From contig NZ_CP033922.1 in assembly GCF_003815715.1 (NCBI RefSeq), positions 992,001 to 1,056,000 on the forward strand: DNA of 64,000 nt. Direction: 5' to 3'. The notes under the pieces were generated by a model that saw only the letters and a list, made by a program, of their open reading frames with translations, was not told the DNA's origin and did no database searches. Position 1 is the stretch's first letter. Each line of letters opens with the position of its first letter. The DNA comes from Chryseobacterium sp. G0162 (GTDB taxonomy: Bacteria; Bacteroidota; Bacteroidia; Flavobacteriales; Weeksellaceae). Positions 1-64,000 of the stretch are shown here, piece after piece. The translations under genes were made by a program, and so were the position numbers.

Positions 1-770
1 TCAACTATGATTTTATTTTAGATTTTCTGAAACTGAAATATGAAAGCTTTTCCGGAAAGAAATTCTATTTCCCTGAGAATGTAGAGTTTGCATTACCAAC
101 TTCTGAAAAAATGTTTGTTGGGAATATTCCTACCGGAACCCGTTTCTATGGGGATAGACTGGCTGTTGGTATTTATTGGGAAGATAGATGGGGTGCTCGT
201 GACCTTGACCTTTCAGGATTGAATATTTCCGGAAAAATAGGTTGGAATGCAGCTTATAATTATGGTGAAGGACAATTGATGTATTCCGGAGATATGACTT
301 CTGCTCCCAACGGTGCTGTTGAATATCTTTATGCCGATAAAGGCTTAAGCACCCCAACGCTTGTCATGAATAATGTCTTCAGCGGAGATGCAAATTGTGG
401 GTATAAAATTGTCATCGGAAAAGGAGATCAAATTTCCTATGACTATATGATGAATCCGAATAATCTCTTTGCTGAGGCCAGATGTAACTCGGTTCAGAAA
501 CAAACGATTCTGGGAATTCTTTTACCAAAAGGTGGAAAGCAATGTTTCGTATTGTTGAATTTCGGAGCAGGGCACTCTCATGTTTCCGGAAATAATGAAG
601 TGTCTATGATGGCAACCAGTGCATTATATCAACAATGGTATGAAGCGATGTCTTTCAATGAGCTTATAAAAGAGCTTGGAGCAGAGATTACCACAGAAAA
701 AGCGGAAGCTGATTTTGATTTTTCACTGGAAACGCTTGAAAAAGATAGTTTTATTAAAGTCTTTAAATAA
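1..770 (+). CDS. TerD-like domain protein, 5' end outside the window
   Basis: The reading frame is already open at base 3 and runs to the TAA at 768-770, so this is the C-terminal ~255 residues of a longer protein; the first internal ATG at 111 is not the true start. The segment with DLDLSGLNISGKIGWN followed by a glycine-rich stretch and YSGDMTSAPNGAVEY resembles TerD-type beta-sandwich domains, which carry D-x-D-L-S strands and bind Ca2+ in tellurite/stress proteins. Similar domains occur at the C-terminus of large RING-domain proteins of the MXAN_6230/SCO0854 type, and this could be one. The last ~50 residues are acidic and helical. The family assignment comes from motif memory only. A terminator follows directly. 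Confidence 0.6.
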   Translation, partial: NYDFILDFLKLKYESFSGKKFYFPENVEFALPTSEKMFVGNIPTGTRFYGDRLAVGIYWEDRWGARDLDLSGLNISGKIGWNAAYNYGEGQLMYSGDMTSAPNGAVEYLYADKGLSTPTLVMNNVFSGDANCGYKIVIGKGDQISYDYMMNPNNLFAEARCNSVQKQTILGILLPKGGKQCFVLLNFGAGHSHVSGNNEVSMMATSALYQQWYEAMSFNELIKELGAEITTEKAEADFDFSLETLEKDSFIKVFK

Positions 771-774
771 AAAT

Positions 775-806
775 ACGCTGTTCAAAATTTTGAATGGCGT
801 TTTTTC
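775..806 (+). terminator. Rho-independent terminator
   Basis: An ACGCTGTTCAAAA arm pairs, with two wobbles, with TTTTGAATGGCGT and is followed by a T run. It ends the TerD-like gene 5 nt after its stop codon. Confidence 0.7.
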
Positions 807-840
807 TTTTAACAGATGATTTTATCTCTCAAAGACTGAA

Positions 841-955
841 CAGATTTTCTTAAGCATAAACATTTGTGTGATCTGTGGGAGCTTTTTATTTCGCGCAGAT
901 GTCATAGATTTTTACTCTCGCAAATTTTGCAGATAACACAGATTTATTCTAAAAC
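841..955. repeat. Dispersed intergenic repeat, copy A
   Basis: This spacer contains ATCTGTGGGA and CTCTCGCAAATTTTGCAGAT, which reappear (with small changes) at 13694-13724 on the other strand and at 50821-50890. The period of GCAGAT-like words and the lack of coding potential suggest a flavobacterial dispersed intergenic element. Function unknown. Confidence 0.5.
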
Positions 956-965
956 TAATTGCTTA

Positions 966-1520
966 TCATACATTTATACTTACAATAGAAAGATGTCCAT
1001 CATTTTCCTGAATAATTACTTTCTTTCCGTATCCGATCTGAATCTTAAATATATTCTCTAGCGGGAACTGCAGTACAGCCTGAAGAATCAGACGGATGAC
1101 CCCTGCATGAGCAATAATCAGGACTTTTCCAATATCTTTTTTAGCAACCAATTCGTTCCAAAAACTGATAACGCGGGTCTGCATTTCAATAAGGTTTTCG
1201 CCCCCTGAAGCTTTTATATTAATAAAATCTTTATACCAGGGATTAATTTCTTCCTCAGGAATCTCTGTCCATTTTTTTAATTCCCAATTTCCAAAATTCA
1301 TCTCCCGAATCCTTTCATCAGTTGAAAACTTAAACTTAAAATGTTCAGCCAAAAGGCAGCAACGTTGTGCCGGACTTGAAATTACCAGCTCAAAACCGTT
1401 ATCCAGATTTAAGTTTTTAAAATCATCCGAATACTCCTTTCGTAAAGGCATTTCGGCAAATCCATAACACAGATTTTCCGGATTATCTACCGCAGTATGA
1501 CGAATCAGATGAATTTCCAT
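966..1520 (-). CDS. cobC: Histidine phosphatase, alpha-ribazole phosphatase type
   Basis: This 184-residue protein belongs to the histidine phosphatase (phosphoglycerate mutase-like) superfamily. The N-terminal LIRHT carries the phosphorylated His, SPAQRC the conserved Arg, EMNFGNWE the Glu motif and AHAGVIR the second His. CobC removes phosphate from alpha-ribazole-5'-phosphate (or from cobalamin phosphate) in the lower-ligand branch of B12 synthesis. The catalytic motif reads RHT rather than the common RHG, as in many cobC-type members. It overlaps the end of cobS by 16 nt and is the last gene of a cobT-cobS-cobC operon, which supports the role; from sequence alone it would only be a generic phosphatase. 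Confidence 0.85.
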   Translation of the reverse strand: MEIHLIRHTAVDNPENLCYGFAEMPLRKEYSDDFKNLNLDNGFELVISSPAQRCCLLAEHFKFKFSTDERIREMNFGNWELKKWTEIPEEEINPWYKDFINIKASGGENLIEMQTRVISFWNELVAKKDIGKVLIIAHAGVIRLILQAVLQFPLENIFKIQIGYGKKVIIQENDGHLSIVSINV

Positions 1521-2287
1521 ACGATCATTGTTCCTAAATACAATAAAACTTCAGTAACCTGCTGTACAGCTCCTAAACAATCTCCGGTATAGCCGCCGAT
1601 ATGTTTTTTAAAATACCATCCCATGCAGATCTTTCCAAAATAAGCCAATGCAAAAGCCAATATCAAGCGCCAGTCCGGAATCAAAGCAAAAGAAATTACA
1701 ACCCCGATAAAACTTACCAACAGAGCCATTCCATCCAAAGGTTTATTGGCCAGAGGTTTTGATTTGCTTACGTCAATATCCGTCACATACTGATGAGTGT
1801 AAATCATCGTTCCGGAAATAAAACGGCTTGAAGTATGTGCCAGGACGATAATTCCCAGGGTCTTTAACAGATCCATAGCTACCAAGGCCTGAATACTGAG
1901 AAATTTTAAAGCAAACAATAAAATAATTCCGATGGTTCCGTAAGCTCCTACTCTACTGTCTTTCATAATGGTAAGAATTTTTTCCTTTCCATATCCACCT
2001 CCAAAACTGTCACACATATCTGTAAAGCCATCTTCATGAAAGGCTCCTGTAAGCAAAACACTGCTAATCATCATCAGAACAATTCCTATTTCCAGGTTAA
2101 AAAGCTGATAAGAAAGATATAAAATCCCTGCATTAATCAACCCTACCAAAAGTCCGATCCACGCAAAATACTTCTGGGATTTATTCATGATCTCACCGGA
2201 ATACGGAATGGTAAACGGAACGGGAATTCTGGTGAAGAACATCAGAGCCGTTGCAAAGTAGATCAATTCATTCTTTAAGGTCTTCAT
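1505..2287 (-). CDS. cobS: Adenosylcobinamide-GDP ribazoletransferase
   Basis: CobS joins adenosylcobinamide-GDP to alpha-ribazole(-phosphate), the final assembly step of cobalamin, at the cytoplasmic membrane. The 260-residue protein has the family length, several hydrophobic helices, the signature FHEDGFTDMCDSFGGGYGKE (about residues 83-102) followed by KDSRVGAYG, and the C-terminal GGYTGDCLGA. Start and stop abut neighbours: its ATG lies 1 nt after the cobT stop and its end overlaps cobC, which implies translational coupling. The cobinamide kinase gene cobU/cobP is not in the window and must lie elsewhere if the pathway is complete. Confidence 0.95.
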   Translation of the reverse strand: MKTLKNELIYFATALMFFTRIPVPFTIPYSGEIMNKSQKYFAWIGLLVGLINAGILYLSYQLFNLEIGIVLMMISSVLLTGAFHEDGFTDMCDSFGGGYGKEKILTIMKDSRVGAYGTIGIILLFALKFLSIQALVAMDLLKTLGIIVLAHTSSRFISGTMIYTHQYVTDIDVSKSKPLANKPLDGMALLVSFIGVVISFALIPDWRLILAFALAYFGKICMGWYFKKHIGGYTGDCLGAVQQVTEVLLYLGTMIVWKFI

Positions 2288-3310
<1,023 letters not shown>

Positions 3311-3547
3311 TTAAATAGAGAAAATGCAATATTAGTGAAATAAGGAGTATTTTGGGTAATGGCTCAAGGAGGTATTGGTGAGAAAATAGAAAATAGACGA
3401 AGAGATGAAAGACAAAAATCCCGGATTTTAGATAATGAGCCTATTCAATGCCCACCAACCTTAAACCTTAAACCTTGAACTTAGCACTCCAGAACACTCC
3501 TACTCTCAAACCCTACCATTCTCAAACTCAAAACAACTACGTAATAA

Positions 3548-4345
<798 letters not shown>

Positions 4346-4351
4346 ATTATC

Positions 4352-5431
4352 ATGACCATCCAAGACCTAAAAACGCACAACCTCCTCCTCTTCGAAGCCA
4401 TCTCCGGAAGCCGTGCTTTCGGGCTGGCAACGGAAACTTCGGATACGGATATCCGCGGAGTGTACTACTTACCGAAGGAAGATTTCTTCGGGCTGAACTA
4501 CATTCCGCAGATTTCCAATGAGACGAATGATATTACTTATTATGAGATCGGAAGGTTTGTGGAACTGTTGCAAAAGAATAACCCTAATATTCTGGAGGTT
4601 TTGGCAAGTCCTGAGAATTGTATTCTTCATAAAGATCCGTTGATGGATCTGCTTAAACCTGAGGATTTCCTCTCTAAATTATGTAAGGACACCTTTGCCG
4701 GATATGCCATTTCCCAGATTAAAAAATCAAAAGGTCTTAACAAAAAGATACTGAATCCTATTGACAAAGAAAGAAAATCCGTTCTTGACTTCTGCTTTAT
4801 TCTTGACGGACAAGGTTCTCTTCCTTTGAAAAGATGGTTGTTGGAAAACGGAAAAGTTCAGGAAAGATGTGGTTTAACAAATATTGACCATACCAAAGGA
4901 ATGTTTGCGTTATTTTATGATGACTCTCAAATATTGGGTTATAAAGGAATTATCCAGCATGAAGAAGCGAATCAGGTTTCAGTATCTTCTGTTCCCAAGG
5001 ATGAAAAGCCTGATGCTTATCTGTTTTGTAACCTGGATGCTTACTCTACATACTGCAAAGACTATAGAGAATATTGGAAGTGGGTAGAAGAACGCAATGA
5101 AGACCGATACAATGTTAACCAAACGCATGGGCAGAACTACGACAGCAAAAATATGATGCACACCATCCGTTTATTGCAGTCATGTGAACAGATTTTTAGA
5201 ACCCAATTTCTTAAAACCCGTGTAGAGAACCGGGATGAACTGCTAGATATCAAAGCCGGAAATTGGTCGTATGAAGCAGTAATGCAAAAGGCTGAAAATC
5301 TTATTCAATCCATTGAGCATCATCATTACGCTTCTCATCTTCCTGAAAGCCCTGATCTGGAAAAAACCACCAAAATTCTGGTTGAAATAAGAGAAAAACT
5401 ATATGAGGAAATCATAAATAATGAGCAATAA
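4352..5431 (+). CDS. RlaP-type nucleotidyltransferase, paralogue 2
   Basis: This 359-residue protein is of the same superfamily as its upstream neighbour. GSRAFG lies at residues 18-23 and SDTDIRG, with the two catalytic aspartates, just after. It is longer than paralogue 1, with a helical C-terminal half ending in a REKLYEEI coil, and resembles proteins annotated as DNA polymerase beta superfamily (PF10127). It is expected to be a cytoplasmic nucleotidyltransferase; the substrate is not predictable. The two proteins share the catalytic core but little else, so the pair is an old duplication or a functional heteromer rather than a recent repeat. Confidence 0.85.
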   Translation: MTIQDLKTHNLLLFEAISGSRAFGLATETSDTDIRGVYYLPKEDFFGLNYIPQISNETNDITYYEIGRFVELLQKNNPNILEVLASPENCILHKDPLMDLLKPEDFLSKLCKDTFAGYAISQIKKSKGLNKKILNPIDKERKSVLDFCFILDGQGSLPLKRWLLENGKVQERCGLTNIDHTKGMFALFYDDSQILGYKGIIQHEEANQVSVSSVPKDEKPDAYLFCNLDAYSTYCKDYREYWKWVEERNEDRYNVNQTHGQNYDSKNMMHTIRLLQSCEQIFRTQFLKTRVENRDELLDIKAGNWSYEAVMQKAENLIQSIEHHHYASHLPESPDLEKTTKILVEIREKLYEEIINNEQ

Positions 5432-5505
5432 GTAATATATAGTGGGAAGCTACAACTGTGCCCTCCCACTCTAACTAATACTCTAATACTCTCAAACCTT
5501 CAAAC

Positions 5506-5850
5506 CTACCTCTTCTTTGAAGCCTTGGCAATTTTGTTGTAATCAAGACAAAGTCTCATCCAATACTCAAAATCTTCGGGTTTCTGAAAACCAATAGGTT
5601 CTACATAACAGTATTCTTTTAGTTGCTTTCCCCTCATCATCATAGGAAGAAAACCTGTTTTCTCCGCTACTTCTTCTTCCTTTTCAGGATTGTAACGGCA
5701 CATCAGGTTGTCGTGACTGATATTGATACACATTTTGTCATTCACCAAAAATGCCAGGCCACCAAACATTTTCTTTTCTTCCACTTTAATATCATTCACT
5801 TGGGCTAGCCATTCTCTAACCCTGTCAGCCAATTCTATAGTATAAGCCAT
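5506..5850 (-). CDS. TfoX/Sxy N-terminal domain protein
   Basis: This 114-residue single-domain protein matches the TfoX N-terminal domain, with KKMFGGLAFLVNDKMC (residues 26-41) and the C-terminal MRLCLDYNK. In gamma-proteobacteria the full TfoX controls competence; isolated N-terminal domains in Bacteroidota are small cytosolic proteins of unknown role, so a competence function should not be assumed. It is a monocistronic minus-strand gene whose end faces the RlaP pair. A lysine-rich tail ends the protein. Confidence 0.85.
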   Translation of the reverse strand: MAYTIELADRVREWLAQVNDIKVEEKKMFGGLAFLVNDKMCINISHDNLMCRYNPEKEEEVAEKTGFLPMMMRGKQLKEYCYVEPIGFQKPEDFEYWMRLCLDYNKIAKASKKR

Positions 5851-6050
5851 GATGATTATATTTTATCTTTCAAAGCTATTTAAAAATTATATTCTATTTA
5901 TTTTTTTTGACTGAATTTATTTTACATCACCTAGTGATTCCCTTATTTGGACACTTTTTGAATCAGAAAAACACCCTACTCTATCAAGTGTTTTTAATTT
6001 TTAATAAAAATATTTTCAGAAAGTTGTAACAAAGAACAAATGTCACCAAC

Positions 6051-6071
6051 TAATTAATTGATATATCAATA
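6051..6071. promoter_or_regulatory. Possible MarR operator
   Basis: The sequence TTGATATATCAA with AT-rich flanks forms an inverted repeat about 30 nt before the marR start codon. MarR proteins usually bind 16-20-bp palindromes overlapping their own promoter. This assignment rests on position and symmetry only. Confidence 0.45.
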
Positions 6072-6098
6072 ATTGATAAGTCATATTAATCTAAAAAC

Positions 6099-6539
6099 AT
6101 GGAAAAATTAAATTCAATCATATTCTACAACATAGACAGAGCCATCAGAGCCTATAGAAACTATGCCCAACGCCAACTGAAAGCAAGCGGTTTTACAATC
6201 ACTATCGATCAGTGGCTTATCATCAAAGCAATTCTGGAAAACCCGGGAATTACACAGAATGAAATTGGTGATCTTGTTTTCAAGGACAATGCGTCTGTAA
6301 CGAGAATTATTGATCTAATGGTAAAATCCGAATACATCACAAGGCATGTTCACCCTGATGATCGTAGAAAAACAAATCTGGAAGTAACAGATTCCGGAAA
6401 AAAAGTCATCAAAGAGGTTCAGAATATCGTAGAAAATAATCGCGAGATTGCTTTGAAGGGAGTTTCAAAAGATGAGCTTGAAATGATGTATTCAGCTTTA
6501 CTGAAAATTTCAGAAAACTGTCTCAACCCTAAAAAATAA
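6099..6539 (+). CDS. MarR family transcriptional regulator
   Basis: This 146-residue winged-helix regulator has a helix-turn-helix around GITQNEIGDLVFKDNASVTRIIDLM and a wing at HPDDRRKTNLEVTDSG, the DxRxxxxxLT hallmark of MarR. It starts at the ATG at 6099 after an AT-rich leader holding the near-palindrome TTAATTGATATATCAATAAT (about 6051-6071), a reasonable autoregulatory operator. The TonB-dependent receptor gene starts 7 nt after its stop, so it most likely regulates its own operon with the receptor. The effector is unknown. Confidence 0.92.
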   Translation: MEKLNSIIFYNIDRAIRAYRNYAQRQLKASGFTITIDQWLIIKAILENPGITQNEIGDLVFKDNASVTRIIDLMVKSEYITRHVHPDDRRKTNLEVTDSGKKVIKEVQNIVENNREIALKGVSKDELEMMYSALLKISENCLNPKK

Positions 6540-6546
6540 AAACGCC

Positions 6547-8961
6547 ATGACCAGAATATTCGCCCTCATTTTTATCTGGATACTGCTGCTGTTCACCAGC
6601 TTATTGTCAGCCCAGACTATGCAGAATTTTTCCCTCTCAGGAAATATTAAATCGGACAAAGCAGAACAAATGGAAATCAACCTGTTGAATGCTGATCATA
6701 AATTGATTAAAACCGAAATTGTTGACTCTAACGGAAAATTCGGATTCAACGGTCTTAAAGGTGGAACTTACCACTTAAAAATCAGCAGAAACGGATCTGA
6801 GGTATACCATTCAGACAATATTTCATTAGTTAACAATACAACATTACCTTCCATTGATCTTACTATAAAATCTATTGAAGGAGTAACAATCACTAAAACC
6901 AAGCCTATGATCGAAAGACAGGATGGCAAAATGATTATGAACGTAGAAAACAGTATAGTCAGCACCGGAAATTCTGCCTTTGAAGTATTGGAAAAAGCTC
7001 CGGGAATCAGTATTGACAACAATGATAATATCAGCCTCCGCGGAAAAGGAAATCTTCTCATTCAGATTGATGGAAAAAATACCCCAATGACCGGAAGTGA
7101 TCTGGCCAACTATCTTAAAGGAATTCCATCATCAACAATTGATAAAATAGAGTTTATTACCAATCCTTCATCAAAATATGATGCGGCCGGATCTTCCATT
7201 ATTAATATCAAACTTAAAAAAGAGCAGAGAAAAGGTACAAACGGAAGTATATCTACCTCTTTGGGAATGGGTAAATATGTGAAAAACAATAACAGCCTCA
7301 GCATCAATCACCGAAATAAAAAGATCAATATTTTTGCCAACTACAGCTTTGCTTACAGGGAAGCTTACAACGGATTGGTACTGGATCGAAATTTTTATGA
7401 GAATAATAATTTCAAGAAAGCCTATATTCAGGATAACTATTTGAAGTTCAAATTCAACAATCATATTGCTAAAGCTGGAATGGATTATTACCTGAATGAT
7501 AAAAATGTACTTGGATTTTCTGTAGGATTAGTTTCTAACAAATTCAATCTTAATGGTGATAATGCCAATACAACAATGGGAAATTCTTACACTCCGGAAA
7601 GCACTTTTAATACTCAAAATACTTCCAATGACCAATGGACCAATATTTCAGTTAATTTAAACCATAAATACACGATTGATTCTTTAGGCTCAGAAATCTC
7701 TACGGATTTTGACTATATCAACTATTCTAACTCTTCTTTACAGAATTTTGAAACAAGAACTCATCAAATAGCCGATGGAATGAACCAACTTGATATCATG
7801 AAGGGAGATATGGATGGAAAACTGAATATCTATTCATTAAAATCTGACCTTACCAAGAATTTCAAAAATGACTGGAAACTTGAAAGCGGAATTAAAACCA
7901 GCTTTGTAAAAACCGATAATGATCTGAAATTCTTTAGCGTCAACAATGAAAACTTAATCCCTGATCTCTCAAAAACCAATCATTTCATTTATGAAGAGAA
8001 TATCAATGCGGTCTATGGAAATGTCTCAAAAAAATGGGATAAATTTAAAGCAACAGCAGGCTTAAGGCTGGAAAACACCAATGTAAAAGGGACTCAGCTT
8101 GCCACCAATCAGGTGAACAAAAGAAATTATACTCAATTCTTTCCAAGTGCTGTATTATCCTATGACCTGACGGAAAAAAGCAATCTGGAAGTAAATCTTA
8201 GCAGAAGGATTACAAGACCTAGCTACAATCAGTTAAACCCATTTAAGCTTTATCTTGATCCAACAACCATGAGCTCCGGAAACCCTGACCTTAATGCACA
8301 AACAACAATGAATTATGAACTCACCTATAGCCTGAGCAATAAATATTTTGCCACATTAAGCTATAGCAGGACATCAGACAACATTACAAATATTATAAAA
8401 CCTACCTTTGAAAATAATCAGAATGTAACAGTTCAGACCTTTGAGAACCTGAATTCAGCTTCGTATTACGGATTATATCTTATAGCTCCTGTAAAAGTTA
8501 CCCAATGGTGGGATATGAACAACAGTGCCAATTTTTATTATGGTTCCTACACTGGAAATGTTTCCGGAACACAAATTAACAACAAAGGAAACTTCACTTT
8601 CAATATCAACAGTATCAATTCATTTAAACTTGGAAATGGTTTTAGTGCTGAACTTACCGGAAATTATAAAGCGAGAGAAGTATATGCCTTCCTGAATATG
8701 AGCCCAAACTGGTACCTGAATATCGGAGCGCAAAAGAAATTCAAAAATAATAGCACTCTTAAATTCTCCTTCACAGATATATTCTTTACAAGTAATCTGA
8801 AAGGACAGACTATTTATAATGATTATATTGAAAATTTTGCAGTAAAAAGAGATACTCGTGTCGTGACACTATCCTACACCTACAATTTTGGTTCTTCTAA
8901 AAATGGACAACCTAGAAAAACTGGCGGTGCTGAGGATCTTAAGCAGAGAGTGGGAAGCTAG
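6547..8961 (+). CDS. TonB-dependent receptor, OMP_b-brl_3 type
   Basis: This 804-residue outer-membrane protein begins with a signal peptide (cleavage likely after LLSAQ, residue ~23), then a carboxypeptidase-regulatory-like beta-sandwich (about 28-105), a plug domain (about 110-225, with LEKAPGISIDNNDNISLRGKG) and a C-terminal barrel of the outer membrane protein beta-barrel family (PF14905 type). Such receptors take up or export unknown ligands and in Flavobacteriia are often paired with a regulator. Here the gene is 7 nt behind a MarR regulator and probably in its operon. The very end (TGGAEDLKQRVGS) is hydrophilic rather than the usual terminal aromatic, which sits a little earlier at YTYNFG. 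Confidence 0.92.
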   Translation: MTRIFALIFIWILLLFTSLLSAQTMQNFSLSGNIKSDKAEQMEINLLNADHKLIKTEIVDSNGKFGFNGLKGGTYHLKISRNGSEVYHSDNISLVNNTTLPSIDLTIKSIEGVTITKTKPMIERQDGKMIMNVENSIVSTGNSAFEVLEKAPGISIDNNDNISLRGKGNLLIQIDGKNTPMTGSDLANYLKGIPSSTIDKIEFITNPSSKYDAAGSSIINIKLKKEQRKGTNGSISTSLGMGKYVKNNNSLSINHRNKKINIFANYSFAYREAYNGLVLDRNFYENNNFKKAYIQDNYLKFKFNNHIAKAGMDYYLNDKNVLGFSVGLVSNKFNLNGDNANTTMGNSYTPESTFNTQNTSNDQWTNISVNLNHKYTIDSLGSEISTDFDYINYSNSSLQNFETRTHQIADGMNQLDIMKGDMDGKLNIYSLKSDLTKNFKNDWKLESGIKTSFVKTDNDLKFFSVNNENLIPDLSKTNHFIYEENINAVYGNVSKKWDKFKATAGLRLENTNVKGTQLATNQVNKRNYTQFFPSAVLSYDLTEKSNLEVNLSRRITRPSYNQLNPFKLYLDPTTMSSGNPDLNAQTTMNYELTYSLSNKYFATLSYSRTSDNITNIIKPTFENNQNVTVQTFENLNSASYYGLYLIAPVKVTQWWDMNNSANFYYGSYTGNVSGTQINNKGNFTFNINSINSFKLGNGFSAELTGNYKAREVYAFLNMSPNWYLNIGAQKKFKNNSTLKFSFTDIFFTSNLKGQTIYNDYIENFAVKRDTRVVTLSYTYNFGSSKNGQPRKTGGAEDLKQRVGS

Positions 8962-9122
8962 GACTTGTAGAGTTACTTGGTAGTCTGTTGGAGAACGATA
9001 AGTCAAAGATTTCTGATAAGATGTAGGCTTTAAGGCGCTCGGATTTCATCTCCGATACAATTGATTATGGTTAGATTTTCTCGAAGATTTTCTGAATACA
9101 TAGATATAGGAAAAGTTTAATG

Positions 9123-9240
9123 GCCACGAATGCACCAATGACCTTATTCTATGTTACTAGGTAATTTAAAAAACATTTTAATTGTAACCACATATAACAT
9201 AGAATTTATTTGTAAATAAAATAATTCGTGCATTCGTGGC
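9123..9240. repeat. Nested inverted repeat (118 bp)
   Basis: The outer arms GCCACGAATGCAC (9123-9135) and GTGCATTCGTGGC (9228-9240) are perfect complements. Inner arms ATTCTATGTTA (9146-9156) and TAACATAGAAT (9195-9205) are also perfect. The left and right spacers differ in length (10 and 22 nt), so this is an imperfect long hairpin rather than a terminator. It may be a REP- or MITE-like element. Confidence 0.75.
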
Positions 9241-9370
9241 AAAAAAAATGTACTCACTGAAAATCTTTGATTTTCTTACGCCTTAAACCAGCATGATACT
9301 TTAAACTCTTTTTGCCCTTGCCTAAAATCCAACAAGCACAATAAGTATAATTAAACCATCAAAAAACAAA

Positions 9371-9398
9371 AGATCCCTCAAAGTTGAGGGATCTTTTT
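9371..9398 (-). terminator. pnp terminator
   Basis: AGATCCCTCAA pairs with TTGAGGGATCT, with T runs on either side. It sits 20 nt after the pnp stop codon and could act in both directions. Confidence 0.85.
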
Positions 9399-9415
9399 AT
9401 ATCTAAGAATAATTC

Positions 9416-11677
9416 TTATGCTTCTGAAGAAGGTTCCTGATTTTCTACAGGTCTTTCACCTTGTGGTCTGTCTTGTCCTTCTGGTCTTCTCTGTCCTTCC
9501 GGTCTTCTCTGTCCATCTGGTCTTCTTTGTCCTTCCGGTCTTCCTTGTCCTTCTGGTCTTGGAGGTCTTGGTAAAAGAACTTTACGGGAAAGCTTCATTT
9601 TCTTACGGTCATCATAACCCATAAACTTCACTTCTACTTCATCACCTTCAGCATAAGGAACTTTATCTAAACGAGCCCACTCAATTTCAGAAATGTGAAG
9701 AAGCCCTTCCGTTCCTTTAGCAATCGCAACGAAAGCACCGAAATCCATTACTTTTACTACTTTTCCGTTGTAAACTTCTCCTACAACCGGTACAAAAGTA
9801 ATTTCGTTGATTTTTGCAACAGCAGCATTGATTTTCTCTCTGTCTGTTCCTGCAATCTCGATACGTCCGATTTCACCAATTTCTTCAATAGCAATAACGG
9901 TATCCGTATCTTTCTGCATCTGCTGAATGATTTTTCCACCAGGCCCGATTACAGCACCAATGAAGTCTTTTGCGATCTCCATTACTACCATCTTCGGAGC
10001 GTGAGGCTTCACGTCTGCTCTTGGCTCAGAAATAGTTTCAGTGATTTTATTTAAGATGTGTAATCTTCCGTCTCTAGCTTGCATTAAAGCTTTTTCCATG
10101 ATATCCATAGAAAGCCCCTGAATTTTGATATCCATCTGACAAGCAGTGATACCATCTGCAGTACCTGTTACTTTGAAGTCCATGTCTCCAAGGTGATCCT
10201 CATCTCCTAAGATATCAGAAAGCACTGTAAATTTACCAGATTTTGCATCTGTGATCAATCCCATTGCAATACCGGAAACTGGTTTTGTAATCTGAACCCC
10301 TGCATCCATTAATGCTAATGTTCCTGCACAAACTGTTGCCATTGAAGATGAACCGTTTGATTCAAGGATATCAGAAACAATTCTGATCGTATATGGATTT
10401 TCTTCAGGAATAACTGCCTGCAATGCTCTTTGAGCTAAGTTTCCGTGTCCTACTTCTCTTCTTGAAGTACCTCTTAAAGGTCTTGCTTCACCTGTTGAGA
10501 ATGGAGGGAAGTTATAGTGTAGGAAGAATTTCTCGTCATGTTGCGTGATAACGCTGTCTACCATGTTTGCATCCTTAACAGAACCTAAAGTTACAGCTGT
10601 TAATGACTGAGTTTCACCTCTTGTAAACACTGCAGAACCGTGAGCTCCCGGAAGGTAGTCAATTTCTGACCAGATCGGACGGATCGTCTGAGGATCACGA
10701 CCATCCAGACGGATATTGTCTTCAAGGATCATCTGACGCATTGCTTCTTTCTCTACATCATGATAATATACTTTTACGAAAGGTGTTATTCTTTCCAATT
10801 CTTCTTCATTATCAGCATATTGAGCAAGGAATTCTTCACGAACCGCTTTGAATTTCTCACCTCTCTCTTCTTTACCAGATGGAGTTCTTGCTACTTCATA
10901 TACTTTATCGTAAGTTTCTTTCCAAACTTTTTCACGAATTTCTTCGTCGTGATTTTCGTGAGAATATTCTCTTTTTGGGAAAGCTTTACCTACTTTTTCT
11001 GCTAATCTTTCTTGAGCTTCAATTTGCTTTTTAATTTCAGCATGACCAAAATTAATAGCTTCTAACATTTCCTGTTCAGAAATTTCTTTCATTTCCCCTT
11101 CTACCATTACGATAGAGTCTTTAGTAGCTCCAACCATAATGTCTAATTCAGAATTTTTCAATTCTTCATAGCTTGGGTTGATGGAAAGTTGTCCGTCAAA
11201 TCTTACCACTCTTACTTCAGACATTGGTCCGTTGAAAGGAATATCAGTAATGGCAATAGCTGCCGAAGCTGCTAAACCTGCTAAATCATCAGGAATTGTT
11301 TTTCCGTCATAAGAAATTAGAGAAATCATCACCTGAACTTCTGCGTGGAAGTCTTCAGGAAAAAGCGGACGTAGTACTCTGTCTACTAAACGCATTGTTA
11401 AAATTTCCTGATCTGAAGGTCTTGCTTCTCTACGGAAGAAGTTTCCAGGAATTCTTCCACCTGCATAGAATTTCTCTCTATAATCTACTGTTAATGGTAA
11501 AAAATCTACACCAGGATTTGCTTCTTTATTGGCTACAACAGTTGCTAAAAGCATTGTTCCACCCATTTTTACTACCACAGATCCATCAGCCTGCTTAGCT
11601 AACTTCCCTGTTTCAATAGTGATTTCTCTGCCATCAGCAAGAGTAATCATTTCTGTAAACGCTTGAGGTATACTCAT
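9416..11677 (-). CDS. pnp: Polyribonucleotide nucleotidyltransferase (PNPase)
   Basis: PNPase degrades RNA 3' to 5' by phosphorolysis and forms a trimeric ring in the cytoplasm. The 753-residue protein has two RNase PH cores (about 10-220 and 320-555, with [20 protein letters not shown] and [17 protein letters not shown]), a KH domain (about 560-620, [13 protein letters not shown]) and an S1 domain (about 630-700). Beyond S1 there is an unusual ~50-residue tail built of RPEGQR-like hexapeptides, rich in Arg, Pro, Gly and Gln, ending PSSEA. The gene is monocistronic here: rpsO, its neighbour in many bacteria, lies 2.7 kb upstream on the same strand, with two opposing genes between. Confidence 0.98.
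9425..9565 (-). repeat. 18-bp tandem repeat coding the PNPase tail
   Basis: About seven near-identical 18-bp units encode R-P-E/D/Q-G-Q/E-x hexapeptides at the C-terminus of PNPase. Unit-to-unit differences are mostly silent or E-to-D or R-to-G/D changes. Such a repeat can change length by slippage without breaking the frame. Confidence 0.85.
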
Positions 11678-11743
11678 AAATTTGTCTTCTTAATACTCCG
11701 TATTGAGTATGAATTAATATTTAAACTCTTTAAATTTCGTGTG

Positions 11744-11751
11744 CAAAGGTA
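11744..11751 (-). promoter_or_regulatory. pnp promoter, -7 element
   Basis: TACCTTTG on the minus strand fits the Bacteroidota -7 consensus TAnnTTTG and would give a leader of about 60 nt, which contains the ATACTCAATACGGAGTAT hairpin before the pnp start codon. Confidence 0.5.
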
Positions 11752-12013
11752 CTATATAATAATGATATATTAAATTTTTCAATTGCATAAATAGGCCTTC
11801 AAAATACAAAATTTTGGCTATCAGTGGATGAAAGATTTAAAAATTTTCCATCGGTAATGCAAAGCTGTTCATTATTTATGAAAATAAAAATCTGTTTTTT
11901 TGAGTTAATGTGTTGAAAAATCCTGTTGTTTTTGTATTATTGTCTCAAAAAATGAAAATAACATTTTAATTTGATAAAAAGTATACATCTCTTTATAAAA
12001 ACCATCAAAATAA

Positions 12014-12044
12014 TTGCAAAACCATAGGTTGATCCCTATATTTG
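12014..12044 (+). promoter_or_regulatory. gluP promoter
   Basis: A TTG box at 12014-12016 is followed, 20 nt later, by TATATTTG at 12037-12044, a good match to the Bacteroidota -33/-7 promoter. Transcription would start near 12050, about 60 nt before the start codon. Confidence 0.6.
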
Positions 12045-12110
12045 CCCTACTTCACCAAATACAATGCTGTAGGCAAAAAAGTTAAGGACTTACCCTTATA
12101 GAGATAAATA

Positions 12111-13529
12111 ATGTTTATGAATAAAGAAGTACAAACTCAAAGCAGGAATTACACGGTTCCATTGATTACCATCACCCTGCTGTTTTTTATGTGGGGATTT
12201 ATCACCTGCATGAATGATATCCTGATCCCTTATCTGAAACAACTTTTCAAACTCACCTTTTTTGAGTCCATGCTGGTACAGTTCTGTTTCTTCGGAGCTT
12301 ACTTTATCGGATCTCTGATTTATTTTCTGATTTCCATTTCTAAAGGTGATCCCATCAACAAAGTGGGATACAAAAAAGGAATTTTGTTTGGAATTGCTTT
12401 GGCTGCCTTAGGCTGTATTCTGTTTTATCCGGCAGCAACATTTTCTTATTATCCTTTATTTTTAGGAGCATTGTTCATTTTAGGATTAGGATTTACCGTA
12501 TTACAGATCACTGCCAACGCCTATGTTTCCTTACTTGGTTCAGAAGAATCTGCATCCAGCCGATTGAATATGACACAGGCATTCAATGCTTTCGGTACAA
12601 CGATCGCCCCGGTATTGGGAGGACACTTAATTTTTGAACTGTTTTCTGAGCCGGATGGAACTTTCAGTGCAGTTGCTACCAGAATTCCCTATTTAATTTT
12701 TGCGGCCATCCTTCTATTGGTAGGATTATTAATTTCAAGAGTAAAATTGCCTTCGTTTCAAACAGAAACCGAAGAAACGGTACAGGGCTGGGGAGCATTG
12801 AAATTCAACCATTTAAAATTTGGGGTTTTTGCTATGTTTTGCTACGTGGGTGGTGAAGTGGCAGTAGGAAGTTTCATTATCAGTTTCCTTGAAGAAACCA
12901 TGAAGTTTAACGAAGCGATCAGTAAAAATTACCTTTCCTTATATTGGGGGGGTGCCATGATTGGACGTTTCTTAGGAGCCATTTCATTAAACCAATCTAT
13001 TAGCCAGGCTAAAAAAGCAGTATTCATGTTAGGGGCCGCAACATTAGTTTTCCTGGTCATTTTCAGCATTGTAAACCTTAACTTTGAACAAATAAGCTTC
13101 TTCTTAGTATTTATCTTACTGAATTTTGCAGCCTTCTTTGTGGGCAAAGCAGCGCCAGCAAGAACGTTGTCTATTTTTGCGGCTATCAATGTTATTTTAT
13201 TGATTTCAACGATGGTTAACCATGGAGAAATGGCTATGTACAGTGTTTTAGGAATCGGTATTTTCAATTCCATCATGTTCTCTAATATCTATACGCTGGC
13301 AATTTCAGGATTAGGAAAATATACAAGCCAAGGTTCATCACTAGTGGTAATGGCCATTTTGGGAGGTGCTATCGTCCCTATTTTCCAGGGTTACCTTGCC
13401 GATCAGTTTGGAGTACAACACTCCTTCATCATTCCTGTATTCTGCTATATGGTGATTTTAATTTTCGGAGCTTACTGTACCAAGTATCTTGGGCATGTAG
13501 AAACTACTGAAGCGAAATCTGGACATTAA
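12111..13529 (+). CDS. gluP: Sugar MFS transporter, GluP/FucP type
   Basis: This 472-residue major facilitator has about 12 membrane helices. The FFMWGFITCMNDILIPYLK segment in the first helix is diagnostic of the fucose/glucose-galactose H+ symporter branch (FucP, GluP). LGFTVLQITANAYVSLLG and SRLNMTQAFNAFGTTIAPVLGG are further family motifs. It is expected to import hexoses through the inner membrane. A second ATG two codons downstream (12117) could be the start. No sugar kinase or regulator is adjacent, so the sugar cannot be deduced from context. The name gluP is by family and not by tested substrate. Confidence 0.88.
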   Translation: MFMNKEVQTQSRNYTVPLITITLLFFMWGFITCMNDILIPYLKQLFKLTFFESMLVQFCFFGAYFIGSLIYFLISISKGDPINKVGYKKGILFGIALAALGCILFYPAATFSYYPLFLGALFILGLGFTVLQITANAYVSLLGSEESASSRLNMTQAFNAFGTTIAPVLGGHLIFELFSEPDGTFSAVATRIPYLIFAAILLLVGLLISRVKLPSFQTETEETVQGWGALKFNHLKFGVFAMFCYVGGEVAVGSFIISFLEETMKFNEAISKNYLSLYWGGAMIGRFLGAISLNQSISQAKKAVFMLGAATLVFLVIFSIVNLNFEQISFFLVFILLNFAAFFVGKAAPARTLSIFAAINVILLISTMVNHGEMAMYSVLGIGIFNSIMFSNIYTLAISGLGKYTSQGSSLVVMAILGGAIVPIFQGYLADQFGVQHSFIIPVFCYMVILIFGAYCTKYLGHVETTEAKSGH

Positions 13530-13551
13530 ATAATACATATATAAAAGTTAT

Positions 13552-13582
13552 AGGCTGTTTCATCTTTGGAGCAGCCTTTCTC
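13552..13582 (+). terminator. gluP terminator
   Basis: AGGCTG and CAGCCT pair across a 14-nt loop, followed by TTTCTCTTTC. The stem is short but rightly placed after the gluP stop codon. Confidence 0.6.
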
Positions 13583-13693
13583 TTTCTCCAACATTTTTCT
13601 ATGTGGTGAACAATACATCTTTTATTTTTAAACCAGATAGGTACATAGATTAAAATCATTATTGTATTCGTGATGATTAAAAAGTAATTTAAA

Positions 13694-13724
13694 GCATCTG
13701 CATCATCTGCAAAATCTGCGAGAG
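13694..13724 (-). repeat. Dispersed intergenic repeat, copy B
   Basis: On the minus strand this reads CTCTCGCAGATTTTGCAGAT followed by GATGCAGATGC, nearly the same as copy A at 915-944. It is intergenic like the other copies. Confidence 0.6.
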
Positions 13725-13935
13725 CATTTATCAATAATCAATTTCATGAGAGATAAAATCCTTACGTTTTACAACAGAAAGCCCCTCAAAATCTTAACAA
13801 CTTAGCATTTCCCAACATTATTATTTATCTACGCTTGCAATAAAGAACAATATTTCGCCTTTCAACATTCTCCGTATGTAACATTACTTTCAAAATACCG
13901 ACTTACTTTATAGATCCCTTAAATTATCAATCCTG

Positions 13936-14295
13936 ATGAAGACCCAATTAAAACTTGAATACGCAGCCTTTTTACTCCTTGGAGTTTTCGCATTTTCCCA
14001 AACAGGATATTCCTGGTGGTGGTTTGCTGGATTGTTCCTTGCTCCAGATATTTCTATGCTGGGATATACAGTTAACAATAAAGTAGGTGCATTCTGCTAC
14101 AACTTATTTCATCATTTTGGAGTAGCCATTGCTGTTTATCTTATAGGAACAGCCCTATCACTCCCCTATTTACAAATGATTGGGACTATACTATTCTCCC
14201 ATTCTGCTTTTGACAGAATATTAGGATATGGATTGAAATACCCGGATAGTTTTCAGAATACGCATTTGGGAAAGATTGGAAAGAAGGTGGAGTGA
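13936..14295 (+). CDS. DUF4260 membrane protein
   Basis: This 119-residue protein has three or four hydrophobic helices and the DUF4260 pattern: LEYAAFLLLGVFAFSQ, WWWFAGLFLAPDISMLGY, an NLFHHFGVAIA stretch and HSAFDRILGYGLKYP near the end. The conserved Asp, His and Arg residues lie at helix ends, as in small membrane enzymes, but no function is established. It is a single gene, converging on rpsO, with a shared bidirectional terminator between them. Confidence 0.88.
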   Translation: MKTQLKLEYAAFLLLGVFAFSQTGYSWWWFAGLFLAPDISMLGYTVNNKVGAFCYNLFHHFGVAIAVYLIGTALSLPYLQMIGTILFSHSAFDRILGYGLKYPDSFQNTHLGKIGKKVE

Positions 14296-14338
14296 TCTAA
14301 AGCAAGTTTGTGATTGGTTCTAATTATATTACAACAAA

Positions 14339-14370
14339 AAAGCAACCTCTTTCGAAGTTGCTTTATTTTG
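14339..14370. terminator. Bidirectional terminator between DUF4260 gene and rpsO
   Basis: AAGCAAC and GTTGCTT form a stem with T-rich flanks on both strands. It can end transcription of the plus-strand DUF4260 gene and of rpsO. Confidence 0.75.
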
Positions 14371-14384
14371 AAAATCTTTATAGA

Positions 14385-14654
14385 TTATTTTCTTAATCCT
14401 AATGCAGCAATAATTGCTCTGTATCTTGCGATATCTTTTTTCTTAAGGTAATCTAGTAAACTTTTTCTCTTACCTACCAATTTCACTAGAGATCTCTCTG
14501 TGTTGAAATCGTGACGGTTAGCCTTTAAGTGCTGAGATAAGTGATTAATTCTGAAAGTGAAAAGAGCGATTTGTCCTTCTGCGCTTCCTGTGTCTTGTGC
14601 AGATTTTCCGTGTTGTGCGAAAATTTCCTGCTTTTTGTCTGTTGTTAAGTACAT
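14385..14654 (-). CDS. rpsO: 30S ribosomal protein S15 (uS15)
   Basis: The 89-residue protein has the S15 length and motifs: GSAEGQIALFTFRINHLSQHLK, RHDFNTERSLVKLVGKRKSLLDYLKKKD, and the end RYRAIIAALGLRK. S15 binds the 16S rRNA central domain and is an early assembly protein. It is transcribed alone from a strong promoter at 14690-14720. In many bacteria S15 represses its own mRNA and is co-transcribed with pnp; here the two genes are separated. Confidence 0.98.
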   Translation of the reverse strand: MYLTTDKKQEIFAQHGKSAQDTGSAEGQIALFTFRINHLSQHLKANRHDFNTERSLVKLVGKRKSLLDYLKKKDIARYRAIIAALGLRK

Positions 14655-14689
14655 TCCAATATTGTTTAATGATTATTATGTAACGGGTG

Positions 14690-14720
14690 CAAAATTACGA
14701 CTATTTTTTGAATCTGCAAA
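14690..14720 (-). promoter_or_regulatory. rpsO promoter
   Basis: On the minus strand TTTG (14720-14717) and TAATTTTG (14697-14690) are separated by exactly 19 nt, an ideal Bacteroidota sigma-A promoter. It predicts a leader of about 30 nt. Confidence 0.8.
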
Positions 14721-14827
14721 CATTATTGATTTCATAAATCAAATTTGATAGAAAAAAATGTTAAAAAATTCTTAATAAATTTTACACAATTCAACGAAAA
14801 GGCAGTAATTTTGCATTCGAATTACAA

Positions 14828-15376
14828 ATGAGAAAATTTATATTCTTTACAGCAGTTACTACTTTTTTATTCATTGGCCTTACTTCGGTAAAAGCACAAA
14901 GAAATGCTGATGATAAAATAAAGAAAGTTCTATACTTCAATCCCGAGGTAGAGCCTGATATTGATGAAATAAAGGAGCCTACCAACAATGCATTCTTTGA
15001 TGCTGTTTCCGATAACTTTAACAGTAAAAGAAATAAAATGCTTCGTGCAGAAGTTCAGGTTCCCTTTGACAGCATAGACAAACAGACTATTATGGATTAC
15101 TGTTCCAATAATGATGCTGATTTTGCCATTGTTTCCAAAGTCCGTTACTTCAAAGTTGGTTTTGGAAAATACGTGTTCTCTAATCAGGTGGTAGTAAGCA
15201 TGAAACTTTTTGGAGCAGATGGAAATCTTGTGACAGAAACAGATCATGACACTTATCGTAAAAACATGCGTCTTCTAGGTTCTACCGTAAATTCGGTGAA
15301 AATTGGTACAGAAGGTGCTATCAAAGGCATTATTAAAAAACTAAGAAAACTTAAGCCTACAGAGGCAGAACTATAG
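14828..15376 (+). CDS. Secreted hypothetical protein
   Basis: This 182-residue protein has a signal peptide (MRKFIFFTAVTTFLFIGL, cleavage near VKAQ, residue ~23), so it is periplasmic or secreted. The mature part is mixed alpha/beta with FAIVSKVRYFKVGFGKYVFSNQVVVSMKLFG, reminiscent of small CsgG-like or LPP20-like modules that form strand-rich lipoproteins, but I cannot name a family. The gene has its own promoter (TAATTTTG at 14806-14813), 15 nt ahead of the ATG, divergent from rpsO. It ends in a lysine-rich helix. Confidence 0.8.
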   Translation: MRKFIFFTAVTTFLFIGLTSVKAQRNADDKIKKVLYFNPEVEPDIDEIKEPTNNAFFDAVSDNFNSKRNKMLRAEVQVPFDSIDKQTIMDYCSNNDADFAIVSKVRYFKVGFGKYVFSNQVVVSMKLFGADGNLVTETDHDTYRKNMRLLGSTVNSVKIGTEGAIKGIIKKLRKLKPTEAEL

Positions 15377-15760
15377 CATTTAAAGTTCTAAATTCAATGT
15401 TAGGACTGCTCTTCTACCGAGCATATCATTCTATTAAAGCATTGTCTATAAGCAATTTTGATTCATAAGTGAATCATCAATGATTGCTGCATTTTCTTTT
15501 TCCCTTTTATTTCAATTCTCAAAATAAATTTGTTGTCTTTGTTCAAAAAACCCAAAGACATTCAATGATAATATATCGATCTACTGCTAAACGGTAAGGA
15601 TTCTACCTTCGATAAAATCACCTCTATTCGATTTTATTAAATCTATTCTAAACTCACAAACTATCTTGCATTTGATTGATTTACAGTTAAATAATTTCAC
15701 CAATACATGAATAATTGAAAATTATTTACTATTTTAGTCTGACAATAAAATCTAAATTAT
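15377..15760. other. Intergenic leader of the peptide cluster
   Basis: No gene is seen. The last 60 nt carry the promoter of the peptide cluster, with TATTTTAG at 15730-15737. This block is duplicated ahead of the fourth peptide gene. The rest is AT-rich sequence without clear structure. Confidence 0.5.
15715..15760 (+). promoter_or_regulatory. Peptide cluster promoter 1
   Basis: TATTTTAG at 15730-15737 fits a relaxed -7 element 24 nt before the start codon. The surrounding sequence (TGAATAATT...AAAT...TATTTTAGT...AATCTAAA) is nearly the same as that at 16342-16397, which shows a duplicated promoter. Confidence 0.55.
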
Positions 15761-15904
15761 ATGAAAAATTTAAAGAAAATCAGTAGAGAAGCCGCCAAGC
15801 AAATCAATGGTGGATTAATAGGAAAATGCAGTAGAACCAATCCATGTACTGTGGGCTGGTGTTGTAATGGTGTTTGCTCACCCCGGGCTTGTATTGAAAA
15901 TTAG
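15761..15904 (+). CDS. GG-leader Cys-rich peptide 1 (knottin-like)
   Basis: This 47-residue precursor has an 18-residue leader, MKNLKKISREAAKQINGG, ending in the double glycine expected for C39-peptidase/ABC export. The ~29-residue mature part has six cysteines in the order C-x5-C-x4-CC-x3-C-x4-C (CSRTNPC, GWCCNGVC, RAC), the spacing of inhibitor-cystine-knot peptides. Similar leader peptides in Chryseobacterium are usually labelled bacteriocin-like, without proof of activity. It is the first of five tandem members; the next starts 19 nt after its stop. No export or modification gene lies in the window. Confidence 0.85.
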   Translation: MKNLKKISREAAKQINGGLIGKCSRTNPCTVGWCCNGVCSPRACIEN

Positions 15905-15923
15905 AATCATTAAAACAAATCAC

Positions 15924-16067
15924 ATGAAAAATCTAAAGAAAATCAGTAGAGAAACCGCAAAACAAATTAATGGCGGAAAGATGGAAAGATGCAGTGATAC
16001 CAATCCATGTGTCGTGGGATGGTGCTGCAATGGAATCTGTTCACCATTCATTTGTATTGAATTCTAG
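15924..16067 (+). CDS. GG-leader Cys-rich peptide 2 (knottin-like)
   Basis: This 47-residue precursor is a close duplicate of peptide 1. The leader MKNLKKISRETAKQINGG differs by one residue; the mature part keeps C-x5-C-x4-CC-x3-C-x4-C (CSDTNPC, GWCCNGIC, FIC) but changes residues between the cysteines: KMER for LIGK and SPFI for SPRA. A longer frame beginning at 15867 runs through the end of peptide 1 in another phase; the ATG at 15924 is the true start because it restores the family leader. It is presumably co-transcribed with peptides 1 and 3. Confidence 0.88.
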   Translation: MKNLKKISRETAKQINGGKMERCSDTNPCVVGWCCNGICSPFICIEF

Positions 16068-16100
16068 CATCATTAAAACTAACTATTTAAAACAAATCAC

Positions 16101-16247
16101 ATGAAAAATTTAAAGAAAATCAATCGTCAAGAACAAAAACAAATTCAAGGCAGTGGAATCATCAAAAGATGTACAGAACATTTTGAATGTCCGGGAGGAT
16201 CATGCTGCCGAAATACATGTGTTACATATCCATGCCCATTGGAATAA
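16101..16247 (+). CDS. GG-leader Cys-rich peptide 3 (knottin-like)
   Basis: This 48-residue precursor has the leader MKNLKKINRQEQKQIQG followed by S-G, so the cleavage site is GS or SG rather than GG. The mature part retains six cysteines with identical spacing (CTEHFEC, PGGSCCRNTC, YPC) but has otherwise diverged strongly from peptides 1 and 2. A different-frame reading at 16153-16353 is spurious. A strong terminator lies 14 nt after the stop, so peptides 1-3 form one transcript. Confidence 0.85.
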   Translation: MKNLKKINRQEQKQIQGSGIIKRCTEHFECPGGSCCRNTCVTYPCPLE

Positions 16248-16260
16248 ACCAGAAACTAAC

Positions 16261-16286
16261 AGCGCCTATTTCAGGCGCTTTTATTT
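16261..16286 (+). terminator. Terminator of peptide genes 1-3
   Basis: AGCGCC and GGCGCT pair around a 7-nt loop, followed by TTTTATTTAT. It separates the first three peptide genes from the next two. Confidence 0.85.
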
Positions 16287-16341
16287 ATACAAAACAATAA
16301 AAATCAAATACTTATTTTCGAATAAAAATTTTCACTATCAA

Positions 16342-16397
16342 ATGAATAATTAGAAAATATTTATTATTTTAGTATAACATTTTAAATCTAAAAAACT
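16342..16397 (+). promoter_or_regulatory. Peptide cluster promoter 2 (duplicate of promoter 1)
   Basis: TATTTTAG at 16365-16372 lies 26 nt before peptide gene 4. The stretch around it repeats the sequence before peptide gene 1 almost base for base, so promoter and gene were duplicated together. Confidence 0.55.
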
Positions 16398-16547
16398 ATG
16401 AAAAATTTAAAGAAACTCAACAGAGAAGCTGCAAAACAAATCCAGGGAGCAGGCCCTAAAAAATGCATTGACAATTCACAATGTATTTATGGAGCTTGCT
16501 GTAAAGGTGTATGTATGGAATTTGCCTGTATTGATGATAGAGAATAG
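16398..16547 (+). CDS. GG-leader Cys-rich peptide 4 (knottin-like)
   Basis: This 49-residue precursor has leader MKNLKKLNREAAKQIQG-A-G, then a mature part with C-x5-C-x4-CC-x3-C-x4-C (CIDNSQC, YGACCKGVC, FAC) and an acidic end DDRE. It follows its own promoter, a duplicate of that before peptide 1. The leader is highly similar to peptides 1-3, whereas the inter-cysteine loops share almost nothing but an aromatic or glycine before CC. That is the pattern of a family under diversifying selection on the mature part. Confidence 0.85.
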   Translation: MKNLKKLNREAAKQIQGAGPKKCIDNSQCIYGACCKGVCMEFACIDDRE

Positions 16548-16577
16548 TATTTTATTAACATTTTAAAATCAATTCTC

Positions 16578-16751
16578 ATGAAAAATTCAAATCTTAAAAA
16601 GCTCAGCAGAAAGGAGCAAACAGAAATAAAAGGGAGTCTGCAAGTGAAAAAATGCAGAAACACCTACCCTACGTGTGATCCTGGTGAATGCTGTACCGGA
16701 GGTTTCTGTCTTCTCTCCCCTATTACAGAATGTGAACCTATTCTTGATTAA
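16578..16751 (+). CDS. GG-leader Cys-rich peptide 5 (knottin-like, divergent)
   Basis: This 57-residue precursor is the longest and most divergent of the five tandem members. The leader MKNSNLKKLSRKEQTEIKGS has an insertion and ends in GS. Six cysteines remain, with spacing 6-4-0-4-7 (CRNTYPTC, DPGECCTGGFC, ITEC), still within the range of cystine-knot loops. The gene lies 30 nt after peptide 4 and is followed by a terminator, so 4 and 5 form a second transcript. Confidence 0.82.
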   Translation: MKNSNLKKLSRKEQTEIKGSLQVKKCRNTYPTCDPGECCTGGFCLLSPITECEPILD

Positions 16752-16779
16752 AAGGATATTTTTTAAATTTAATTTTTGA

Positions 16780-16806
16780 ACATCCGCTTCGGTGGGTGTT
16801 TTTTTA
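16780..16806 (+). terminator. Terminator of peptide genes 4-5
   Basis: ACATCCGC TTCG GTGGGTGT forms an 8-bp stem (with wobbles) capped by a UUCG tetraloop and followed by a T run. Confidence 0.85.
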
Positions 16807-16911
16807 TTCTATTTGTAGGGTAGTAAGCTTTAATAAATCCTTAAATTTCCCAGTTTATTACTCAGTCTTAAAAATTTGAATTATTTTTGCATATCCTAAA
16901 AATTTAACGTT

Positions 16912-18234
16912 TTGAATTCTAGAGACGAACTTATCTTCAACCCTGCCGATATTGCCGAAACTCTCAGCGAACTTCCAGCTGACGAGCGGCTGCTCGCGTT
17001 TCTGAAGGTTCCGAAAGAGTACAAAGCGGAGGTCTTTTCTCATCTTGATCCAGATTTTCAGGAAGATACAATCAGAAGTATCGGAAGCGACGAGGTTTCC
17101 GAAATTTTGAATGCCATGACTCCTGATGACAGGACTGCTCTTTTTGAGGACTTTCCTGATGAATTGATTAAGTATTCAATCAATCACCTTAATCCACAGG
17201 AGAGAAGGATTGCCTTAAAACTATTAGGTTACAACTCGGATTCTATTGCCCGTCTGATGACCCCTTATTACATCCAGATCCGTAAGGAATGGAGCGTAAA
17301 AAGATGTCTTCAACAGATCAAAAAGGTAGGAAAAAGAGTAGAAACTATGAACTACCTATATGTAGTAGACGAAAGAAATCGTCTGATTGATGACCTTGCC
17401 ATCGGTACATTATTATTAGAGGAGGAAGATACTTTGGTTTCTGATATTACAGATAATCACTTTGTAGCAATTACCACCACAACGTCAAAAGAGGATGCGG
17501 TAACGTATTTCGAAAAATATGACCGTGGTGCATTACCTATTATTACGGAAGCTGGAGTTTTAGTGGGAATTGTAACCATTGATGATATCCTTGACCAGAT
17601 TGAACAACAAAACACCGAGGATATTCAGAAGTTTGGGGGATTGGAAGCACTAGACCTTCCCTACACTCAAACTTCATGGACAGAAATGATTAAAAAAAGG
17701 GCAACGTGGCTGATTATTTTATTCGTTTCCGAAATGCTGACTGCCTCTGCAATGGGATATTTTGATAAAGAAATTGAAAAAGCAGTAGTTCTTGCCTTAT
17801 TTGTCCCATTGATTATTTCCAGTGGTGGTAACTCAGGATCACAGGCTGCAACATTGATTATCCGTGCGATGGCCCTTCAGGAGATCAACCTTAAAGACTG
17901 GTGGTATGTGATGAGGAAGGAAATCATCTCCGGATTATGTCTGGGTGCTATTCTGGGACTTATCGGTTTTATCAGAATTATGCTGTGGCAGAAAGTTGGC
18001 CTTTTTGATTATGGCCAATATTGGGTATATGTAGGACTCAGTGTATCTGTTTCTTTGATTGCAATTGTGCTATGGGGAACTTTATCAGGGTCTATGATTC
18101 CGTTTGTTTTAAAGAAGTTAAAGCTAGACCCCGCAACATCTTCTGCTCCATTTGTAGCAACCTTAGTAGATGTTACCGGATTAATCATCTATTTTACAGT
18201 AGCTGGATTTTTCTTAACCGGAAAACTTCTCTAG
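16912..18234 (+). CDS. mgtE: Magnesium transporter MgtE
   Basis: This 440-residue Mg2+ channel has an N-terminal MgtE domain (about 10-125), two CBS domains (about 130-255, with [17 protein letters not shown] and [22 protein letters not shown]) and a C-terminal five-helix pore (about 280-440) with the signature [16 protein letters not shown]. The N and CBS domains sense cytosolic Mg2+ and close the pore. An in-frame stop lies just upstream at 16897, and no ATG exists before residue ~60, so translation must begin at the TTG at 16912. A -7-like TATTTTTG at 16882-16889 would give a leader of only ~16 nt. Confidence 0.95.
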
Positions 18235-18303
18235 TTTCTTTACGTTATCAGATTAACTCTTCATAACCAACATACTAGATCATGAAGAGCTAATGATTAT
18301 TGT

Positions 18304-18456
18304 CTAAGGTTGAGGACAGTATATACTCATAAACCTACATGGTACATTAGTTCCTGTAATTTCACAAAACATTGTACATTCCCCTTTTGGTGGAATTATT
18401 TCACCTCCTTTAATATTTTTAAGTTCATTTCTCTTAATACTTTTTAGATTTTTCAT
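18304..18456 (-). CDS. GG-leader Cys peptide 6
   Basis: This 50-residue precursor has the leader MKNLKSIKRNELKNIKGG, clearly of the same leader family as the five-gene cluster 1.5 kb away, but a different mature part: EIIPPKGECTMFCEITG and onward, with four cysteines (spacing 3-8-6). It is on the opposite strand to mgtE. Its 5' leader (about 18469-18500) shares an AAAGCTTA...ACCAAAA block with that of peptide 7 at 23111-23146, which supports it as a real gene. Function unknown; a disulfide-bonded secreted peptide is likely. Confidence 0.78.
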   Translation of the reverse strand: MKNLKSIKRNELKNIKGGEIIPPKGECTMFCEITGTNVPCRFMSIYCPQP

Positions 18457-18681
18457 ATTTAAAATTTCTTTTGGTTAATTTTCCTACTCTATAAGCTTTT
18501 CGGATAACGCTATTATCTGTCATCCAAAATAATAAATTAATCAATACCAATCACTCATTAGTGAAAATTTAGCAATACATACTTGAAAATATCCCCGTAT
18601 TCCAAACCATTCAATTCAAATTAAAAGCAAATTAACCTCAGTTCTTACCCTAAAACTTATATAATTTCATATCTTTAAAAT

Positions 18682-19437
18682 ATGAAAGTGATCTCTCTAG
18701 TACCATCCATCACAGAGGCATTATTTGATTTAGGCCTTACGGAAAATGAAGTTATCGGGCGAACAAAATTCTGTATCCATCCCGAAGAAAGAATAAAAAA
18801 TGTTCCGGTTATTGGTGGAACAAAAAATATTAATATTGATAAAATCAGGGCTCTTCAACCTGATTTGATTCTTGCCAATAAAGAAGAAAACATCAAAGAG
18901 CAGGTAGAAGCACTCATGGATGATTTCAAGGTCATGGTAACCAACGTGGAAACAATTGAAGATAATTATTACCTGCTTAAAAACCTGGGACAGCTTCTTG
19001 GAAAAGAAGAAAGAGCCCAGCTTTTCAATCTTAAGATCTATGATATTCTCAATCAGTCCAAACTTGATACTCCTGTAAAAGCAGCATACCTGATCTGGAA
19101 AAATCCTTATATGACTATTGGTTCAGATACGTTCATTCATAAAATATTAGCGGAAATAGGTGTTGAAAATATTTTTAAAGATAAAACCAGATATCCGGAG
19201 ATTACAGCTGAAGACCTGAAGAAAGCAGATGTCATTATGCTATCTTCCGAACCCTTCCCATTCAAAGAGAAGCATATTGAAGAACTGCGCACATTTTATC
19301 CTGAGAAAAAGATTATGATCGTAGATGGAGAAGCCTTTTCATGGTATGGAACGCATATTGCCAAATGTGAGCATTACTTTAAAGAATTGCTGACTGAAAT
19401 TCAAATGATGCAGCAAAGCATAAACTCTAAACATTAA
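18682..19437 (+). CDS. BtuF-like helical-backbone metal receptor without signal peptide
   Basis: This 251-residue protein has the periplasmic-binding fold of class III (BtuF/FhuD-like) substrate-binding proteins: VISLVPSITEALFDLGL at the N-terminus, RTKFCIHP, the central ALQPDLILANKE and the C-terminal GTHIAKCEHYFKELL. BtuF binds cobalamin for ABC import. Here the protein begins directly with the fold and has no signal peptide or lipobox, so it would stay in the cytoplasm unless exported in some other way. Such cytosolic versions are common in Bacteroidota and their ligand is unknown. No ABC permease or ATPase is adjacent; the cupin gene follows 14 nt downstream. Confidence 0.85.
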   Translation: MKVISLVPSITEALFDLGLTENEVIGRTKFCIHPEERIKNVPVIGGTKNINIDKIRALQPDLILANKEENIKEQVEALMDDFKVMVTNVETIEDNYYLLKNLGQLLGKEERAQLFNLKIYDILNQSKLDTPVKAAYLIWKNPYMTIGSDTFIHKILAEIGVENIFKDKTRYPEITAEDLKKADVIMLSSEPFPFKEKHIEELRTFYPEKKIMIVDGEAFSWYGTHIAKCEHYFKELLTEIQMMQQSINSKH

Positions 19438-19451
19438 ACATTGAACTTTAT

Positions 19452-19919
19452 ATGTCTGGTACTGTTATATTATCTGAAGGAGCAGAATTTGATCACGTGA
19501 TACACGAAGTTTCAAAATATATCCATCTTTATGTAATGCCATTTGGAAAGGAAGAACGAACCATTACCCGCATCGATAAAAGGGAAAACATGTATGGTGG
19601 AAACGGAACTGTGCATATGATACAAATGTTCGAGCAGAAAGAACTGGCTAATAATCGTCTGGCTGCTTATATGGTTTTATTAAATAAAGGTGATGAATCC
19701 GGGTTTCATACTCATCATGAAAGAAACGAGGAAGAATTGTACGTCGTTGTACATGGAACCGGTGAATATCGGGAGAGAACCGGAACAGACGGCCCGGTTC
19801 GTAAAAAAACACTTCAGAAAGGAGATATTACCGCTATCAGCTCTATAGGCTATCATTCTATTGAAAATACAGGTGATGATCCTTTAATTATGTTTGTTAT
19901 TACGACCAATACTCCATAA
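19452..19919 (+). CDS. Cupin domain protein
   Basis: This 155-residue protein has a single conserved-barrel cupin domain in its C-terminal two thirds. Motif 1 is FHTHHERNEEELYVVVHGTGEY, with the metal-binding His-x-His and Glu; motif 2 is the end YHSIENTGDDPLIMFVI with a His. The metal-site residues are complete, so it may be an enzyme, but cupins are too diverse to assign a substrate. Its start is 14 nt after the BtuF-like gene, implying co-transcription. A strong terminator follows immediately. Confidence 0.85.
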   Translation: MSGTVILSEGAEFDHVIHEVSKYIHLYVMPFGKEERTITRIDKRENMYGGNGTVHMIQMFEQKELANNRLAAYMVLLNKGDESGFHTHHERNEEELYVVVHGTGEYRERTGTDGPVRKKTLQKGDITAISSIGYHSIENTGDDPLIMFVITTNTP

Positions 19920-19920
19920 A

Positions 19921-19952
19921 AAACTCCGGCTATGCGAGCCGGAGTCTATATT
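19921..19952. terminator. Bidirectional terminator
   Basis: ACTCCGGC and GCCGGAGT pair tightly around a short loop, with T-rich tails on both strands. It ends the cupin operon and also the convergent GAF gene. Confidence 0.88.
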
Positions 19953-19968
19953 TTTATTGGGTGTTTAA

Positions 19969-20418
19969 TTACAAAATTTTGGACACTTCGCTACAAAGCC
20001 ATTCCAACAATTCACGGTCTTCCGCCGTAAAAGGATCTATTGTATGAGAATCAATATCAATCTGACCGATGTTTTTCCCGTCTTTAAAGATCGGAACGAC
20101 AATTTCAGCCTTCGTATCAATTGAACAGCTTAAATAATTGCTTTCTTCATGCACATCAGGTACTACAAACGTTTCATTAGAAACAGCTACCTGACCACAA
20201 ATTCCTTTTCCGTAAGGGATGATCGTATGATCTGTTGGAGCTCCTACATAGGGTCCTAAGATCAATTCGTCTTTATCTCCGTTTTTAAAATAGAAACCTG
20301 TCCAGTTGAAATAAGAGATTTCCTGATCCAACAAATGGCAAACTTTTTCAAGTTTCTCTTCCGTATTATGTTTTGGACTTTCAAGAATTGAGGAAAGTCT
20401 TTTCTTTAATTCTGACAT
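19969..20418 (-). CDS. GAF domain protein, free methionine-(R)-sulfoxide reductase type
   Basis: This 149-residue single GAF domain matches the fRMsr group, which reduces free methionine-(R)-sulfoxide in the cytosol: NWTGFYF, GPYVGAPTDHTIIPYGKGICGQ, VPDVHEESNYLSCS and EIVVPIFKDGKNIGQIDIDS. Cys74 and Cys98 correspond to two of the three cysteines of the E. coli enzyme, including the catalytic one. The position of the first resolving Cys (E. coli Cys84, in AC-x-x-IP) reads TDHTIIP here, so that Cys is absent. It is downstream of a conserved unknown gene (11-nt gap) and probably shares its transcript. Confidence 0.85.
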   Translation of the reverse strand: MSELKKRLSSILESPKHNTEEKLEKVCHLLDQEISYFNWTGFYFKNGDKDELILGPYVGAPTDHTIIPYGKGICGQVAVSNETFVVPDVHEESNYLSCSIDTKAEIVVPIFKDGKNIGQIDIDSHTIDPFTAEDRELLEWLCSEVSKIL

Positions 20419-20429
20419 TATATTAATTT

Positions 20430-21857
20430 TTAAGAGAATTGTTTTAAAGGAAGTTCTTCTTTATAACCGAACATTCCACGCTCTTTAATCATTTCTGCTA
20501 CGCCTTCCGGAACTTGTGTTTCCCAGCCTTTAACGCAACATGCTATTTTTCTTAAAATCTCTCTTGAGTAGATTTCCAAGAACTCAGGATTATAGTTTGT
20601 AATATCTACAATACGTTTGTTTCGCATGAAATATTTATACAACTCCTTAAGATTTTCTTCTACTTTAAGATTGGTAGAATCCAATAGCTGATGAGTTTCA
20701 GGATCTTTATAAGGATACAGGTAAACTCTCATTCCGTTTCGGAAAAACTTACCGAATGCCTCAAGAATTCCTCCTGAAAGATTTTTATAGTATTTCTCAT
20801 CAAATACCATCAATAAATTGTTTACCCCCATCGCTACTCCGATATCTCCAGTGGTGTAGGAAGCAAAGTAATCAATCAGTCTATAGTATTCCGAGAAGTT
20901 TGAAATAATAACAGTATATCCTAATTTGCCCAGGATATCTACTCTATCCAGGAAGTCTCTTTCATCAATATCTCCATCTGCCCGAAGGTTGGAAATCGTA
21001 ATTTCAATAAGGACCTCGGTTTCTTCATGAGTACAGATAGCGTCTTTAAAAAACATATCCATCCCGTTTCGAAGCATATCAATGTTTACTTTCGTTACAG
21101 GCCTGAAACTTCCTCTTACCGCAAAGATATTTTTCTTATACAAAACATCTGCAGGAAGCATATTGTTTCCCTGAGAATTGAAGATCACCGCATCAGTCAT
21201 TCCGTTCTTCACCAGCTGAAGAGACATCAATCTGTTATCAACATAAGAAAAAGCAGGCCCGCTGAAATCGATCATATCAATTTCAAGGTTGTCTTTTGCA
21301 ATATCGTCGTATAAAGATTCTACTAAAGTTCTTGGATTATCAAAGTAATTAAAAGCACCGAAAATAAGGTTTACACCCAGATTTCCCAGAGTTTCCTGCT
21401 GAAGGGTAGCATCATTTTCTTTGAATTTCACATGGATTACGATTTCGTTGTAATCTTCATTTTCTTTAGTCTGAAAACGGATTCCCACCCAGCCGTGGCC
21501 TTTTACTGTTTTGTCGAAGTTGATGGTGGTTACTGTATTGGCATAGGAAAAGAACTTTCTGTCCGGATTGTTATCCCTTGAAATTCTCTCTTCGATCAAT
21601 GCTACTTCATAACGGAGCATTTTACGAAGTCTATTTTGGGTAACATACCTGTTTTTTACTTCTTTTCCGTAGATGGCATCACTAAAATCTTTGTCATAAG
21701 CAGACATCGCTTTAGCAATCGTACCGGAAGCTCCCCCTGCTCTAAAAAAGTGACGAACAGTCTCCTGCCCTGCTCCAATTTCTGCGAAAGTACCATAAAT
21801 AGTAGGATCTAGATTAATTGTTAATGCTTTTTGTTTAGGAGTTAGTTTCTGATACAT
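20430..21857 (-). CDS. Conserved cytosolic protein of unknown function
   Basis: This 475-residue protein has no signal peptide and no membrane helix. It starts MYQKLTPKQKALTINLDP and has a highly conserved-looking N-terminal region, TFAEIGAGQETVRHFFRAGGASGTIAKAMSAYDK. I recall homologues of this N-terminus widely in Bacteroidota with inconsistent names, including transport and nucleotide-adenylyl labels that the sequence does not support: there is no plug or barrel and no HIGH motif. The C-terminal third is mixed alpha/beta. It lies just upstream of the fRMsr gene on the same strand, divergent from the metallohydrolase gene. Confidence 0.75.
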   Translation of the reverse strand: MYQKLTPKQKALTINLDPTIYGTFAEIGAGQETVRHFFRAGGASGTIAKAMSAYDKDFSDAIYGKEVKNRYVTQNRLRKMLRYEVALIEERISRDNNPDRKFFSYANTVTTINFDKTVKGHGWVGIRFQTKENEDYNEIVIHVKFKENDATLQQETLGNLGVNLIFGAFNYFDNPRTLVESLYDDIAKDNLEIDMIDFSGPAFSYVDNRLMSLQLVKNGMTDAVIFNSQGNNMLPADVLYKKNIFAVRGSFRPVTKVNIDMLRNGMDMFFKDAICTHEETEVLIEITISNLRADGDIDERDFLDRVDILGKLGYTVIISNFSEYYRLIDYFASYTTGDIGVAMGVNNLLMVFDEKYYKNLSGGILEAFGKFFRNGMRVYLYPYKDPETHQLLDSTNLKVEENLKELYKYFMRNKRIVDITNYNPEFLEIYSREILRKIACCVKGWETQVPEGVAEMIKERGMFGYKEELPLKQFS

Positions 21858-21911
21858 TAGGACATTAAATTTTTTGTAAATTTACCAAAATTAAACCAAC
21901 CTCAAAACAAA

Positions 21912-22679
21912 ATGAAGTTGAAATTTTTAGGAACCGGTACTTCCCAGGGTGTACCCGTTATTGGCTGCACCTGCGAGGTGTGTATTTCCGAAAATCCCAA
22001 AGACAAACGTCTTCGTTCTTCCGTTATGGTAACAACGGATGAAAATAAAAAAATACTCATTGATTGTGGTCCGGATTTCCGGCAGCAAATGCTTACTAAC
22101 CATGAGCATACGGTAGATCTTGCCCTGATTACTCATGAGCACAACGATCATGTAATTGGATTAGATGATATGCGTCCGCTTATTTTTAAAAGCGGAAAGG
22201 ATGTTCCACTCTATTGTTATTCAAGGGTAGCACATGAGATTAAAAACCGTTTTCCTTATGCTTTTGCAGATGTAAGATATCCGGGAGCTCCGGCTTTTGA
22301 ACTTCATGAAATTGAAAACAAACCGTTCCAGGTTTTGGACACGGAAGTGACCCCTATTGAGGTAATCCATTTTAAAATAAGTGTCTTTGGATATAAGTTT
22401 AAAAACCTGGCCTATATTACGGATGCAGGTTTTATTTCTGATACCGAGAAAGAAAAATTAAAGAATCTGGATGTCTTGATTTTAAATTGCATCAGAAAAT
22501 TTGATCCACATCCGGCTCATTTTATCCTTCCCGATGTTATAAAACTATTCGAAGAACTAAAACCTAAAAAATTATTTTTAACTCACATTAGTCACCATTT
22601 AGGCTTGCATGATATTGAAGATAAACAACTTCCATCGGGAATGCACCTTGCCTACGATGGTTTGGAACTTAATTTTTAA
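21912..22679 (+). CDS. MBL-fold metallo-hydrolase (PhnP-like)
   Basis: This 255-residue protein is of the metallo-beta-lactamase fold. It starts with KFLGTGTSQGVPVIGCTCEVC, where the paired Cys are typical of PhnP and LipL-type zinc sites, followed by the metal motif THEHNDHVIGLDD (HxHxDH, about residues 74-86) and later LTHISHHLG with the last His. PhnP cleaves phosphoribosyl cyclic phosphate in phosphonate breakdown; no phn genes are here, so a general cyclic phosphodiesterase or another hydrolase role is as likely. It is divergent from the gene at 20430 with only ~54 nt between start codons. Confidence 0.9.
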   Translation: MKLKFLGTGTSQGVPVIGCTCEVCISENPKDKRLRSSVMVTTDENKKILIDCGPDFRQQMLTNHEHTVDLALITHEHNDHVIGLDDMRPLIFKSGKDVPLYCYSRVAHEIKNRFPYAFADVRYPGAPAFELHEIENKPFQVLDTEVTPIEVIHFKISVFGYKFKNLAYITDAGFISDTEKEKLKNLDVLILNCIRKFDPHPAHFILPDVIKLFEELKPKKLFLTHISHHLGLHDIEDKQLPSGMHLAYDGLELNF

Positions 22680-22772
22680 AAATTTTTCTTCAAAAAGCTT
22701 TTGAACATTGAAAAAAGTTCCTATATTTGCACACCAATTTGAAACAAACAACACGTTTGGAGTAAACATCAA

Positions 22773-22852
22773 GCCCAGGTGGCGGAATTGGTAGACGCGC
22801 TGGTCTCAAACACCAGTTCTTAGGAGTACCGGTTCGATCCCGGTCCTGGGTA
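22773..22852 (+). tRNA. tRNA-Leu (anticodon CAA)
   Basis: The acceptor arm GCCCAGG pairs with CCTGGGT (one G-T pair at the base), and a D-loop AATTGGTAGACGCG, anticodon arm CTGGT-CTCAAAC-ACCAG with anticodon CAA, variable arm and GGTTCGATCC T-loop are all visible. The long class-II variable region is short for Leu. No CCA is encoded. It reads UUG codons. The complementary-strand frame at 22690-22872 (DRDRTGTPKN...) is a familiar spurious tRNA antisense ORF. Confidence 0.97.
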
Positions 22853-22857
22853 CAAAA

Positions 22858-22894
22858 AACCTCTGAAATCATTTGATTTTCAGAGGTTTTTGAT
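22858..22894 (+). terminator. Terminator after tRNA-Leu
   Basis: AACCTCTGAAATC and GATTTTCAGAGGTT pair with a single bulge, followed by a T run. Confidence 0.85.
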
Positions 22895-22914
22895 TTTTAA
22901 GAAATACTTTCCCG

Positions 22915-23103
22915 TTAATCCTCATTTATTTCTATCATACAATATCGTTTAACACCTGGACAACCGGGAACAGATATATACGTTAAACCAGGCCCTGGGT
23001 TTAGCTGGCAACCAAAAGAATACATACTCGCTACACATTCTGGAGTATATCCTCCCTGTATATTTTTTAGGTTTTCTCTTGAAAGTTCTTTTAGATTTTT
23101 CAT
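22915..23103 (-). CDS. GG-leader Cys peptide 7
   Basis: This 62-residue precursor has the leader MKNLKELSRENLKNIQGG, then a mature part of ~44 residues beginning YTPECVASMYSFGC with four cysteines, rich in Gly, Pro and Tyr. It shares leader and 5'-UTR block with peptide 6 but has an unrelated mature part. It is alone on the minus strand beyond the tRNA-Leu terminator. Secretion through a GG-peptidase ABC exporter is inferred from the leader. Confidence 0.78.
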   Translation of the reverse strand: MKNLKELSRENLKNIQGGYTPECVASMYSFGCQLNPGPGLTYISVPGCPGVKRYCMIEINED

Positions 23104-23365
23104 AATAATTAGTTTTTTTTGGTTCTTACTATGGGTTAAGCTTTTTGTATTTCGCTTAAATCATAACCTAAATTAGTGAATTTATATTCACAATATCAAA
23201 ATTATTTATAAAACCTATAAATCCTTTAATTTCTATTTCTTGCAATTTATTTTGTGTAAAAATTGAGAATCGGTTTTCAAATTAGGATTTAGTTATTTAG
23301 TCATAATAATAAAAACATTTCAAAATATTCCTAACTTTGAGATAAACTTATAAAATAACACACCC

Positions 23366-23611
23366 ATGAATTCAGAAAACACCAATCAAGAAGAACAGAG
23401 CAAAATGGATTTGGTAGAACATGCCAAAAATTACATTGAAACCCAAAAGCGAAACAATGAAGATGCAACTCAGGAAGGATGGTTTCAACTATTAATCAAA
23501 GACGACCTTGTGGGAGGTTGGAATGAAATAATAGACAGCTTTAAAGACGCTTGGGAAGTAGCTAATAAAATGATTGATTCCATGTTTGGAATGAATAGAG
23601 ATCAAAAATAA
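23366..23611 (+). CDS. Small acidic hypothetical protein
   Basis: This 81-residue protein, MNSENTNQEEQSKMDL to MNRDQK, is acidic and predicted mainly helical, with an aromatic-rich middle (EGWFQLLIKDDLVGGWNEIIDSF). There is no signal peptide or membrane segment. I do not recognise a family. The ATG lies 29 nt after a weak TAACTTTG promoter-like element (about 23330-23337), and an inverted repeat 40 nt after the stop could end its transcript, which argues for a real monocistronic gene. Confidence 0.6.
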   Translation: MNSENTNQEEQSKMDLVEHAKNYIETQKRNNEDATQEGWFQLLIKDDLVGGWNEIIDSFKDAWEVANKMIDSMFGMNRDQK

Positions 23612-23912
23612 GGCTATGAAAAGAACAGAACCTCAGCAATTGTGCGAGTTTAAAAAGTTATTCTGAAAATTCTGAACTTTAATGGTTTATTTTTTCAGAA
23701 TAACTTTTTCATTACTTTTAAGCAATACATAATTGTAAAAACAAATTAAGCCTTAGCATTTCCATTGCAATTTTTTATGTTTATTTAGCCTCAAGATTTC
23801 AAGCATAAAATCAACCCTTTCTTACTATTATCAACAATCGTTGCCGCTGCATTCACTACAGGTATAAAAAAGACTGCCCTTTTGAGACAGCCTCTTTTCA
23901 ATGAATATTTAC
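23612..23912. other. Intergenic region with 18-bp perfect inverted repeat
   Basis: The arms at 23652-23669 and 23692-23709 are exact complements (AAAAAGTTATTCTGAAAA), with a 22-nt loop. It is likely a terminator between the acidic protein gene and the convergent doxX. Nothing else is seen in the rest. Confidence 0.6.
23652..23709. terminator. Long-stem terminator-like inverted repeat
   Basis: A perfect 18-bp stem with a 22-nt AT-rich loop; the right arm ends in CTTTTT and the left arm in a complementary T run on the minus strand, so it may act bidirectionally between convergent genes. Confidence 0.6.
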
Positions 23913-24404
23913 TTACTTGTTATGAATTTTCTTCCTCAAAGTGTCAATCCCCAATCCTGTACACCCTTCAAACAGAAATAGCGTCAAAAACATCAGGTAT
24001 AATGTCTGAGGCAGATAAAGGAAGTAACTCAGCCATGTAAAAGGATCCATTGCATAGATTCCTGTTTCCTCCTTAATAGGATTCAGTTCCTTAGGAATTG
24101 AATTCAGATCGTGGGTAAACAAAGCAACCAGGATGATAATGATTAAAAACACAGAACTTATTCGTGTCCAAAAACCCAGCATTAAGAATAAACCGAATAT
24201 ACATTCACAAAAAGCCGTGAAATGGGCAGTAAACTGAGGAAAAGGAAATCCTATACTACTGATGGTATTGAACATGTATCCCTGAAATATAGGGTGAAAG
24301 AGTTTATTAAATCCTGCAATAAAGAAGAACAGACCAATTAAAATCCTGCATATGATGTAAATGTTGCTGCTGTTTTTTTCGAAGTTTGATATTATTTTTT
24401 TCAT
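23913..24404 (-). CDS. DoxX family membrane protein
   Basis: This 163-residue protein has four hydrophobic helices: the first contains CRILIGLFFFIAGFNKLFHP, the second ECIFGLFLMLGFWTRISSVFL, then two C-terminal helices ending in FEGCTGLGIDTL. This is the DoxX/SURF4-like fold of terminal-oxidase-associated and related inner-membrane proteins. The loop between helices 3 and 4 is long. The function cannot be narrowed. A short minus-strand gene precedes it, but 150 nt separate them. Confidence 0.88.
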   Translation of the reverse strand: MKKIISNFEKNSSNIYIICRILIGLFFFIAGFNKLFHPIFQGYMFNTISSIGFPFPQFTAHFTAFCECIFGLFLMLGFWTRISSVFLIIIILVALFTHDLNSIPKELNPIKEETGIYAMDPFTWLSYFLYLPQTLYLMFLTLFLFEGCTGLGIDTLRKKIHNK

Positions 24405-24555
24405 TTTTTAAATTCTTTTTTTGATTACCTATTCATAGTCACAGGTTTACCCCATGAACCTTGGTGAATCATGTAATCCTGAATGATATAATTGTTGTAT
24501 TGTCCGGAAAAATTTTACAATGTAAGATCCTTATTAATTGCATCTTACGATTAAG

Positions 24556-24891
24556 TTAAATTTTAGGGGGAATCCAGATAGAGTTAAAAAACGAACAATA
24601 GAGCGGATCATCATACAAAAAGAATCGGTCACCCACTTCTTTACCTATAAATTTTTCAAATCCAAAAGAAGGAAAAGAAGCTGTAAAAAAGAGTGAGAAA
24701 TTTGAACAATAATTGCTATTGCATTTTATTGGAGTTTTATTATTTTCTTCAAGATAAATCTTGTTACATTTCTGATTGGAATTGGTTTGAAAAATATTTA
24801 AAACCGTTGTGGAGAATCTACTATAATCTGCTTTATGAATAAACAAAAGGGATAACATTAAAAACAGACCCGCTATCTTTATATAATGCAA
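24556..24891 (-). CDS. Small membrane-anchored hypothetical protein
   Basis: The frame is open up to a GTG at 24933, but a promoter-like TATATTTG lies at 24934-24941, so that GTG would be at or before the transcription start. The TTG at 24891 gives LHYIKIAGLFLMLSLLFIH, a normal signal-anchor, and is preferred (111 aa). The rest has four cysteines in the middle and a conserved-looking end, YDDPLYCSFFNSIWIPPKI. I recognise no family; the SIWIPPK end recalls small flavobacterial proteins near TonB receptors. Confidence 0.5.
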   Translation of the reverse strand: MHYIKIAGLFLMLSLLFIHKADYSRFSTTVLNIFQTNSNQKCNKIYLEENNKTPIKCNSNYCSNFSLFFTASFPSFGFEKFIGKEVGDRFFLYDDPLYCSFFNSIWIPPKI

Positions 24892-24933
24892 TAAATCAGT
24901 TTGTTTCCCTATAATCCACCTTTCCACTGACAC

Positions 24934-24941
24934 AAATATAG
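24934..24941 (-). promoter_or_regulatory. -7 promoter element of the 24556 gene
   Basis: TATATTTG on the minus strand is a perfect -7 element. Its placement directly at the GTG at 24933 argues that translation starts further in, at the TTG at 24891. Confidence 0.5.
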
Positions 24942-25101
24942 TAAAATATTAATGGCTGGTTTAACCACATAAAAAACAAAGATCCCACATCCATAAAAAA
25001 TCCTTCTGAAAATCTTCAGAAGGACTTTACCTTATTAAAAAATGTCTTGTTGCTGTATAAAATATTGGTCATCCTATGCAGCCTATTCTCCTCATCTCAG
25101 A

Positions 25102-25302
25102 TCAGTTCTTTAATAATTTATTCGAAATTAATTTTCTTTTTTCAAGGCGTTCATTTATTTTTTCATTTGTTGTTCCTACCTTCTTTGAAACTCTAGTTTC
25201 TCCAACTATGCTTTGTGATAACACATAAAGTATCCCAATCCAAGCTGTATTTGCAAATCCTAAAAACATTAATATCATATCTATTATTGATAATGTATCC
25301 AT
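25102..25302 (-). CDS. Small membrane protein, hypothetical
   Basis: This 66-residue frame, MDTLSIIDMILMFLGFANTAWIGILYVLSQ then a basic tail KINERLEKRKLISNKLLKN, has one N-terminal membrane helix and a charged C-terminal helix. It starts with ATG but has no recognised family. Such single-helix proteins are common in Bacteroidota and this may be genuine, but no conserved context supports it. Confidence 0.4.
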   Translation of the reverse strand: MDTLSIIDMILMFLGFANTAWIGILYVLSQSIVGETRVSKKVGTTNEKINERLEKRKLISNKLLKN

Positions 25303-25435
25303 TTTTAATTTAATTCTGTATGAACTTTTTCAAATGTAATTTTTTTATAATTCATATAAGTGCAGTCAGCACTTATTCTCTGAGTTTATTATCTGATGTT
25401 ACTTTTACTCCATAAGATACTGATGGAAAAAGTGA

Positions 25436-26536
25436 TTATTTTTCCAATTTTAACCAAAAGAAGTCATTCCACCCTTCAATTAATCTGGTTGGATCAGTAT
25501 TTTTGCTTCTATCCTGCTCCGGAATCTGAACGATTCTTTTATCTTTAACAGTAAAATTGTACACTCTAGGCTTATTTTCTCCTTCTACTGAAAGTTCAAT
25601 TTTGTAAGCACCGTCCGTAAGGCTCGAAAATTTAACTTCACCAGGCTTATCAATGAGTTTGAAGGCACAAGAGACATCGTTCCATTTTCCCTGCTCTACC
25701 TGAGCCGTACTTGGACCATTCCCATAATTCTGCGCATACGGTTTATTGTCTTTAAACATTTTTACAGACCATTTTACGCTTTTGTTGGTTTTTCTGTTGT
25801 TCGCAGGATTGGGCTGAAACTCTTCGTGAGTGATATAATATCCAAACACCAGATTTCCTGTATCAGCATAATTTATGTAGGCAAAATTATTCCATGGGCC
25901 ACGCGTCACATACATTTCATTGATAGCTGCATAAGGGTCATTATTCGTTAACTTAACCAATTCAAAATCAAATGAATAAAACATTTTATCACCAGCATAA
26001 AAATCTAGCCTGTAATTTCCTGGTCCCCATTGTGTTATAAACGATTCAGATCTTCCCACAAATTCACCATCACGTTTGTAGCGGCTGCTCGGTGCATTGA
26101 ATTTCGTTTTCTTACCATCATCAAAAACCTGATCCCCGGAATATTCAAAATAATTCATGTATTGATTATTTTTATATACCTTAATTCTTAAATATTCCGC
26201 CTGATCAGTGATTGGACTTACCGTTCTTCCGTCTACTGTTTTATTAGGGATAAAAGTTGCTGTATAGCTATCAATTGTTCCTGCAGTAGTTCCATAAAGA
26301 AGGGAGTTGAAAGTAACAGCCGGAGTCTGCTTGAAAGTACTCCAATCTAATTTTAACCCCGCTGAACTGCTTCCCTTTTTGTTTTTGTCTCCTTTGACAA
26401 TTTCTGCTCCTTTTTCTACTACCTTCGATGCTTGAGACACCTGAGTTTTTGCATTCATAATTTTGTTGAGCAGCTGAGCATTGGTATTACTAAACGATAA
26501 TAGTAACAACCCAAACAGTAAAGTTTGTTTTTTCAT
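25436..26536 (-). CDS. Secreted hypothetical protein under a LytTR-type operator
   Basis: This 366-residue protein has a clear signal peptide (MKKQTLLFGLLLLSFSNTNAQ), a Lys/Gln-rich linker to about residue 60, then a large beta-rich region with repeated short strands (YRLDFYAGDKMFYSFDF, GAYKIELSVEGENKPRVYNF). I do not recognise a domain. Its promoter region has a direct-repeat pair (26630-26659) placed 33 bp upstream of a -7 element, and the LytTR/LytS two-component genes lie just beyond, so it is likely a regulated target. Function unknown; it may act in the periplasm or outer membrane. Confidence 0.8.
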   Translation of the reverse strand: MKKQTLLFGLLLLSFSNTNAQLLNKIMNAKTQVSQASKVVEKGAEIVKGDKNKKGSSSAGLKLDWSTFKQTPAVTFNSLLYGTTAGTIDSYTATFIPNKTVDGRTVSPITDQAEYLRIKVYKNNQYMNYFEYSGDQVFDDGKKTKFNAPSSRYKRDGEFVGRSESFITQWGPGNYRLDFYAGDKMFYSFDFELVKLTNNDPYAAINEMYVTRGPWNNFAYINYADTGNLVFGYYITHEEFQPNPANNRKTNKSVKWSVKMFKDNKPYAQNYGNGPSTAQVEQGKWNDVSCAFKLIDKPGEVKFSSLTDGAYKIELSVEGENKPRVYNFTVKDKRIVQIPEQDRSKNTDPTRLIEGWNDFFWLKLEK

Positions 26537-26589
26537 ATGATATTGTTTTTTATTGTACTGATAAACTATCCTTTAATAGAATTACAATG

Positions 26590-26597
26590 CAATGATA
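26590..26597 (-). promoter_or_regulatory. -7 element of the secreted protein gene
   Basis: TATCATTG on the minus strand, followed by CATTGTAA. It is a relaxed match to TAnnTTTG, which fits an activator-dependent promoter. The operator pair begins 33 bp upstream. Confidence 0.5.
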
Positions 26598-26629
26598 AAT
26601 CAAAAGAAAATCATAATTTTAATGAATGA

Positions 26630-26659
26630 ATATTCGTAGGGATTTGGAGGAAATTCGTT
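26630..26659 (-). promoter_or_regulatory. LytTR-type operator 1
   Basis: On the minus strand the 9-mers AACGAATTT and TACGAATAT are separated by 12 nt, a 21-bp period as for AgrA, ComE and other LytTR regulators. It lies 33 bp upstream of the -7 element at 26590-26597. Confidence 0.55.
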
Positions 26660-26675
26660 CGGCTTCTGATATTTT

Positions 26676-26718
26676 ATAAAAGAAAAATCCCAAACTCCAT
26701 AAAATCAGAGCCTGGGAT
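26676..26718 (-). terminator. Intrinsic terminator of the candidate small RNA
   Basis: On the minus strand ATCCCAGGCTC and GAGTTTGGGAT form an 11-bp stem (two wobbles) with a 10-nt loop and a TTTTTCTTTT tail. It lies between the two regulatory units, in the middle of an untranslated interval. Confidence 0.75.
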
Positions 26719-26799
26719 AAGGTTATTAGTTTTTGTTTTTTCTTAGGAACTTAACAATTAAAGATCTATGACTTTATACTTGTTATTTTTCCATCTTTA
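26680..26799 (-). ncRNA. Candidate regulated small RNA (~110-120 nt)
   Basis: A promoter-like element (26805-26812) with the same operator at the same distance as the secreted protein's promoter would start transcription near 26799, and a strong terminator ends it near 26680. No start codon in this interval opens a frame longer than a few codons. The coordinates are approximate. It is inferred only from the promoter, operator and terminator arrangement. Confidence 0.4.
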
Positions 26800-26804
26800 C
26801 AATG

Positions 26805-26812
26805 CAATAATA
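26805..26812 (-). promoter_or_regulatory. -7 element of the candidate small RNA
   Basis: TATTATTG followed by CATTGTAA on the minus strand, nearly identical to 26590-26597 and its downstream bases, and likewise 33 bp from an operator pair. Confidence 0.45.
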
Positions 26813-26844
26813 GGATAAAACATCATGATAATTCCGACAAATGA

Positions 26845-26874
26845 ATATTTGCCGGAATTGAGAGGAAATTCGTT
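26845..26874 (-). promoter_or_regulatory. LytTR-type operator 2
   Basis: AACGAATTT and GGCAAATAT on the minus strand, again with 12 nt between (21-bp period). One half-site is degenerate. It lies 30 nt after the LytTR gene's stop codon. Confidence 0.5.
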
Positions 26875-26903
26875 GGTTTTTTAAATAAATCTGTTCAAAA
26901 TAA

Positions 26904-27659
26904 TTAAACCTGAAGGTTTTGCAGCAAAAGAAGAAAGTCTTCTTTTTTTCGTACCGAAAGTGGAATGGCCACCTTGTTTTTCATCACAACGGTATTCCCG
27001 CCATCTGTTTTGATATAGTGATCAAAATAGGCCATATTGATTAAATGCGATTGGTGCGTTCTAAAGAAATTAAAGGGTGTCAATAGGCTTTCATATTCCT
27101 TTAAATTGGTAGAAACCACCAGTTTAGGTGCATTAATAAAGTAAAAAGTAGTATAATTTTTATCCGACTCACAGTTGACAATATCCTGGATATTAACGGA
27201 ATAGATCTTATCTGAAGTTTTCAGGATTAAATTTTGAAGATTCTTCGGACGTTCAAGATTGGCAAATAAATTATTGAGTTTTATATCAAAAATTTCTTTA
27301 CTCAGTAGTTCTTCAGCTTTTTTTACGGCTTCCACCAATTCACCGGCATTTAATGGCTTTAATAAATAGTCAATAGCAGAAAAACGGAACGCTTTTATGG
27401 CAAAGTCTTCATACCCTGTAATGAAGATTGTTTTAAAGGTAATGGGACTTAGCTTTTGAAGTAAGTCGAAACCGGTACCGTCTGGCATTTCAATATCCAG
27501 AAAAACTATATCGGGTGATAACTGTCTGATTATTTCAATTCCGGATTCTACAGAATTTGCCTGACCAATTATTGTAATATTAGGACAATTGGCTTTAATT
27601 AAAGTACAATTTTTCTTTCTGATTTCCTGATTATCATCAATTACAATGGCTCTTAACAT
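26904..27659 (-). CDS. LytTR family response regulator
   Basis: This 251-residue response regulator has a receiver domain (about 1-125, VIDDNQEIRK with the acidic pocket, phospho-acceptor Asp in FLDIEMPDG, conserved Thr in TGYEDFAIKAF and Lys in YLLKPLN) and a LytTR DNA-binding domain (about 145-250, with NCESDKNYTTFYF, FFRTHQSHLINM and SVRKKEDFLLLL). It acts with the LytS-like kinase just upstream (6-nt gap) as a two-component pair. LytTR proteins bind pairs of 9-bp direct repeats about 21 bp apart; such pairs flank the operon. Confidence 0.96.
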   Translation of the reverse strand: MLRAIVIDDNQEIRKKNCTLIKANCPNITIIGQANSVESGIEIIRQLSPDIVFLDIEMPDGTGFDLLQKLSPITFKTIFITGYEDFAIKAFRFSAIDYLLKPLNAGELVEAVKKAEELLSKEIFDIKLNNLFANLERPKNLQNLILKTSDKIYSVNIQDIVNCESDKNYTTFYFINAPKLVVSTNLKEYESLLTPFNFFRTHQSHLINMAYFDHYIKTDGGNTVVMKNKVAIPLSVRKKEDFLLLLQNLQV

Positions 27660-27665
27660 GGTGTA

Positions 27666-29606
27666 TTAGTTTTCGTGAATGTAGGGTATTTCAAATACAA
27701 TTTTGGCTCCTTTTATGTTTCCTTCTGCATCAATTTTATTTTCTGAGCTGACTTCAAAATCTTTATTCTGGGTATAGTTCAGTAATCTTTCTTTGGTTAT
27801 TTTCATAGCCATTGATTTATGTCCGGACTGTTTTTTCTCATCATTAAACCCTAACCCGTTATCAGTTATTTCAAAAATTAATTTCTCTTGATTAAAAGAA
27901 AAAACTATGTCAATCATTCCCTTCTCATCCTTATTTCTAATCCCGTGTTTAATGGCATTTTCTATAAACGGCTGTGTTAGCATTGGTGGTATAAAATAAG
28001 ATTCTGTATCAGATACATTTACCATATTAATGCTATAATTAAACCTGTTATTATAAAGGAGCTGTTGTATGGATAAGTAATTTTCAACCATATCAATTTC
28101 CTCTTGTAAAGAGATATAGTTTTCATTAGAATTTTCCAGAATTTGTCTTGTTAATTTAGAAAAACTATTCAAATAGGATATTGCAATAGTTTCTTTCCCG
28201 TTGATAATAAGGCTCTGAATGTTATCTATTGAGTTGAAAATAAAATGCGGATTCATTTGAGAAAGTAAGAGCTTTTGTTTTATTCTGTCTTTTTCAAGAA
28301 TCGTAATTTTTTGCTTCTGTTTGTTATTTCGGTAGTAAAAATATCCGCCCAATACTACTAATAGTAAGATTCCTGAAACCGCAATCAGCCAGTTGTTCTT
28401 AACCGCTGTTTTCTTTTCGGTATCTAATTGTTTTTTTTCAAAATTATATTTGAGTTGTTGTTGTGCTAATGCATTTTTTGAAGCTTCCATATTACTGGAA
28501 TCATTTAACTTAGCCTGAAATTCATATATTTCCAGCGCTTTCTTGAAGTTATTATTTTCTTTGAGTACTTTCAGCAGCAAATCTGAAGCGTTTTCCTGAA
28601 GCTGTAAATTCTTGATTTTCTTACTTATATGAAAGCCTTCTAACAAAAAGGATTCTGATTTATTCAGTTCTTTTTTCCGGTAATATAAATCTCCTAAATT
28701 GATATAAGTATTGGCTTTTGATAGTTCGTCATCATTATTTTTAAGAGCTTCTTTCAGAAAGAATTCGGCTTCCTCGTATTTTCCTTCCGCCATTTTTACC
28801 TGTGCAATTTTGCCCAGACATATCCCGGTAAAAGCCTCATTTTTCACCTTCCTGAAATAAGAAAGTGCTTTATTAAAATAACTGAGAGCTTCTTCATATC
28901 TCTTTGAAGATAGGTAGAAGGTCCCGCAGTTGACCAATGCTTCACTCAACCGGTATTCATCTTCTCCAGCCAGCTTTTTCTTGGAATTAAAATAATCAAT
29001 GGTTTTTTTCGAGTAAGCAATGGCTTTATCATACATTTTCTGGTCTCCATACAGGGTTGCCAATGTATTATTTATATAGGAAATTCCATCCGGATTTTTC
29101 TCCGGATTTTTCTCAAAATACCTTAGTGCGGTAAACAAACACTGTACAGCTCTTTCCTTATCATTAATATGAGAATAAAAGATACCTTTATTCACCATCA
29201 GATAATTCATTTCGTCATAGGCTCCTACGGATTTAAACAATGACATACTTTTATCCATATTAGACACAGCTCCTACTACATCTCTTTTTAAGGTACATTG
29301 TCCTGCTAGATTGGAATAATAAGCAGCCTGATATTTGGTGTATTTTACATGTAAATCCTGCGAGTTTGTACTTTTTAAATTTTTCGAAGCCAATTTTCCC
29401 ATCATCTCATTCAAGATCTGTACTCTCTTATCATTAGCCGGTATTTGGTCCATGACAGTAGCAATCCCCATCAGCTTGGTTGTATCATGAATTCTCGAAT
29501 TCTGCAAAACCTTCTTCAAAGAATCAATAGTTCTATCCTGACCATAAGAGCTTGAAAAAATTAAAAATAGAAATGTGGTTACCGTTATTAGTTTAGTTTT
29601 AGACAT
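27666..29606 (-). CDS. TPR sensor histidine kinase, LytS type
   Basis: The ATG at 29606 gives MSKTKLITVTTFLFLIFSSSYG, a good signal peptide; the TTG extension to 29639 is rejected. The mature protein has a periplasmic region of tetratricopeptide repeats (about 30-385), a membrane helix (NNWLIAVSGILLLVVLGGYFYY, near 405), a short coiled coil, and a His-kinase domain (PF06580 type) with the phosphorylated His in SQMNPHFIFNSIDNI and an ATPase N-box FIENAIKHGIRN. It presumably senses an unknown periplasmic signal through the TPRs and phosphorylates the LytTR regulator next door. Confidence 0.95.
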   Translation of the reverse strand: MSKTKLITVTTFLFLIFSSSYGQDRTIDSLKKVLQNSRIHDTTKLMGIATVMDQIPANDKRVQILNEMMGKLASKNLKSTNSQDLHVKYTKYQAAYYSNLAGQCTLKRDVVGAVSNMDKSMSLFKSVGAYDEMNYLMVNKGIFYSHINDKERAVQCLFTALRYFEKNPEKNPDGISYINNTLATLYGDQKMYDKAIAYSKKTIDYFNSKKKLAGEDEYRLSEALVNCGTFYLSSKRYEEALSYFNKALSYFRKVKNEAFTGICLGKIAQVKMAEGKYEEAEFFLKEALKNNDDELSKANTYINLGDLYYRKKELNKSESFLLEGFHISKKIKNLQLQENASDLLLKVLKENNNFKKALEIYEFQAKLNDSSNMEASKNALAQQQLKYNFEKKQLDTEKKTAVKNNWLIAVSGILLLVVLGGYFYYRNNKQKQKITILEKDRIKQKLLLSQMNPHFIFNSIDNIQSLIINGKETIAISYLNSFSKLTRQILENSNENYISLQEEIDMVENYLSIQQLLYNNRFNYSINMVNVSDTESYFIPPMLTQPFIENAIKHGIRNKDEKGMIDIVFSFNQEKLIFEITDNGLGFNDEKKQSGHKSMAMKITKERLLNYTQNKDFEVSSENKIDAEGNIKGAKIVFEIPYIHEN

Positions 29607-29728
29607 AAAATAAAAGAAAGAATTGTATTTTGGACACAAAAATTAGCATTTGGGAGCTTATATCTCCTCCGATTTCTTTTTTCTTTAAATTTTCGTTAAG
29701 TATTTTCCATATTATATAAATCGGAGCG

Positions 29729-29736
29729 CAATATAT
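29729..29736 (-). promoter_or_regulatory. Possible -7 element of the kinase-regulator operon
   Basis: ATATATTG on the minus strand, about 38 bp from operator pair 3. The match is weak and the leader (about 120 nt) long. Confidence 0.3.
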
Positions 29737-29773
29737 AAATTAAAATTAAGCTTAGAGATAAACTTTAATTTAA

Positions 29774-29806
29774 ATATTCGTCCATTATCATACAAAAATA
29801 TTCGTG
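29774..29806 (-). promoter_or_regulatory. LytTR-type operator 3 (autoregulation)
   Basis: CACGAATAT and GACGAATAT on the minus strand are 24 bp apart, wider than the other two pairs. It lies in the upstream region of the kinase-regulator operon. Confidence 0.4.
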
Positions 29807-29903
29807 GCCACTCAAATAATCTTTTCCCATTCTTTCATCTCTTTTATCTTCCCCATATTATTGTATCTTTAACCTCATTTTCAACACCAACACAGATTAC
29901 CAT

Positions 29904-30386
29904 ATGAAATATTTCGTTTCATTTATTTTTCTTTTACTCGCTACTGTCTGCAACAGTCAGAAAAAAACAAATTCCAATAATTCCGTAGAAAAGATCATCA
30001 TTAAAAAGAATGATTGTATGACTGGGGATTGCCCTACTTATACGATCATTATTCATAAAAATGGTAAAGTTGAACTGAATGCCCGAAGAAATATACCCAA
30101 GAACATGAATGGTGATTACACCTCAACGTTGGGCTATCTAGACTGGGAAGTAATTACCCACATGGATTTTACTACGCTAAAGAAGTCTTATGGAAACATT
30201 GGGTATGTCGACTTTCCTTCTACCGATCTTGAAATTTATTTTTCTAAAAGAAAACCTAAAAAAGTACATGATCATGATAATCATGGCACCCCTGAGCTTA
30301 TAAAATTATATGAACACATAGATCTGCTTTTCATTAAGCTGCGCTGGAAAAAAGTAAAGCAATCAACACAACCTCATCGTTTCTGA
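29904..30386 (+). CDS. DUF6438 domain protein
   Basis: This 160-residue protein begins with a signal peptide or lipoprotein signal (MKYFVSFIFLLLATVCNSQ, Cys at 16). The mature part begins with the DUF6438 hallmark around C-MTGDCPTYTIIIHKNGKVE, then a short alpha/beta domain and a basic C-terminus. DUF6438 proteins in Bacteroidota are cell-envelope proteins of unknown role. The gene is divergent from the LytS kinase (about 300 nt between start codons), so it may share the region that holds operator 3. Confidence 0.82.
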   Translation: MKYFVSFIFLLLATVCNSQKKTNSNNSVEKIIIKKNDCMTGDCPTYTIIIHKNGKVELNARRNIPKNMNGDYTSTLGYLDWEVITHMDFTTLKKSYGNIGYVDFPSTDLEIYFSKRKPKKVHDHDNHGTPELIKLYEHIDLLFIKLRWKKVKQSTQPHRF

Positions 30387-30415
30387 GATAATGATCATAT
30401 TTAATTTAAATATAA

Positions 30416-30446
30416 AAATTCCTGAGGATGTCTCAGGAATTTTGTT
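30416..30446. terminator. Bidirectional terminator
   Basis: ATTCCTGAG and CTCAGGAAT pair around a short loop, with T-rich sequence on both sides. It ends the DUF6438 gene and, from the other side, the convergent T6SS immunity genes. Confidence 0.8.
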
Positions 30447-30519
30447 TTATATGCTTTATTGACTCTGTTTTTTAACCCAGTGAATATTTTTTTCTAAACT
30501 GTATTCTTACTTCTGTATA

Positions 30520-30900
30520 TTACCATTGCTCTCCTTTTTGTTCAAACTCTTTCAGGGCATTAAAGTAATATTTCTCCTTATTTTTCCTAAAATAAATTTT
30601 ATCACCAACAATATTATTTCCAAGGAAGGCTCGTTTGAGTATCAACGTATTTTTTTTGCAACAATATGCAGTAATCTCTATTGGAACATTACTCCAGTAA
30701 TTAACCGTTTTTATGCTTACATTTTTGCCCAGCCACATATTTTCTGTTCTGTCTATGGAGACAAAGGTACTATCGTCAGTTATTTTCTGATGAATAATAA
30801 TATAATTCTTCAACGTCTTATTTAAAATCTTTATTTCCTGAGCATGAATACTAATGCTACTCAGAATAAAAAACTGTATTATTTTTATTTTAAAATTCAT
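30520..30900 (-). CDS. Secreted protein, candidate T6SS immunity protein 2
   Basis: This 126-residue protein has a short signal peptide (MNFKIKIIQFFILSSISIHAQ), so it is periplasmic. The mature part has two cysteines (CC), aromatic residues and a basic C-terminus; no family is recognised. It is the last gene of the minus-strand effector block, about 60 nt after the previous secreted protein. Location behind a cell-wall-degrading effector makes immunity plausible, but a duplicate-like unrelated secreted protein cannot be excluded. Confidence 0.55.
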   Translation of the reverse strand: MNFKIKIIQFFILSSISIHAQEIKILNKTLKNYIIIHQKITDDSTFVSIDRTENMWLGKNVSIKTVNYWSNVPIEITAYCCKKNTLILKRAFLGNNIVGDKIYFRKNKEKYYFNALKEFEQKGEQW

Positions 30901-30962
30901 AATGATACATGGAATGCAACATTTAGGATTTATAATACTGTTCTTTCATCAAGCTATTTATA

Positions 30963-31442
30963 TTATTTGGATACCTTTCTTTTTGAAACCTTAGTATTTT
31001 TTTTTATTGGATATTTTTTATTGTCAATAGACAACAAAAAATTTTTCGGAAGATTATTTTCTATTTTCCCGTTTTCATCTTTATAGAGCGTCTCATCTTT
31101 GGTTAATATCCAATTGTTATATTTAGGGAAATAGGTGTATTCTTGTATATATTCTGTATCAGCAGAGGCATCATACAATATAATACATCCGGGGCCACAA
31201 TTACTGATAACAGGAGAAGAGACATAATTTAAATTAAAATTATAATTCTTTTTTGATTTACCCAGTACCAAAGTCGCTTTACAGGTCGGCTCGTTAATCT
31301 CCTTAATTTCTCCAACCTTATAACATTTATACATAAGAGTGTCATCAATTTTATCATTATTAAAATCCCCTACAACCTCCTGAGCTGAGAAAAAGGTAGA
31401 TAAAAATACTATACTTAATATATTAATTTTCTTTATCATCAT
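30963..31442 (-). CDS. Secreted protein, candidate immunity protein of the GH19 effector
   Basis: This 159-residue protein with a signal peptide (MMIKKINILSIVFLSTFFSAQ) is exported. The mature part starts VVGDFNNDKIDDTLMYKC, a DxNxDxxDD calcium-loop-like motif as in FG-GAP or dockerin repeats, then a beta-rich region with SNCGPGCIILY. Its start overlaps the end of the PAAR/GH19 effector by 20 nt, so the two are translationally coupled. Periplasmic localization and coupling fit an immunity protein against a peptidoglycan hydrolase. No family name can be given. Confidence 0.7.
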   Translation of the reverse strand: MMIKKINILSIVFLSTFFSAQEVVGDFNNDKIDDTLMYKCYKVGEIKEINEPTCKATLVLGKSKKNYNFNLNYVSSPVISNCGPGCIILYDASADTEYIQEYTYFPKYNNWILTKDETLYKDENGKIENNLPKNFLLSIDNKKYPIKKNTKVSKRKVSK

Positions 31443-32781
31443 ATTCCTGTATTTCTTTTTTGTTTTTTTCTCTTTTCCCCCACTTGGTGTCTTTTATGGC
31501 ACTTGTATCGTAAGTATAAACTCCCAGATTTTCTATTTTCTGATTTTTACAGTTATCCTTTACTTTCATATTCTTCAAAATCCTTTTTAGGTTTTCCTTT
31601 CTATGTGTAAATCCTGTCAATCCTCCATTTACCCCAACTGCTGCTGAGATAAAATCATCGGTATCAGCAAATTTATTCAAATCACCCCATGATGAGCGTT
31701 CTCTCCAGTACCATGCAGCCGAATTACATACATGTTCCAAATCATTGGCTACAATATCCGGGTCCTGAGTGTCCGGTTTCTTGATCTTTGCAAAATATGC
31801 TTTATAAGTATCTTTCCATGTTAGCTGAATTAATCCTCTTCCCTTATATTTCGGACCGTCTCCTTTTGTATCGTTCTCACGGCTTAAGCATTCAAGATAC
31901 CTGTTATGACCTCTCAATATTCGGGCCGTACCATTTTCTTTATATTTTATCTTATCTTTTTTGAATAAGAGGTATTTATTATAATTTTCAAGATGCGTGG
32001 TAGGGTCGTAATCCCAGCCATCAGCATATTCTAAGGTGGTATCCAGTCCTGTTTCCGCTTCCACCTGTGCCAGAAAATGAGCTTTACGAAGACAACTGTT
32101 TATATCATTATCTTTCATGGCTTTATTCAGTGCCTTTGTGAATTCTGTATAGCTTTTCTTATCCTCTGGCAATGGACAGTTTTTAGCTGTAAATAATTTC
32201 TTTGAGTTATAAAACCCTTTAATATCTTCTTCTGTAAATTCTTTCTCGCAATAGCATTTTTTATCTTCCTCCGGATCCGGTACAGGTGCCCCTTTTCCAT
32301 CAATACTTTCCGGAGCATTGACCTGTCCGGAGGTTACAAATTCTATTTTTCCTGTCTCAGGCGGTATGTTACCTGGCATTTTGCCTGTTCCCGGTAAAGT
32401 GGATTTTTTTAACAGCACATAGTTTTCCTGAACTTTTGCAGTTCCAAAATCCTGCCACTCTGTAAGAGAAATCATCTGAAAGCCATCATCAAAGATAAAA
32501 TTGGGGATCTGTTTTTCTACTACAGTCCCGGTAAGTTTGTCTTGCGTGGTCGGTACATTATTCAACACTTTGAATGTTCCCAAATGCGCATTGAATTTAA
32601 TTTTTGCTCCATCTATAGCCAACAATAGACCTTCTTCAGTTTTATCCTTCTCTTCATTTTTTGCACGTTGATCGTCCAGTTTTTTACTGTTCTCTGCCTT
32701 CTGTTGCTCATTATCCTGAGCAGGAGCCTGATTCTGAGTTTCAGGAGTATTTCCCTCTCCTTCATTCTTTACCCTATCCAT
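31423..32781 (-). CDS. T6SS effector: PAAR-like (DUF4280) domain fused to GH19/lysozyme-like domain
   Basis: This 452-residue protein has an acidic, Gln-rich N-terminal linker (1-50), a DUF4280/PAAR-like domain (about 52-135, LLLAIDGAKIKFNAHLG then the hydrophobic-edged VLLKKSTLPGTG), a Pro/Glu linker with CYCEKEFTEEDIKG, and a C-terminal chitinase class-I-like/lysozyme domain (about 215-410). The latter carries FLAQVEAETGLDT (catalytic Glu region) and GRGLIQLTWKDTY. PAAR-like DUF4280 tips replace or cap VgrG in Bacteroidota T6SS. The whole is probably a spike-loaded cell-wall hydrolase. It follows the adaptor-like gene with a 13-nt overlap. Confidence 0.8.
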   Translation of the reverse strand: MDRVKNEGEGNTPETQNQAPAQDNEQQKAENSKKLDDQRAKNEEKDKTEEGLLLAIDGAKIKFNAHLGTFKVLNNVPTTQDKLTGTVVEKQIPNFIFDDGFQMISLTEWQDFGTAKVQENYVLLKKSTLPGTGKMPGNIPPETGKIEFVTSGQVNAPESIDGKGAPVPDPEEDKKCYCEKEFTEEDIKGFYNSKKLFTAKNCPLPEDKKSYTEFTKALNKAMKDNDINSCLRKAHFLAQVEAETGLDTTLEYADGWDYDPTTHLENYNKYLLFKKDKIKYKENGTARILRGHNRYLECLSRENDTKGDGPKYKGRGLIQLTWKDTYKAYFAKIKKPDTQDPDIVANDLEHVCNSAAWYWRERSSWGDLNKFADTDDFISAAVGVNGGLTGFTHRKENLKRILKNMKVKDNCKNQKIENLGVYTYDTSAIKDTKWGKREKNKKEIQEYDDKEN

Positions 32782-33473
32782 AATAATGAATGTTTTAAAT
32801 GAGAATTTTGTTTTTTAATTTCTATGAAACCTTCTTCATATCGATCTTCCTTCCAGACAAACAACCCTCTGAATTGTTCAATGTTTGATTCTTCCAGGTT
32901 TTCGGCAGATATTTTCAAAGCCAATATATTCCCGTCTTTTACAGGATTTATGATTTCTGTAAAGCCTTCGGAAGATTCTCTTTTCATTTTAGTATCAAAT
33001 GAATTCAATAAGCCATTAAAAAGCAATCCAAACATTTTATAACTTCCTAAAAAGACGATCAGCTTTGTCTCATCCTCCAACAAATCACTGATCTGGCTGA
33101 AATAGCGGTCTACAGCATCGCCTTTATGCGTCTCAGACAAATGTGCCTGAATTTTTGCCCATCTTAACCGTAAGAAAAGTAAATTATCTATTGCGGTAAT
33201 ATTCCCTTCATCATCTACCCTGCATTCTATTTCATCAAACAGATAGCTTATTTTTTTAATAAATTTTCCCATTGCATCTTCATCATCAGAAAAATCAAAT
33301 TCTACCACCAAAAGCTGAAACCGATATTCTTCCTTTACTTTTCCAAGGTAGTAGACCTCAACCTGCCTGGCATAGCTTTTGGTGATTTTGTAAGCAGGAT
33401 TTTTCTGTTCGGTTACAATGTTTTCCAGTCTGTACGTTTTCTGATGGAAGTTCTGCAATATATTGGGTATCAT
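32769..33473 (-). CDS. T6SS-linked hypothetical protein, possible adaptor
   Basis: This 234-residue cytosolic protein has an acidic middle (FDFSDDEDAMGKFIKKISYLFDE) and a mostly alpha/beta C-terminus ending SHLKHSLLWIG. There is no signal peptide. It lies between two T6SS effectors, 2 nt after the lipase gene and overlapping the PAAR/GH19 gene by 13 nt, so it is likely a chaperone or adaptor that loads the PAAR effector. No named adaptor domain (DUF1795, DUF2169, DUF4123) is recognised. Confidence 0.6.
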   Translation of the reverse strand: MIPNILQNFHQKTYRLENIVTEQKNPAYKITKSYARQVEVYYLGKVKEEYRFQLLVVEFDFSDDEDAMGKFIKKISYLFDEIECRVDDEGNITAIDNLLFLRLRWAKIQAHLSETHKGDAVDRYFSQISDLLEDETKLIVFLGSYKMFGLLFNGLLNSFDTKMKRESSEGFTEIINPVKDGNILALKISAENLEESNIEQFRGLFVWKEDRYEEGFIEIKKQNSHLKHSLLWIG

Positions 33474-33475
33474 AT

Positions 33476-35308
33476 TTAATATATTATTCTTTGATAATCA
33501 TTATTGGGATCCATTCCCATCCAGTCTCTGTTGGCCGACCAGTGAAGGTATTGCTTACGTATAATCCGTAATAATGTTTGCGGATGATAAGCGGTAACCG
33601 TCACTTCTTCCAATGTTGTCGTTTTCATTTTATTCCCGTTTTCATCCAACTTTTCTTCAGGAGGTTCTTGCGGATCAGGTTCCTGTACTGGCTCAGGATG
33701 TAGCAGTCTTTGCAATGCTTTCTCTTGTTTTTCTTTTTCAACCTGTTCATCAGATTTGAAATCCCATTTACCATCATTCTCAAATACATAGCCATGTAAA
33801 AGATCTTTTGCATGAGGCAAATATTTATCATTTTCTATGGAAAAAGTAGTCTCTGTTTTCGTCATTAACTGGTGATCGTACAGATTTTCACCATGTTCTT
33901 CCATAAAATGCAAAGGGATATAGCTGTATTCTTTCCTTAGAAATCGGGTTCCGGTTATTTTACGGTACACCCCTCCTAAGGTAAGGACATTCAGGAAGCT
34001 ATTATTGATTTCGATCTGATTACCATCAAACCAATATTCATCAATCAGTTGTTGTCTGCGTTTATTGAGAAACCATACGGGTTTGTGATTGGAAGTTTCT
34101 ATTTCATCCACTTTCTCTGTTCCGTTTTCATAAGCACCACCAATATCGCAGTGTACTCCGGAAAATTCTTTTTCAATACTTCCCGGAAACTTCGTTAATG
34201 AAAAATTTTCCCGGTGCTCATTGGCTGCTGTAAAATGAACAGCCTTAAAGTAAGGCCCCGGATTTTTGAGCTGTAACTGCTCTATATCATCTCCGAAATT
34301 GTATTTAGGTCCTAAAGCAGAATGCTTCATCCCTTCCCATCCTACACGTCTGAGCCCTCCCATATCACCAAATTCTTCATAAGAAGATACCGTATCATAT
34401 ACCCCGATAAAACGAACATCAAGATCTAAGTCTTCAAGTTGTTGCTCAGATAAAACTTTTTTACTTAAAAGATAATATCCCAGAAAACCAAATTTTGGAA
34501 GTTTACCATCTTTGATATATTTCGGATCTACTTCAATATTATCTTTATCTATCCAGATATCTCCATATTCAGGAATCGCTGCCGGACCATAAGGAGAATT
34601 AACCTGAGTATATCCTATGATCTTTCTCGATTTTTTGATCTCAACATCTTTGGGTCTTTTATTTCCATTGATTTCGTAAGCAAAATTTCTTGCAGCAGCA
34701 GCTCCACGACTAAACCCAAAAGTATCAATGGTAATTTTCATTAATTTTACTTTACCATTTGTCTCAGCAATAAGTTTTTTAATGCGGTCAGCGGTCATTT
34801 CACATCCTTTCCTTACTTTCCCCCGCACTCCGGTTTTACCGGACCCATATTGAAATCCATCATCTACATCTCTGTTATTATCCAGTGTTCCGATTCCTTC
34901 TACATACACTCCATAGGTAGTCTGTTGGCAACATTTATACATTCTGGCGACATTGGTATAATCGTTACTAAAACTATTATCAACCCCCTTTTTATCCAAC
35001 CATCCCTGATGGCTAGATTTAAGATACTGATGATATTCAGAATTATCATCCAGCATCTTTTTCTTTTTCAGTCTTTCATATTCTTCTTCCTGTAAGATTC
35101 TTGTCTCTTTAATTGCCTTTTCTTTTTCCTTGATCTGATCATCCGTATCAGTACTGCTCATTTTATTCTTTCCATCCCTGTAATCCATCCTTAATTCGCT
35201 GTTTTTCAAATTATTCAGAGTACCATCAAAGAATACTCCGAATTCCAGATACAGCTCATCTAGAGGAGTTTTAGGATTGCCTGTGTTGTATACAAAAGTT
35301 TTTCCCAT
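33476..35308 (-). CDS. T6SS lipase effector, Tle1-like DUF2235 protein
   Basis: This 610-residue protein matches the DUF2235 (Tle1) alpha/beta hydrolase group. VFFDGTLNN near residues 25-33 and GFSRGAAAARN (Ser200 as nucleophile) are diagnostic; Asp305 in FIGVYDTVSS and a His in GVHCDIGGAYE complete a likely triad. A charged coiled insertion (residues 55-90, EKEKAIKETR...) precedes the core. The C-terminal quarter is Pro- and Glu-rich with a terminal extension. Tle1 proteins are phospholipases delivered by T6SS against membranes. There is no signal peptide, as expected. A DUF2931 lipoprotein precedes it. Confidence 0.82.
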   Translation of the reverse strand: MGKTFVYNTGNPKTPLDELYLEFGVFFDGTLNNLKNSELRMDYRDGKNKMSSTDTDDQIKEKEKAIKETRILQEEEYERLKKKKMLDDNSEYHQYLKSSHQGWLDKKGVDNSFSNDYTNVARMYKCCQQTTYGVYVEGIGTLDNNRDVDDGFQYGSGKTGVRGKVRKGCEMTADRIKKLIAETNGKVKLMKITIDTFGFSRGAAAARNFAYEINGNKRPKDVEIKKSRKIIGYTQVNSPYGPAAIPEYGDIWIDKDNIEVDPKYIKDGKLPKFGFLGYYLLSKKVLSEQQLEDLDLDVRFIGVYDTVSSYEEFGDMGGLRRVGWEGMKHSALGPKYNFGDDIEQLQLKNPGPYFKAVHFTAANEHRENFSLTKFPGSIEKEFSGVHCDIGGAYENGTEKVDEIETSNHKPVWFLNKRRQQLIDEYWFDGNQIEINNSFLNVLTLGGVYRKITGTRFLRKEYSYIPLHFMEEHGENLYDHQLMTKTETTFSIENDKYLPHAKDLLHGYVFENDGKWDFKSDEQVEKEKQEKALQRLLHPEPVQEPDPQEPPEEKLDENGNKMKTTTLEEVTVTAYHPQTLLRIIRKQYLHWSANRDWMGMDPNNDYQRIIY

Positions 35309-35318
35309 AGTTTTGTTT

Positions 35319-36401
35319 TTAGAAAACCTCTACTTTATCAGTCTTTATAAAGGCTTCTTTACCATTTTCACCTCTTAGCTTTATTGTGAAATAGCTGTTA
35401 GCCTCATTAACCTTAACGATAATGTCCGCTTTAGTTGAATCAGGATCATCACCAAACACTGCTTTAAAAGCTTCCAAACCTGAGTTTTCATTCAGGTCAC
35501 AGTGAGCACCATACATTTTATGATCCGCTCCTATATAGTCAAACATAATCCTTACCGGGATGGCTCTTTGTTCATTTACTGCCAATATGTTTTTTGCCGT
35601 GTCAAATTGTTCTTTTTCTCCATTAATTGTAGATACCTTAACATTAACTAATGAATTGAGCTTGGCATTTTCCGGCAGCTCGAAAACAGGTTTCCAGCTG
35701 TATCGGATTCTATAGGTATCCCATAAACCAAATGGAATAGCTTTTCCTTTATTTTTTTCTTTTACCTCTGCAGGGATAACCTTACCATTATTAAACACAT
35801 CATCAAGGTAATCTTTCCTCCAGAAACGGTTCTGATGGCTATCCAACTGGGCAATTTCTGATTCCGGAATTGTTACTTTTTTAGCCTGATACCGTCCTAC
35901 TTCCTTCTGAATTCCGACGCCGGCTATCCAAACTACTACTACACCTCCGGGAGCCATTCCAACGCCAATTTCATCATAATTTAAATGTTCAGTCTCACCA
36001 CTTCCATTCGTCACTTTTGTTTCATACCCTTTACTGAAGTATTCTTTAATTTTAGCAATATCAATGGTAGTATCGATCATGTAAAACTGGTTTTCCATAT
36101 AAGATATCCATACAAAATCCAGTCGGGAAGGAAGACTTTTAAAACCATTTCCCATCCCATGATTGATGGAGCCCCAGGCACCATTTCCAGGTATCATCCC
36201 AAAGCCTAAACTTACCCATTCTCCACCTTCACATTCTATCCCTCCTTTATATACTTCCATCGGATATCCCAGAGGAGCAGAAGTTCCTTCAGTCCATTCA
36301 TATTTTGTCATAGTTTCAGTTTTTTTAGGAGCTTTTTTTTCCTGACACGACATCTGGGTAAAAAATAAAAAGCTTAAGAGATATTTTAATATTTTATTCA
36401 T
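35319..36401 (-). CDS. DUF2931 lipoprotein, candidate immunity to the Tle1-like lipase
   Basis: This 360-residue protein has a lipoprotein signal (MNKILKYLLSFLFFTQMSC, lipobox MSC with Cys19), then DUF2931-like sequence: WVSLGFGMIPGNGAWGSINHG, PSRLDFVWISYMENQFY and GVGMAPGGVVVVWIAG. DUF2931 lipoproteins commonly accompany T6SS and phospholipase effectors. Located 10 nt upstream of the DUF2235 lipase in the same operon, it is a good candidate for periplasmic lipase immunity. It is long for the family (usually about 200-250 aa), so it may be a fusion with a second beta domain in the C-terminal half. Confidence 0.75.
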   Translation of the reverse strand: MNKILKYLLSFLFFTQMSCQEKKAPKKTETMTKYEWTEGTSAPLGYPMEVYKGGIECEGGEWVSLGFGMIPGNGAWGSINHGMGNGFKSLPSRLDFVWISYMENQFYMIDTTIDIAKIKEYFSKGYETKVTNGSGETEHLNYDEIGVGMAPGGVVVVWIAGVGIQKEVGRYQAKKVTIPESEIAQLDSHQNRFWRKDYLDDVFNNGKVIPAEVKEKNKGKAIPFGLWDTYRIRYSWKPVFELPENAKLNSLVNVKVSTINGEKEQFDTAKNILAVNEQRAIPVRIMFDYIGADHKMYGAHCDLNENSGLEAFKAVFGDDPDSTKADIIVKVNEANSYFTIKLRGENGKEAFIKTDKVEVF

Positions 36402-36474
36402 TCTTACAATCTTATAAAGTAATTATGTACTCCACTACCATACATAATTAATTTTTACACAACAATTTCTGTTT

Positions 36475-36774
36475 TCAAGAGCATAGTCGGGGAACTATAA
36501 TTAACAGGATCACGGATATGATGATAAAACCTATACCCCCTGAATAGATACCGAATAATGTAAAATCACCTATCCCTTTTTTCTTCTTCTGAGCTGCTAT
36601 TATAAATGGCAGAAAAAACAATACGGGTAGAAAAGCACCGCAAAGCCATACAGCCAACCAGCCGCAATCACCGTCACTATACCCGGTAAGATCCATAACA
36701 CTTAATGTAATGATACCAGTGAGGATGACAAAAACTACAGATAAGAACAGAGCAATAAGTCCTTTTTTCAACAT
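36475..36774 (-). CDS. Small membrane protein in the T6SS island
   Basis: This 99-residue protein has three hydrophobic helices (about 5-30, 42-64 and 75-97) with KKKKG in a cytoplasmic loop and a DLTGYSDGDCG external loop. I do not know its family. It starts 4 nt after the VgrG stop and precedes the DUF2931/lipase pair by 70 nt. It may be a second immunity component guarding against membrane attack or a stabiliser of the apparatus; the context alone cannot decide. Confidence 0.6.
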   Translation of the reverse strand: MLKKGLIALFLSVVFVILTGIITLSVMDLTGYSDGDCGWLAVWLCGAFLPVLFFLPFIIAAQKKKKGIGDFTLFGIYSGGIGFIIISVILLIIVPRLCS

Positions 36775-36778
36775 ATAT

Positions 36779-38638
36779 TTATCCTTTATTCACTTTGGCA
36801 TCTATCTTCCCTAGCATTTTAGCCACTCCCGAGCTTTGTAACAAAATGTCGCCATTCTTTGCTTTATGAGTGGTTGTGGAAGTAGTTTCTTTCAAATCAC
36901 CCGTTACATTAATGGTTTTATTTTCATTAATGGTCTGTTTATAATTCCTTGAAGTAAACTTATGGTTATTGGTAATATTAATGGCGTTATCATTTCCTAC
37001 CGTGGTCTTCATATCCTGTCCAACATTTATGGTAAGATTTTCCCCTGCATTGAATGTCATATTCTTTGGAGCTGTCACGATGATATTTCCTTTTCCATCC
37101 ATGAAATAATTATTTCCACTAGGATCAATGATGGTAACACTTCCTTCAGCATCATTCATCAAAACCCGGATTCCACTTCTTGTCTGTATGGATTTTAAGT
37201 GATTATCCACACCACCTCCCATAGCTGTACCACCATGAAACATTCCGCCCATGACAAAAGGACGGTCCGGATGATTGTGTACAAAACCTACCATTACCTG
37301 ATCTCCTACTTCAGGGATGGCTACATATCCTCTGTTTTGAGTGATCTGATCTGTTCCTCCGGCATCGGGAGCCATCATTCGTATAAAATTGGTAGTATCA
37401 TTCAGCTGCCAATCGAATCTTACGGTAACTCTTCCCTGCCCCAGCGGATCTGTATTGGATATAACTGTTGCGATCTGAGGTTCTGCAATGGGCAGTGTAA
37501 AATCCGGAGTCGGAATATACCCTGTATCTGAAGCGATCGCCTCAAACCTTCCTTTATAACGCCCCAGTGTATCTACTTCATGAGTCACTTCTGTGACCAT
37601 CAGTTTGGTAAAATAAGAGGTTTGATTACTGTCGGTTTTCCGCATTTTGATGTCCGCAACACATCCCGGATGTAAAAACGGGATGGTAGTCCCTCCTGAA
37701 ACGGTAAAAACATCAACCGCTCTGCTTCCGGCAGTACTGGTTTGAGAAATCACCACGTCCATATCGGTGGCTGCCTTTATAGGAGCAACCTGCAATGATG
37801 AAGTCTTAAAGATTTTATCGTTATTCTGATAGGCTGTTTTTGCCAGATTTCCTACATGTTTAATGGGAGTTTCTCCTGAAATAAGTTTCGTATTGGAACT
37901 GCTGTTATATCCATAAAATCGAGGCTTGATATGAACAGCTTTCATTTCTACATTAATATCAGAAACATTGCTTCCATAGATGAGTTCTACAGCTTTATTT
38001 TGAGGCGGCATATTTCCGAAATGAAGGATTTCACCGTCATAAAAGAATTGCTCACCATAAGCTTCTGCCATTCTGCAAAGATAATTGTAGTGGGTCTCGT
38101 TGTATTGGGAACTGTAAAGAATCTGAGCAGATGCTTTAGCATTCACTTTTACATCAAATTTACTGTTTTCGATCCCTTGTTTTATAACGTCGGTAGCAAT
38201 AATTCCCATATTGACAGGCTGGTCACCCCCAAAACTTTGGGTATGAGGAGCAGCATCCAAAAGAATGGTGGGGCTGTATCCTTTCAGGACAATATTTCCA
38301 AGACTGTGATTTTCCTGACTGAATCCTACTTTTGTAATAACCCCTACAAAAGTTCTTTCAGGGCTTCCTTCTACATCTTTATATTTAAAAACTACAGTCA
38401 AACGTTTTCCTAAAAACTGCTGAGCTTCTTCCAGATCATGGTTTTGTACCCCATCTAAGGTATCATGTGCCAATGTCAGTTCAAAATTATGGTGTTTCTT
38501 TACACTCTGCTGTAAGCGGAAGTGTTTGAAATGTTTGAGTATTTTGCCTTCAATCACGATATCCAGCTTCACCACACGGTTGATTCCAGGAATATGATTC
38601 TCCGAAATCTTTTCGGAATTCGAGGTATTTTTATTCAT
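36779..38638 (-). CDS. vgrG: T6SS spike protein VgrG (TssI)
   Basis: This 619-residue protein has a phage gp27-like N-terminal part (about 25-370, including GDQPVNMGIIATDVIKQGI and SSQYNETHYNYLCRMAEAYGEQFFYDG), a gp5 OB-fold (about 385-465, PLGQGRVTVRFDW and QNRGYVAIPEVGDQVMVGF) and a beta-helical needle (about 490-610) with repeated strands such as ITVN, TINVG and TINVTG. The needle tip would carry the DUF4280/PAAR protein. It is the first gene of the effector operon downstream of hcp. The C-terminus has no effector extension. Confidence 0.93.
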   Translation of the reverse strand: MNKNTSNSEKISENHIPGINRVVKLDIVIEGKILKHFKHFRLQQSVKKHHNFELTLAHDTLDGVQNHDLEEAQQFLGKRLTVVFKYKDVEGSPERTFVGVITKVGFSQENHSLGNIVLKGYSPTILLDAAPHTQSFGGDQPVNMGIIATDVIKQGIENSKFDVKVNAKASAQILYSSQYNETHYNYLCRMAEAYGEQFFYDGEILHFGNMPPQNKAVELIYGSNVSDINVEMKAVHIKPRFYGYNSSSNTKLISGETPIKHVGNLAKTAYQNNDKIFKTSSLQVAPIKAATDMDVVISQTSTAGSRAVDVFTVSGGTTIPFLHPGCVADIKMRKTDSNQTSYFTKLMVTEVTHEVDTLGRYKGRFEAIASDTGYIPTPDFTLPIAEPQIATVISNTDPLGQGRVTVRFDWQLNDTTNFIRMMAPDAGGTDQITQNRGYVAIPEVGDQVMVGFVHNHPDRPFVMGGMFHGGTAMGGGVDNHLKSIQTRSGIRVLMNDAEGSVTIIDPSGNNYFMDGKGNIIVTAPKNMTFNAGENLTINVGQDMKTTVGNDNAINITNNHKFTSRNYKQTINENKTINVTGDLKETTSTTTHKAKNGDILLQSSGVAKMLGKIDAKVNKG

Positions 38639-38819
38639 ATTAATGCAAGGTGTTTGACAGGCTTTTATTTTCAGAAAAAAAATCTAAAAAATAATATCCT
38701 TTCTATAAAATTATAAATTTTTTACAATATAAAATCCACTTTTACCCGATTTATTTTAACAATTACAGAAAACTGATAAGAGTATTTTTCTGGATTCTGA
38801 CTTATTCATCAGAGCCAAA

Positions 38820-38854
38820 AAAACAGAACAGTATCTATTGTACCATTCTGTTTT
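38820..38854 (-). terminator. hcp terminator
   Basis: AAAACAGAA and TTCTGTTTT pair across a 17-nt loop; on the minus strand the stem ends in TTTTTTTTGG. It separates hcp from vgrG. Confidence 0.6.
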
Positions 38855-38887
38855 ATATGTACTTGATTTTTTTAAGTGACCAGGTTC

Positions 38888-39295
38888 TTACGCGCTAGGC
38901 CAAGCTCCGTGATAAGCAGAGTTCCCCAGATCAATCTGTTCTGCACTTACAACAAAAGTAATATACATACTGTTTTCGTCTACTGCATCGAAGTCTACTT
39001 CGTGCTGAATCACGTATCCATTCTGCCACTTTAATGTTGTTAATGTTCCTTCTTCGTGAGATTTATTGAAGGTAATTTCTCCTACAGTTGGCTTGTACTT
39101 TCCGTTCAGCAAGCTTTCAAGAATGTCTGATTTTTCTGTTGCTTCCACTGTGATTTTGATAAGAGCGTTAGAAGGATCTGATGCTACACGTCCTGAAACG
39201 TCTGTAGATCTTGATACGCTGTAGTTAAGCTTTAATAATTTTTGTCCTTCTCCGTTGTTGAATTTTAAAATTCCTCTTGAATTTCTTTCTGCCAT
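38888..39295 (-). CDS. tssD: T6SS tube protein Hcp (TssD)
   Basis: This 135-residue protein has the Hcp-like beta barrel of Bacteroidota T6SS subtype iii: MAERNSRGILKFNNGEGQKLLKLNYSV, GRVASDPSNALIKITVEA, and GEITFNKSHEEGTLTTLKWQNGYVIQHEVDFDA. It stacks as hexamers into the tube inside the sheath and can itself carry effectors. It stands alone on a strong promoter (39346-39353) and ends in a terminator, as expected for the abundant tube protein. It lies about 24 kb from the sheath gene tssC. Confidence 0.9.
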   Translation of the reverse strand: MAERNSRGILKFNNGEGQKLLKLNYSVSRSTDVSGRVASDPSNALIKITVEATEKSDILESLLNGKYKPTVGEITFNKSHEEGTLTTLKWQNGYVIQHEVDFDAVDENSMYITFVVSAEQIDLGNSAYHGAWPSA

Positions 39296-39345
39296 GATTG
39301 TAAATTTTAATCGTTAATATTGTGTGATTTGTTGTTTTATATCAC

Positions 39346-39353
39346 CAAATATA
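39346..39353 (-). promoter_or_regulatory. hcp promoter, -7 element
   Basis: TATATTTG on the minus strand is a perfect -7 box about 50 nt before the hcp start codon, with a TTTTG box 16 nt further upstream. Confidence 0.6.
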
Positions 39354-39506
39354 GATCTAATTGCAATAGCAAAATACAAATTGATAAGAAATTTAAAAAA
39401 GTGTAGTAATACTACGACTAACACTTGTTAGGATAAATATAATCTGAAAATCACATACTTACTCTTGGCATTTTTCTTTAACACGTATCTAAAAGTTCAT
39501 TATTGA

Positions 39507-40202
39507 TCAGGATATATTCACCCCGAAAAGATGCCCCACCAAAGCAGTAATTCCCATAGCTACCGTACCCCAGAAGCAGATTCTCAACACTGCTATTTTA
39601 ATACTGGAACCTCCTGCTCTGGCTGAGATTGCTCCTAAAAGCATCAGAAATATAATAGAAAAACCATATTGAAAATATACCATCTGCTTGATAGGAGCTA
39701 AAAGAGAAACGGTAAATGGTAATAATGCTCCTACTGCAAATGATCCGAATGAAGCGATTGCTGCCTGTAAAGGTTTTGCCTGAGTAATTTCATTGATTCC
39801 AAGTTCATCACGGGCATGCGCTTCCAATGCATTATGCTCTGTAAGTTCAATAGCAACCTGCATTGCTGTTTCTTTCGTACACCCCCTTCTTTCATAGACC
39901 TTAGCCAATTCCCTTAGTTCTACTTCCGGCATTTCTTCAAGTTCCCTTTGCTCCCGGATCAGATCTGCCTTTTCAGTATCTTCCTGTGAGCTTACAGAAA
40001 CGTATTCTCCAGCAGCCATAGACATTGCTCCTGCAATCATTCCTGCCAAAGCAGCCAAGATAATGATATGCCGCTCAGGTTCTGCTGCTGCCACACCAAT
40101 GACAATACTTGTAGTAGATAGCAGTCCGTCATTAGCTCCCAAAACAGCTGCCCGAAGCCAGCCCACTCTATTTACATAGTGCTTTTCCAGTTGATGATGC
40201 AT
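39507..40202 (-). CDS. VIT1/CCC1 family transporter
   Basis: This 231-residue protein has five membrane helices and the VIT family hallmarks: RVGWLRAAVLGANDGLLSTTSIVIGVAAA (about 12-40), then AGMIAGAMSMAAGEYVSVSSQ with the metal-binding Glu-rich cytosolic segment EREL-EEMPEVELRELAKVYERRG, and ELTEHNALEAHARDELGI. Such proteins move Fe2+ or Mn2+ out of the cytosol. There is no ferritin-like fusion domain. It is monocistronic on the minus strand. Confidence 0.9.
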   Translation of the reverse strand: MHHQLEKHYVNRVGWLRAAVLGANDGLLSTTSIVIGVAAAEPERHIIILAALAGMIAGAMSMAAGEYVSVSSQEDTEKADLIREQRELEEMPEVELRELAKVYERRGCTKETAMQVAIELTEHNALEAHARDELGINEITQAKPLQAAIASFGSFAVGALLPFTVSLLAPIKQMVYFQYGFSIIFLMLLGAISARAGGSSIKIAVLRICFWGTVAMGITALVGHLFGVNIS

Positions 40203-40340
40203 ACAATAATCTGTGTGTTGGTGTTATTTTAAATATAAGTCTGGAATCGAAAGATATATAACTTTAAAATCGTCTTCTTTCCAAACTCAGTTTAAAGTTA
40301 TAAAATGTTTATTCAAGAATGATTTTAAATTACATGACTT

Positions 40341-41087
40341 TTATTGGGGATAAAACCTCATCTGTTCAAAGCTATAATTGGGATTTGCCCTTAGAAGATC
40401 AATCAATTCTTTTAATTCTGATTCTTCCCAGCTTTTTTGAAACATTTCATCATGAATCAGCATCACCACATTATTCTTAGTAAATGTTTTATCAGAACTA
40501 CAGAGTTTCTGAACAGAAGTATACATATCGTTGACAGTTTGAATGGGTGTTCCGTCAGCAGGGCGATGTTGCCATTCAACATCCCAGCCTACTACTTTAT
40601 ACCCCATTGCAGCCAGTTGATCTGCAGTCTGTATTCCATTGGTGATATCATTTTTTGACTTTCCGCCTAATCTCCAGATATTTCTTCCGGGAAGACGGAC
40701 AATCTTATAAGGCAGCTTCAATAAATTCTGATTATACACGATGTCCTGTACTGATTTGTCTACATTATTATAAAACGCTTCATAATGATCGTTGGCATGA
40801 GTAAAACTGTGATTATATTCATCAATGTAGGGATTCTGATCGTAATATTTGGCATAAGTATCCATCTGTTTATCCTTAATCACATGTTCTCCCACCATAA
40901 AAACACTGATCTTAATTTTTTCCTTTAGAATAATATCATTGATATTTTCACTTCCGTTAAGTGGGCCATCATCGAATGTTAGGTAGATATAGCATTTATT
41001 GAGTGACTGAGGCATCGTTTTTTGGGAATATAAAGTATTACTCAATAATAAAAGTGAACCAGCAAGGAAAACAACTAGTTTATTCAT
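40341..41087 (-). CDS. Secreted polysaccharide deacetylase
   Basis: This 248-residue protein with a signal peptide (MNKLVVFLAGSLLLLSNTLYSQ) is exported. The carbohydrate esterase 4 (NodB-like) core has CYIYLTFDDGPLNGSE (motif 1 with the catalytic Asp pair), EYNHSFTHAND (motif 2, HxxxH zinc ligands), YKIVRLPGRNIWRLG (motif 3), and VVGWDVEWQ and MLIHDE (motif 5). It removes acetyl groups from chitin- or peptidoglycan-like polymers. A cell-wall target is possible; the exact substrate cannot be predicted. Confidence 0.88.
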   Translation of the reverse strand: MNKLVVFLAGSLLLLSNTLYSQKTMPQSLNKCYIYLTFDDGPLNGSENINDIILKEKIKISVFMVGEHVIKDKQMDTYAKYYDQNPYIDEYNHSFTHANDHYEAFYNNVDKSVQDIVYNQNLLKLPYKIVRLPGRNIWRLGGKSKNDITNGIQTADQLAAMGYKVVGWDVEWQHRPADGTPIQTVNDMYTSVQKLCSSDKTFTKNNVVMLIHDEMFQKSWEESELKELIDLLRANPNYSFEQMRFYPQ

Positions 41088-41251
41088 ACAAATCAGTTTA
41101 TTACAAATATAATAAGGATCATGGAATAAAAACCATAGATTTTGTATGCATTACACCTTCCCGCTAGGCAACATAAATTACCATTAAAAACCTATAAATC
41201 AAACATAAAGATTCCAAAAACCCATCTATTTATCGAAAAATCCTATTTTCT

Positions 41252-41259
41252 TATCTTTG
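41252..41259 (+). promoter_or_regulatory. lgt promoter, -7 element
   Basis: TATCTTTG fits the -7 consensus, 27 nt before the lgt start codon. No convincing -33 box is visible. Confidence 0.5.
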
Positions 41260-41286
41260 CAAACGTAAAATCCGATAACAATATCA

Positions 41287-42123
41287 ATGAGTTTATTATA
41301 TATCAACTGGGATGTCAATCCTGAGATCGTCAATATTTTAGGTGTTTCTATTAAATACTATGGCCTGTTGTTTCTTTCAGGACTTGTTTTATGCTTTAAT
41401 ATTGTAAAAAGCATTTATAAAAAAGAAAATCTAAGCGCACAGGCACACGATGCCTTATTTTCATATGCACTTATCGGAATATTAGTGGGTGCCAGATTGG
41501 GACACTGTCTCTTTTATGATTTTGATTATTATTCCCAGCATCCGTTAGAAATCTTCTTACCGATCCAGAGAGGTCCGGATGGAGCTTATCACTTTACCGG
41601 TTATGCAGGGCTTGCAAGTCACGGTGGTGGAATTGGGTTGATGATTATGCTGCTGATCTATGCCAGAAAGTTTAAAATCCCATTAATGACTGTTTTGGAT
41701 GCCATCGCTATTGTTCTTCCGCTGGCAGGTGTTTTTATCAGACTTGCCAACCTTATGAACTCTGAAATCATCGGGACTCCTACCAATGTTCCATGGGCTT
41801 TTATATTCCATCAGGTAGATAACCTTCCAAGACATCCTGCTCAGTTGTATGAGGCGATTTCATATCTTATTATTTTCCTTATTGTTTATCTTATTTATAA
41901 GAAAAATATCTTTAAAATCGGAAAAGGTTTTTATTTCGGGATCAGTATTCTTTTAATCTTTATTATGAGAATCCTGATTGAGTTTATAAAAGTAGACCAG
42001 GTAGAATTTGAACATGGGATGAGCTTAAATATGGGACAGCTTTTAAGTATTCCTTTTGTGCTTCTGGGACTTTTCTTCATTATCAAAAGTGTATTGGAAA
42101 AAGGAAAGATGAAAACTTTATAG
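41287..42123 (+). CDS. lgt: Prolipoprotein diacylglyceryl transferase
   Basis: Lgt attaches diacylglycerol to the lipobox Cys of prelipoproteins in the inner membrane, the first step of lipoprotein maturation. The 278-residue protein has seven membrane helices, IKYYGLLFLSGLVLCF in the first, GARLGHCLFYDFDYYSQHPLEIF (Arg for substrate binding), GYAGLASHGGGIGLMI and the family signature RLANLMNSEIIGTPTNVPWAFIF, then RHPAQLYEA. All are intact. It would serve the many lipoproteins seen here (GldD, DUF2931, RND partners). Confidence 0.97.
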   Translation: MSLLYINWDVNPEIVNILGVSIKYYGLLFLSGLVLCFNIVKSIYKKENLSAQAHDALFSYALIGILVGARLGHCLFYDFDYYSQHPLEIFLPIQRGPDGAYHFTGYAGLASHGGGIGLMIMLLIYARKFKIPLMTVLDAIAIVLPLAGVFIRLANLMNSEIIGTPTNVPWAFIFHQVDNLPRHPAQLYEAISYLIIFLIVYLIYKKNIFKIGKGFYFGISILLIFIMRILIEFIKVDQVEFEHGMSLNMGQLLSIPFVLLGLFFIIKSVLEKGKMKTL

Positions 42124-42145
42124 TCTTTCTTCCTCAAATCATAAA

Positions 42146-42185
42146 AAACTCACTGAAAGTTGTTTTCAGTGAGTTTCTTTTTTTA
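42146..42185. terminator. Bidirectional terminator between lgt and the SDR gene
   Basis: AAACTCACTGAAA and TTTTCAGTGAGTTT make a long stem with a GTTG loop, followed by a T run on the plus strand and a T-rich flank on the minus strand. Confidence 0.85.
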
Positions 42186-42197
42186 ATAAGTTTCAGC

Positions 42198-42953
42198 TTA
42201 TCTTGTTGTGTACCCCCCATTGGCAAAGATTGTCTGCCCTGTAATCCACCATCCGTCAGTGACCAGAAATTCTACTAATGGAGCAATGTCCTTAATATTG
42301 GTAAGTCCACCCAGTGCAGAGGCTGATTTGTGATAAGCAACGGCATCATCTGTTTCCTGCCCGTAGAAGAAAGGAGTATCCATCGGGCCTGGCGCTACAG
42401 CCGTTACAGAAATTCCTCTGGCTCCAAATTCTTTAGAAGCAGCCCTTGTAAAATGCTCTACCGGAGCTTTTGCGCCTGCATATGTGGAATAAAGCCCGGT
42501 ATATGCAGCCAGTAATGAAGTCACAATGGTACAAATCTTACCGTGGTCATTTATTTTTTTACCAGCTTCCTGTAAAAAGAAATAGGCTGATTTTGAATTC
42601 ACATTGAACATAGTATCATACTCTGCTTCCGTAGTTTCTGAAAACGGTTTTTTCAATACCATTCCTACGGTGTTAATTGCAATATCCACTCCGCCAAAAC
42701 GGGAAATGGTTTCGTCAAAAAACTTTGCAATATTATCTACTTTGGTAAGGTCCCCCTGAAACAGAAATGCTTCAGCACCCAATGCCTGAACTTCAGCCAG
42801 TGTTTTTTCACTTTCAGCTCTTGAACTCTCACTGTTATAATGGATTGCCAGTTTCGCTCCTTTTGCCGCAAAATCTCTACTCAATAATCCGCCCAGGTTT
42901 TTACCTCCTCCGGCTATTAAAACAACTTTTCCGTTGACATCTTGTGTTGACAT
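42198..42953 (-). CDS. Short-chain dehydrogenase/reductase
   Basis: This 251-residue SDR of the classical type has NAD(P)-binding GGGKNLGG (replacing TGxxxGIG) at residues 15-22, the NTVG motif, a catalytic Ser in the TSLLAAYTG loop and Y-x-x-x-K in STYAGAKA, followed by the PGPMDTPFF loop. Substrate unknown; the variant glycine motif with Lys and Asn is found in SDRs that prefer NADPH. The cysteine-free C-terminus ends WWITGQTIFANGGYTTR, the usual SDR end. It converges on lgt. Confidence 0.9.
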   Translation of the reverse strand: MSTQDVNGKVVLIAGGGKNLGGLLSRDFAAKGAKLAIHYNSESSRAESEKTLAEVQALGAEAFLFQGDLTKVDNIAKFFDETISRFGGVDIAINTVGMVLKKPFSETTEAEYDTMFNVNSKSAYFFLQEAGKKINDHGKICTIVTSLLAAYTGLYSTYAGAKAPVEHFTRAASKEFGARGISVTAVAPGPMDTPFFYGQETDDAVAYHKSASALGGLTNIKDIAPLVEFLVTDGWWITGQTIFANGGYTTR

Positions 42954-43269
42954 TATTTTTAATTTTTAATGGTTGATGAAACAAAGTTGGACAATATCAT
43001 CGGTCTCAACATGGTGAAATTTTCGGGAATTCATCAAAATTTCAGATTGGCTCAATTGAGAGCTTAAAAATCCTGTAAAATATTTAAAATTTATATAAAC
43101 ATATTTTTTCTCAATATCCTATTATCTGCCAGACAGATAGAGTTTGCATCCTGTTTTAGATATTAAACAAACGCTTAACTTTTCCTGATAAAGTGAGTTT
43201 TAGGCACAGCATTTGATACCTTCCCACCCGTATTAACACACACCATTTCATTTTTAATATATTTTTTTA

Positions 43270-43297
43270 AATCCTCAGCTTACTGAGGATTTTTTTG
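43270..43297. terminator. Orphan intrinsic terminator
   Basis: AATCCTCAG and CTGAGGATT pair around a CTTA loop with a TTTTTT tail. On the plus strand there is no gene between the SDR start codon and this hairpin. Confidence 0.7.
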
Positions 43298-43414
43298 TGA
43301 AAATCACTCAATACTTCTTTATTCCTCTGTAAATAAGGAGATCCGGGCTGGTTTCTATAAAATCCATTTCTGATAATCAATCATTTAAAAACAGTTTTAT
43401 TCATTTTATTGTTG

Positions 43415-43422
43415 TATATTTG
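43415..43422 (+). promoter_or_regulatory. Cold-shock gene promoter, -7 element
   Basis: TATATTTG is a perfect -7 box. It lies 245 nt before the start codon, so the mRNA has a very long leader. Confidence 0.55.
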
Positions 43423-43429
43423 CATATTA

Positions 43430-43667
43430 TTAACCAAAGTCACTACTTTGTTTTCTGTAACGACTTAGAATATATATATTCAGTCTTTGCTTTTTGAGCA
43501 GCCATATTTTTAACTTTTATTCTTCTACCCAGAACAATACTTGTCGGAATTTTAAAGCTCTGTATGATTAGGGAAACCCAGAACAGGAAACATCGACGGG
43601 CTTTAAGGTCTAAGGCAGACCAGAGTGAACAATACAATTTATAGAAACTAAATACTAAAAATAATTT
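43430..43667 (+). promoter_or_regulatory. Long 5' leader of the cold-shock-domain gene
   Basis: About 238 nt separate the predicted transcription start from the ATG at 43668. The stretch is less AT-rich than normal spacers near its end (GAAACATCGACGGGCTTTAAGG and AAGGCAGACC region), with several possible stems. Long structured leaders that act as cold-responsive switches are known for cspA. Here it is only inferred. Confidence 0.4.
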
Positions 43668-44090
43668 ATGGCAGATTCTTTTTCTAAAAAGGAAAATTTC
43701 AAGAAAAAAATTCAAAAGCAAAAAGAAAAGGCGCTAAGACGCGAAGAACGTAAAACGAACAACAACAAAGGAGCGGAGGACGTATTCATGTATGTAGATG
43801 AATTCGGAAGATTAACTTCTACTCCACCAGAACAAAGACAGGAAGTAAACCTTGATGATATTCAATTAGGGGCTGCTCCTATTATTGAGGAAGATCCAAG
43901 AAAAACAGGGATCGTTACCTTCCTTAGTGAAAAAGGATATGGTTTCATTACTGAAGATAATTCTAAAGAAAATATCTTCTTCCACAATAATAACTGTGTA
44001 GAACCGGTAAAGAAAGGAAACAAAGTTTCTTTTGAAAAGGAGAAATCTCCAAAAGGATTTTCTGCAGTTGAAATCCAGATTGTCAAATAA
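43668..44090 (+). CDS. Cold-shock-domain protein with basic N-terminal extension
   Basis: This 140-residue protein has a cold-shock domain in its C-terminal half (about 80-140) with RNP1 KGYGFIT and RNP2 NIFFHNN, typical of single-stranded RNA/DNA binding. The N-terminal 37 residues (KKENFKKKIQKQKEKALRREERK) are strongly basic and probably bind RNA too, followed by an acidic link (LDDIQLGAAPIIEED). Proteins of this layout replace plain CspA in flavobacteria. It follows a long leader and precedes a strong terminator. It may be an RNA chaperone induced by cold. Confidence 0.9.
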   Translation: MADSFSKKENFKKKIQKQKEKALRREERKTNNNKGAEDVFMYVDEFGRLTSTPPEQRQEVNLDDIQLGAAPIIEEDPRKTGIVTFLSEKGYGFITEDNSKENIFFHNNNCVEPVKKGNKVSFEKEKSPKGFSAVEIQIVK

Positions 44091-44140
44091 GATCAATACA
44101 TACTGCATTATATTGCAGCTATGTTTTTAAACTATACAAA

Positions 44141-44173
44141 AAGAGACCGTCTTACAGACTGTCTCTTTTTTTA
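44141..44173 (+). terminator. Terminator of the cold-shock-domain gene
   Basis: AAGAGACCGTC and GACTGTCTCTT pair (one wobble) around a short loop and are followed by a T run. Confidence 0.85.
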
Positions 44174-44207
44174 TTAAAATTGAGCCTGCTTCAATATTTT
44201 GCAGGAA

Positions 44208-44371
44208 TTAGATTCTAACACAAACACATTGACAATCATCTGAAAATTCAGGATCACAATATTCTATGCTGTAACATCTTAATTGTTAGGTCCACATTTC
44301 GGATAATCCATAATTCCACCCCCCTGTACTGCTTTTAGTTGTTCTCTTGATACTTTTTTCAAATTTTTCAT
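44208..44371 (-). pseudogene. GG-leader Cys peptide 8, frameshifted
   Basis: The ATG at 44371 opens MKNLKKVSREQLKAVQGG (leader) then GIMDYPKCGPNN and hits TAA at 44281-44279. Moving the frame by one base immediately after CGPNN gives RCYSIEYCDPEFSDDC and QCVCVRI to a stop at 44210-44208, restoring a six-Cys mature part. One missing T (AAT-TTA-AGA read as AAT-TA-AGA) would explain this. It is either a recent inactivating deletion or a sequencing error in a run of repeats. The leader and Cys pattern tie it to the peptide family at 15761-16751. Confidence 0.75.
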
Positions 44372-44431
44372 AATTAAATAGTTTTAATGATGTTATAAAT
44401 ATAATAATATTCCAATAACAGAGAATTATTT

Positions 44432-44470
44432 ATCAAAATCAAAAGAAGCTGCCTCGCACGGAGACAGCCT
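44432..44470 (-). terminator. Terminator of the RND efflux operon
   Basis: On the minus strand GGCTGTCTC and GAGGCAGC pair (one mismatch) around CGTGC, followed by TTCTTTTGATTTT. Confidence 0.65.
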
Positions 44471-44542
44471 CTTTCTTCATCGTAAAATAAAAATGGTCGG
44501 TTTACAAAACCGAAAAAGCTATGGTTTTAAACTATAGAATTT

Positions 44543-45985
44543 CTAATTCAGTTTTCCTCCTAAAGCTTTAAACAGCAGAACATTATTTCTGGTATTCTGA
44601 TGCTGAAACTGTAAAAGATCCAGTTCTGCGGTCAATTTACTTTTCTGAGAATTAATCAGTTCAAAATAATTGGCATATCCTGTGAGATACAGATCATTGG
44701 AAACCTCTACACCCCGATCAAGAAAACCAACCTCTTCAGATTTTAATTTTAAAACCTTCTCATAAATCCTGGTTTGTTTCAAAATAGACTGAAGTTCATT
44801 AAATGCGGTGGTAATACTCTTCTGATAATTTAAAAAAGCAATCTCCTGCTCCTTGTTGGCTACTTTAAACTCATATTTCAACTGGCCTTTATTAAAAACA
44901 GGAACCATTAATCCCCCCAACAGCTGTCCTGCCAATGAACTTGGTTTGAAAAGCGTTTCCACAGAAAAAGAATTCATCCCGATTCCGGCTCCAAGGTCAA
45001 TTTTCGGATAGAATGCAGCTCTTGCGGCCTTCGCATCTGCCTGGGAAGCTTCCAGTACATAATAATTAGCAGCTACATCCGGTCTCGAATGGATGACCGC
45101 TTCTACATTAATGGTTTTGTTTAAAACATCCATATTGGTTGGCATAAGCACTTTACCACGCTTTACCTCTCCACCATAACTTCCCGTCAAAGTGGTAATT
45201 GCCTGTTCAACAGTAACGATCTCCACTTTGATATGTTCGATTTCTGCCAGCCAGTTGTTATTCTGTGCTTTGAACTGTTGTACGGCAAGCTCGGTAGCTT
45301 TTCCCACTTCACGCTGTGCCAGGACAATTTCAAAAGCTCTCTGCTGAAGGTTATAATTCTTCTGATAAATGGCCAAACGGTTGTCTAAAGTTACCAACTG
45401 ATAATACAGGTTCGCAATATCCGTGAAAAGTTCTACCTGAAGTAATCGCAGCCCTTCCGTGGAAGCCAGATATTTCTTCTGAGCAGCAATTTTTTTATTT
45501 TTCAGTTTACCCCAGGCATCAATTTCCCAGCTGCTCCTTACTCCCAACCAATAATTAGGCGTAAAATCACGGTTGATTTTCTGCTCTTCTGTAATATTGG
45601 GGGAAAGATTGGTATCATAATTCCCCACACCTTCCATGGTATATTTTCCATAGCGATTCCCGCTAGCTTCCGCTCCTACTTCAAGAGAAGGCAAAAGATC
45701 CATTTTTGATCTTTGCAGGAAACTATTAGCGATTTCCACTCTTTGTTGTGCAATCTGAAAATCAGGATTGGCCTGCACCACTTTATTAAAAAGCTCTAAT
45801 AAATGAGCATCCGTGAAATAAGCTTTCAGATCAAGCTGCTGAAACTCTCCCGAATTGATCGTTTTAGCAGGTATTTCCGGCAGTGTCTGAGCCTTTTTGA
45901 TATCAGCAACCTTTGGAACAGCACATGAAACTAAGCTTAATGCAGCTATTCCGCACAATATATGTCTATGATTTAATCTTTTCAT
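44543..45985 (-). CDS. TolC-family outer-membrane efflux lipoprotein
   Basis: The ATG at 45985 gives MKRLNHRHILCGIAALSLVSC, a lipoprotein signal (lipobox LVSC); the ORF's TTG start 27 nt earlier is rejected. The mature part (about 460 residues) has the two TolC-like outer-membrane-efflux repeats (about 60-260 and 275-470), rich in heptad helices, with DFTPNYWLGVRSSWEIDAWGK and FNELQSILKQTRIYEKVLKL. It forms the outer-membrane channel of the RND pump encoded upstream. Its start overlaps the pump gene by 20 nt. Confidence 0.92.
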   Translation of the reverse strand: MKRLNHRHILCGIAALSLVSCAVPKVADIKKAQTLPEIPAKTINSGEFQQLDLKAYFTDAHLLELFNKVVQANPDFQIAQQRVEIANSFLQRSKMDLLPSLEVGAEASGNRYGKYTMEGVGNYDTNLSPNITEEQKINRDFTPNYWLGVRSSWEIDAWGKLKNKKIAAQKKYLASTEGLRLLQVELFTDIANLYYQLVTLDNRLAIYQKNYNLQQRAFEIVLAQREVGKATELAVQQFKAQNNNWLAEIEHIKVEIVTVEQAITTLTGSYGGEVKRGKVLMPTNMDVLNKTINVEAVIHSRPDVAANYYVLEASQADAKAARAAFYPKIDLGAGIGMNSFSVETLFKPSSLAGQLLGGLMVPVFNKGQLKYEFKVANKEQEIAFLNYQKSITTAFNELQSILKQTRIYEKVLKLKSEEVGFLDRGVEVSNDLYLTGYANYFELINSQKSKLTAELDLLQFQHQNTRNNVLLFKALGGKLN

Positions 45986-48900
45986 CTTTCTTCTTATTTT
46001 CAAGTTTCGCAAAGAATATATATAGTCCCGGAATTACAACCAATCCGAAAATAGTTCCGATAAGCATTCCTCCTGCCGCAGCAGTACCAATGGAACGGTT
46101 ACCGATTGCTCCAGCTCCAGATGCGATACACAATGGAATAAGCCCGGCCACAAAGGCAAAGGAAGTCATCAAGATAGGTCTCAGACGTTGTCTTGCTCCT
46201 TCAATTGCAGCTGGAACAATATCATATCCCTGCTTATTTCTGGCTACCGCAAATTCTACAATCAGAATGGCATTTTTAGCCAAAAGTCCGATCAGCATGA
46301 CCAGCGCAACCTGTGCATAAATATTATTATCCAACCCTGCCAGTACCAAAGCGATATAGGATCCGAAGATTCCTGTCGGAAGGCTTAATAATACAGGTAA
46401 CGGAAGAAGGAAACTCTCATATTGGGCTGCTAACAAAAGATAGACGAACAATAGGCAGATGAGGAATATATATACAGTTTGATTCCCTGATAAGATCTCT
46501 TCTCTCGTCATCCCCGACCATTCAATATCGAAACCTCTTGGAAGTACTTCTTTGGCTACACGTTCTACCGCTGCAATAGCATCACCGGAACTGTACCCCT
46601 CTGCAGGCTCTCCGTTAATCATGGCGGACATATACATATTATACCTTGTCAGTACTTCAGGACCATATACTTTTTCAATCGTGATAAATGTTGAAAAGGG
46701 AACCATTTCTCCTTTATCATTCTTCAGATATAAATTCAGGATACTTTCAGGAGTATCTCTGTGCTCCGGACTTGCCTGAACCATCACTTTATACATCTGA
46801 CTGAAACGGATAAAATTGGTAGCATAATAGGATCCCAACATGGTTTGTAAGGTTGACATTGCATTGTCTACAGACACACCCTTTTTCGCTGCCATATCAT
46901 AATCCACATTAATCATATATTGCGGGAAAGTGGCATCAAAACTAGTAAAGTTGTTCTGTAGCTCAGGCGCTTCATTCAGCTTTTTGACAAAATCTTTAGT
47001 GATCTTATCGGTATTTTCAATGGTTCCTCCTGTTCTATCCAGCAAACGCAATTCAAAACCACTGGTATTTCCGAATCCAGGAACAGTAGGGGGAGCAAAG
47101 ATCTCAATCTGGGCATCAGCAATTCCTTTTGTCTTTTCTGAAAGTTCAGCAATCAGATCATTCACAGAAATGGATCTTTCTTTCCAATCTTTAAGGTTAA
47201 TCATGGCCATTCCGTAAGATGAACCTGCGATTTCTGTAACAATACTGTATCCTGCAAGGGTTGTTACGTTTTCTACCCCTTTTATTTTCTTGGCAATAAC
47301 CGTTACTTCATCCAATACCTTTTCCGTTCTTTCTACGGTGGCTCCCTGTGGAGTAGTTACACTTACATATACCATTCCCTGGTCTTCCATGGGAATAAAT
47401 CCGGTTGGAAGGAATTTACTCGTTACAAAAGTTAACCCTATAAACAGGAATAACAACCCAAAAGTAACGGTAGTTCTTGTCGCAAATTTTGATAAAATCC
47501 CTACGTAGCCATTAGTCAATCTTTCAAAGCCTGTGTTGAAACTTTGAAAAGCCCTATCAATAATTGTTTTCTTTTTATTGTGATCGTGAGGTTTCAAAAT
47601 AATCGCACACAATGCCGGAGTAAGCGTTAATGCATTCACCCCTGAAATAACAATACTGATCGCCAGTGTTAATGAAAACTGACGGTAAAATACTCCTACC
47701 GGACCATCCAGAAACGCCACAGGAATAAATACGGCAGACATTACAATGGTGATCGCCACTACTGCTCCTGCAATTTCCTTGGTAGCACTGATGGTAGCAT
47801 CCATAGCGTTCATCCCTTCTTCCATTTTTACATGAACGGCTTCCACGACGACAATGGCATTATCCACCACAATTCCAATAGCCAATACCAAAGCGAATAA
47901 TGTCAACAGGTTTACTGAGAAATCCATCATATTCATAAAGGCAAAGGTTCCAATCAATGCTACCGGAACCGCCAATACCGGAATTAACGTTGAACGCCAG
48001 TCCTGAAGGAAAATAAATACTACAATTCCTACCAGAATAAAGGCTTCGATAAGGGTTGTTAATACTGCACTGATAGAAGCATCAAGGAATCTGGAAACAT
48101 CGTAGGCCATATTAAATTCCATTCCGGGAGGGAATGAAGTGCCTTTTAATTCTTCCATTTTAGCTTTTACGCTTTCAATTACTTCTGATGCATTGGACCC
48201 TGGGCGCTGCTTCATCATAATGGATGCAGAAGGCCTTCCGTCAGTTTTGGAAACCATTCCGTAGTTCATTGCCCCGAATTCTACCTTAGCAATATCCTTA
48301 AGCTTTAAAATTGTTCCGTCTACATCGGATCTGATCGGAACTTCTTCGTATTGCTTAGGCTCAAAGAATTTCCCTTTATATTTGATTACATACTGAAGCT
48401 GACTGGAAGTTTTTCCTGAAGTTTCTCCTACTTTTCCGGGTGCTGCTGAAATATTCTGTTTTTGCAATGAAGTAATCACTTCATCAGCAGAAATATTATA
48501 GGCTGCCATCTTCTGCGGATCAAGCCATACCCTCATGGAATATTCTTTCTGTCCCATGATCTCTGCACGTCCTACTCCGTCAATACGTTTCAGTTCCTGA
48601 AGAACATTAATATCTGTAAAGTTGTAAATGAATTGCTCATCCTGGCTCGGATCTGTACTCGTAATGTTGAGGTACATCAGCATACTGTTTACCTCCTTTT
48701 CAGTAGTTACCCCGGCACGAATTACCTCTTCAGGAAGCTCATCAAGGATGGTTGTTACCCTGTTCTGAACGTTTACTGCCGCCACATCAGGATCTGTTCC
48801 TACTTCAAAGAACACCTGGATCAGGGTAAGCCCATCATTGGACGTTACTGTTGACATATACGTCATTCCCGGAACTCCGTTGATGGCACGTTCCAAGGGA

Positions 48901-49088
48901 AGAGCAACCGCATTAGCGGAAACTTCAGCATTAGCCCCTGTATATTTTGCTGTTACCGTTACTGAAGGTGGTACAATATCCGGAAACTGGGTTATGGGCA
49001 TCTTTAATAAGGCCATAATTCCCAGTAATACAAATAATATGGAAATAACCAACGAAAGAACCTTTCGTCTTATAAACATCTCTACCAT
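45966..49088 (-). CDS. RND efflux transporter permease (HAE1/AcrB type)
   Basis: This 1040-residue inner-membrane pump has the normal AcrB layout: two repeats of a membrane bundle, each with a large periplasmic loop. Motifs include FADIVPPSVTVTAKYTGA near the start, GIVVDNAIVVVEAVH in the fourth helix, and GLLAKNAILIVEFA with the conserved Lys in the tenth. The fourth-helix motif carries D-N rather than the D-D pair of AcrB, a variation common in the family. It should export multiple toxic compounds with proton counterflow. It lies between the adaptor and TolC genes in one operon. Confidence 0.95.
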   Translation of the reverse strand: MVEMFIRRKVLSLVISILFVLLGIMALLKMPITQFPDIVPPSVTVTAKYTGANAEVSANAVALPLERAINGVPGMTYMSTVTSNDGLTLIQVFFEVGTDPDVAAVNVQNRVTTILDELPEEVIRAGVTTEKEVNSMLMYLNITSTDPSQDEQFIYNFTDINVLQELKRIDGVGRAEIMGQKEYSMRVWLDPQKMAAYNISADEVITSLQKQNISAAPGKVGETSGKTSSQLQYVIKYKGKFFEPKQYEEVPIRSDVDGTILKLKDIAKVEFGAMNYGMVSKTDGRPSASIMMKQRPGSNASEVIESVKAKMEELKGTSFPPGMEFNMAYDVSRFLDASISAVLTTLIEAFILVGIVVFIFLQDWRSTLIPVLAVPVALIGTFAFMNMMDFSVNLLTLFALVLAIGIVVDNAIVVVEAVHVKMEEGMNAMDATISATKEIAGAVVAITIVMSAVFIPVAFLDGPVGVFYRQFSLTLAISIVISGVNALTLTPALCAIILKPHDHNKKKTIIDRAFQSFNTGFERLTNGYVGILSKFATRTTVTFGLLFLFIGLTFVTSKFLPTGFIPMEDQGMVYVSVTTPQGATVERTEKVLDEVTVIAKKIKGVENVTTLAGYSIVTEIAGSSYGMAMINLKDWKERSISVNDLIAELSEKTKGIADAQIEIFAPPTVPGFGNTSGFELRLLDRTGGTIENTDKITKDFVKKLNEAPELQNNFTSFDATFPQYMINVDYDMAAKKGVSVDNAMSTLQTMLGSYYATNFIRFSQMYKVMVQASPEHRDTPESILNLYLKNDKGEMVPFSTFITIEKVYGPEVLTRYNMYMSAMINGEPAEGYSSGDAIAAVERVAKEVLPRGFDIEWSGMTREEILSGNQTVYIFLICLLFVYLLLAAQYESFLLPLPVLLSLPTGIFGSYIALVLAGLDNNIYAQVALVMLIGLLAKNAILIVEFAVARNKQGYDIVPAAIEGARQRLRPILMTSFAFVAGLIPLCIASGAGAIGNRSIGTAAAGGMLIGTIFGLVVIPGLYIFFAKLENKKKDEKIKS

Positions 49089-49116
49089 AATAAGTTGATT
49101 TAAAGATTATGAAAGG

Positions 49117-50205
49117 TTAATACTTCTTTTTGATTTTAATAATATCACCATCCTTTAGGGACTGAGTACCTTCATAAATGATTAAATCTCCTTTTTTAAG
49201 ACCACTTTCCACCATATAAGAATCTCTCAGTGTGCTTCCGATCTTAATGTTTGTCATTTTCACCTTATTCTGTTTATCCACTACAAAAACATAGGTTTTA
49301 TCCTGAATGGAGAATGTAGATTTCTGCGGAATCAAAATGGCATTATCCTGATTTTCGGAAATAATCAATTTTCCTGAAGTACCGTGCTTAATCAAGCGGT
49401 CAGGGTTCGGGAAAAGGACTTTATAACGGATAGATCCAGTAGTTCTGTCGATTTCTCCTTCCGCTGTCTTTAAGGCTCCGTTAAACTGATAATTTACACC
49501 GTTTGGTAGGGTTAATTCAATCTTTTGATGGTTTCCAATCTTGTCATTGGCCAAAAGCTCAAAATAAAGATTTTCCGGGATTGAAAAGTAAGCGTAGACC
49601 TCATTAAGCTGGGATAATGTTGTCAGTAAAGTTCCATTTTCCACCAAGCTTCCATCTTTATGAGGAATCACGTCTATTACTCCATCAAAAGGTGCTGTAA
49701 TCTTTGTGAAACTGATCTTCTGAAGTACCGTTCTTTTTTCTGCATCAGCAAAAGCATGCTTAGCCTGTGCGGATGAAAGCTTAGCCTTTACCAATTCCAG
49801 TTCATTATTAGCCACAAACTTTTTAGCGTGAAGGCTCTGAATCTGTTTCAGCTCCACTTCCGCAATACGAACATCTGCCTGAGTTTGTTTCAAAGCAGCG
49901 TTGGCTTTTAAAAGTTCCATCTGTAGCTCGGCATCATTGATTTTAAATAAAGGCTGCCCCTGATGAACAAATTGCCCTTCATTAACATAAATATGCTGAA
50001 TAATTCCACCAATCCTGGAACGCATCTCCACATTTTTTTTAGCCTGAATATCCGTTACAAACTGATTGCTTACCAAGGTATCTTTTTCCTTGATTTCCAG
50101 TATAGGAACTTCTTTTTCTTTTTGGTTATTTTTTTTCTTGTCTTTATTGCATGACACTGCGAATAATATTGCAAGGCTGCAAATTATTACATTTTTAAAA
50201 TACAT
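49117..50205 (-). CDS. RND efflux periplasmic adaptor lipoprotein
   Basis: This 362-residue membrane-fusion protein has a lipoprotein signal (MYFKNVIICSLAILFAVSC) and a Lys-rich N-terminal linker, then the HlyD-like lipoyl half-motif (IQHIYVNEGQFVHQGQPLFKIND), a helical hairpin (about 95-150, AALKQTQADVRIAEVELKQIQS), the second lipoyl half, a beta barrel (about 195-265) and the membrane-proximal domain. It bridges the pump and the TolC channel. It is first of the efflux operon, 28 nt before the pump gene. Confidence 0.94.
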   Translation of the reverse strand: MYFKNVIICSLAILFAVSCNKDKKKNNQKEKEVPILEIKEKDTLVSNQFVTDIQAKKNVEMRSRIGGIIQHIYVNEGQFVHQGQPLFKINDAELQMELLKANAALKQTQADVRIAEVELKQIQSLHAKKFVANNELELVKAKLSSAQAKHAFADAEKRTVLQKISFTKITAPFDGVIDVIPHKDGSLVENGTLLTTLSQLNEVYAYFSIPENLYFELLANDKIGNHQKIELTLPNGVNYQFNGALKTAEGEIDRTTGSIRYKVLFPNPDRLIKHGTSGKLIISENQDNAILIPQKSTFSIQDKTYVFVVDKQNKVKMTNIKIGSTLRDSYMVESGLKKGDLIIYEGTQSLKDGDIIKIKKKY

Positions 50206-50264
50206 TTCTGAATGTTTAGGTTATAAAATTTTCGTTAAAATAAATTGAAATTCAATAACTTAAA

Positions 50265-50597
50265 CTAGTACAATTGGAGGAGATGGAGAAAAGACTTTAC
50301 TCCACAGATAATGGAGACTGCAATATCAGGAAGTATGATTTTTGGAGCAACTTTTAAAGCTGCTGAAAAATCTCCAACTGCAGAATCATCCTTGCGTAGG
50401 GAATGCTTTACAATTTTAGACGCTGCAGGCAATGCATGCGTATTCATATCTGCTTCTTCGTAAACATCCAGCAAATGGATATTGTTTACATGTGGAAGGT
50501 GAGGAATATTCTGTAATGATTTTTCTGCCCAATTCGAATTGAAAAGGGAAAAAACCAATATGATATAAAAATAGAAAAGTGACCTCAGACCTGCCAT
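50265..50597 (-). CDS. Hypothetical protein before the efflux operon
   Basis: This 110-residue frame has a hydrophobic start (LRSLFYFYIILVFSLFN) followed by a hydrophilic middle and a hydrophobic end (VSIICGVKSFLHLLQLY). It lies about 60 nt upstream of the adaptor gene on the same strand and could be an operon leader or a small membrane protein. No family is recognised. I regard it as a possible gene only. Confidence 0.4.
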   Translation of the reverse strand: MAGLRSLFYFYIILVFSLFNSNWAEKSLQNIPHLPHVNNIHLLDVYEEADMNTHALPAASKIVKHSLRKDDSAVGDFSAALKVAPKIILPDIAVSIICGVKSFLHLLQLY

Positions 50598-50946
50598 GTC
50601 AATCAGAATACTTAGTTTTTTAGTAAAAACGATAGTGCTGCAAAAATAAGAAATTTTGATGGAGTTACTGTCTTTTAACTGTTAAAAAAACTTAAACAAT
50701 GCTGATAAAATCACATTTTTCTTAGGATGAGTAAGGTTTTCTGAGGAAGATAGCAAAGCATAAAGTCGTAAAAAAGATTCTTCTTTCATTACAATAACAA
50801 AGACCTTGTTGATTTTTTTAATCTCGCTGATTAAGCTGATATGGCAGATAATAAATCTTTAAAAACCTGCAAGATCTATGGGATCTGCGAGAAATCATAT
50901 TTCTTCCCTTGTCAGAAGGACAAACTATATACAATAACTGAACTCT
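50598..50946. other. Intergenic region with repeat copy C
   Basis: No gene is seen. It holds a third copy of the dispersed GCAGAT-type element at about 50821-50890. Confidence 0.5.
50821..50893. repeat. Dispersed intergenic repeat, copy C
   Basis: ATCTCGCTGATTAAGCTGAT followed by ATGGCAGAT aligns with CTCTCGCAGATTTTGCAGAT-GATGCAGAT of copy B, with the same 9-bp phasing. A second part (ATCTATGGGATCTGCGAGA) resembles the start of copy A (ATCTGTGGGA). The inner order differs among copies. Confidence 0.5.
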
Positions 50947-51399
50947 TTAAAACAGTCTGCTTAAAACTCTGAACCGATAATCAAAGATATATTCCAGTTT
51001 CTTTTTCACAAATAAGGAATGGGCAATTTCGCCTAAGAATCCCATAGGAAGTTCATAATCTATAGAATCTCTCATCATTACTCCTTCATCATTGGGGATA
51101 AACTCATGGTGATGATTCCATAATTTGTAGGGACCTTTTTTTTGGAAATCTATGAAGCTTTTCTGAAAATCCACATGGGTAATTTCGGTCTGCCATTTCA
51201 TCTTTATCCCAAATAATGGGGAAACATAGTAATCAATGAGCATTCCTTCATATATTTCATCATCTTTCATTTCTGTCAATACCGTAAACCCCATATCTTT
51301 CGGAGTAATTTCTGAAAGGTTATTGGCTGAGGAAAAGAATTTCCAGGCAGTTTCTACATCACAGTTTAGCTGTTGTTCACGGAAAAGCTTATGTTTCAT
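50947..51399 (-). CDS. SRPBCC family protein
   Basis: This 150-residue single-domain START/Bet v1-like protein, of the type once labelled cell-division inhibitor (COG4276), starts KLFREQQLNCDVETAWKFFSSANNLSEITPKDMGF and has the central HVDFQKSFIDFQKKGPYKLWNHHHEF and the end MGFLGEIAHSLFVKKKLEYIFDYR. Such proteins bind small hydrophobic molecules in a deep cavity. No partner is in the neighbourhood. The ligand is unknown. Confidence 0.88.
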   Translation of the reverse strand: MKHKLFREQQLNCDVETAWKFFSSANNLSEITPKDMGFTVLTEMKDDEIYEGMLIDYYVSPLFGIKMKWQTEITHVDFQKSFIDFQKKGPYKLWNHHHEFIPNDEGVMMRDSIDYELPMGFLGEIAHSLFVKKKLEYIFDYRFRVLSRLF

Positions 51400-51465
51400 T
51401 TTATTTCTTCTTAATTATCTCTCTCTATAAAGTCATAGCACAAAACAAAAAAAGAGGTTTCACGC

Positions 51466-52149
51466 TTATTTATAATGCTGGAAAATTCCAAAATCTGATG
51501 GTGTCCAAAGTGCTGCTTTCTGTCCTGCAGCCTTCAATGCATTATTGCTCCAGGTGTTGCAGGTATAAAGGAAACTGTATGTTCCTCTGGCATCATAAAA
51601 TGCATCATTATCACCATACACTGCATTGGTAGGAATCAACATGAATTTTCCATTCTGATCTCTATCGAATTTATCTTCTACAAATTTGATTAAATTTTGA
51701 TATTGGCTTCTGCTAATCATAATCATCTTACAATCTTCACCTTCTTTCATTGCATAATAGTAAGTACAATGCATGGCTGAATCGCTTAGCCAAAAAGCTG
51801 CTTTCACAGCTGTTGAAAATTTCAGGTCAGCCCAGGTTGGAGTATCCAGATAAAAGCCTTTATCTCCCCATCCTATTCCAATATATTGATAATCTGTTTT
51901 CTTAGATTTTGTATTTGCAAAAGGAATCATCAAGCTCCAATCTTTCAGATCGTTCTTTACAGGCATTACAATATCGGTATGAACACCGTTGGTATAGATA
52001 TAAATGGGAATATCTTTCTTTTCACCATCATCTTTGGCAGAAACCGGAATGAACGGAATCAATAGTCCCAGGAGAACATAAACAATTACAATTCCCAGAA
52101 TCACTCCAAGGATTTTCAACGTGTATATTAATATGGTTTTCACAGTCAT
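51466..52149 (-). CDS. TIGR02117 family (DUF2459) membrane-anchored protein
   Basis: This 227-residue protein has one N-terminal membrane helix (IYTLKILGVILGIVIVYVLLGLLIPFI) and a periplasmic part containing NGVHTDIVMPV, IGIGWGDKGFYLDTPTWADLK and SFLYTCNTWSNNALKAAG, the DUF2459 hallmarks. The Cys and His recall an NlpC-like thiol hydrolase fold, but no activity is established for the family. A divergent tiny gene lies upstream at 52242. Confidence 0.88.
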   Translation of the reverse strand: MTVKTILIYTLKILGVILGIVIVYVLLGLLIPFIPVSAKDDGEKKDIPIYIYTNGVHTDIVMPVKNDLKDWSLMIPFANTKSKKTDYQYIGIGWGDKGFYLDTPTWADLKFSTAVKAAFWLSDSAMHCTYYYAMKEGEDCKMIMISRSQYQNLIKFVEDKFDRDQNGKFMLIPTNAVYGDNDAFYDARGTYSFLYTCNTWSNNALKAAGQKAALWTPSDFGIFQHYK

Positions 52150-52241
52150 GTTTTTGAATAAAATTTAATATATAATTTTTCGTAAAAGTATTTGTTTTAA
52201 TCGAAAAATTGGCTATATTTAATTACGAAATATTCACAAAT

Positions 52242-52322
52242 ATGCGTAAAAATACCAAATCCCAAAAAAGATTTAAAGTAAGAGTAAAAACTGCTCCAAA
52301 AAGAATACAAAAAAAACGTTGA
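52242..52322 (+). CDS. 26-residue strongly basic peptide
   Basis: ATG at 52242 gives MRKNTKSQKRFKVRVKTAPK then RIQKKR and stop: 26 residues, 13 of them Lys or Arg. It is preceded by a plausible promoter (TTTG ~19 nt before TATATTTA), and no longer frame on the plus strand competes. Ribosomal-protein-like or nucleic-acid-binding composition is seen. It is too short for the ORF list. The minus-strand frame at 52197-52394 across it is a shadow. Its reality depends on conservation. Confidence 0.4.
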   Translation: MRKNTKSQKRFKVRVKTAPKRIQKKR

Positions 52323-52508
52323 TTTTCGGTGAGATTTAATCTCCTGAAGGTCAATTTTTCTTTTTAGGAAAGACTTTTTAGTCAGTTTATTCAATTAAAT
52401 CTAAACCTCTTTAGCTTTTAAAATCTAAGGAATGGTCGGTTGTCAGCTTTTGTTTGGAACTTTAACAATTTCCAACACAGGAATCGTCACCAAATAGGTA
52501 AGCAAAAT

Positions 52509-53447
52509 TTAATCTGAAGACCGCTCTAAAAATTCAATATTTCTCTTCAAACCTGCGAATTTGGTTCTTTTCACAGGTGATTTTTTGAAGATCTCGGAGA
52601 AAATTTCCTGAGTAATTTCTTTCCATTCTCCTTTTTTGAAGTTCTTCAGGGCTTCATTGGGTTTGAATCTGCTTTGCTGATGAGGAGCTGCAAAACGATT
52701 CCAGGGACAAACATCCTGACAGATATCACAACCAAACATCCAGTCTTCCATTTTATTTTTGAAATGATCCGGAATGTCATTTTTCAATTCTATGGTAGCA
52801 TAGGAAATGCATTTGCTTCCATCAATAATTTTTTCAGAAACAATGGCATCTGTAGGACAAGCATCAATACATTTTCTGCAAGTTCCGCAATGATCTGTGG
52901 TTTCATGATCTGCTATAAGTTCCAGATCACAAATGATCTCAGCCAGGAAATAGAAAGATCCGTTTTGTTTGGTAATCAGATTCGCATTTTTCCCTACCCA
53001 GCCAATTCCTGATTTTCTGGCCCAGCTTCTCTCCAATACCGGTGCTGAATCTACAAAGACTCTGAATCCGAATTCTCCGATTTCTTCTTGCAGTTCAGCC
53101 ACCATTTCACGAAGAATCTCTTTAATAACTTCATGATAGTCTTCAGCGTAGGCGTATTTTGATATTTTAAAGTTCTCCAGCATGGAGATTTTTTCTTCAG
53201 GAAAATAATTATAAGAAAGTGAAATAACGGATTTAGAACCTTCTACCAGCAGTCTTGGATCGAGCCTTTTATCGAAATGATTTTCCATATATTTCATTTC
53301 CCCATTACAGTTGTTTTTCAACCATTTTTCAAGGTGTCCGGCGTCTTCTTCCAGAAAATCTGCTTTAGATATGCCACAACCCTGAAAGCCAAAACGTTTA
53401 GCCTTGGTTTTTATCAGTTCGGAATATTTTTCAGCACCAGCGTTCAT
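52509..53447 (-). CDS. queG: Epoxyqueuosine reductase
   Basis: QueG reduces epoxyqueuosine in tRNA to queuosine, using cobalamin and two 4Fe-4S clusters. The protein (about 312 aa) begins [25 protein letters not shown], has [21 protein letters not shown] and [21 protein letters not shown], and the cluster motifs [18 protein letters not shown] and [11 protein letters not shown]. The ATG at 53447 is preferred to the GTG at 53456. The enzyme's cobalamin need is of interest next to the cobTSC operon earlier in the window. It is monocistronic. Confidence 0.96.
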
Positions 53448-53617
53448 TAATTTCACACTGCAAAATTAAGATTATTTTATCAATCTTTAGTTTTGTCCGT
53501 CTTCATCACTTTCTTCTGAATGCAACATCCTTTCTTAAATTTATAGTTTCATTAAGATTTTTTTCAAAAAAAAAATACGTAATTTCGTCTATAATTTAAT
53601 GTTTAAAACAAACAACT

Positions 53618-53917
53618 ATGTCTTTAATAGAAGTAATACAATCTGGAAACTATGAATTGATCGACGTTCGTGAGCCTATGGAGCTTGAAATGGACGGAAA
53701 TATAGATGGTGCCAAAAATATTCCACTGGGTGAAGTAGAAGACAGACAGGACGAGATCCTTTCTATTGAAAAGCCGGTAATTTTATTCTGCAGAAGTGGA
53801 AACAGAAGCGGAAAAGCATTGGAATACCTAAGCGCTCAAGGATTAAAGGACGGTTATAACGGCGGAGGCTGGGCTGAGCTGAAAGCTGTTCTTGAAGCAA
53901 ACAGAGGAACTTTTTAA
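53618..53917 (+). CDS. Rhodanese-like domain protein
   Basis: This 99-residue single rhodanese domain has LIDVREPMELEMDGNIDGAKNIPLGEV and the active loop CRSGNRSG with the catalytic Cys (about residue 67). Such small cytosolic proteins carry persulfide sulfur between enzymes. The glycine-rich YNGGGWAELK near the end is usual in the family. The gene lies 27 nt ahead of the HD hydrolase gene and is probably co-transcribed. Confidence 0.92.
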   Translation: MSLIEVIQSGNYELIDVREPMELEMDGNIDGAKNIPLGEVEDRQDEILSIEKPVILFCRSGNRSGKALEYLSAQGLKDGYNGGGWAELKAVLEANRGTF

Positions 53918-53944
53918 AAGTTCCTTTTTTTATACCTATTCACC

Positions 53945-54562
53945 ATGAATCTAAAAGATCAATTTGAACAGCTTTGTTTACTTTTCACTGATGACCCAGA
54001 CTTAATCAGCAACTTATGGAAAGAGATTGAAACTCAATACGCTGAAAAAAACAGGCATTATCACAATCTTCTTCATCTTGAAAATATGTTCAGGGAACTT
54101 GGCAGTGTAAAAAGTGATCTTTCTGATTTCAATGGAGTTTCTTTTTCTGTTTTCTATCATGATATTATCTATAAGGCTACCTCTAAATCCAATGAGGAAA
54201 AAAGTGCTCTGAAAGCCGCGGAAAGACTTTCCGAACTTGGTTTACATCAAAATAATATAAAAATTATTTCTGACCAGATCCTGGCTACCCAATTTCATGA
54301 GAAATCAGAAAATAAAGACACCAATTACCTTTTAGATACTGACCTTTCCATCCTTGGGAAAGATTTTGAAGTCTATATGGAGTATACCCGTAAAATTCGA
54401 AAAGAATATTCTATTTATCCTGATCTTCTTTATAAACCAGGCAGAAAAAAAGTGCTTACTCATTTTCTGGAGCTCGACAGTATTTTTAAGACAGATTATT
54501 TTAAGGAAAAGTATGAGATACAGGCAAGATCAAATATTGCTGCTGAAATCCAATTATTATAG
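53945..54562 (+). CDS. HD-superfamily phosphohydrolase (COG4339 type)
   Basis: This 205-residue protein of the predicted metal-dependent HD family has RHYHNLLHLENMF (first His), FSVFYHDIIYK (HD pair), DQILATQFHEKSENKDTNYLLDTDLSILG (Asp). It likely hydrolyses a nucleotide or similar phosphate; no substrate is known for the group. It is second in an operon with the rhodanese gene and ends 14 nt before a terminator. Confidence 0.88.
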   Translation: MNLKDQFEQLCLLFTDDPDLISNLWKEIETQYAEKNRHYHNLLHLENMFRELGSVKSDLSDFNGVSFSVFYHDIIYKATSKSNEEKSALKAAERLSELGLHQNNIKIISDQILATQFHEKSENKDTNYLLDTDLSILGKDFEVYMEYTRKIRKEYSIYPDLLYKPGRKKVLTHFLELDSIFKTDYFKEKYEIQARSNIAAEIQLL

Positions 54563-54576
54563 TTTTTAGAAACAAA

Positions 54577-54599
54577 AAGAGATGCAAATTGCATCTCTT
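54577..54599 (+). terminator. HD hydrolase gene terminator
   Basis: AAGAGATGC and GCATCTCTT pair around AAATT, followed by a short C/A stretch. Confidence 0.7.
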
Positions 54600-54966
54600 C
54601 ACACATTCAGATCAAACAAAATATTTAATGATTTGCATCATTAATTTTCTCAACCACTAAATCTTATTTTCAAAAATAGAAAATATTATATCCCTTAGAA
54701 GAGATATTTATTGCGTATTTGTTGTAATTTTCAGGCTGGAGAGGTACTGAGATATTAGTTAATGTCGTTCATTCTTTGAATTAAATATTAAAAAATTATT
54801 TAAGCTTGTTTTAGAAATAAAGAAATAATTTAATTCGTCTCAAATCAAATTTTACAATAAGGAGGATCTTTACGAAAAACATGCATACATATTGTACAAA
54901 TCAAAGCCAATATGCAGATTTAGCAATACATAAAATCTATGTTCCCCTTAGTTTGTAAAAAGAAAA

Positions 54967-54989
54967 AGCGATCTCAAATTGAGATAGCT
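54967..54989 (-). terminator. Terminator of the alpha/beta hydrolase gene
   Basis: On the minus strand AGCTATCTC and GAGATCGCT pair around AATTT (one mismatch), followed by a T-rich tail. Confidence 0.75.
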
Positions 54990-55021
54990 TAATGTATTTA
55001 TTTTGCTAAATTTATTTAGGG

Positions 55022-55795
55022 CTAAGAGTTATTCCCGATAAATTCTATAGCTTTTTCCAATACCAGCTCCGGAGCTTCTTTGTGTGGCGTATGTCCAATA
55101 CCAGGAATAATGTATTTCTCAGCACTCCCACTTACCTGGGTAACGGTCTTATCAACCTGATCCAAAGTTCCATATTCATCATTTTCTCCCTGAATGAACA
55201 GAAGCGGGCAGGTGATATCTTTCAAAAGATATTCGATATTCCAGGATCTGTAATCATCACGGGTCCATGTTTCTGTCCAGGCTCTGAATAACATGTCTAC
55301 TTTATCAGCATGGTATTTCTGCAGACGTTCAGGCAAATTTGTGGTCTTATAAGCTTCCCAGGCATCATAAACGCCTTTTAAGGTTACTTCTTCTACAAAG
55401 ATATGTCCGGCTTCACAAATTACAGCTTCTACCCTTTCCGGATATTTTGCAGCTGTAATTAAAGCAATGGTTCCTCCATCGCTGTGTCCAAATAAAATTG
55501 AATTGTTGATATTAAGCTCTACTAAAAGGTCGTTTAATAGATCAGCTTCCAATTCCATATAATTTACTGGTCTTATATGAGTAGGCATTGGATAAGATTT
55601 CCCATATCCTAAACGGTCATAGACAAGGACATTACATTGGGTTTCTTCTGAAAGCTTAGCGGGTAAATCCCTCCAAAGTTGTACAGACCCCAACGAGTCA
55701 TGTAAAAAAACAAGAGTGGGTTTATTTTCAAATGAATTATTATATTCTACGTAAAGGGCTTTATCTCCAATATTTACTATTTTATTCTCAACCAT
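55022..55795 (-). CDS. Alpha/beta hydrolase
   Basis: This 257-residue hydrolase has an HG-like FLHDSLGSVQLW loop, GYGKSYPMP, the nucleophile elbow FGHSDGGTI (Ser near 100), a GENDEYG loop (Asp) and the late GIGHTPHKEAP with the catalytic His. There is no signal peptide. Substrates cannot be predicted. It is divergent from an Lrp/AsnC regulator (188 nt between starts), which could control it. Confidence 0.9.
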   Translation of the reverse strand: MVENKIVNIGDKALYVEYNNSFENKPTLVFLHDSLGSVQLWRDLPAKLSEETQCNVLVYDRLGYGKSYPMPTHIRPVNYMELEADLLNDLLVELNINNSILFGHSDGGTIALITAAKYPERVEAVICEAGHIFVEEVTLKGVYDAWEAYKTTNLPERLQKYHADKVDMLFRAWTETWTRDDYRSWNIEYLLKDITCPLLFIQGENDEYGTLDQVDKTVTQVSGSAEKYIIPGIGHTPHKEAPELVLEKAIEFIGNNS

Positions 55796-55983
55796 TTTCT
55801 TTAAGGCTTTAAAAATTGAAATTCCAAAAACAACAACGATTTAAATCCGGACAAAAATATAAAACGCTAAAATAAATACGAAATTTAAAAAGAAAATATG
55901 TAAAAAATCCCATTATAAAAACATAAAACCAGACAATGTTCAAAAATAAATTTATTTTTATACTTTTATAGGAAAAAGTCCAC

Positions 55984-56445
55984 ATGGAAAAATTAGGGAA
56001 ACAGGAATTGGAACTACTAAGAGTTCTTCAGAAAAGTTCAAGATTCGACATTACAGATCTTACAGAGAAACTTAACATGTCCCGGACATCCATATATGAC
56101 AAAATAAAAAAGCTGGAAAACGAAGGATATATCACTAATTATGTTGCATTAATTGATCCTAAGAAAGTAGGATTAAATTTTACAGTAATCATAACGGTGT
56201 CTCTTAACAGCCAGCAAATAGAATATGTGGAAGAATTTTCAAAGAAAATAGCAACTCTTGATGAAGTGGTAGAAGCATATGTGACAGGAGGTATCTTTGA
56301 CTACATATTAAAAGTCATTGTACAAAGTCCTGAAGCTTTCAGTGATTTTATTGCTACGAAATTATCTGTTATTCCCCATATTAGTAAAATAAAAAGCTCA
56401 TTTGTAATGAGCAATATCAAGCAATCTACTGAACTTCATTTCTAA
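55984..56445 (+). CDS. Lrp/AsnC family transcriptional regulator
   Basis: This 153-residue protein has an N-terminal winged helix (ELLRVLQKSSRFDITDLTEKLNMSRTSIYDKIKKLENEGYI) and a C-terminal RAM ligand-binding domain (TVIITVSLNSQQIEYVEEFSKKI, VTGGIFDYILKV). Amino acid sensing is usual. The N-terminal domain is typical, and the neighbouring divergent alpha/beta hydrolase gene is the natural target; a nitronate-monooxygenase-like gene ends 34 nt away on the other strand. Confidence 0.93.
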   Translation: MEKLGKQELELLRVLQKSSRFDITDLTEKLNMSRTSIYDKIKKLENEGYITNYVALIDPKKVGLNFTVIITVSLNSQQIEYVEEFSKKIATLDEVVEAYVTGGIFDYILKVIVQSPEAFSDFIATKLSVIPHISKIKSSFVMSNIKQSTELHF

Positions 56446-56478
56446 TAAAAAAAGAATCCTTATAAGGATTCTTTAATA

Positions 56479-57468
56479 TTATAGTGTTGGCATTTTAATC
56501 TCATCAAATTCTTTTAACAGATGATTGAAAACCGTTTCCACCGGAAGAATATCATCAATCAAAGCTGAAACCTGCCCTATTTCAAGTTCACCATCTTCCA
56601 TGTCACCTTCAAACATTCCACGTTTTGCTCTGGCTCTTCCTAATGAAGCAACTAATGCCTCTTTATTTCTTCCCGCCTGATAAATATCTTCCAGTTCATT
56701 GAAGAATTTATTTTTAACCATTCTTACCGGAGCTAATTCTTTTAGAGTAAGATGGGTATCTCCTTCCTGAAGTTCTGTAATTTTCTTTTTCCAATTTTCA
56801 TGAGCACTTGCCTCTGTAGTAGCAGCGAAACGGGAACCAATCTGTACTCCGTCTGCCCCAAGAATCATTGCTGCTTTCATTTGGGAGCCTAAAGCAATTC
56901 CTCCAGCTGCAATTAATGGTTTTGAGATATGTTTTTTTACGTTAGGAATAAGGCAGAATGTGGTAGTTTCATCTCTTCCGTTGTGTCCTCCGGCTTCAAA
57001 ACCTTCAGCAACTATTGCATCTACTCCGGCATCTTCACATTTTACTGCAAATTTGGTAGAAGATACTACGTGAGCGACTTTGATGCCTTCTTTCTGTAAA
57101 GTTTCCGTATAAGTTTTGGGGTTTCCTGCTGACGTAAAAACAATCTTCACTCCTTCTTCAAGAATAATTTGAATAATTTCTTCAATATTGGGATACAGCA
57201 TTGGAACATTTACTCCAAAAGGTTTATTGGTAGCCTGTTTGCATTTCTGGATATTTTCTCTGAGGATATCAGGATACATGCTTCCTGCTCCAATTAATCC
57301 CAATCCTCCACAGTTGGAAACCGCTGATGCCAGCTTCCATCCGGAATGCCAGATCATCCCTGCCTGTATAATCGGATATTTGATATTAAAAAGTTCTGAA
57401 ATTCTATTTTGACTGGCCTGCATATCATGTAGCTTTTTTGCCGCGTTGAAATCTATAAAATTGCCCAT
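56479..57468 (-). CDS. NAD(P)H-dependent flavin oxidoreductase, NMO/FabK-like
   Basis: This 329-residue TIM barrel is of the nitronate monooxygenase / 2-enoyl-ACP reductase II group: PIIQAGMIWHSGWKLASAVSNCGGLGLIGAGSM, GVNVPML, FEAGGHNGRDE and AAGGIALGSQMKAAMILGADGVQIGSRF, the FMN-binding phosphate loop. The sequence does not separate NMO from FabK; presence of an active-site His in AGGHNG fits either. A later ATG at residue 16 (MQASQNRISEL) is an alternative start. Confidence 0.88.
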   Translation of the reverse strand: MGNFIDFNAAKKLHDMQASQNRISELFNIKYPIIQAGMIWHSGWKLASAVSNCGGLGLIGAGSMYPDILRENIQKCKQATNKPFGVNVPMLYPNIEEIIQIILEEGVKIVFTSAGNPKTYTETLQKEGIKVAHVVSSTKFAVKCEDAGVDAIVAEGFEAGGHNGRDETTTFCLIPNVKKHISKPLIAAGGIALGSQMKAAMILGADGVQIGSRFAATTEASAHENWKKKITELQEGDTHLTLKELAPVRMVKNKFFNELEDIYQAGRNKEALVASLGRARAKRGMFEGDMEDGELEIGQVSALIDDILPVETVFNHLLKEFDEIKMPTL

Positions 57469-57544
57469 GCTGTAAAAATACTAAAAACAACCATTATCAG
57501 ATCCTTCCATCAATTAAAAATATATTTAAAAGGGCTAAATATTA

Positions 57545-58042
57545 TTATTTTTTATACTGCTCTAAAACCTCATCAATAATAAAGCTTATATTCAGAAAGT
57601 GTTGAACCAGCTCATGAATATTTTCCTGCATATTATCCGGCTTAAAGCTAACCCAACCCTGCATCAGAGTAAGTGGACCAAATTTTAGGCTTATATTGGG
57701 CCAGCCTTTTTGATATTTCGAAAATTCATTTCTAAAATCCTGAGCAAAATCTCTGCTGGCTATTTTATGGTTTTTAAATTCTCTAAGTTTTAAAGCATGA
57801 ATATTGTAGTATAATTTCTCTTCTTGCAAAGCCTTATCATTAATCCAGACTGAAAAGAAAATTCTCCCGGCGGAGTCTAATGGAGCCTTCTGATCTGCTG
57901 CCCATTCCGGTTTATAAACTTTTAATGCAACAGATTCTAAAACAACTTCTATTGATACTTTCAAACCTAAACTTTCAAATTTTTCTTTAGAAATCTTTGC
58001 TATAGCTGAATGAAATTGTTTTGTATAAAAAGTATAATCCAT
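57545..58042 (-). CDS. Hypothetical protein
   Basis: This 165-residue cytosolic protein, MDYTFYTKQFHSAIAKIS to VLEQYKK, has an alpha/beta look, with GRIFFSVWINDKALQEEKLYYNIHALKL and a WPNISLKFGPLTLMQGWVSFK segment. I recognise no family. It lies 80 nt after the surA stop on the same strand but beyond a terminator, and 75 nt after NMO's start in the other direction; it is probably monocistronic. Confidence 0.65.
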   Translation of the reverse strand: MDYTFYTKQFHSAIAKISKEKFESLGLKVSIEVVLESVALKVYKPEWAADQKAPLDSAGRIFFSVWINDKALQEEKLYYNIHALKLREFKNHKIASRDFAQDFRNEFSKYQKGWPNISLKFGPLTLMQGWVSFKPDNMQENIHELVQHFLNISFIIDEVLEQYKK

Positions 58043-58091
58043 CTCCTATTTTTTATAAAGATATTAAATACTAAGATTCAGATGTATAAAA

Positions 58092-58118
58092 AAAACCTTC
58101 AGAAATTCTGAAGGTTTT
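58092..58118 (-). terminator. surA-like gene terminator
   Basis: AAAACCTTCAG and CTGAAGGTTTT pair around AAATT with a T run on the minus strand. Confidence 0.8.
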
Positions 58119-58122
58119 GATT

Positions 58123-59490
58123 TTATTTTTTGATTGAGTCTTTCTTCCAGTTGGATTTGAAATTACAATTATCGTAACGTCCATCAATGGAGATGAAAGT
58201 GGTTGGTAGCTTGGAATTAACAAATTTCTCAACCATTTCATTTTTCTTTTTATTGAGCGCCATCTGTTTGATACGGCTAAAGTCTGTTTCCAGAGTGATC
58301 TGGTGTGCAGGAATAACATCTTCAAGTTTAATGATCTTCACAGCTTTTCTTCTGTTATCTTCATCTTCAAAAGCAGAAGTAATATCTCCTTTATTCAAAC
58401 CTGCCAATTCATAACTGATTGTTCCAGGAATACTTTCTCTTTCGATTTTGTCTGAACCGTCACCTCCAGGAATTATACCTGCGTTGAACTTGGTTCTTTT
58501 ATCATCTGAGAACTTGAACGCTGCATCTTTAAACGTCATCTTTCCGTCCATGATTAAACCTCTGATGCTGTCTAATTTTGCTTTTGCTGTTTTAAGTTCT
58601 TCATCTGTAGGAGTTGCTTTCAAAAGAATATGTCTTGCGTCATATACTTTCCCTGATCTCTTCAACAACTGAATGATGTGGTATCCGAATTCAGATTCAA
58701 TAGGATCTGAGATTTCATTTTCCTGAAGGTTTAAAGCTGCTGCTTCAAACGGCTTCACCATCTGTCCTTTGTTGATGTTTTTATATAGTCCTCCATTCGT
58801 AGCGGAACCTTCATCTTCAGAGTAAATTCTTGCCTGGCTTTCAAAAGTTTCCCCGCCAAGAATATCCTGTTTGATCTTTTTCAGTCTATTGATAAGATCC
58901 TGCTTATGAGCTTCCGTTAAGGTAGGATACATCATAATCTGAGCTAAAGTAACCTCATCTTTTACCTGTGGCAGCTGCATTTTATACATATTATAAAAAT
59001 CAGTTACCTCATTAGGAGTAACGTCTGCTTTATCAGTAACTCTTTGGTATTTCGCCTGTCCGTAATATTGATCCGTATCGATTTTCTCGATAGCGTTTTT
59101 CATTTCGTAAGAATTTCTGAATTTATACGCAGTTAATAATGCTTTTTCATCCGGAAATTGAGAAAGCAACTGACGGTATTTTTGATTAGCCTGCTCTTTG
59201 ATCGCAGCAGAACGGTTTTCAATTAACGTATCTTTTTTTGCTTCGTATACAAGAAGTTTGTTGTTGATAAGGCTTTCAAGAAACTCACATTTATCTGTGT
59301 TGGTAGCTCCCTGCTGTTTCCCATAATTCATCTGCTCCGTAACATCTGATTCCAAAACAATTTCATTTCCGATCACAGCAGCAATACCATCCACTAAATC
59401 TCCCGGTTTTAGCTGGGCATTCATCATATTAGAAGAAAATATCATGATGAAAATCCCAAGAAGATAAGTGATTTTTAGTTTATTTGTCAT
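58123..59490 (-). CDS. Peptidylprolyl isomerase, SurA type
   Basis: This 455-residue periplasmic chaperone has a signal peptide (MTNKLKITYLLGIFIMIFSSNMMNA), a SurA-like N-terminal helical domain (about 30-165, GDLVDGIAAVIGNEIVLESDV), and two parvulin PPIase domains (about 170-270 with SEDEGSATNGG and FGYHIIQL, and 275-385 with YDARHILLKA and KFSDDKRTKFNAG). SurA chaperones outer-membrane proteins to the BAM complex. Typical flavobacterial gene of this length. It stands alone, with a terminator after it. Confidence 0.92.
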   Translation of the reverse strand: MTNKLKITYLLGIFIMIFSSNMMNAQLKPGDLVDGIAAVIGNEIVLESDVTEQMNYGKQQGATNTDKCEFLESLINNKLLVYEAKKDTLIENRSAAIKEQANQKYRQLLSQFPDEKALLTAYKFRNSYEMKNAIEKIDTDQYYGQAKYQRVTDKADVTPNEVTDFYNMYKMQLPQVKDEVTLAQIMMYPTLTEAHKQDLINRLKKIKQDILGGETFESQARIYSEDEGSATNGGLYKNINKGQMVKPFEAAALNLQENEISDPIESEFGYHIIQLLKRSGKVYDARHILLKATPTDEELKTAKAKLDSIRGLIMDGKMTFKDAAFKFSDDKRTKFNAGIIPGGDGSDKIERESIPGTISYELAGLNKGDITSAFEDEDNRRKAVKIIKLEDVIPAHQITLETDFSRIKQMALNKKKNEMVEKFVNSKLPTTFISIDGRYDNCNFKSNWKKDSIKK

Positions 59491-59576
59491 TTTACTATTT
59501 TAACAAGTTGCAAATTTAGAATTCTTAACGAATTTCACTCAATTTTTTATTATAAATATTTCTTAAAAAGACTTAT

Positions 59577-60500
59577 TTACTGCAGTTCAACATCAAATGT
59601 CGTCAATTCTTTGAATTGTCTCAATCTGCTGAACATATCTGATTCGTTTACTTCTTCTATTCTTTGTGTTCCGAATTTCTCTACCGTGAAAGAAGCCATT
59701 GCAGATCCTACGATCAATGCAGACTTCATGGTATCAAAATCAATTTTACCTTTTTTAGCCAAATAAGCTGCAAAACCTCCTGCGAAAGTATCTCCTGCAC
59801 CAGTTGGATCAAAAACATCTTCTAACGGAAGTGCCGGGATCGCAAATACTTTACCGTCGTGGAAAAGTAAAGCTCCGTGCTCTCCTTTTTTAATGATGAC
59901 ATATTCAGGTCCCATTGCATGGATCTTCTTAGCAGCTTTTACCAGAGAATATTCTCCTGAAAGTTGTCTTGCCTCTTCATCATTGATGGTAATTACGTCA
60001 GTTTTAGCAATCATATCCATCAAAATATCCCAAGCACAATCCATCCAGAAGTTCATGGTGTCAAGGATTACAAGTTTAGGACGGTTGTTCATTTTTTCCA
60101 ATACGGATAACTGAACTCCAGGGTGTAGGTTACCAAGTAATAAAATTTCGGCATCCTGCATAGAATCCGGAATTTTCGGATCAAAGTTCTCCAATACGTT
60201 TACTTCTGTAGCCAACGTATCTCTAGTGTTCAGATCATTATGATATTTTCCTGACCAGAAGAATGTTTTTCCTTCTTTTACGATTTCAATTCCCTCGATA
60301 TTTACTTCTCTGTTCGTGAACATATCAAGATGTTCCTGTGGAAAGTCTCCTCCTACTACAGAAACGATACCGGATTTAACGCCTAAAATAGATGAAGTGA
60401 TCCCAATATAAGTAGCAGCTCCGCCTAAAATTTTGTCCGTTTTACCAAATGGTGTTTCAATTGCATCAAATGCAACACTTCCTACAACTAAAAGTTTCAT
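59577..60500 (-). CDS. PfkB-family sugar kinase
   Basis: This 307-residue protein of the ribokinase/PfkB family has the first Gly-rich GGAATYIGITSSILG, NDLNTRDT, and the second signature DPTGAGDTFAGGFAAYLAKKG with the catalytic Asp. ATP-dependent phosphorylation of a sugar or nucleoside is inferred; the substrate is unknown. It lies between surA and gldD on the minus strand, with 27 nt to gldD. Confidence 0.9.
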   Translation of the reverse strand: MKLLVVGSVAFDAIETPFGKTDKILGGAATYIGITSSILGVKSGIVSVVGGDFPQEHLDMFTNREVNIEGIEIVKEGKTFFWSGKYHNDLNTRDTLATEVNVLENFDPKIPDSMQDAEILLLGNLHPGVQLSVLEKMNNRPKLVILDTMNFWMDCAWDILMDMIAKTDVITINDEEARQLSGEYSLVKAAKKIHAMGPEYVIIKKGEHGALLFHDGKVFAIPALPLEDVFDPTGAGDTFAGGFAAYLAKKGKIDFDTMKSALIVGSAMASFTVEKFGTQRIEEVNESDMFSRLRQFKELTTFDVELQ

Positions 60501-60527
60501 ATATTTTTCAATGTATATTAAAAGTAA

Positions 60528-61085
60528 TTATTTTTTCCATTCAAAAGAGTCCAGCATATGTTTCATATCATTCTTGATATAGTTCACAGCAGGAGCCAGA
60601 GAGTCCGGTTTCGGTCTCGTATTAAAGTATAAGTAACCAGTCACGAAATGTTTCGTACTGTCTGTAATGTAAAATTGAAGATTGGAAGCACTCTGCCCTT
60701 TCAGCTCATAGAAATTCCCATATACTTTCTTTTCAGGGTATTCAAATGATTTTGTGTCTATAGAACTGGCTTTAATGGTATGTTCGTATACCATTTTTTC
60801 AGCTTCCTTGATATGTTCTGCAAAGTCATTCTGTATCGGGTAATAGGTTACAAAAACCTTTGCTTTCATCTTTGGATAGTTCAGATAATACCAGCAAGGC
60901 TTTTTCGCTGCGGTAATATTAGCGAAATCCGAATACTCGAAGGTATACGCACAGTTGTTTTCAAACTTCTGGTATTTCGGTTCCGGATATTCCAGACGCA
61001 GTTCTCCATACGGTTTTGGAACCGGGTCTTTTCCACATGAAATTAAAAGCAGTGATACAAAAATAAAAATGACTTTTTTAATCAT
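60528..61085 (-). CDS. gldD: Gliding-motility lipoprotein GldD
   Basis: The ATG at 61085 gives MIKKVIFIFVSLLLISCGKDP, a lipoprotein signal with the lipobox ISC; the upstream TTG at 61100 is rejected. The ~185-residue protein has GldD features: PKPYGELRLEYPEPKYQ, CAYTFEYSDFA, the YLNYPKMKAKVFVTYYPI segment and YIKNDMKHMLDSFEWK at the end. GldD is needed for type IX secretion/gliding in Flavobacteriia. In most relatives gldE and ssb lie between mutY and gldD; here gldD follows mutY directly. Confidence 0.9.
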   Translation of the reverse strand: MIKKVIFIFVSLLLISCGKDPVPKPYGELRLEYPEPKYQKFENNCAYTFEYSDFANITAAKKPCWYYLNYPKMKAKVFVTYYPIQNDFAEHIKEAEKMVYEHTIKASSIDTKSFEYPEKKVYGNFYELKGQSASNLQFYITDSTKHFVTGYLYFNTRPKPDSLAPAVNYIKNDMKHMLDSFEWKK

Positions 61086-61129
61086 TTTGCAAAAGTACAA
61101 ATTAGATTTCAGATTTCGGAAGACAAATT

Positions 61130-62164
61130 TCAGTCTTTCAATGAGTTTTGAATGTAATTTTCCAAAGGCTTCGGAAAGGATTTATCATGAGAACCCTGCA
61201 CGTCCGTAATCTGGTATTGATTTTCAGTAATAAAACGATTCCAGATGTCTTCTGAAGATACCTCAACCTTAAATATTTCAATAGTTAAATTCTTGTGTGT
61301 CAGTTTATGGCTAACCGTTTTAGAACCGGTAATAAAGGGCTTCATTTCAGGAGAAATAGAAGACGGAAACTCAAATAATTTCTTCCAGATAAAATCATCT
61401 TTTCGCTGACGGATCAGAAACTCCCCGTTTCTATGAACAAAATAATAAGTTAAAGCCAGATCTTCAGCCTTTACTTTTTTTGTTTTGACAGGGTAATCTG
61501 AAATTTTTTGTAAAGAAAAAGCAAGACAGTCTTCATTTATCGGACATTCTCCACATAATGGATTTTTAGGTTTACAGATTTCTGAACCAATATCCATCAT
61601 CGCCTGGTTGAAATCTCCCACATTATCAGGCATTACCAAAGTCGCCAATTCTGAAAAATAAGTAAACGCCCTTGAGTTTGAAATATCAAAATCATCAGCA
61701 AAGAAACGGCTCAGCACACGGTAAAAGTTTCCATCTACTGCTGGCATTTTTCCACCAAAGCAGATACTTGAAACCGCTGCTGCTGTATACTTTCCAATTC
61801 CTTTCAGTTTCAAAATTTCTTCGTACTGATTGGGAAATATACCATTGTAATCATTCATGATCTGCTGGGCAGCTTTATGAATATTGATGGCTCTGGAATA
61901 ATAGCCTAGTCCTTTCCAATAAAGCAAGACTTCATTTTCATCAGCTTCAGCTAAGGTTTTTACATCCGGAAATCTTTTAATGAAATTATTATAGTGATTG
62001 AGCCCCTGATTGATTCTTGTCTGCTGAAATACAATTTCGCAGATCCAAATTTTATACGGATCTTTTGTCTGTCTGAAAGGCAGATCTCTCGCATTATTCC
62101 GATACCATTCCAAAAGCCTGTTTCCTACATGAAGAAATTCTGAGGCTGCAATATTCTTTTCCAA
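61130..62164 (-). CDS. mutY: A/G-specific adenine glycosylase
   Basis: This 344-residue base-excision repair enzyme removes adenine mispaired with 8-oxoguanine. It has the N-terminal WYRNNARDLPFRQTKDPYKIW with the helix-hairpin-helix LKGIGKYTAAAVSSI (about 115-130), catalytic DGNFYRVLSRFF, the iron-sulfur loop CKPKNPLCGECPINEDC, and the C-terminal NUDIX-like domain. It begins at a TTG (62164); no ATG exists near the N-terminus and a stop lies 12 nt upstream. It is 44 nt upstream of gldD in the same direction. Confidence 0.95.
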   Translation of the reverse strand: MEKNIAASEFLHVGNRLLEWYRNNARDLPFRQTKDPYKIWICEIVFQQTRINQGLNHYNNFIKRFPDVKTLAEADENEVLLYWKGLGYYSRAINIHKAAQQIMNDYNGIFPNQYEEILKLKGIGKYTAAAVSSICFGGKMPAVDGNFYRVLSRFFADDFDISNSRAFTYFSELATLVMPDNVGDFNQAMMDIGSEICKPKNPLCGECPINEDCLAFSLQKISDYPVKTKKVKAEDLALTYYFVHRNGEFLIRQRKDDFIWKKLFEFPSSISPEMKPFITGSKTVSHKLTHKNLTIEIFKVEVSSEDIWNRFITENQYQITDVQGSHDKSFPKPLENYIQNSLKD

Positions 62165-62320
62165 AAACCAATCAATTTAAGTCGCTGAAGAGGTTTTGTC
62201 TCTTCGCCCTGTATCATTTCAGGAACGCAAAGATAGGTTTATTTTATTTTTTCAAATTCTATCTAATTTTTTAATTTCTATTCTTTATTTATTAAGTTGT
62301 ATCGTAACAATGAATCTTGC

Positions 62321-62788
62321 TTATTTTTTCTTCACAGAATATACAGAAGCTCCTCTTAACCACTGGTATTTCAGGTTTCTGTCCTTCGCGATAAAACGAT
62401 AACCATCCAATTTTTTCAGGTACAGATACATGGAATCTTCTTTCAGCTTTAGCTTGTGAGGAGACAAGAACATCATTGGCATATCCAGCACAGAATCTCT
62501 TACTGTTTTTAAAACTTTTCCTGATTTTACTTTATAGAGAAAAAATGGTTTTCCACGGCCCTTTGAACTGTCCGCTAACTTAACTTCCGAACTTGCTAAA
62601 ACCAGTTCACTACCATCAAAACATTCTTCCTCATCCATAATATAAGCTTTCCCTTCCTGACGTTCGGCTGCAAAAAGGTCATCTTCATATTGATCAGGAC
62701 TCTGATATTTTTTTTCACAACTTGCTAATACTGCCATTAATAGTATAGGCATACCGATGGCCAGTTTAATATTCATTTTAATATTCAT
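62321..62788 (-). CDS. Hypothetical lipoprotein
   Basis: This ~155-residue protein has a lipoprotein signal (MNIKMNIKLAIGMPILLMAVLASC, lipobox LASC), followed by an acidic linker (DQYEDDLFAAERQEGKAY) and a beta-rich part with KGRGKPFFLYKVKSG and SVYSVKKK at the end. It lies beyond the tssC terminator and is not clearly in the T6SS operon. A second ATG four codons in is an alternative start. Not recognised. Confidence 0.7.
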   Translation of the reverse strand: MNIKMNIKLAIGMPILLMAVLASCEKKYQSPDQYEDDLFAAERQEGKAYIMDEEECFDGSELVLASSEVKLADSSKGRGKPFFLYKVKSGKVLKTVRDSVLDMPMMFLSPHKLKLKEDSMYLYLKKLDGYRFIAKDRNLKYQWLRGASVYSVKKK

Positions 62789-62803
62789 AGGTATTGGTAG
62801 AAA

Positions 62804-62834
62804 AAAACCGATGTAAAAAATGCATCGGTTTTTA
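62804..62834 (-). terminator. tssC terminator
   Basis: AAAAACCGATG and CATCGGTTTTT pair around a short loop, with a T run on the minus strand. It separates tssC from the lipoprotein gene. Confidence 0.85.
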
Positions 62835-62853
62835 TATTAAAAATAAGGTGTTA

Positions 62854-64000
62854 TTATTCCTGAGCGTATTCTGCATCCCATTCGTTACCATCATCTCCTT
62901 TGTGTCCGTCAAGTTTAATAACGAAACTTTTTGTAGGGAAATAAGGGGTCATACGGATATCAAGCCATACTCTGTCTTTGTTTACTCTATCCTGTTCGAA
63001 ACGAACGATCTTGAATTTCTCAATCAATTTGTCCGGTCCTTTGATATTATCAAGGAATGTTACAATTTGTCTTCTCAAATCGTCTTCGTTTTTAGCATTC
63101 CAGTTTTCGAAGGCTCTTCTGTTCAGGAAGTCCAGTAATACCTTTGTTACATAGTCGAATACACGAACTACAGAATAGGTTTGAAGACCAATGTTGTCTC
63201 CTGTAAATAATGTCTTCGCAGAGAAAGCCATGATTTTACCATATTCGTTAACCATTGGTACAAGACCCATTTTTTCCAACTGAGAAATTTCACTTTTCTT
63301 CAATTCGAATTTTACAGCGTCTACCTCGTTGATATTACCATGTTTTTTACCTGCTGCTACCTGAGACATCAGGGTTTTGTGAATTTTTCCTGCTAATGAA
63401 GTGGAAGGAGGAAGTTCCACGTTTTCTTCTTCTCCTACTTCTTCTGCTTTTCCACGTCCTACCAACCAGTTACACGTCATAATAACGTTACTTCTGTGAA
63501 GTTCACCACCTGTAAGATTCGCAGAATGGAATAGGTCTACTACATCATCCGGCTTGTCAAGATTAGCAAAGTCTGTAACCATCATTACTTTGTTTTCGTT
63601 ACAGATTTTAGCCCACTTTTCAATAACTTTATTTGATCCTAAATATCCAGGGATAGCAAGGATTGAGTAGTTATCTCTAAGGTCCAAACGGTCATAGTAA
63701 TTTTTAAATTCTTCAGAAATGGCATCAATGAATAAAGGATTGTCTAAGTCTGAAACCTGATCCAGGCTTGCATTAACAATACTTACATTATCCACTTTAT
63801 CCAATTCTGTATTTTTGTAGAATTGAGCTACAGTTCTATAGTTAGTTTCTAACAAACGAACGGCATCTAATGTACTTTTTAAGTTTTTCTTTAAATTTTG
63901 ATCAGCTTGTTGTGCTTTGGTTTTGCACGTATCTGCCATTTTATCTGCCGATTCGCTACCTTCTAAAAGGCTTACCCAAAGATTGATCTTCTGAAGAAGC
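62854..64000 (-). CDS. tssC: T6SS sheath large subunit TssC (DUF5458), 5' end outside the window
   Basis: The frame is open from the window's last base down to a stop at 62854, so the N-terminus lies further on; the ATG at 63939 is internal. About 380 residues are visible: LLQKINLWVSLLEGSESADK, then a TssC-like region with YSILAIPGYLGSNKVIEKWA, NVIMTCNWLVGRGKAEEVG, GDNIGLQTYSVVRVFDYVTKVLLDFLNRRAFENW and ending DVRMTPYFPTKSFVIKLDGHKGD-like sequence. This is the DUF5458 TssC of Bacteroidota T6SS. It shows that the core apparatus genes begin right at the window edge. Confidence 0.92.
   Translation of the reverse strand, partial: LLQKINLWVSLLEGSESADKMADTCKTKAQQADQNLKKNLKSTLDAVRLLETNYRTVAQFYKNTELDKVDNVSIVNASLDQVSDLDNPLFIDAISEEFKNYYDRLDLRDNYSILAIPGYLGSNKVIEKWAKICNENKVMMVTDFANLDKPDDVVDLFHSANLTGGELHRSNVIMTCNWLVGRGKAEEVGEEENVELPPSTSLAGKIHKTLMSQVAAGKKHGNINEVDAVKFELKKSEISQLEKMGLVPMVNEYGKIMAFSAKTLFTGDNIGLQTYSVVRVFDYVTKVLLDFLNRRAFENWNAKNEDDLRRQIVTFLDNIKGPDKLIEKFKIVRFEQDRVNKDRVWLDIRMTPYFPTKSFVIKLDGHKGDDGNEWDAEYAQE

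Follow-up and report, generated by a model that had tools for sequence, protein, structure and literature searches.

A conserved array of leader-peptide genes with a knottin-like cysteine pattern in Chryseobacterium sp. G0162, and a candidate exporter-oxidase operon for its products

The closest described systems are the bacteroidetocins, for which a GG-leader peptide, a thiol oxidoreductase and a C39 transporter are reported, along with killing of Bacteroidales and no evident immunity gene (PMC6671954); their target is given as BamA (PMC8546649). For the substrates of C39 exporters, a leader pattern of Leu(-12), Glu(-8), Leu(-7) and Val(-4), followed by GG, GA or GS, is given in PMC6363468. 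With regard to cysteine frameworks, the conotoxin TxVIIB carries the order C-C-CC-C-C with loops of 2-4 residues but adopts a mini-granulin fold, and the same source shows that AlphaFold can get disulfide connectivity wrong (PMC11035057).

We analysed a 64,000-nt stretch of the genome of Chryseobacterium sp. G0162 (GCF_003815715.1, NZ_CP033922.1, positions 992,001-1,056,000), referred to as the window, and coordinates are window-based unless a locus is named. An earlier note on this DNA had claimed five small genes at 15761-16751, and both the ORF list and the sequence confirm them, on the plus strand (Table 1). The cysteine spacing is also as claimed, namely C-x5-C-x4-CC-x3-C-x4-C in four peptides and 6-4-0-4-7 in the fifth, so that all six cysteines follow the C-C-CC-C-C order of an inhibitor cystine knot (ICK) with loops inside the range that the note had given for this framework (3-7, 3-8, 0-5, 1-4 and 4-13). 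If six cysteines are placed randomly in a mature part of 29-31 residues, the chance of 5-4-0-3-4 is 1.4-1.7e-5 per peptide.

Table 1. Features of the window and of the exporter operon (window positions unless locus L034 is named).
Feature	Position	Strand	Details
182-aa protein	14828..15376	+	conserved upstream neighbour of array
Upstream region, putative transcript 1	15686..15760 (75 nt)	+	TATTTTAG-type -7-like box
Peptide 1 precursor	15761..15904	+	ATG, 47 aa, leader ...INGG, Cys 5-4-0-3-4, NF047798 34.3 bits
Peptide 2 precursor	15924..16067	+	ATG, 47 aa, leader ...INGG, Cys 5-4-0-3-4, NF047798 34.3 bits
Peptide 3 precursor	16101..16247	+	ATG, 48 aa, leader ...IQGS, Cys 5-4-0-3-4, NF047798 32.3 bits
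Terminator-like hairpin after putative transcript 1	16261..16279	+	hairpin scan
Upstream region, putative transcript 2	16323..16397 (75 nt)	+	closely resembles upstream region of transcript 1
Peptide 4 precursor	16398..16547	+	ATG, 49 aa, leader ...IQGA, Cys 5-4-0-3-4, NF047798 32.0 bits; fold modelled
Peptide 5 precursor	16578..16751	+	ATG, 57 aa, leader ...IKGS, Cys 6-4-0-4-7, NF047798 17.5 bits; fold modelled
Terminator-like hairpin after putative transcript 2	16778..16801	+	hairpin scan
mgtE	16912..18234	+	conserved downstream neighbour of array
Further leader_Chryseo peptide, outside array	18304..18456	-	50 aa, four Cys 3-8-6
DUF805b RNA (RF02914) before the 50-aa leader peptide	18481..18513	-	Rfam 40.9 bits, gathering 35.6
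Further leader_Chryseo peptide, outside array	22915..23103	-	62 aa, four Cys 8-15-6
DUF805b RNA in exporter operon	L034 12448-12481		Rfam match
DUF805b RNA in exporter operon	L034 14957-14989		Rfam match

The leaders belong to a known family. The model NF047798 (leader_Chryseo, 'bacteriocin-like protein') describes the same 18-residue leader and covers the leader only (18 positions); peptides 1-4 score above its cut-off of 23.5 bits and peptide 5 below it. Since all five peptides reach only 13.7-18.5 bits against a cut-off of 80 for NF047792 (CCPGW family putative bacteriocin), they are not members of that family. For the mature parts no NCBIfam or Pfam model passes its cut-off, and the below-cut-off Pfam matches of peptides 2 and 3 were to conotoxin models (E 0.022-0.1) and to Bacteriocin_IIc and Sar8_2 (E 0.26-0.27). 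A search with peptide 2 gave nine close homologues, from Chryseobacterium wherever an organism was named, while a profile of the peptide 5 class matched 83 of 955 candidate proteins, the organism names on these being Chryseobacterium or Elizabethkingia.

That the array is an ORF artefact was rejected: its mature parts have a pS of 0.37-0.58 against a pN of 0.06-0.17, a difference large enough to show that the five genes are real, and their address is conserved in all related array loci (see below). A phage origin was also considered and set aside, as three of the five peptides were scanned with no useful family match (best E 0.15) and the flanking genes are fixed.

The five genes plausibly form two transcripts, genes 1-3 and genes 4-5, as judged from the terminator-like hairpin that follows each group. 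In 53 related arrays the intergenic gaps are bimodal, either 11-55 nt or 132-341 nt, and a -7-like box lies 30-39 nt before the ATG at 102 of 111 unit starts, both of those in the window included, with 97 of the 102 falling at 31-37 nt (counts made with no shuffled control). Terminator-like sites numbered five on both strands, compared to 0.8 expected from shuffles, and a sigma-70 type scan of the plus strand found no promoter.

To describe the relatives we used a profile scan of genome contigs, which confirmed 109 of them; the best 80 were kept, and these lie in 78 loci. It should be underlined that the profile was seeded with the leader stretch, so that the shared leader in the 78 loci is true by construction. 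Counted by script, the loci hold 282 distinct leader peptides, of which 139 have the spacing 5-4-0-3-4, 41 have 5-4-0-4-7 and 15 have 5-4-0-4-12; loci L131-L160 were scanned for leader peptides as well and stand outside these counts. The earlier note had named a spacing that is not kept in relatives as evidence against it, and the spacing proved to be conserved. Among the 53 related array loci (L053-L105), mgtE lies downstream of the array in every one and the gene for the 182-aa protein lies upstream in 52, the remaining locus (L083) starting near a contig end; the 182-aa protein itself has no Pfam family at E 0.001. The number of knottin-pattern peptides per array locus ranges from one to eight. 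Taken together, the fixed neighbours and the variable copy number show the array to be a fixed address with changing membership.

Two further elements of the neighbourhood were observed. An S15-Flavobacteria ribosomal protein leader lies at 14652-14697 (-) before an rpsO-like gene, and each of the ten mgtE array loci tested has this same leader upstream. At about 31400-39300 (-) the window holds what we take to be a type VI secretion-like cluster, with VgrG-like (619-aa) and tube-like (135-aa) proteins.

Selection was estimated from two sets of pairs. For 84 disjoint nearest pairs dN/dS was 0.092 in leaders and 0.131 in mature non-cysteine codons, and for 66 random pairs of 70-90% identity the values were 0.089 and 0.181, respectively, pS values above 0.5 being near saturation in this test. 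The mature parts, with a dN/dS 1.4-2.1 times that of the leaders, evolve faster than the leaders yet are under purifying selection (0.13-0.18). No positive selection was found in the mature parts among these pairs of at least 70% protein identity, a choice that biases dN downward. The word 'diversifying' in the earlier note consequently holds for paralogues, which are many at a fixed address with one to eight copies, but not for orthologues, which are conserved. The genes, the constraint on them and their address are in this sense direct observations.

The array is one set in a genome-wide repertoire of at least 68 leader peptides, of which it makes up a small part, and this could not be seen from the window alone. 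Up to an E of 1, the leader is matched 76 times in the genome of G0162; of these matches 45 were over the NF047798 cut-off, one of them only with its neighbours in frame. We read 68 of the 76, including all 45 above the cut-off, the other eight lying below it (E 0.007-0.94) and outside the 68. The number of cysteines in the mature part was even and non-zero in 66 of the 68 peptides, corresponding to 53 of 55 frameworks and about 33 clusters, and in 43 of the 45 peptides over the cut-off, among which both exceptions are found. An even number across many unrelated frameworks is what paired cysteines, i.e. disulfides, predict. At the other loci, 274 of the 282 peptides have an even number above zero, seven an odd number and one none, but most of these belong to the knottin-pattern class and are not independent with regard to parity.

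The two exceptions differ from each other. One is a 30-residue leader_Chryseo peptide with a single cysteine (window 44279-44371, -), which has the best leader score in the genome and is possibly truncated. The other belongs to a five-cysteine leader_Chryseo family (genome position 2621760, L039); as the family keeps five cysteines across species (L119, L126 and L127), this is a true exception to parity, and its members may form intermolecular disulfides or retain an unpaired cysteine.

In a sample of the phylum, 13 of 296 genomes had a leader match at E 5e-4, six of the genus Chryseobacterium with 4 to at least 29 matches each and seven others with 1-3 each. Depending on the survey, 7, up to 10, up to 56 or up to 29 candidates were scored per genome, so that the surveys give minimum numbers of peptides for each genome.

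Judged by its residues, the leader appears to match a good part of the pattern published for C39 recognition. Among the 68 leaders of G0162, Leu, Ile or Val occupies -12 in 66, Leu or Met occupies -7 in 56 and Glu occupies -8 in 28; as positions -4, -2 and -1 were also used in defining where the leader is cut, agreement there is not independent. All five array leaders have Ile or Leu at -12, Ile at -4 and GG, GS or GA, and two of the five have Glu at -8. Leu at -7 is found in none of them, Ala or Gln taking its place, and the array peptides including relatives show the same trend, with Leu or Ile at -12 in 192 of 193 and Gln or Ala at -7 in 176 of 193. In connecting the array with the exporter, this mismatch at -7 is the weakest point.

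The earlier note had regarded a lack of any C39 exporter as telling against it, and a search of the genome revealed two C39 proteins. The first lies about 0.77 Mb from the array in locus L034, where the gene order is grasp-with-spasm ATP-grasp and SPASM genes, VKOR-thioredoxin, leader peptide, C39-ABC, second leader peptide and HlyD; the domains are VKOR plus Thioredoxin_4 (502 aa), Peptidase_C39 plus ABC, and HlyD_3. The grasp-with-spasm maturases (TIGR04192, TIGR04193) stand with a likely two-cysteine precursor just upstream of the exporter operon (L034 7542-10787), and a LanB-like protein, assigned by reading, is encoded further upstream (L034 744-2936). The second transporter (L044 8346-14866, -, 4.03 Mb) is in a row with LanC-like and LanB-like genes, as judged by reading, and is the less likely carrier, since the 20 kb around it contain no leader_Chryseo match.

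In each of the first ten genomes listed, the VKOR gene neighbours the C39 gene at a distance of about 345 nt. In Chryseobacterium sp. OSA05B (L106) a knottin-pattern leader peptide of the 5-4-0-4-12 class is encoded between them, and in C. daecheongense (L112), with domains assigned by reading, this place holds two leader peptides, one of them again of the 5-4-0-4-12 class. Of 148 genomes of the genus, 139 gave a match to the oxidase and 136 gave leader peptides; the peptides occur in 136 of the 139 genomes with the oxidase and in none of the nine without it (Fisher 3e-12, uncorrected for shared ancestry), the 139 oxidase matches including a weak one (1.2e-34), from a genome in which no leader peptide was matched, and a partial one (2e-99). 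The exporter in its close form, matched with an E of 0, is likewise present in 135 of 139 genomes with the oxidase as opposed to one of nine without (Fisher 9e-10, uncorrected for shared ancestry); in this sole case the genome is 75% complete and its oxidase gene contains stop codons. Five of the nine oxidase-negative genomes have only a more distant C39 protein, and an absence of C39 in a genome could be a miss, as few candidates were scored. Among the matches listed, the exporter is mostly 88-99% identical to that of G0162, whereas its presumed cargo varies. The content of the operon and its co-occurrence with the peptides, like the even cysteine numbers, are observed directly, and from them we infer export and disulfides, the knot and the activity being further inferences of ours. 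The evidence for oxidation and export is strong, though circumstantial, and the description of the peptides as exported and disulfide-rich is well supported by the leader, the C39 and VKOR operon, cysteine parity and co-occurrence.

On balance we consider it somewhat probable that the array encodes exported, oxidised miniproteins that use the C39-VKOR route, most likely knottins and likely antagonists of neighbouring cells. The precursors, with their double-glycine type leader, would be recognised through the leader helix and cut after GG, GS or GA, and their way out of the cell would lead through the C39 peptidase-ABC transporter and the HlyD adaptor. Their six cysteines would form three disulfides, probably by means of the VKOR-thioredoxin protein of the exporter operon, giving a miniprotein of 29-37 residues, and at least 68 leader peptides would share the exporter.

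A knottin fold is plausible, as judged from models and loop lengths, and the connectivity that appears most likely is C1-C4, C2-C5, C3-C6. The predicted models of peptides 4 and 5 are of moderate confidence. Foldseek returned only four rows for the two models, covering three distinct chains and none significant, and all four are cystine-knot peptides. The sequence-profile neighbours comprised six weak matches, two of them cystine knots and none significant. The earlier note's suggestion of knottins is plausible with respect to loop lengths and the weak fold matches, with no significant match in sequence or fold.

Exported three-disulfide miniproteins with another fold, either a mini-granulin (built on one beta-hairpin, its disulfides connected as in an ICK or as in granulin) or some other compact fold, seem a rather unlikely alternative. 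The loops of the main class (3-5 residues) come near the 2-4 of TxVIIB, for which the same paper also reports the wrong AlphaFold connectivity (PMC11035057), and both models contain two short adjacent strands, as this alternative would have it. On the other hand, the last loop is longer (7 or 12) in related classes that come from these arrays or lie within the exporter operon, and the four weak Foldseek rows are cystine knots.

With regard to the likely role, antagonism of neighbouring cells is our leading guess because of the precedent of the bacteroidetocins, and it is by analogy with them that the products may act. That the peptides instead are secreted signals or envelope helpers, concerned with cell-cell signalling or metal handling, we regard as unlikely, even though purifying selection in orthologues suits a conserved function, the array keeps its address beside mgtE in all 53 loci, and a reading of the ORF list gave no candidate immunity gene between the array genes. 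Copy numbers of one to eight, and 68 peptides in 55 frameworks in one genome, would be unusual for a signal; no receptor gene was seen by the array on reading; and the bacteroidetocins, which are toxins, also have no evident immunity gene (PMC6671954). Antagonists of eukaryotes, i.e. protease or channel inhibitors directed against protists, fungi or animals and not against bacteria, appear improbable: venom and plant-inhibitor knottins are among the weak profile and fold neighbours, but these matches are not significant, a common scaffold carries no function, and it is bacteria that are killed by the nearest precedent to combine a thiol oxidoreductase with a C39 transporter (PMC6671954). Modified RiPPs, whose leader would recruit an ATP-grasp/SPASM or lanthipeptide-type enzyme with the cysteines used otherwise, e.g. 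in thioethers, are very improbable, for against the maturases just upstream of the exporter operon and the LanC-like gene (by reading) adjoining the second C39 transporter stand the even cysteine numbers in 66 of 68 peptides, which point to cystines, the ORF lists, in which no such modifying enzyme was seen by the array (the domain scan covering the two flanking proteins only), and the L112 gene before the oxidase, which by reading is hydrolase-like, on the other strand, and not a maturase.

Some of the scattered leader-peptide genes have a common element before them, the RNA DUF805b (Rfam RF02914). In the genome of G0162, DUF805b gave 14 matches at E below 1e-6; nine are found directly before leader peptides, and the exporter operon contains two of the nine, while 14 control genomes gave no match above the cut-off. 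Of the remaining five, three stand before other genes, and two of these genes code for small, secreted-looking proteins, each with four cysteines (L170 1556-1822 and L179 1556-1837), hinting at a wider secreted-peptide set under DUF805b. A DUF805b match lies near the second C39-ABC transporter, at genome position 4033220. In 24 loci of other species, chosen from the 78, there are 14 matches in 8 loci, every one of them starting at a distance of 51-57 nt upstream of a leader-peptide ATG, and the element precedes leader peptides in L107, L113, L117 and others, exporter operons included. It is absent from the array in the window and from all ten array loci tested. We know of no function for the element; no paper on DUF805b was found in the open-licence literature, and none of the DUF805 papers listed there is, by title, on this RNA.

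In a wider sense, we suggest tentatively, and with some doubt, that Chryseobacterium has evolved a venom-like arsenal independently of animals and plants, with dozens of cystine-stabilised miniproteins per genome in many frameworks, some of them true ICKs. One conserved C39 exporter, coupled to a VKOR-thioredoxin oxidase dedicated to the task, would serve them, and DUF805b would mark the exporter operon as well as some of the peptides. The label 'bacteriocin-like protein' hides a large set of probably oxidised miniproteins behind one exporter. If our reading is true, knottin-like scaffolds could be drawn from a bacterium open to genetic work, export of peptides and their oxidation to disulfides would be found paired in nature, and DUF805b would gain a candidate role; whether cystine knots arose in bacteria also becomes a testable question. 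Among the papers listed from the open-licence literature there was none on the array peptides, their exporter or a Chryseobacterium knottin; the leader is known, the mature parts are unstudied as far as this literature was searched, and the system is real, conserved and little-described.

Compared to known knottins (conotoxins, spider toxins, squash inhibitors and the asteropsins of sponges), the array peptides have the same C-C-CC-C-C order, six cysteines and loop range, but they are bacterial, carry a double-glycine type leader and have no significant match in sequence or fold. Laterosporulin and actinomycesin have defensin-like folds and are not known for the knottin order of cysteines. Compared by description, these two are also disulfide-stabilised bacterial peptides (laterosporulin, PMC6024828; the defensin actinomycesin, PMC8819291). 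The mini-granulin conotoxins, e.g. TxVIIB, share the cysteine order and have very short loops (PMC11035057), whereas the loops of the array reach 5-7 residues, and 12 in relatives. The bacteroidetocins resemble the array in a short GG-type leader, a cysteine-containing peptide, a C39 peptidase-ABC and a thiol oxidoreductase (PMC6671954, PMC8546649); bacteroidetocins A and B have four cysteines in a mature part of 42 residues and a four-gene region with a TM protein. This region is absent at the array, which is flanked by the 182-aa protein and mgtE with its exporter far off, and the array differs further in its six-cysteine knottin pattern, its unlinked exporter, its dozens of peptides per genome and its VKOR-thioredoxin fusion.
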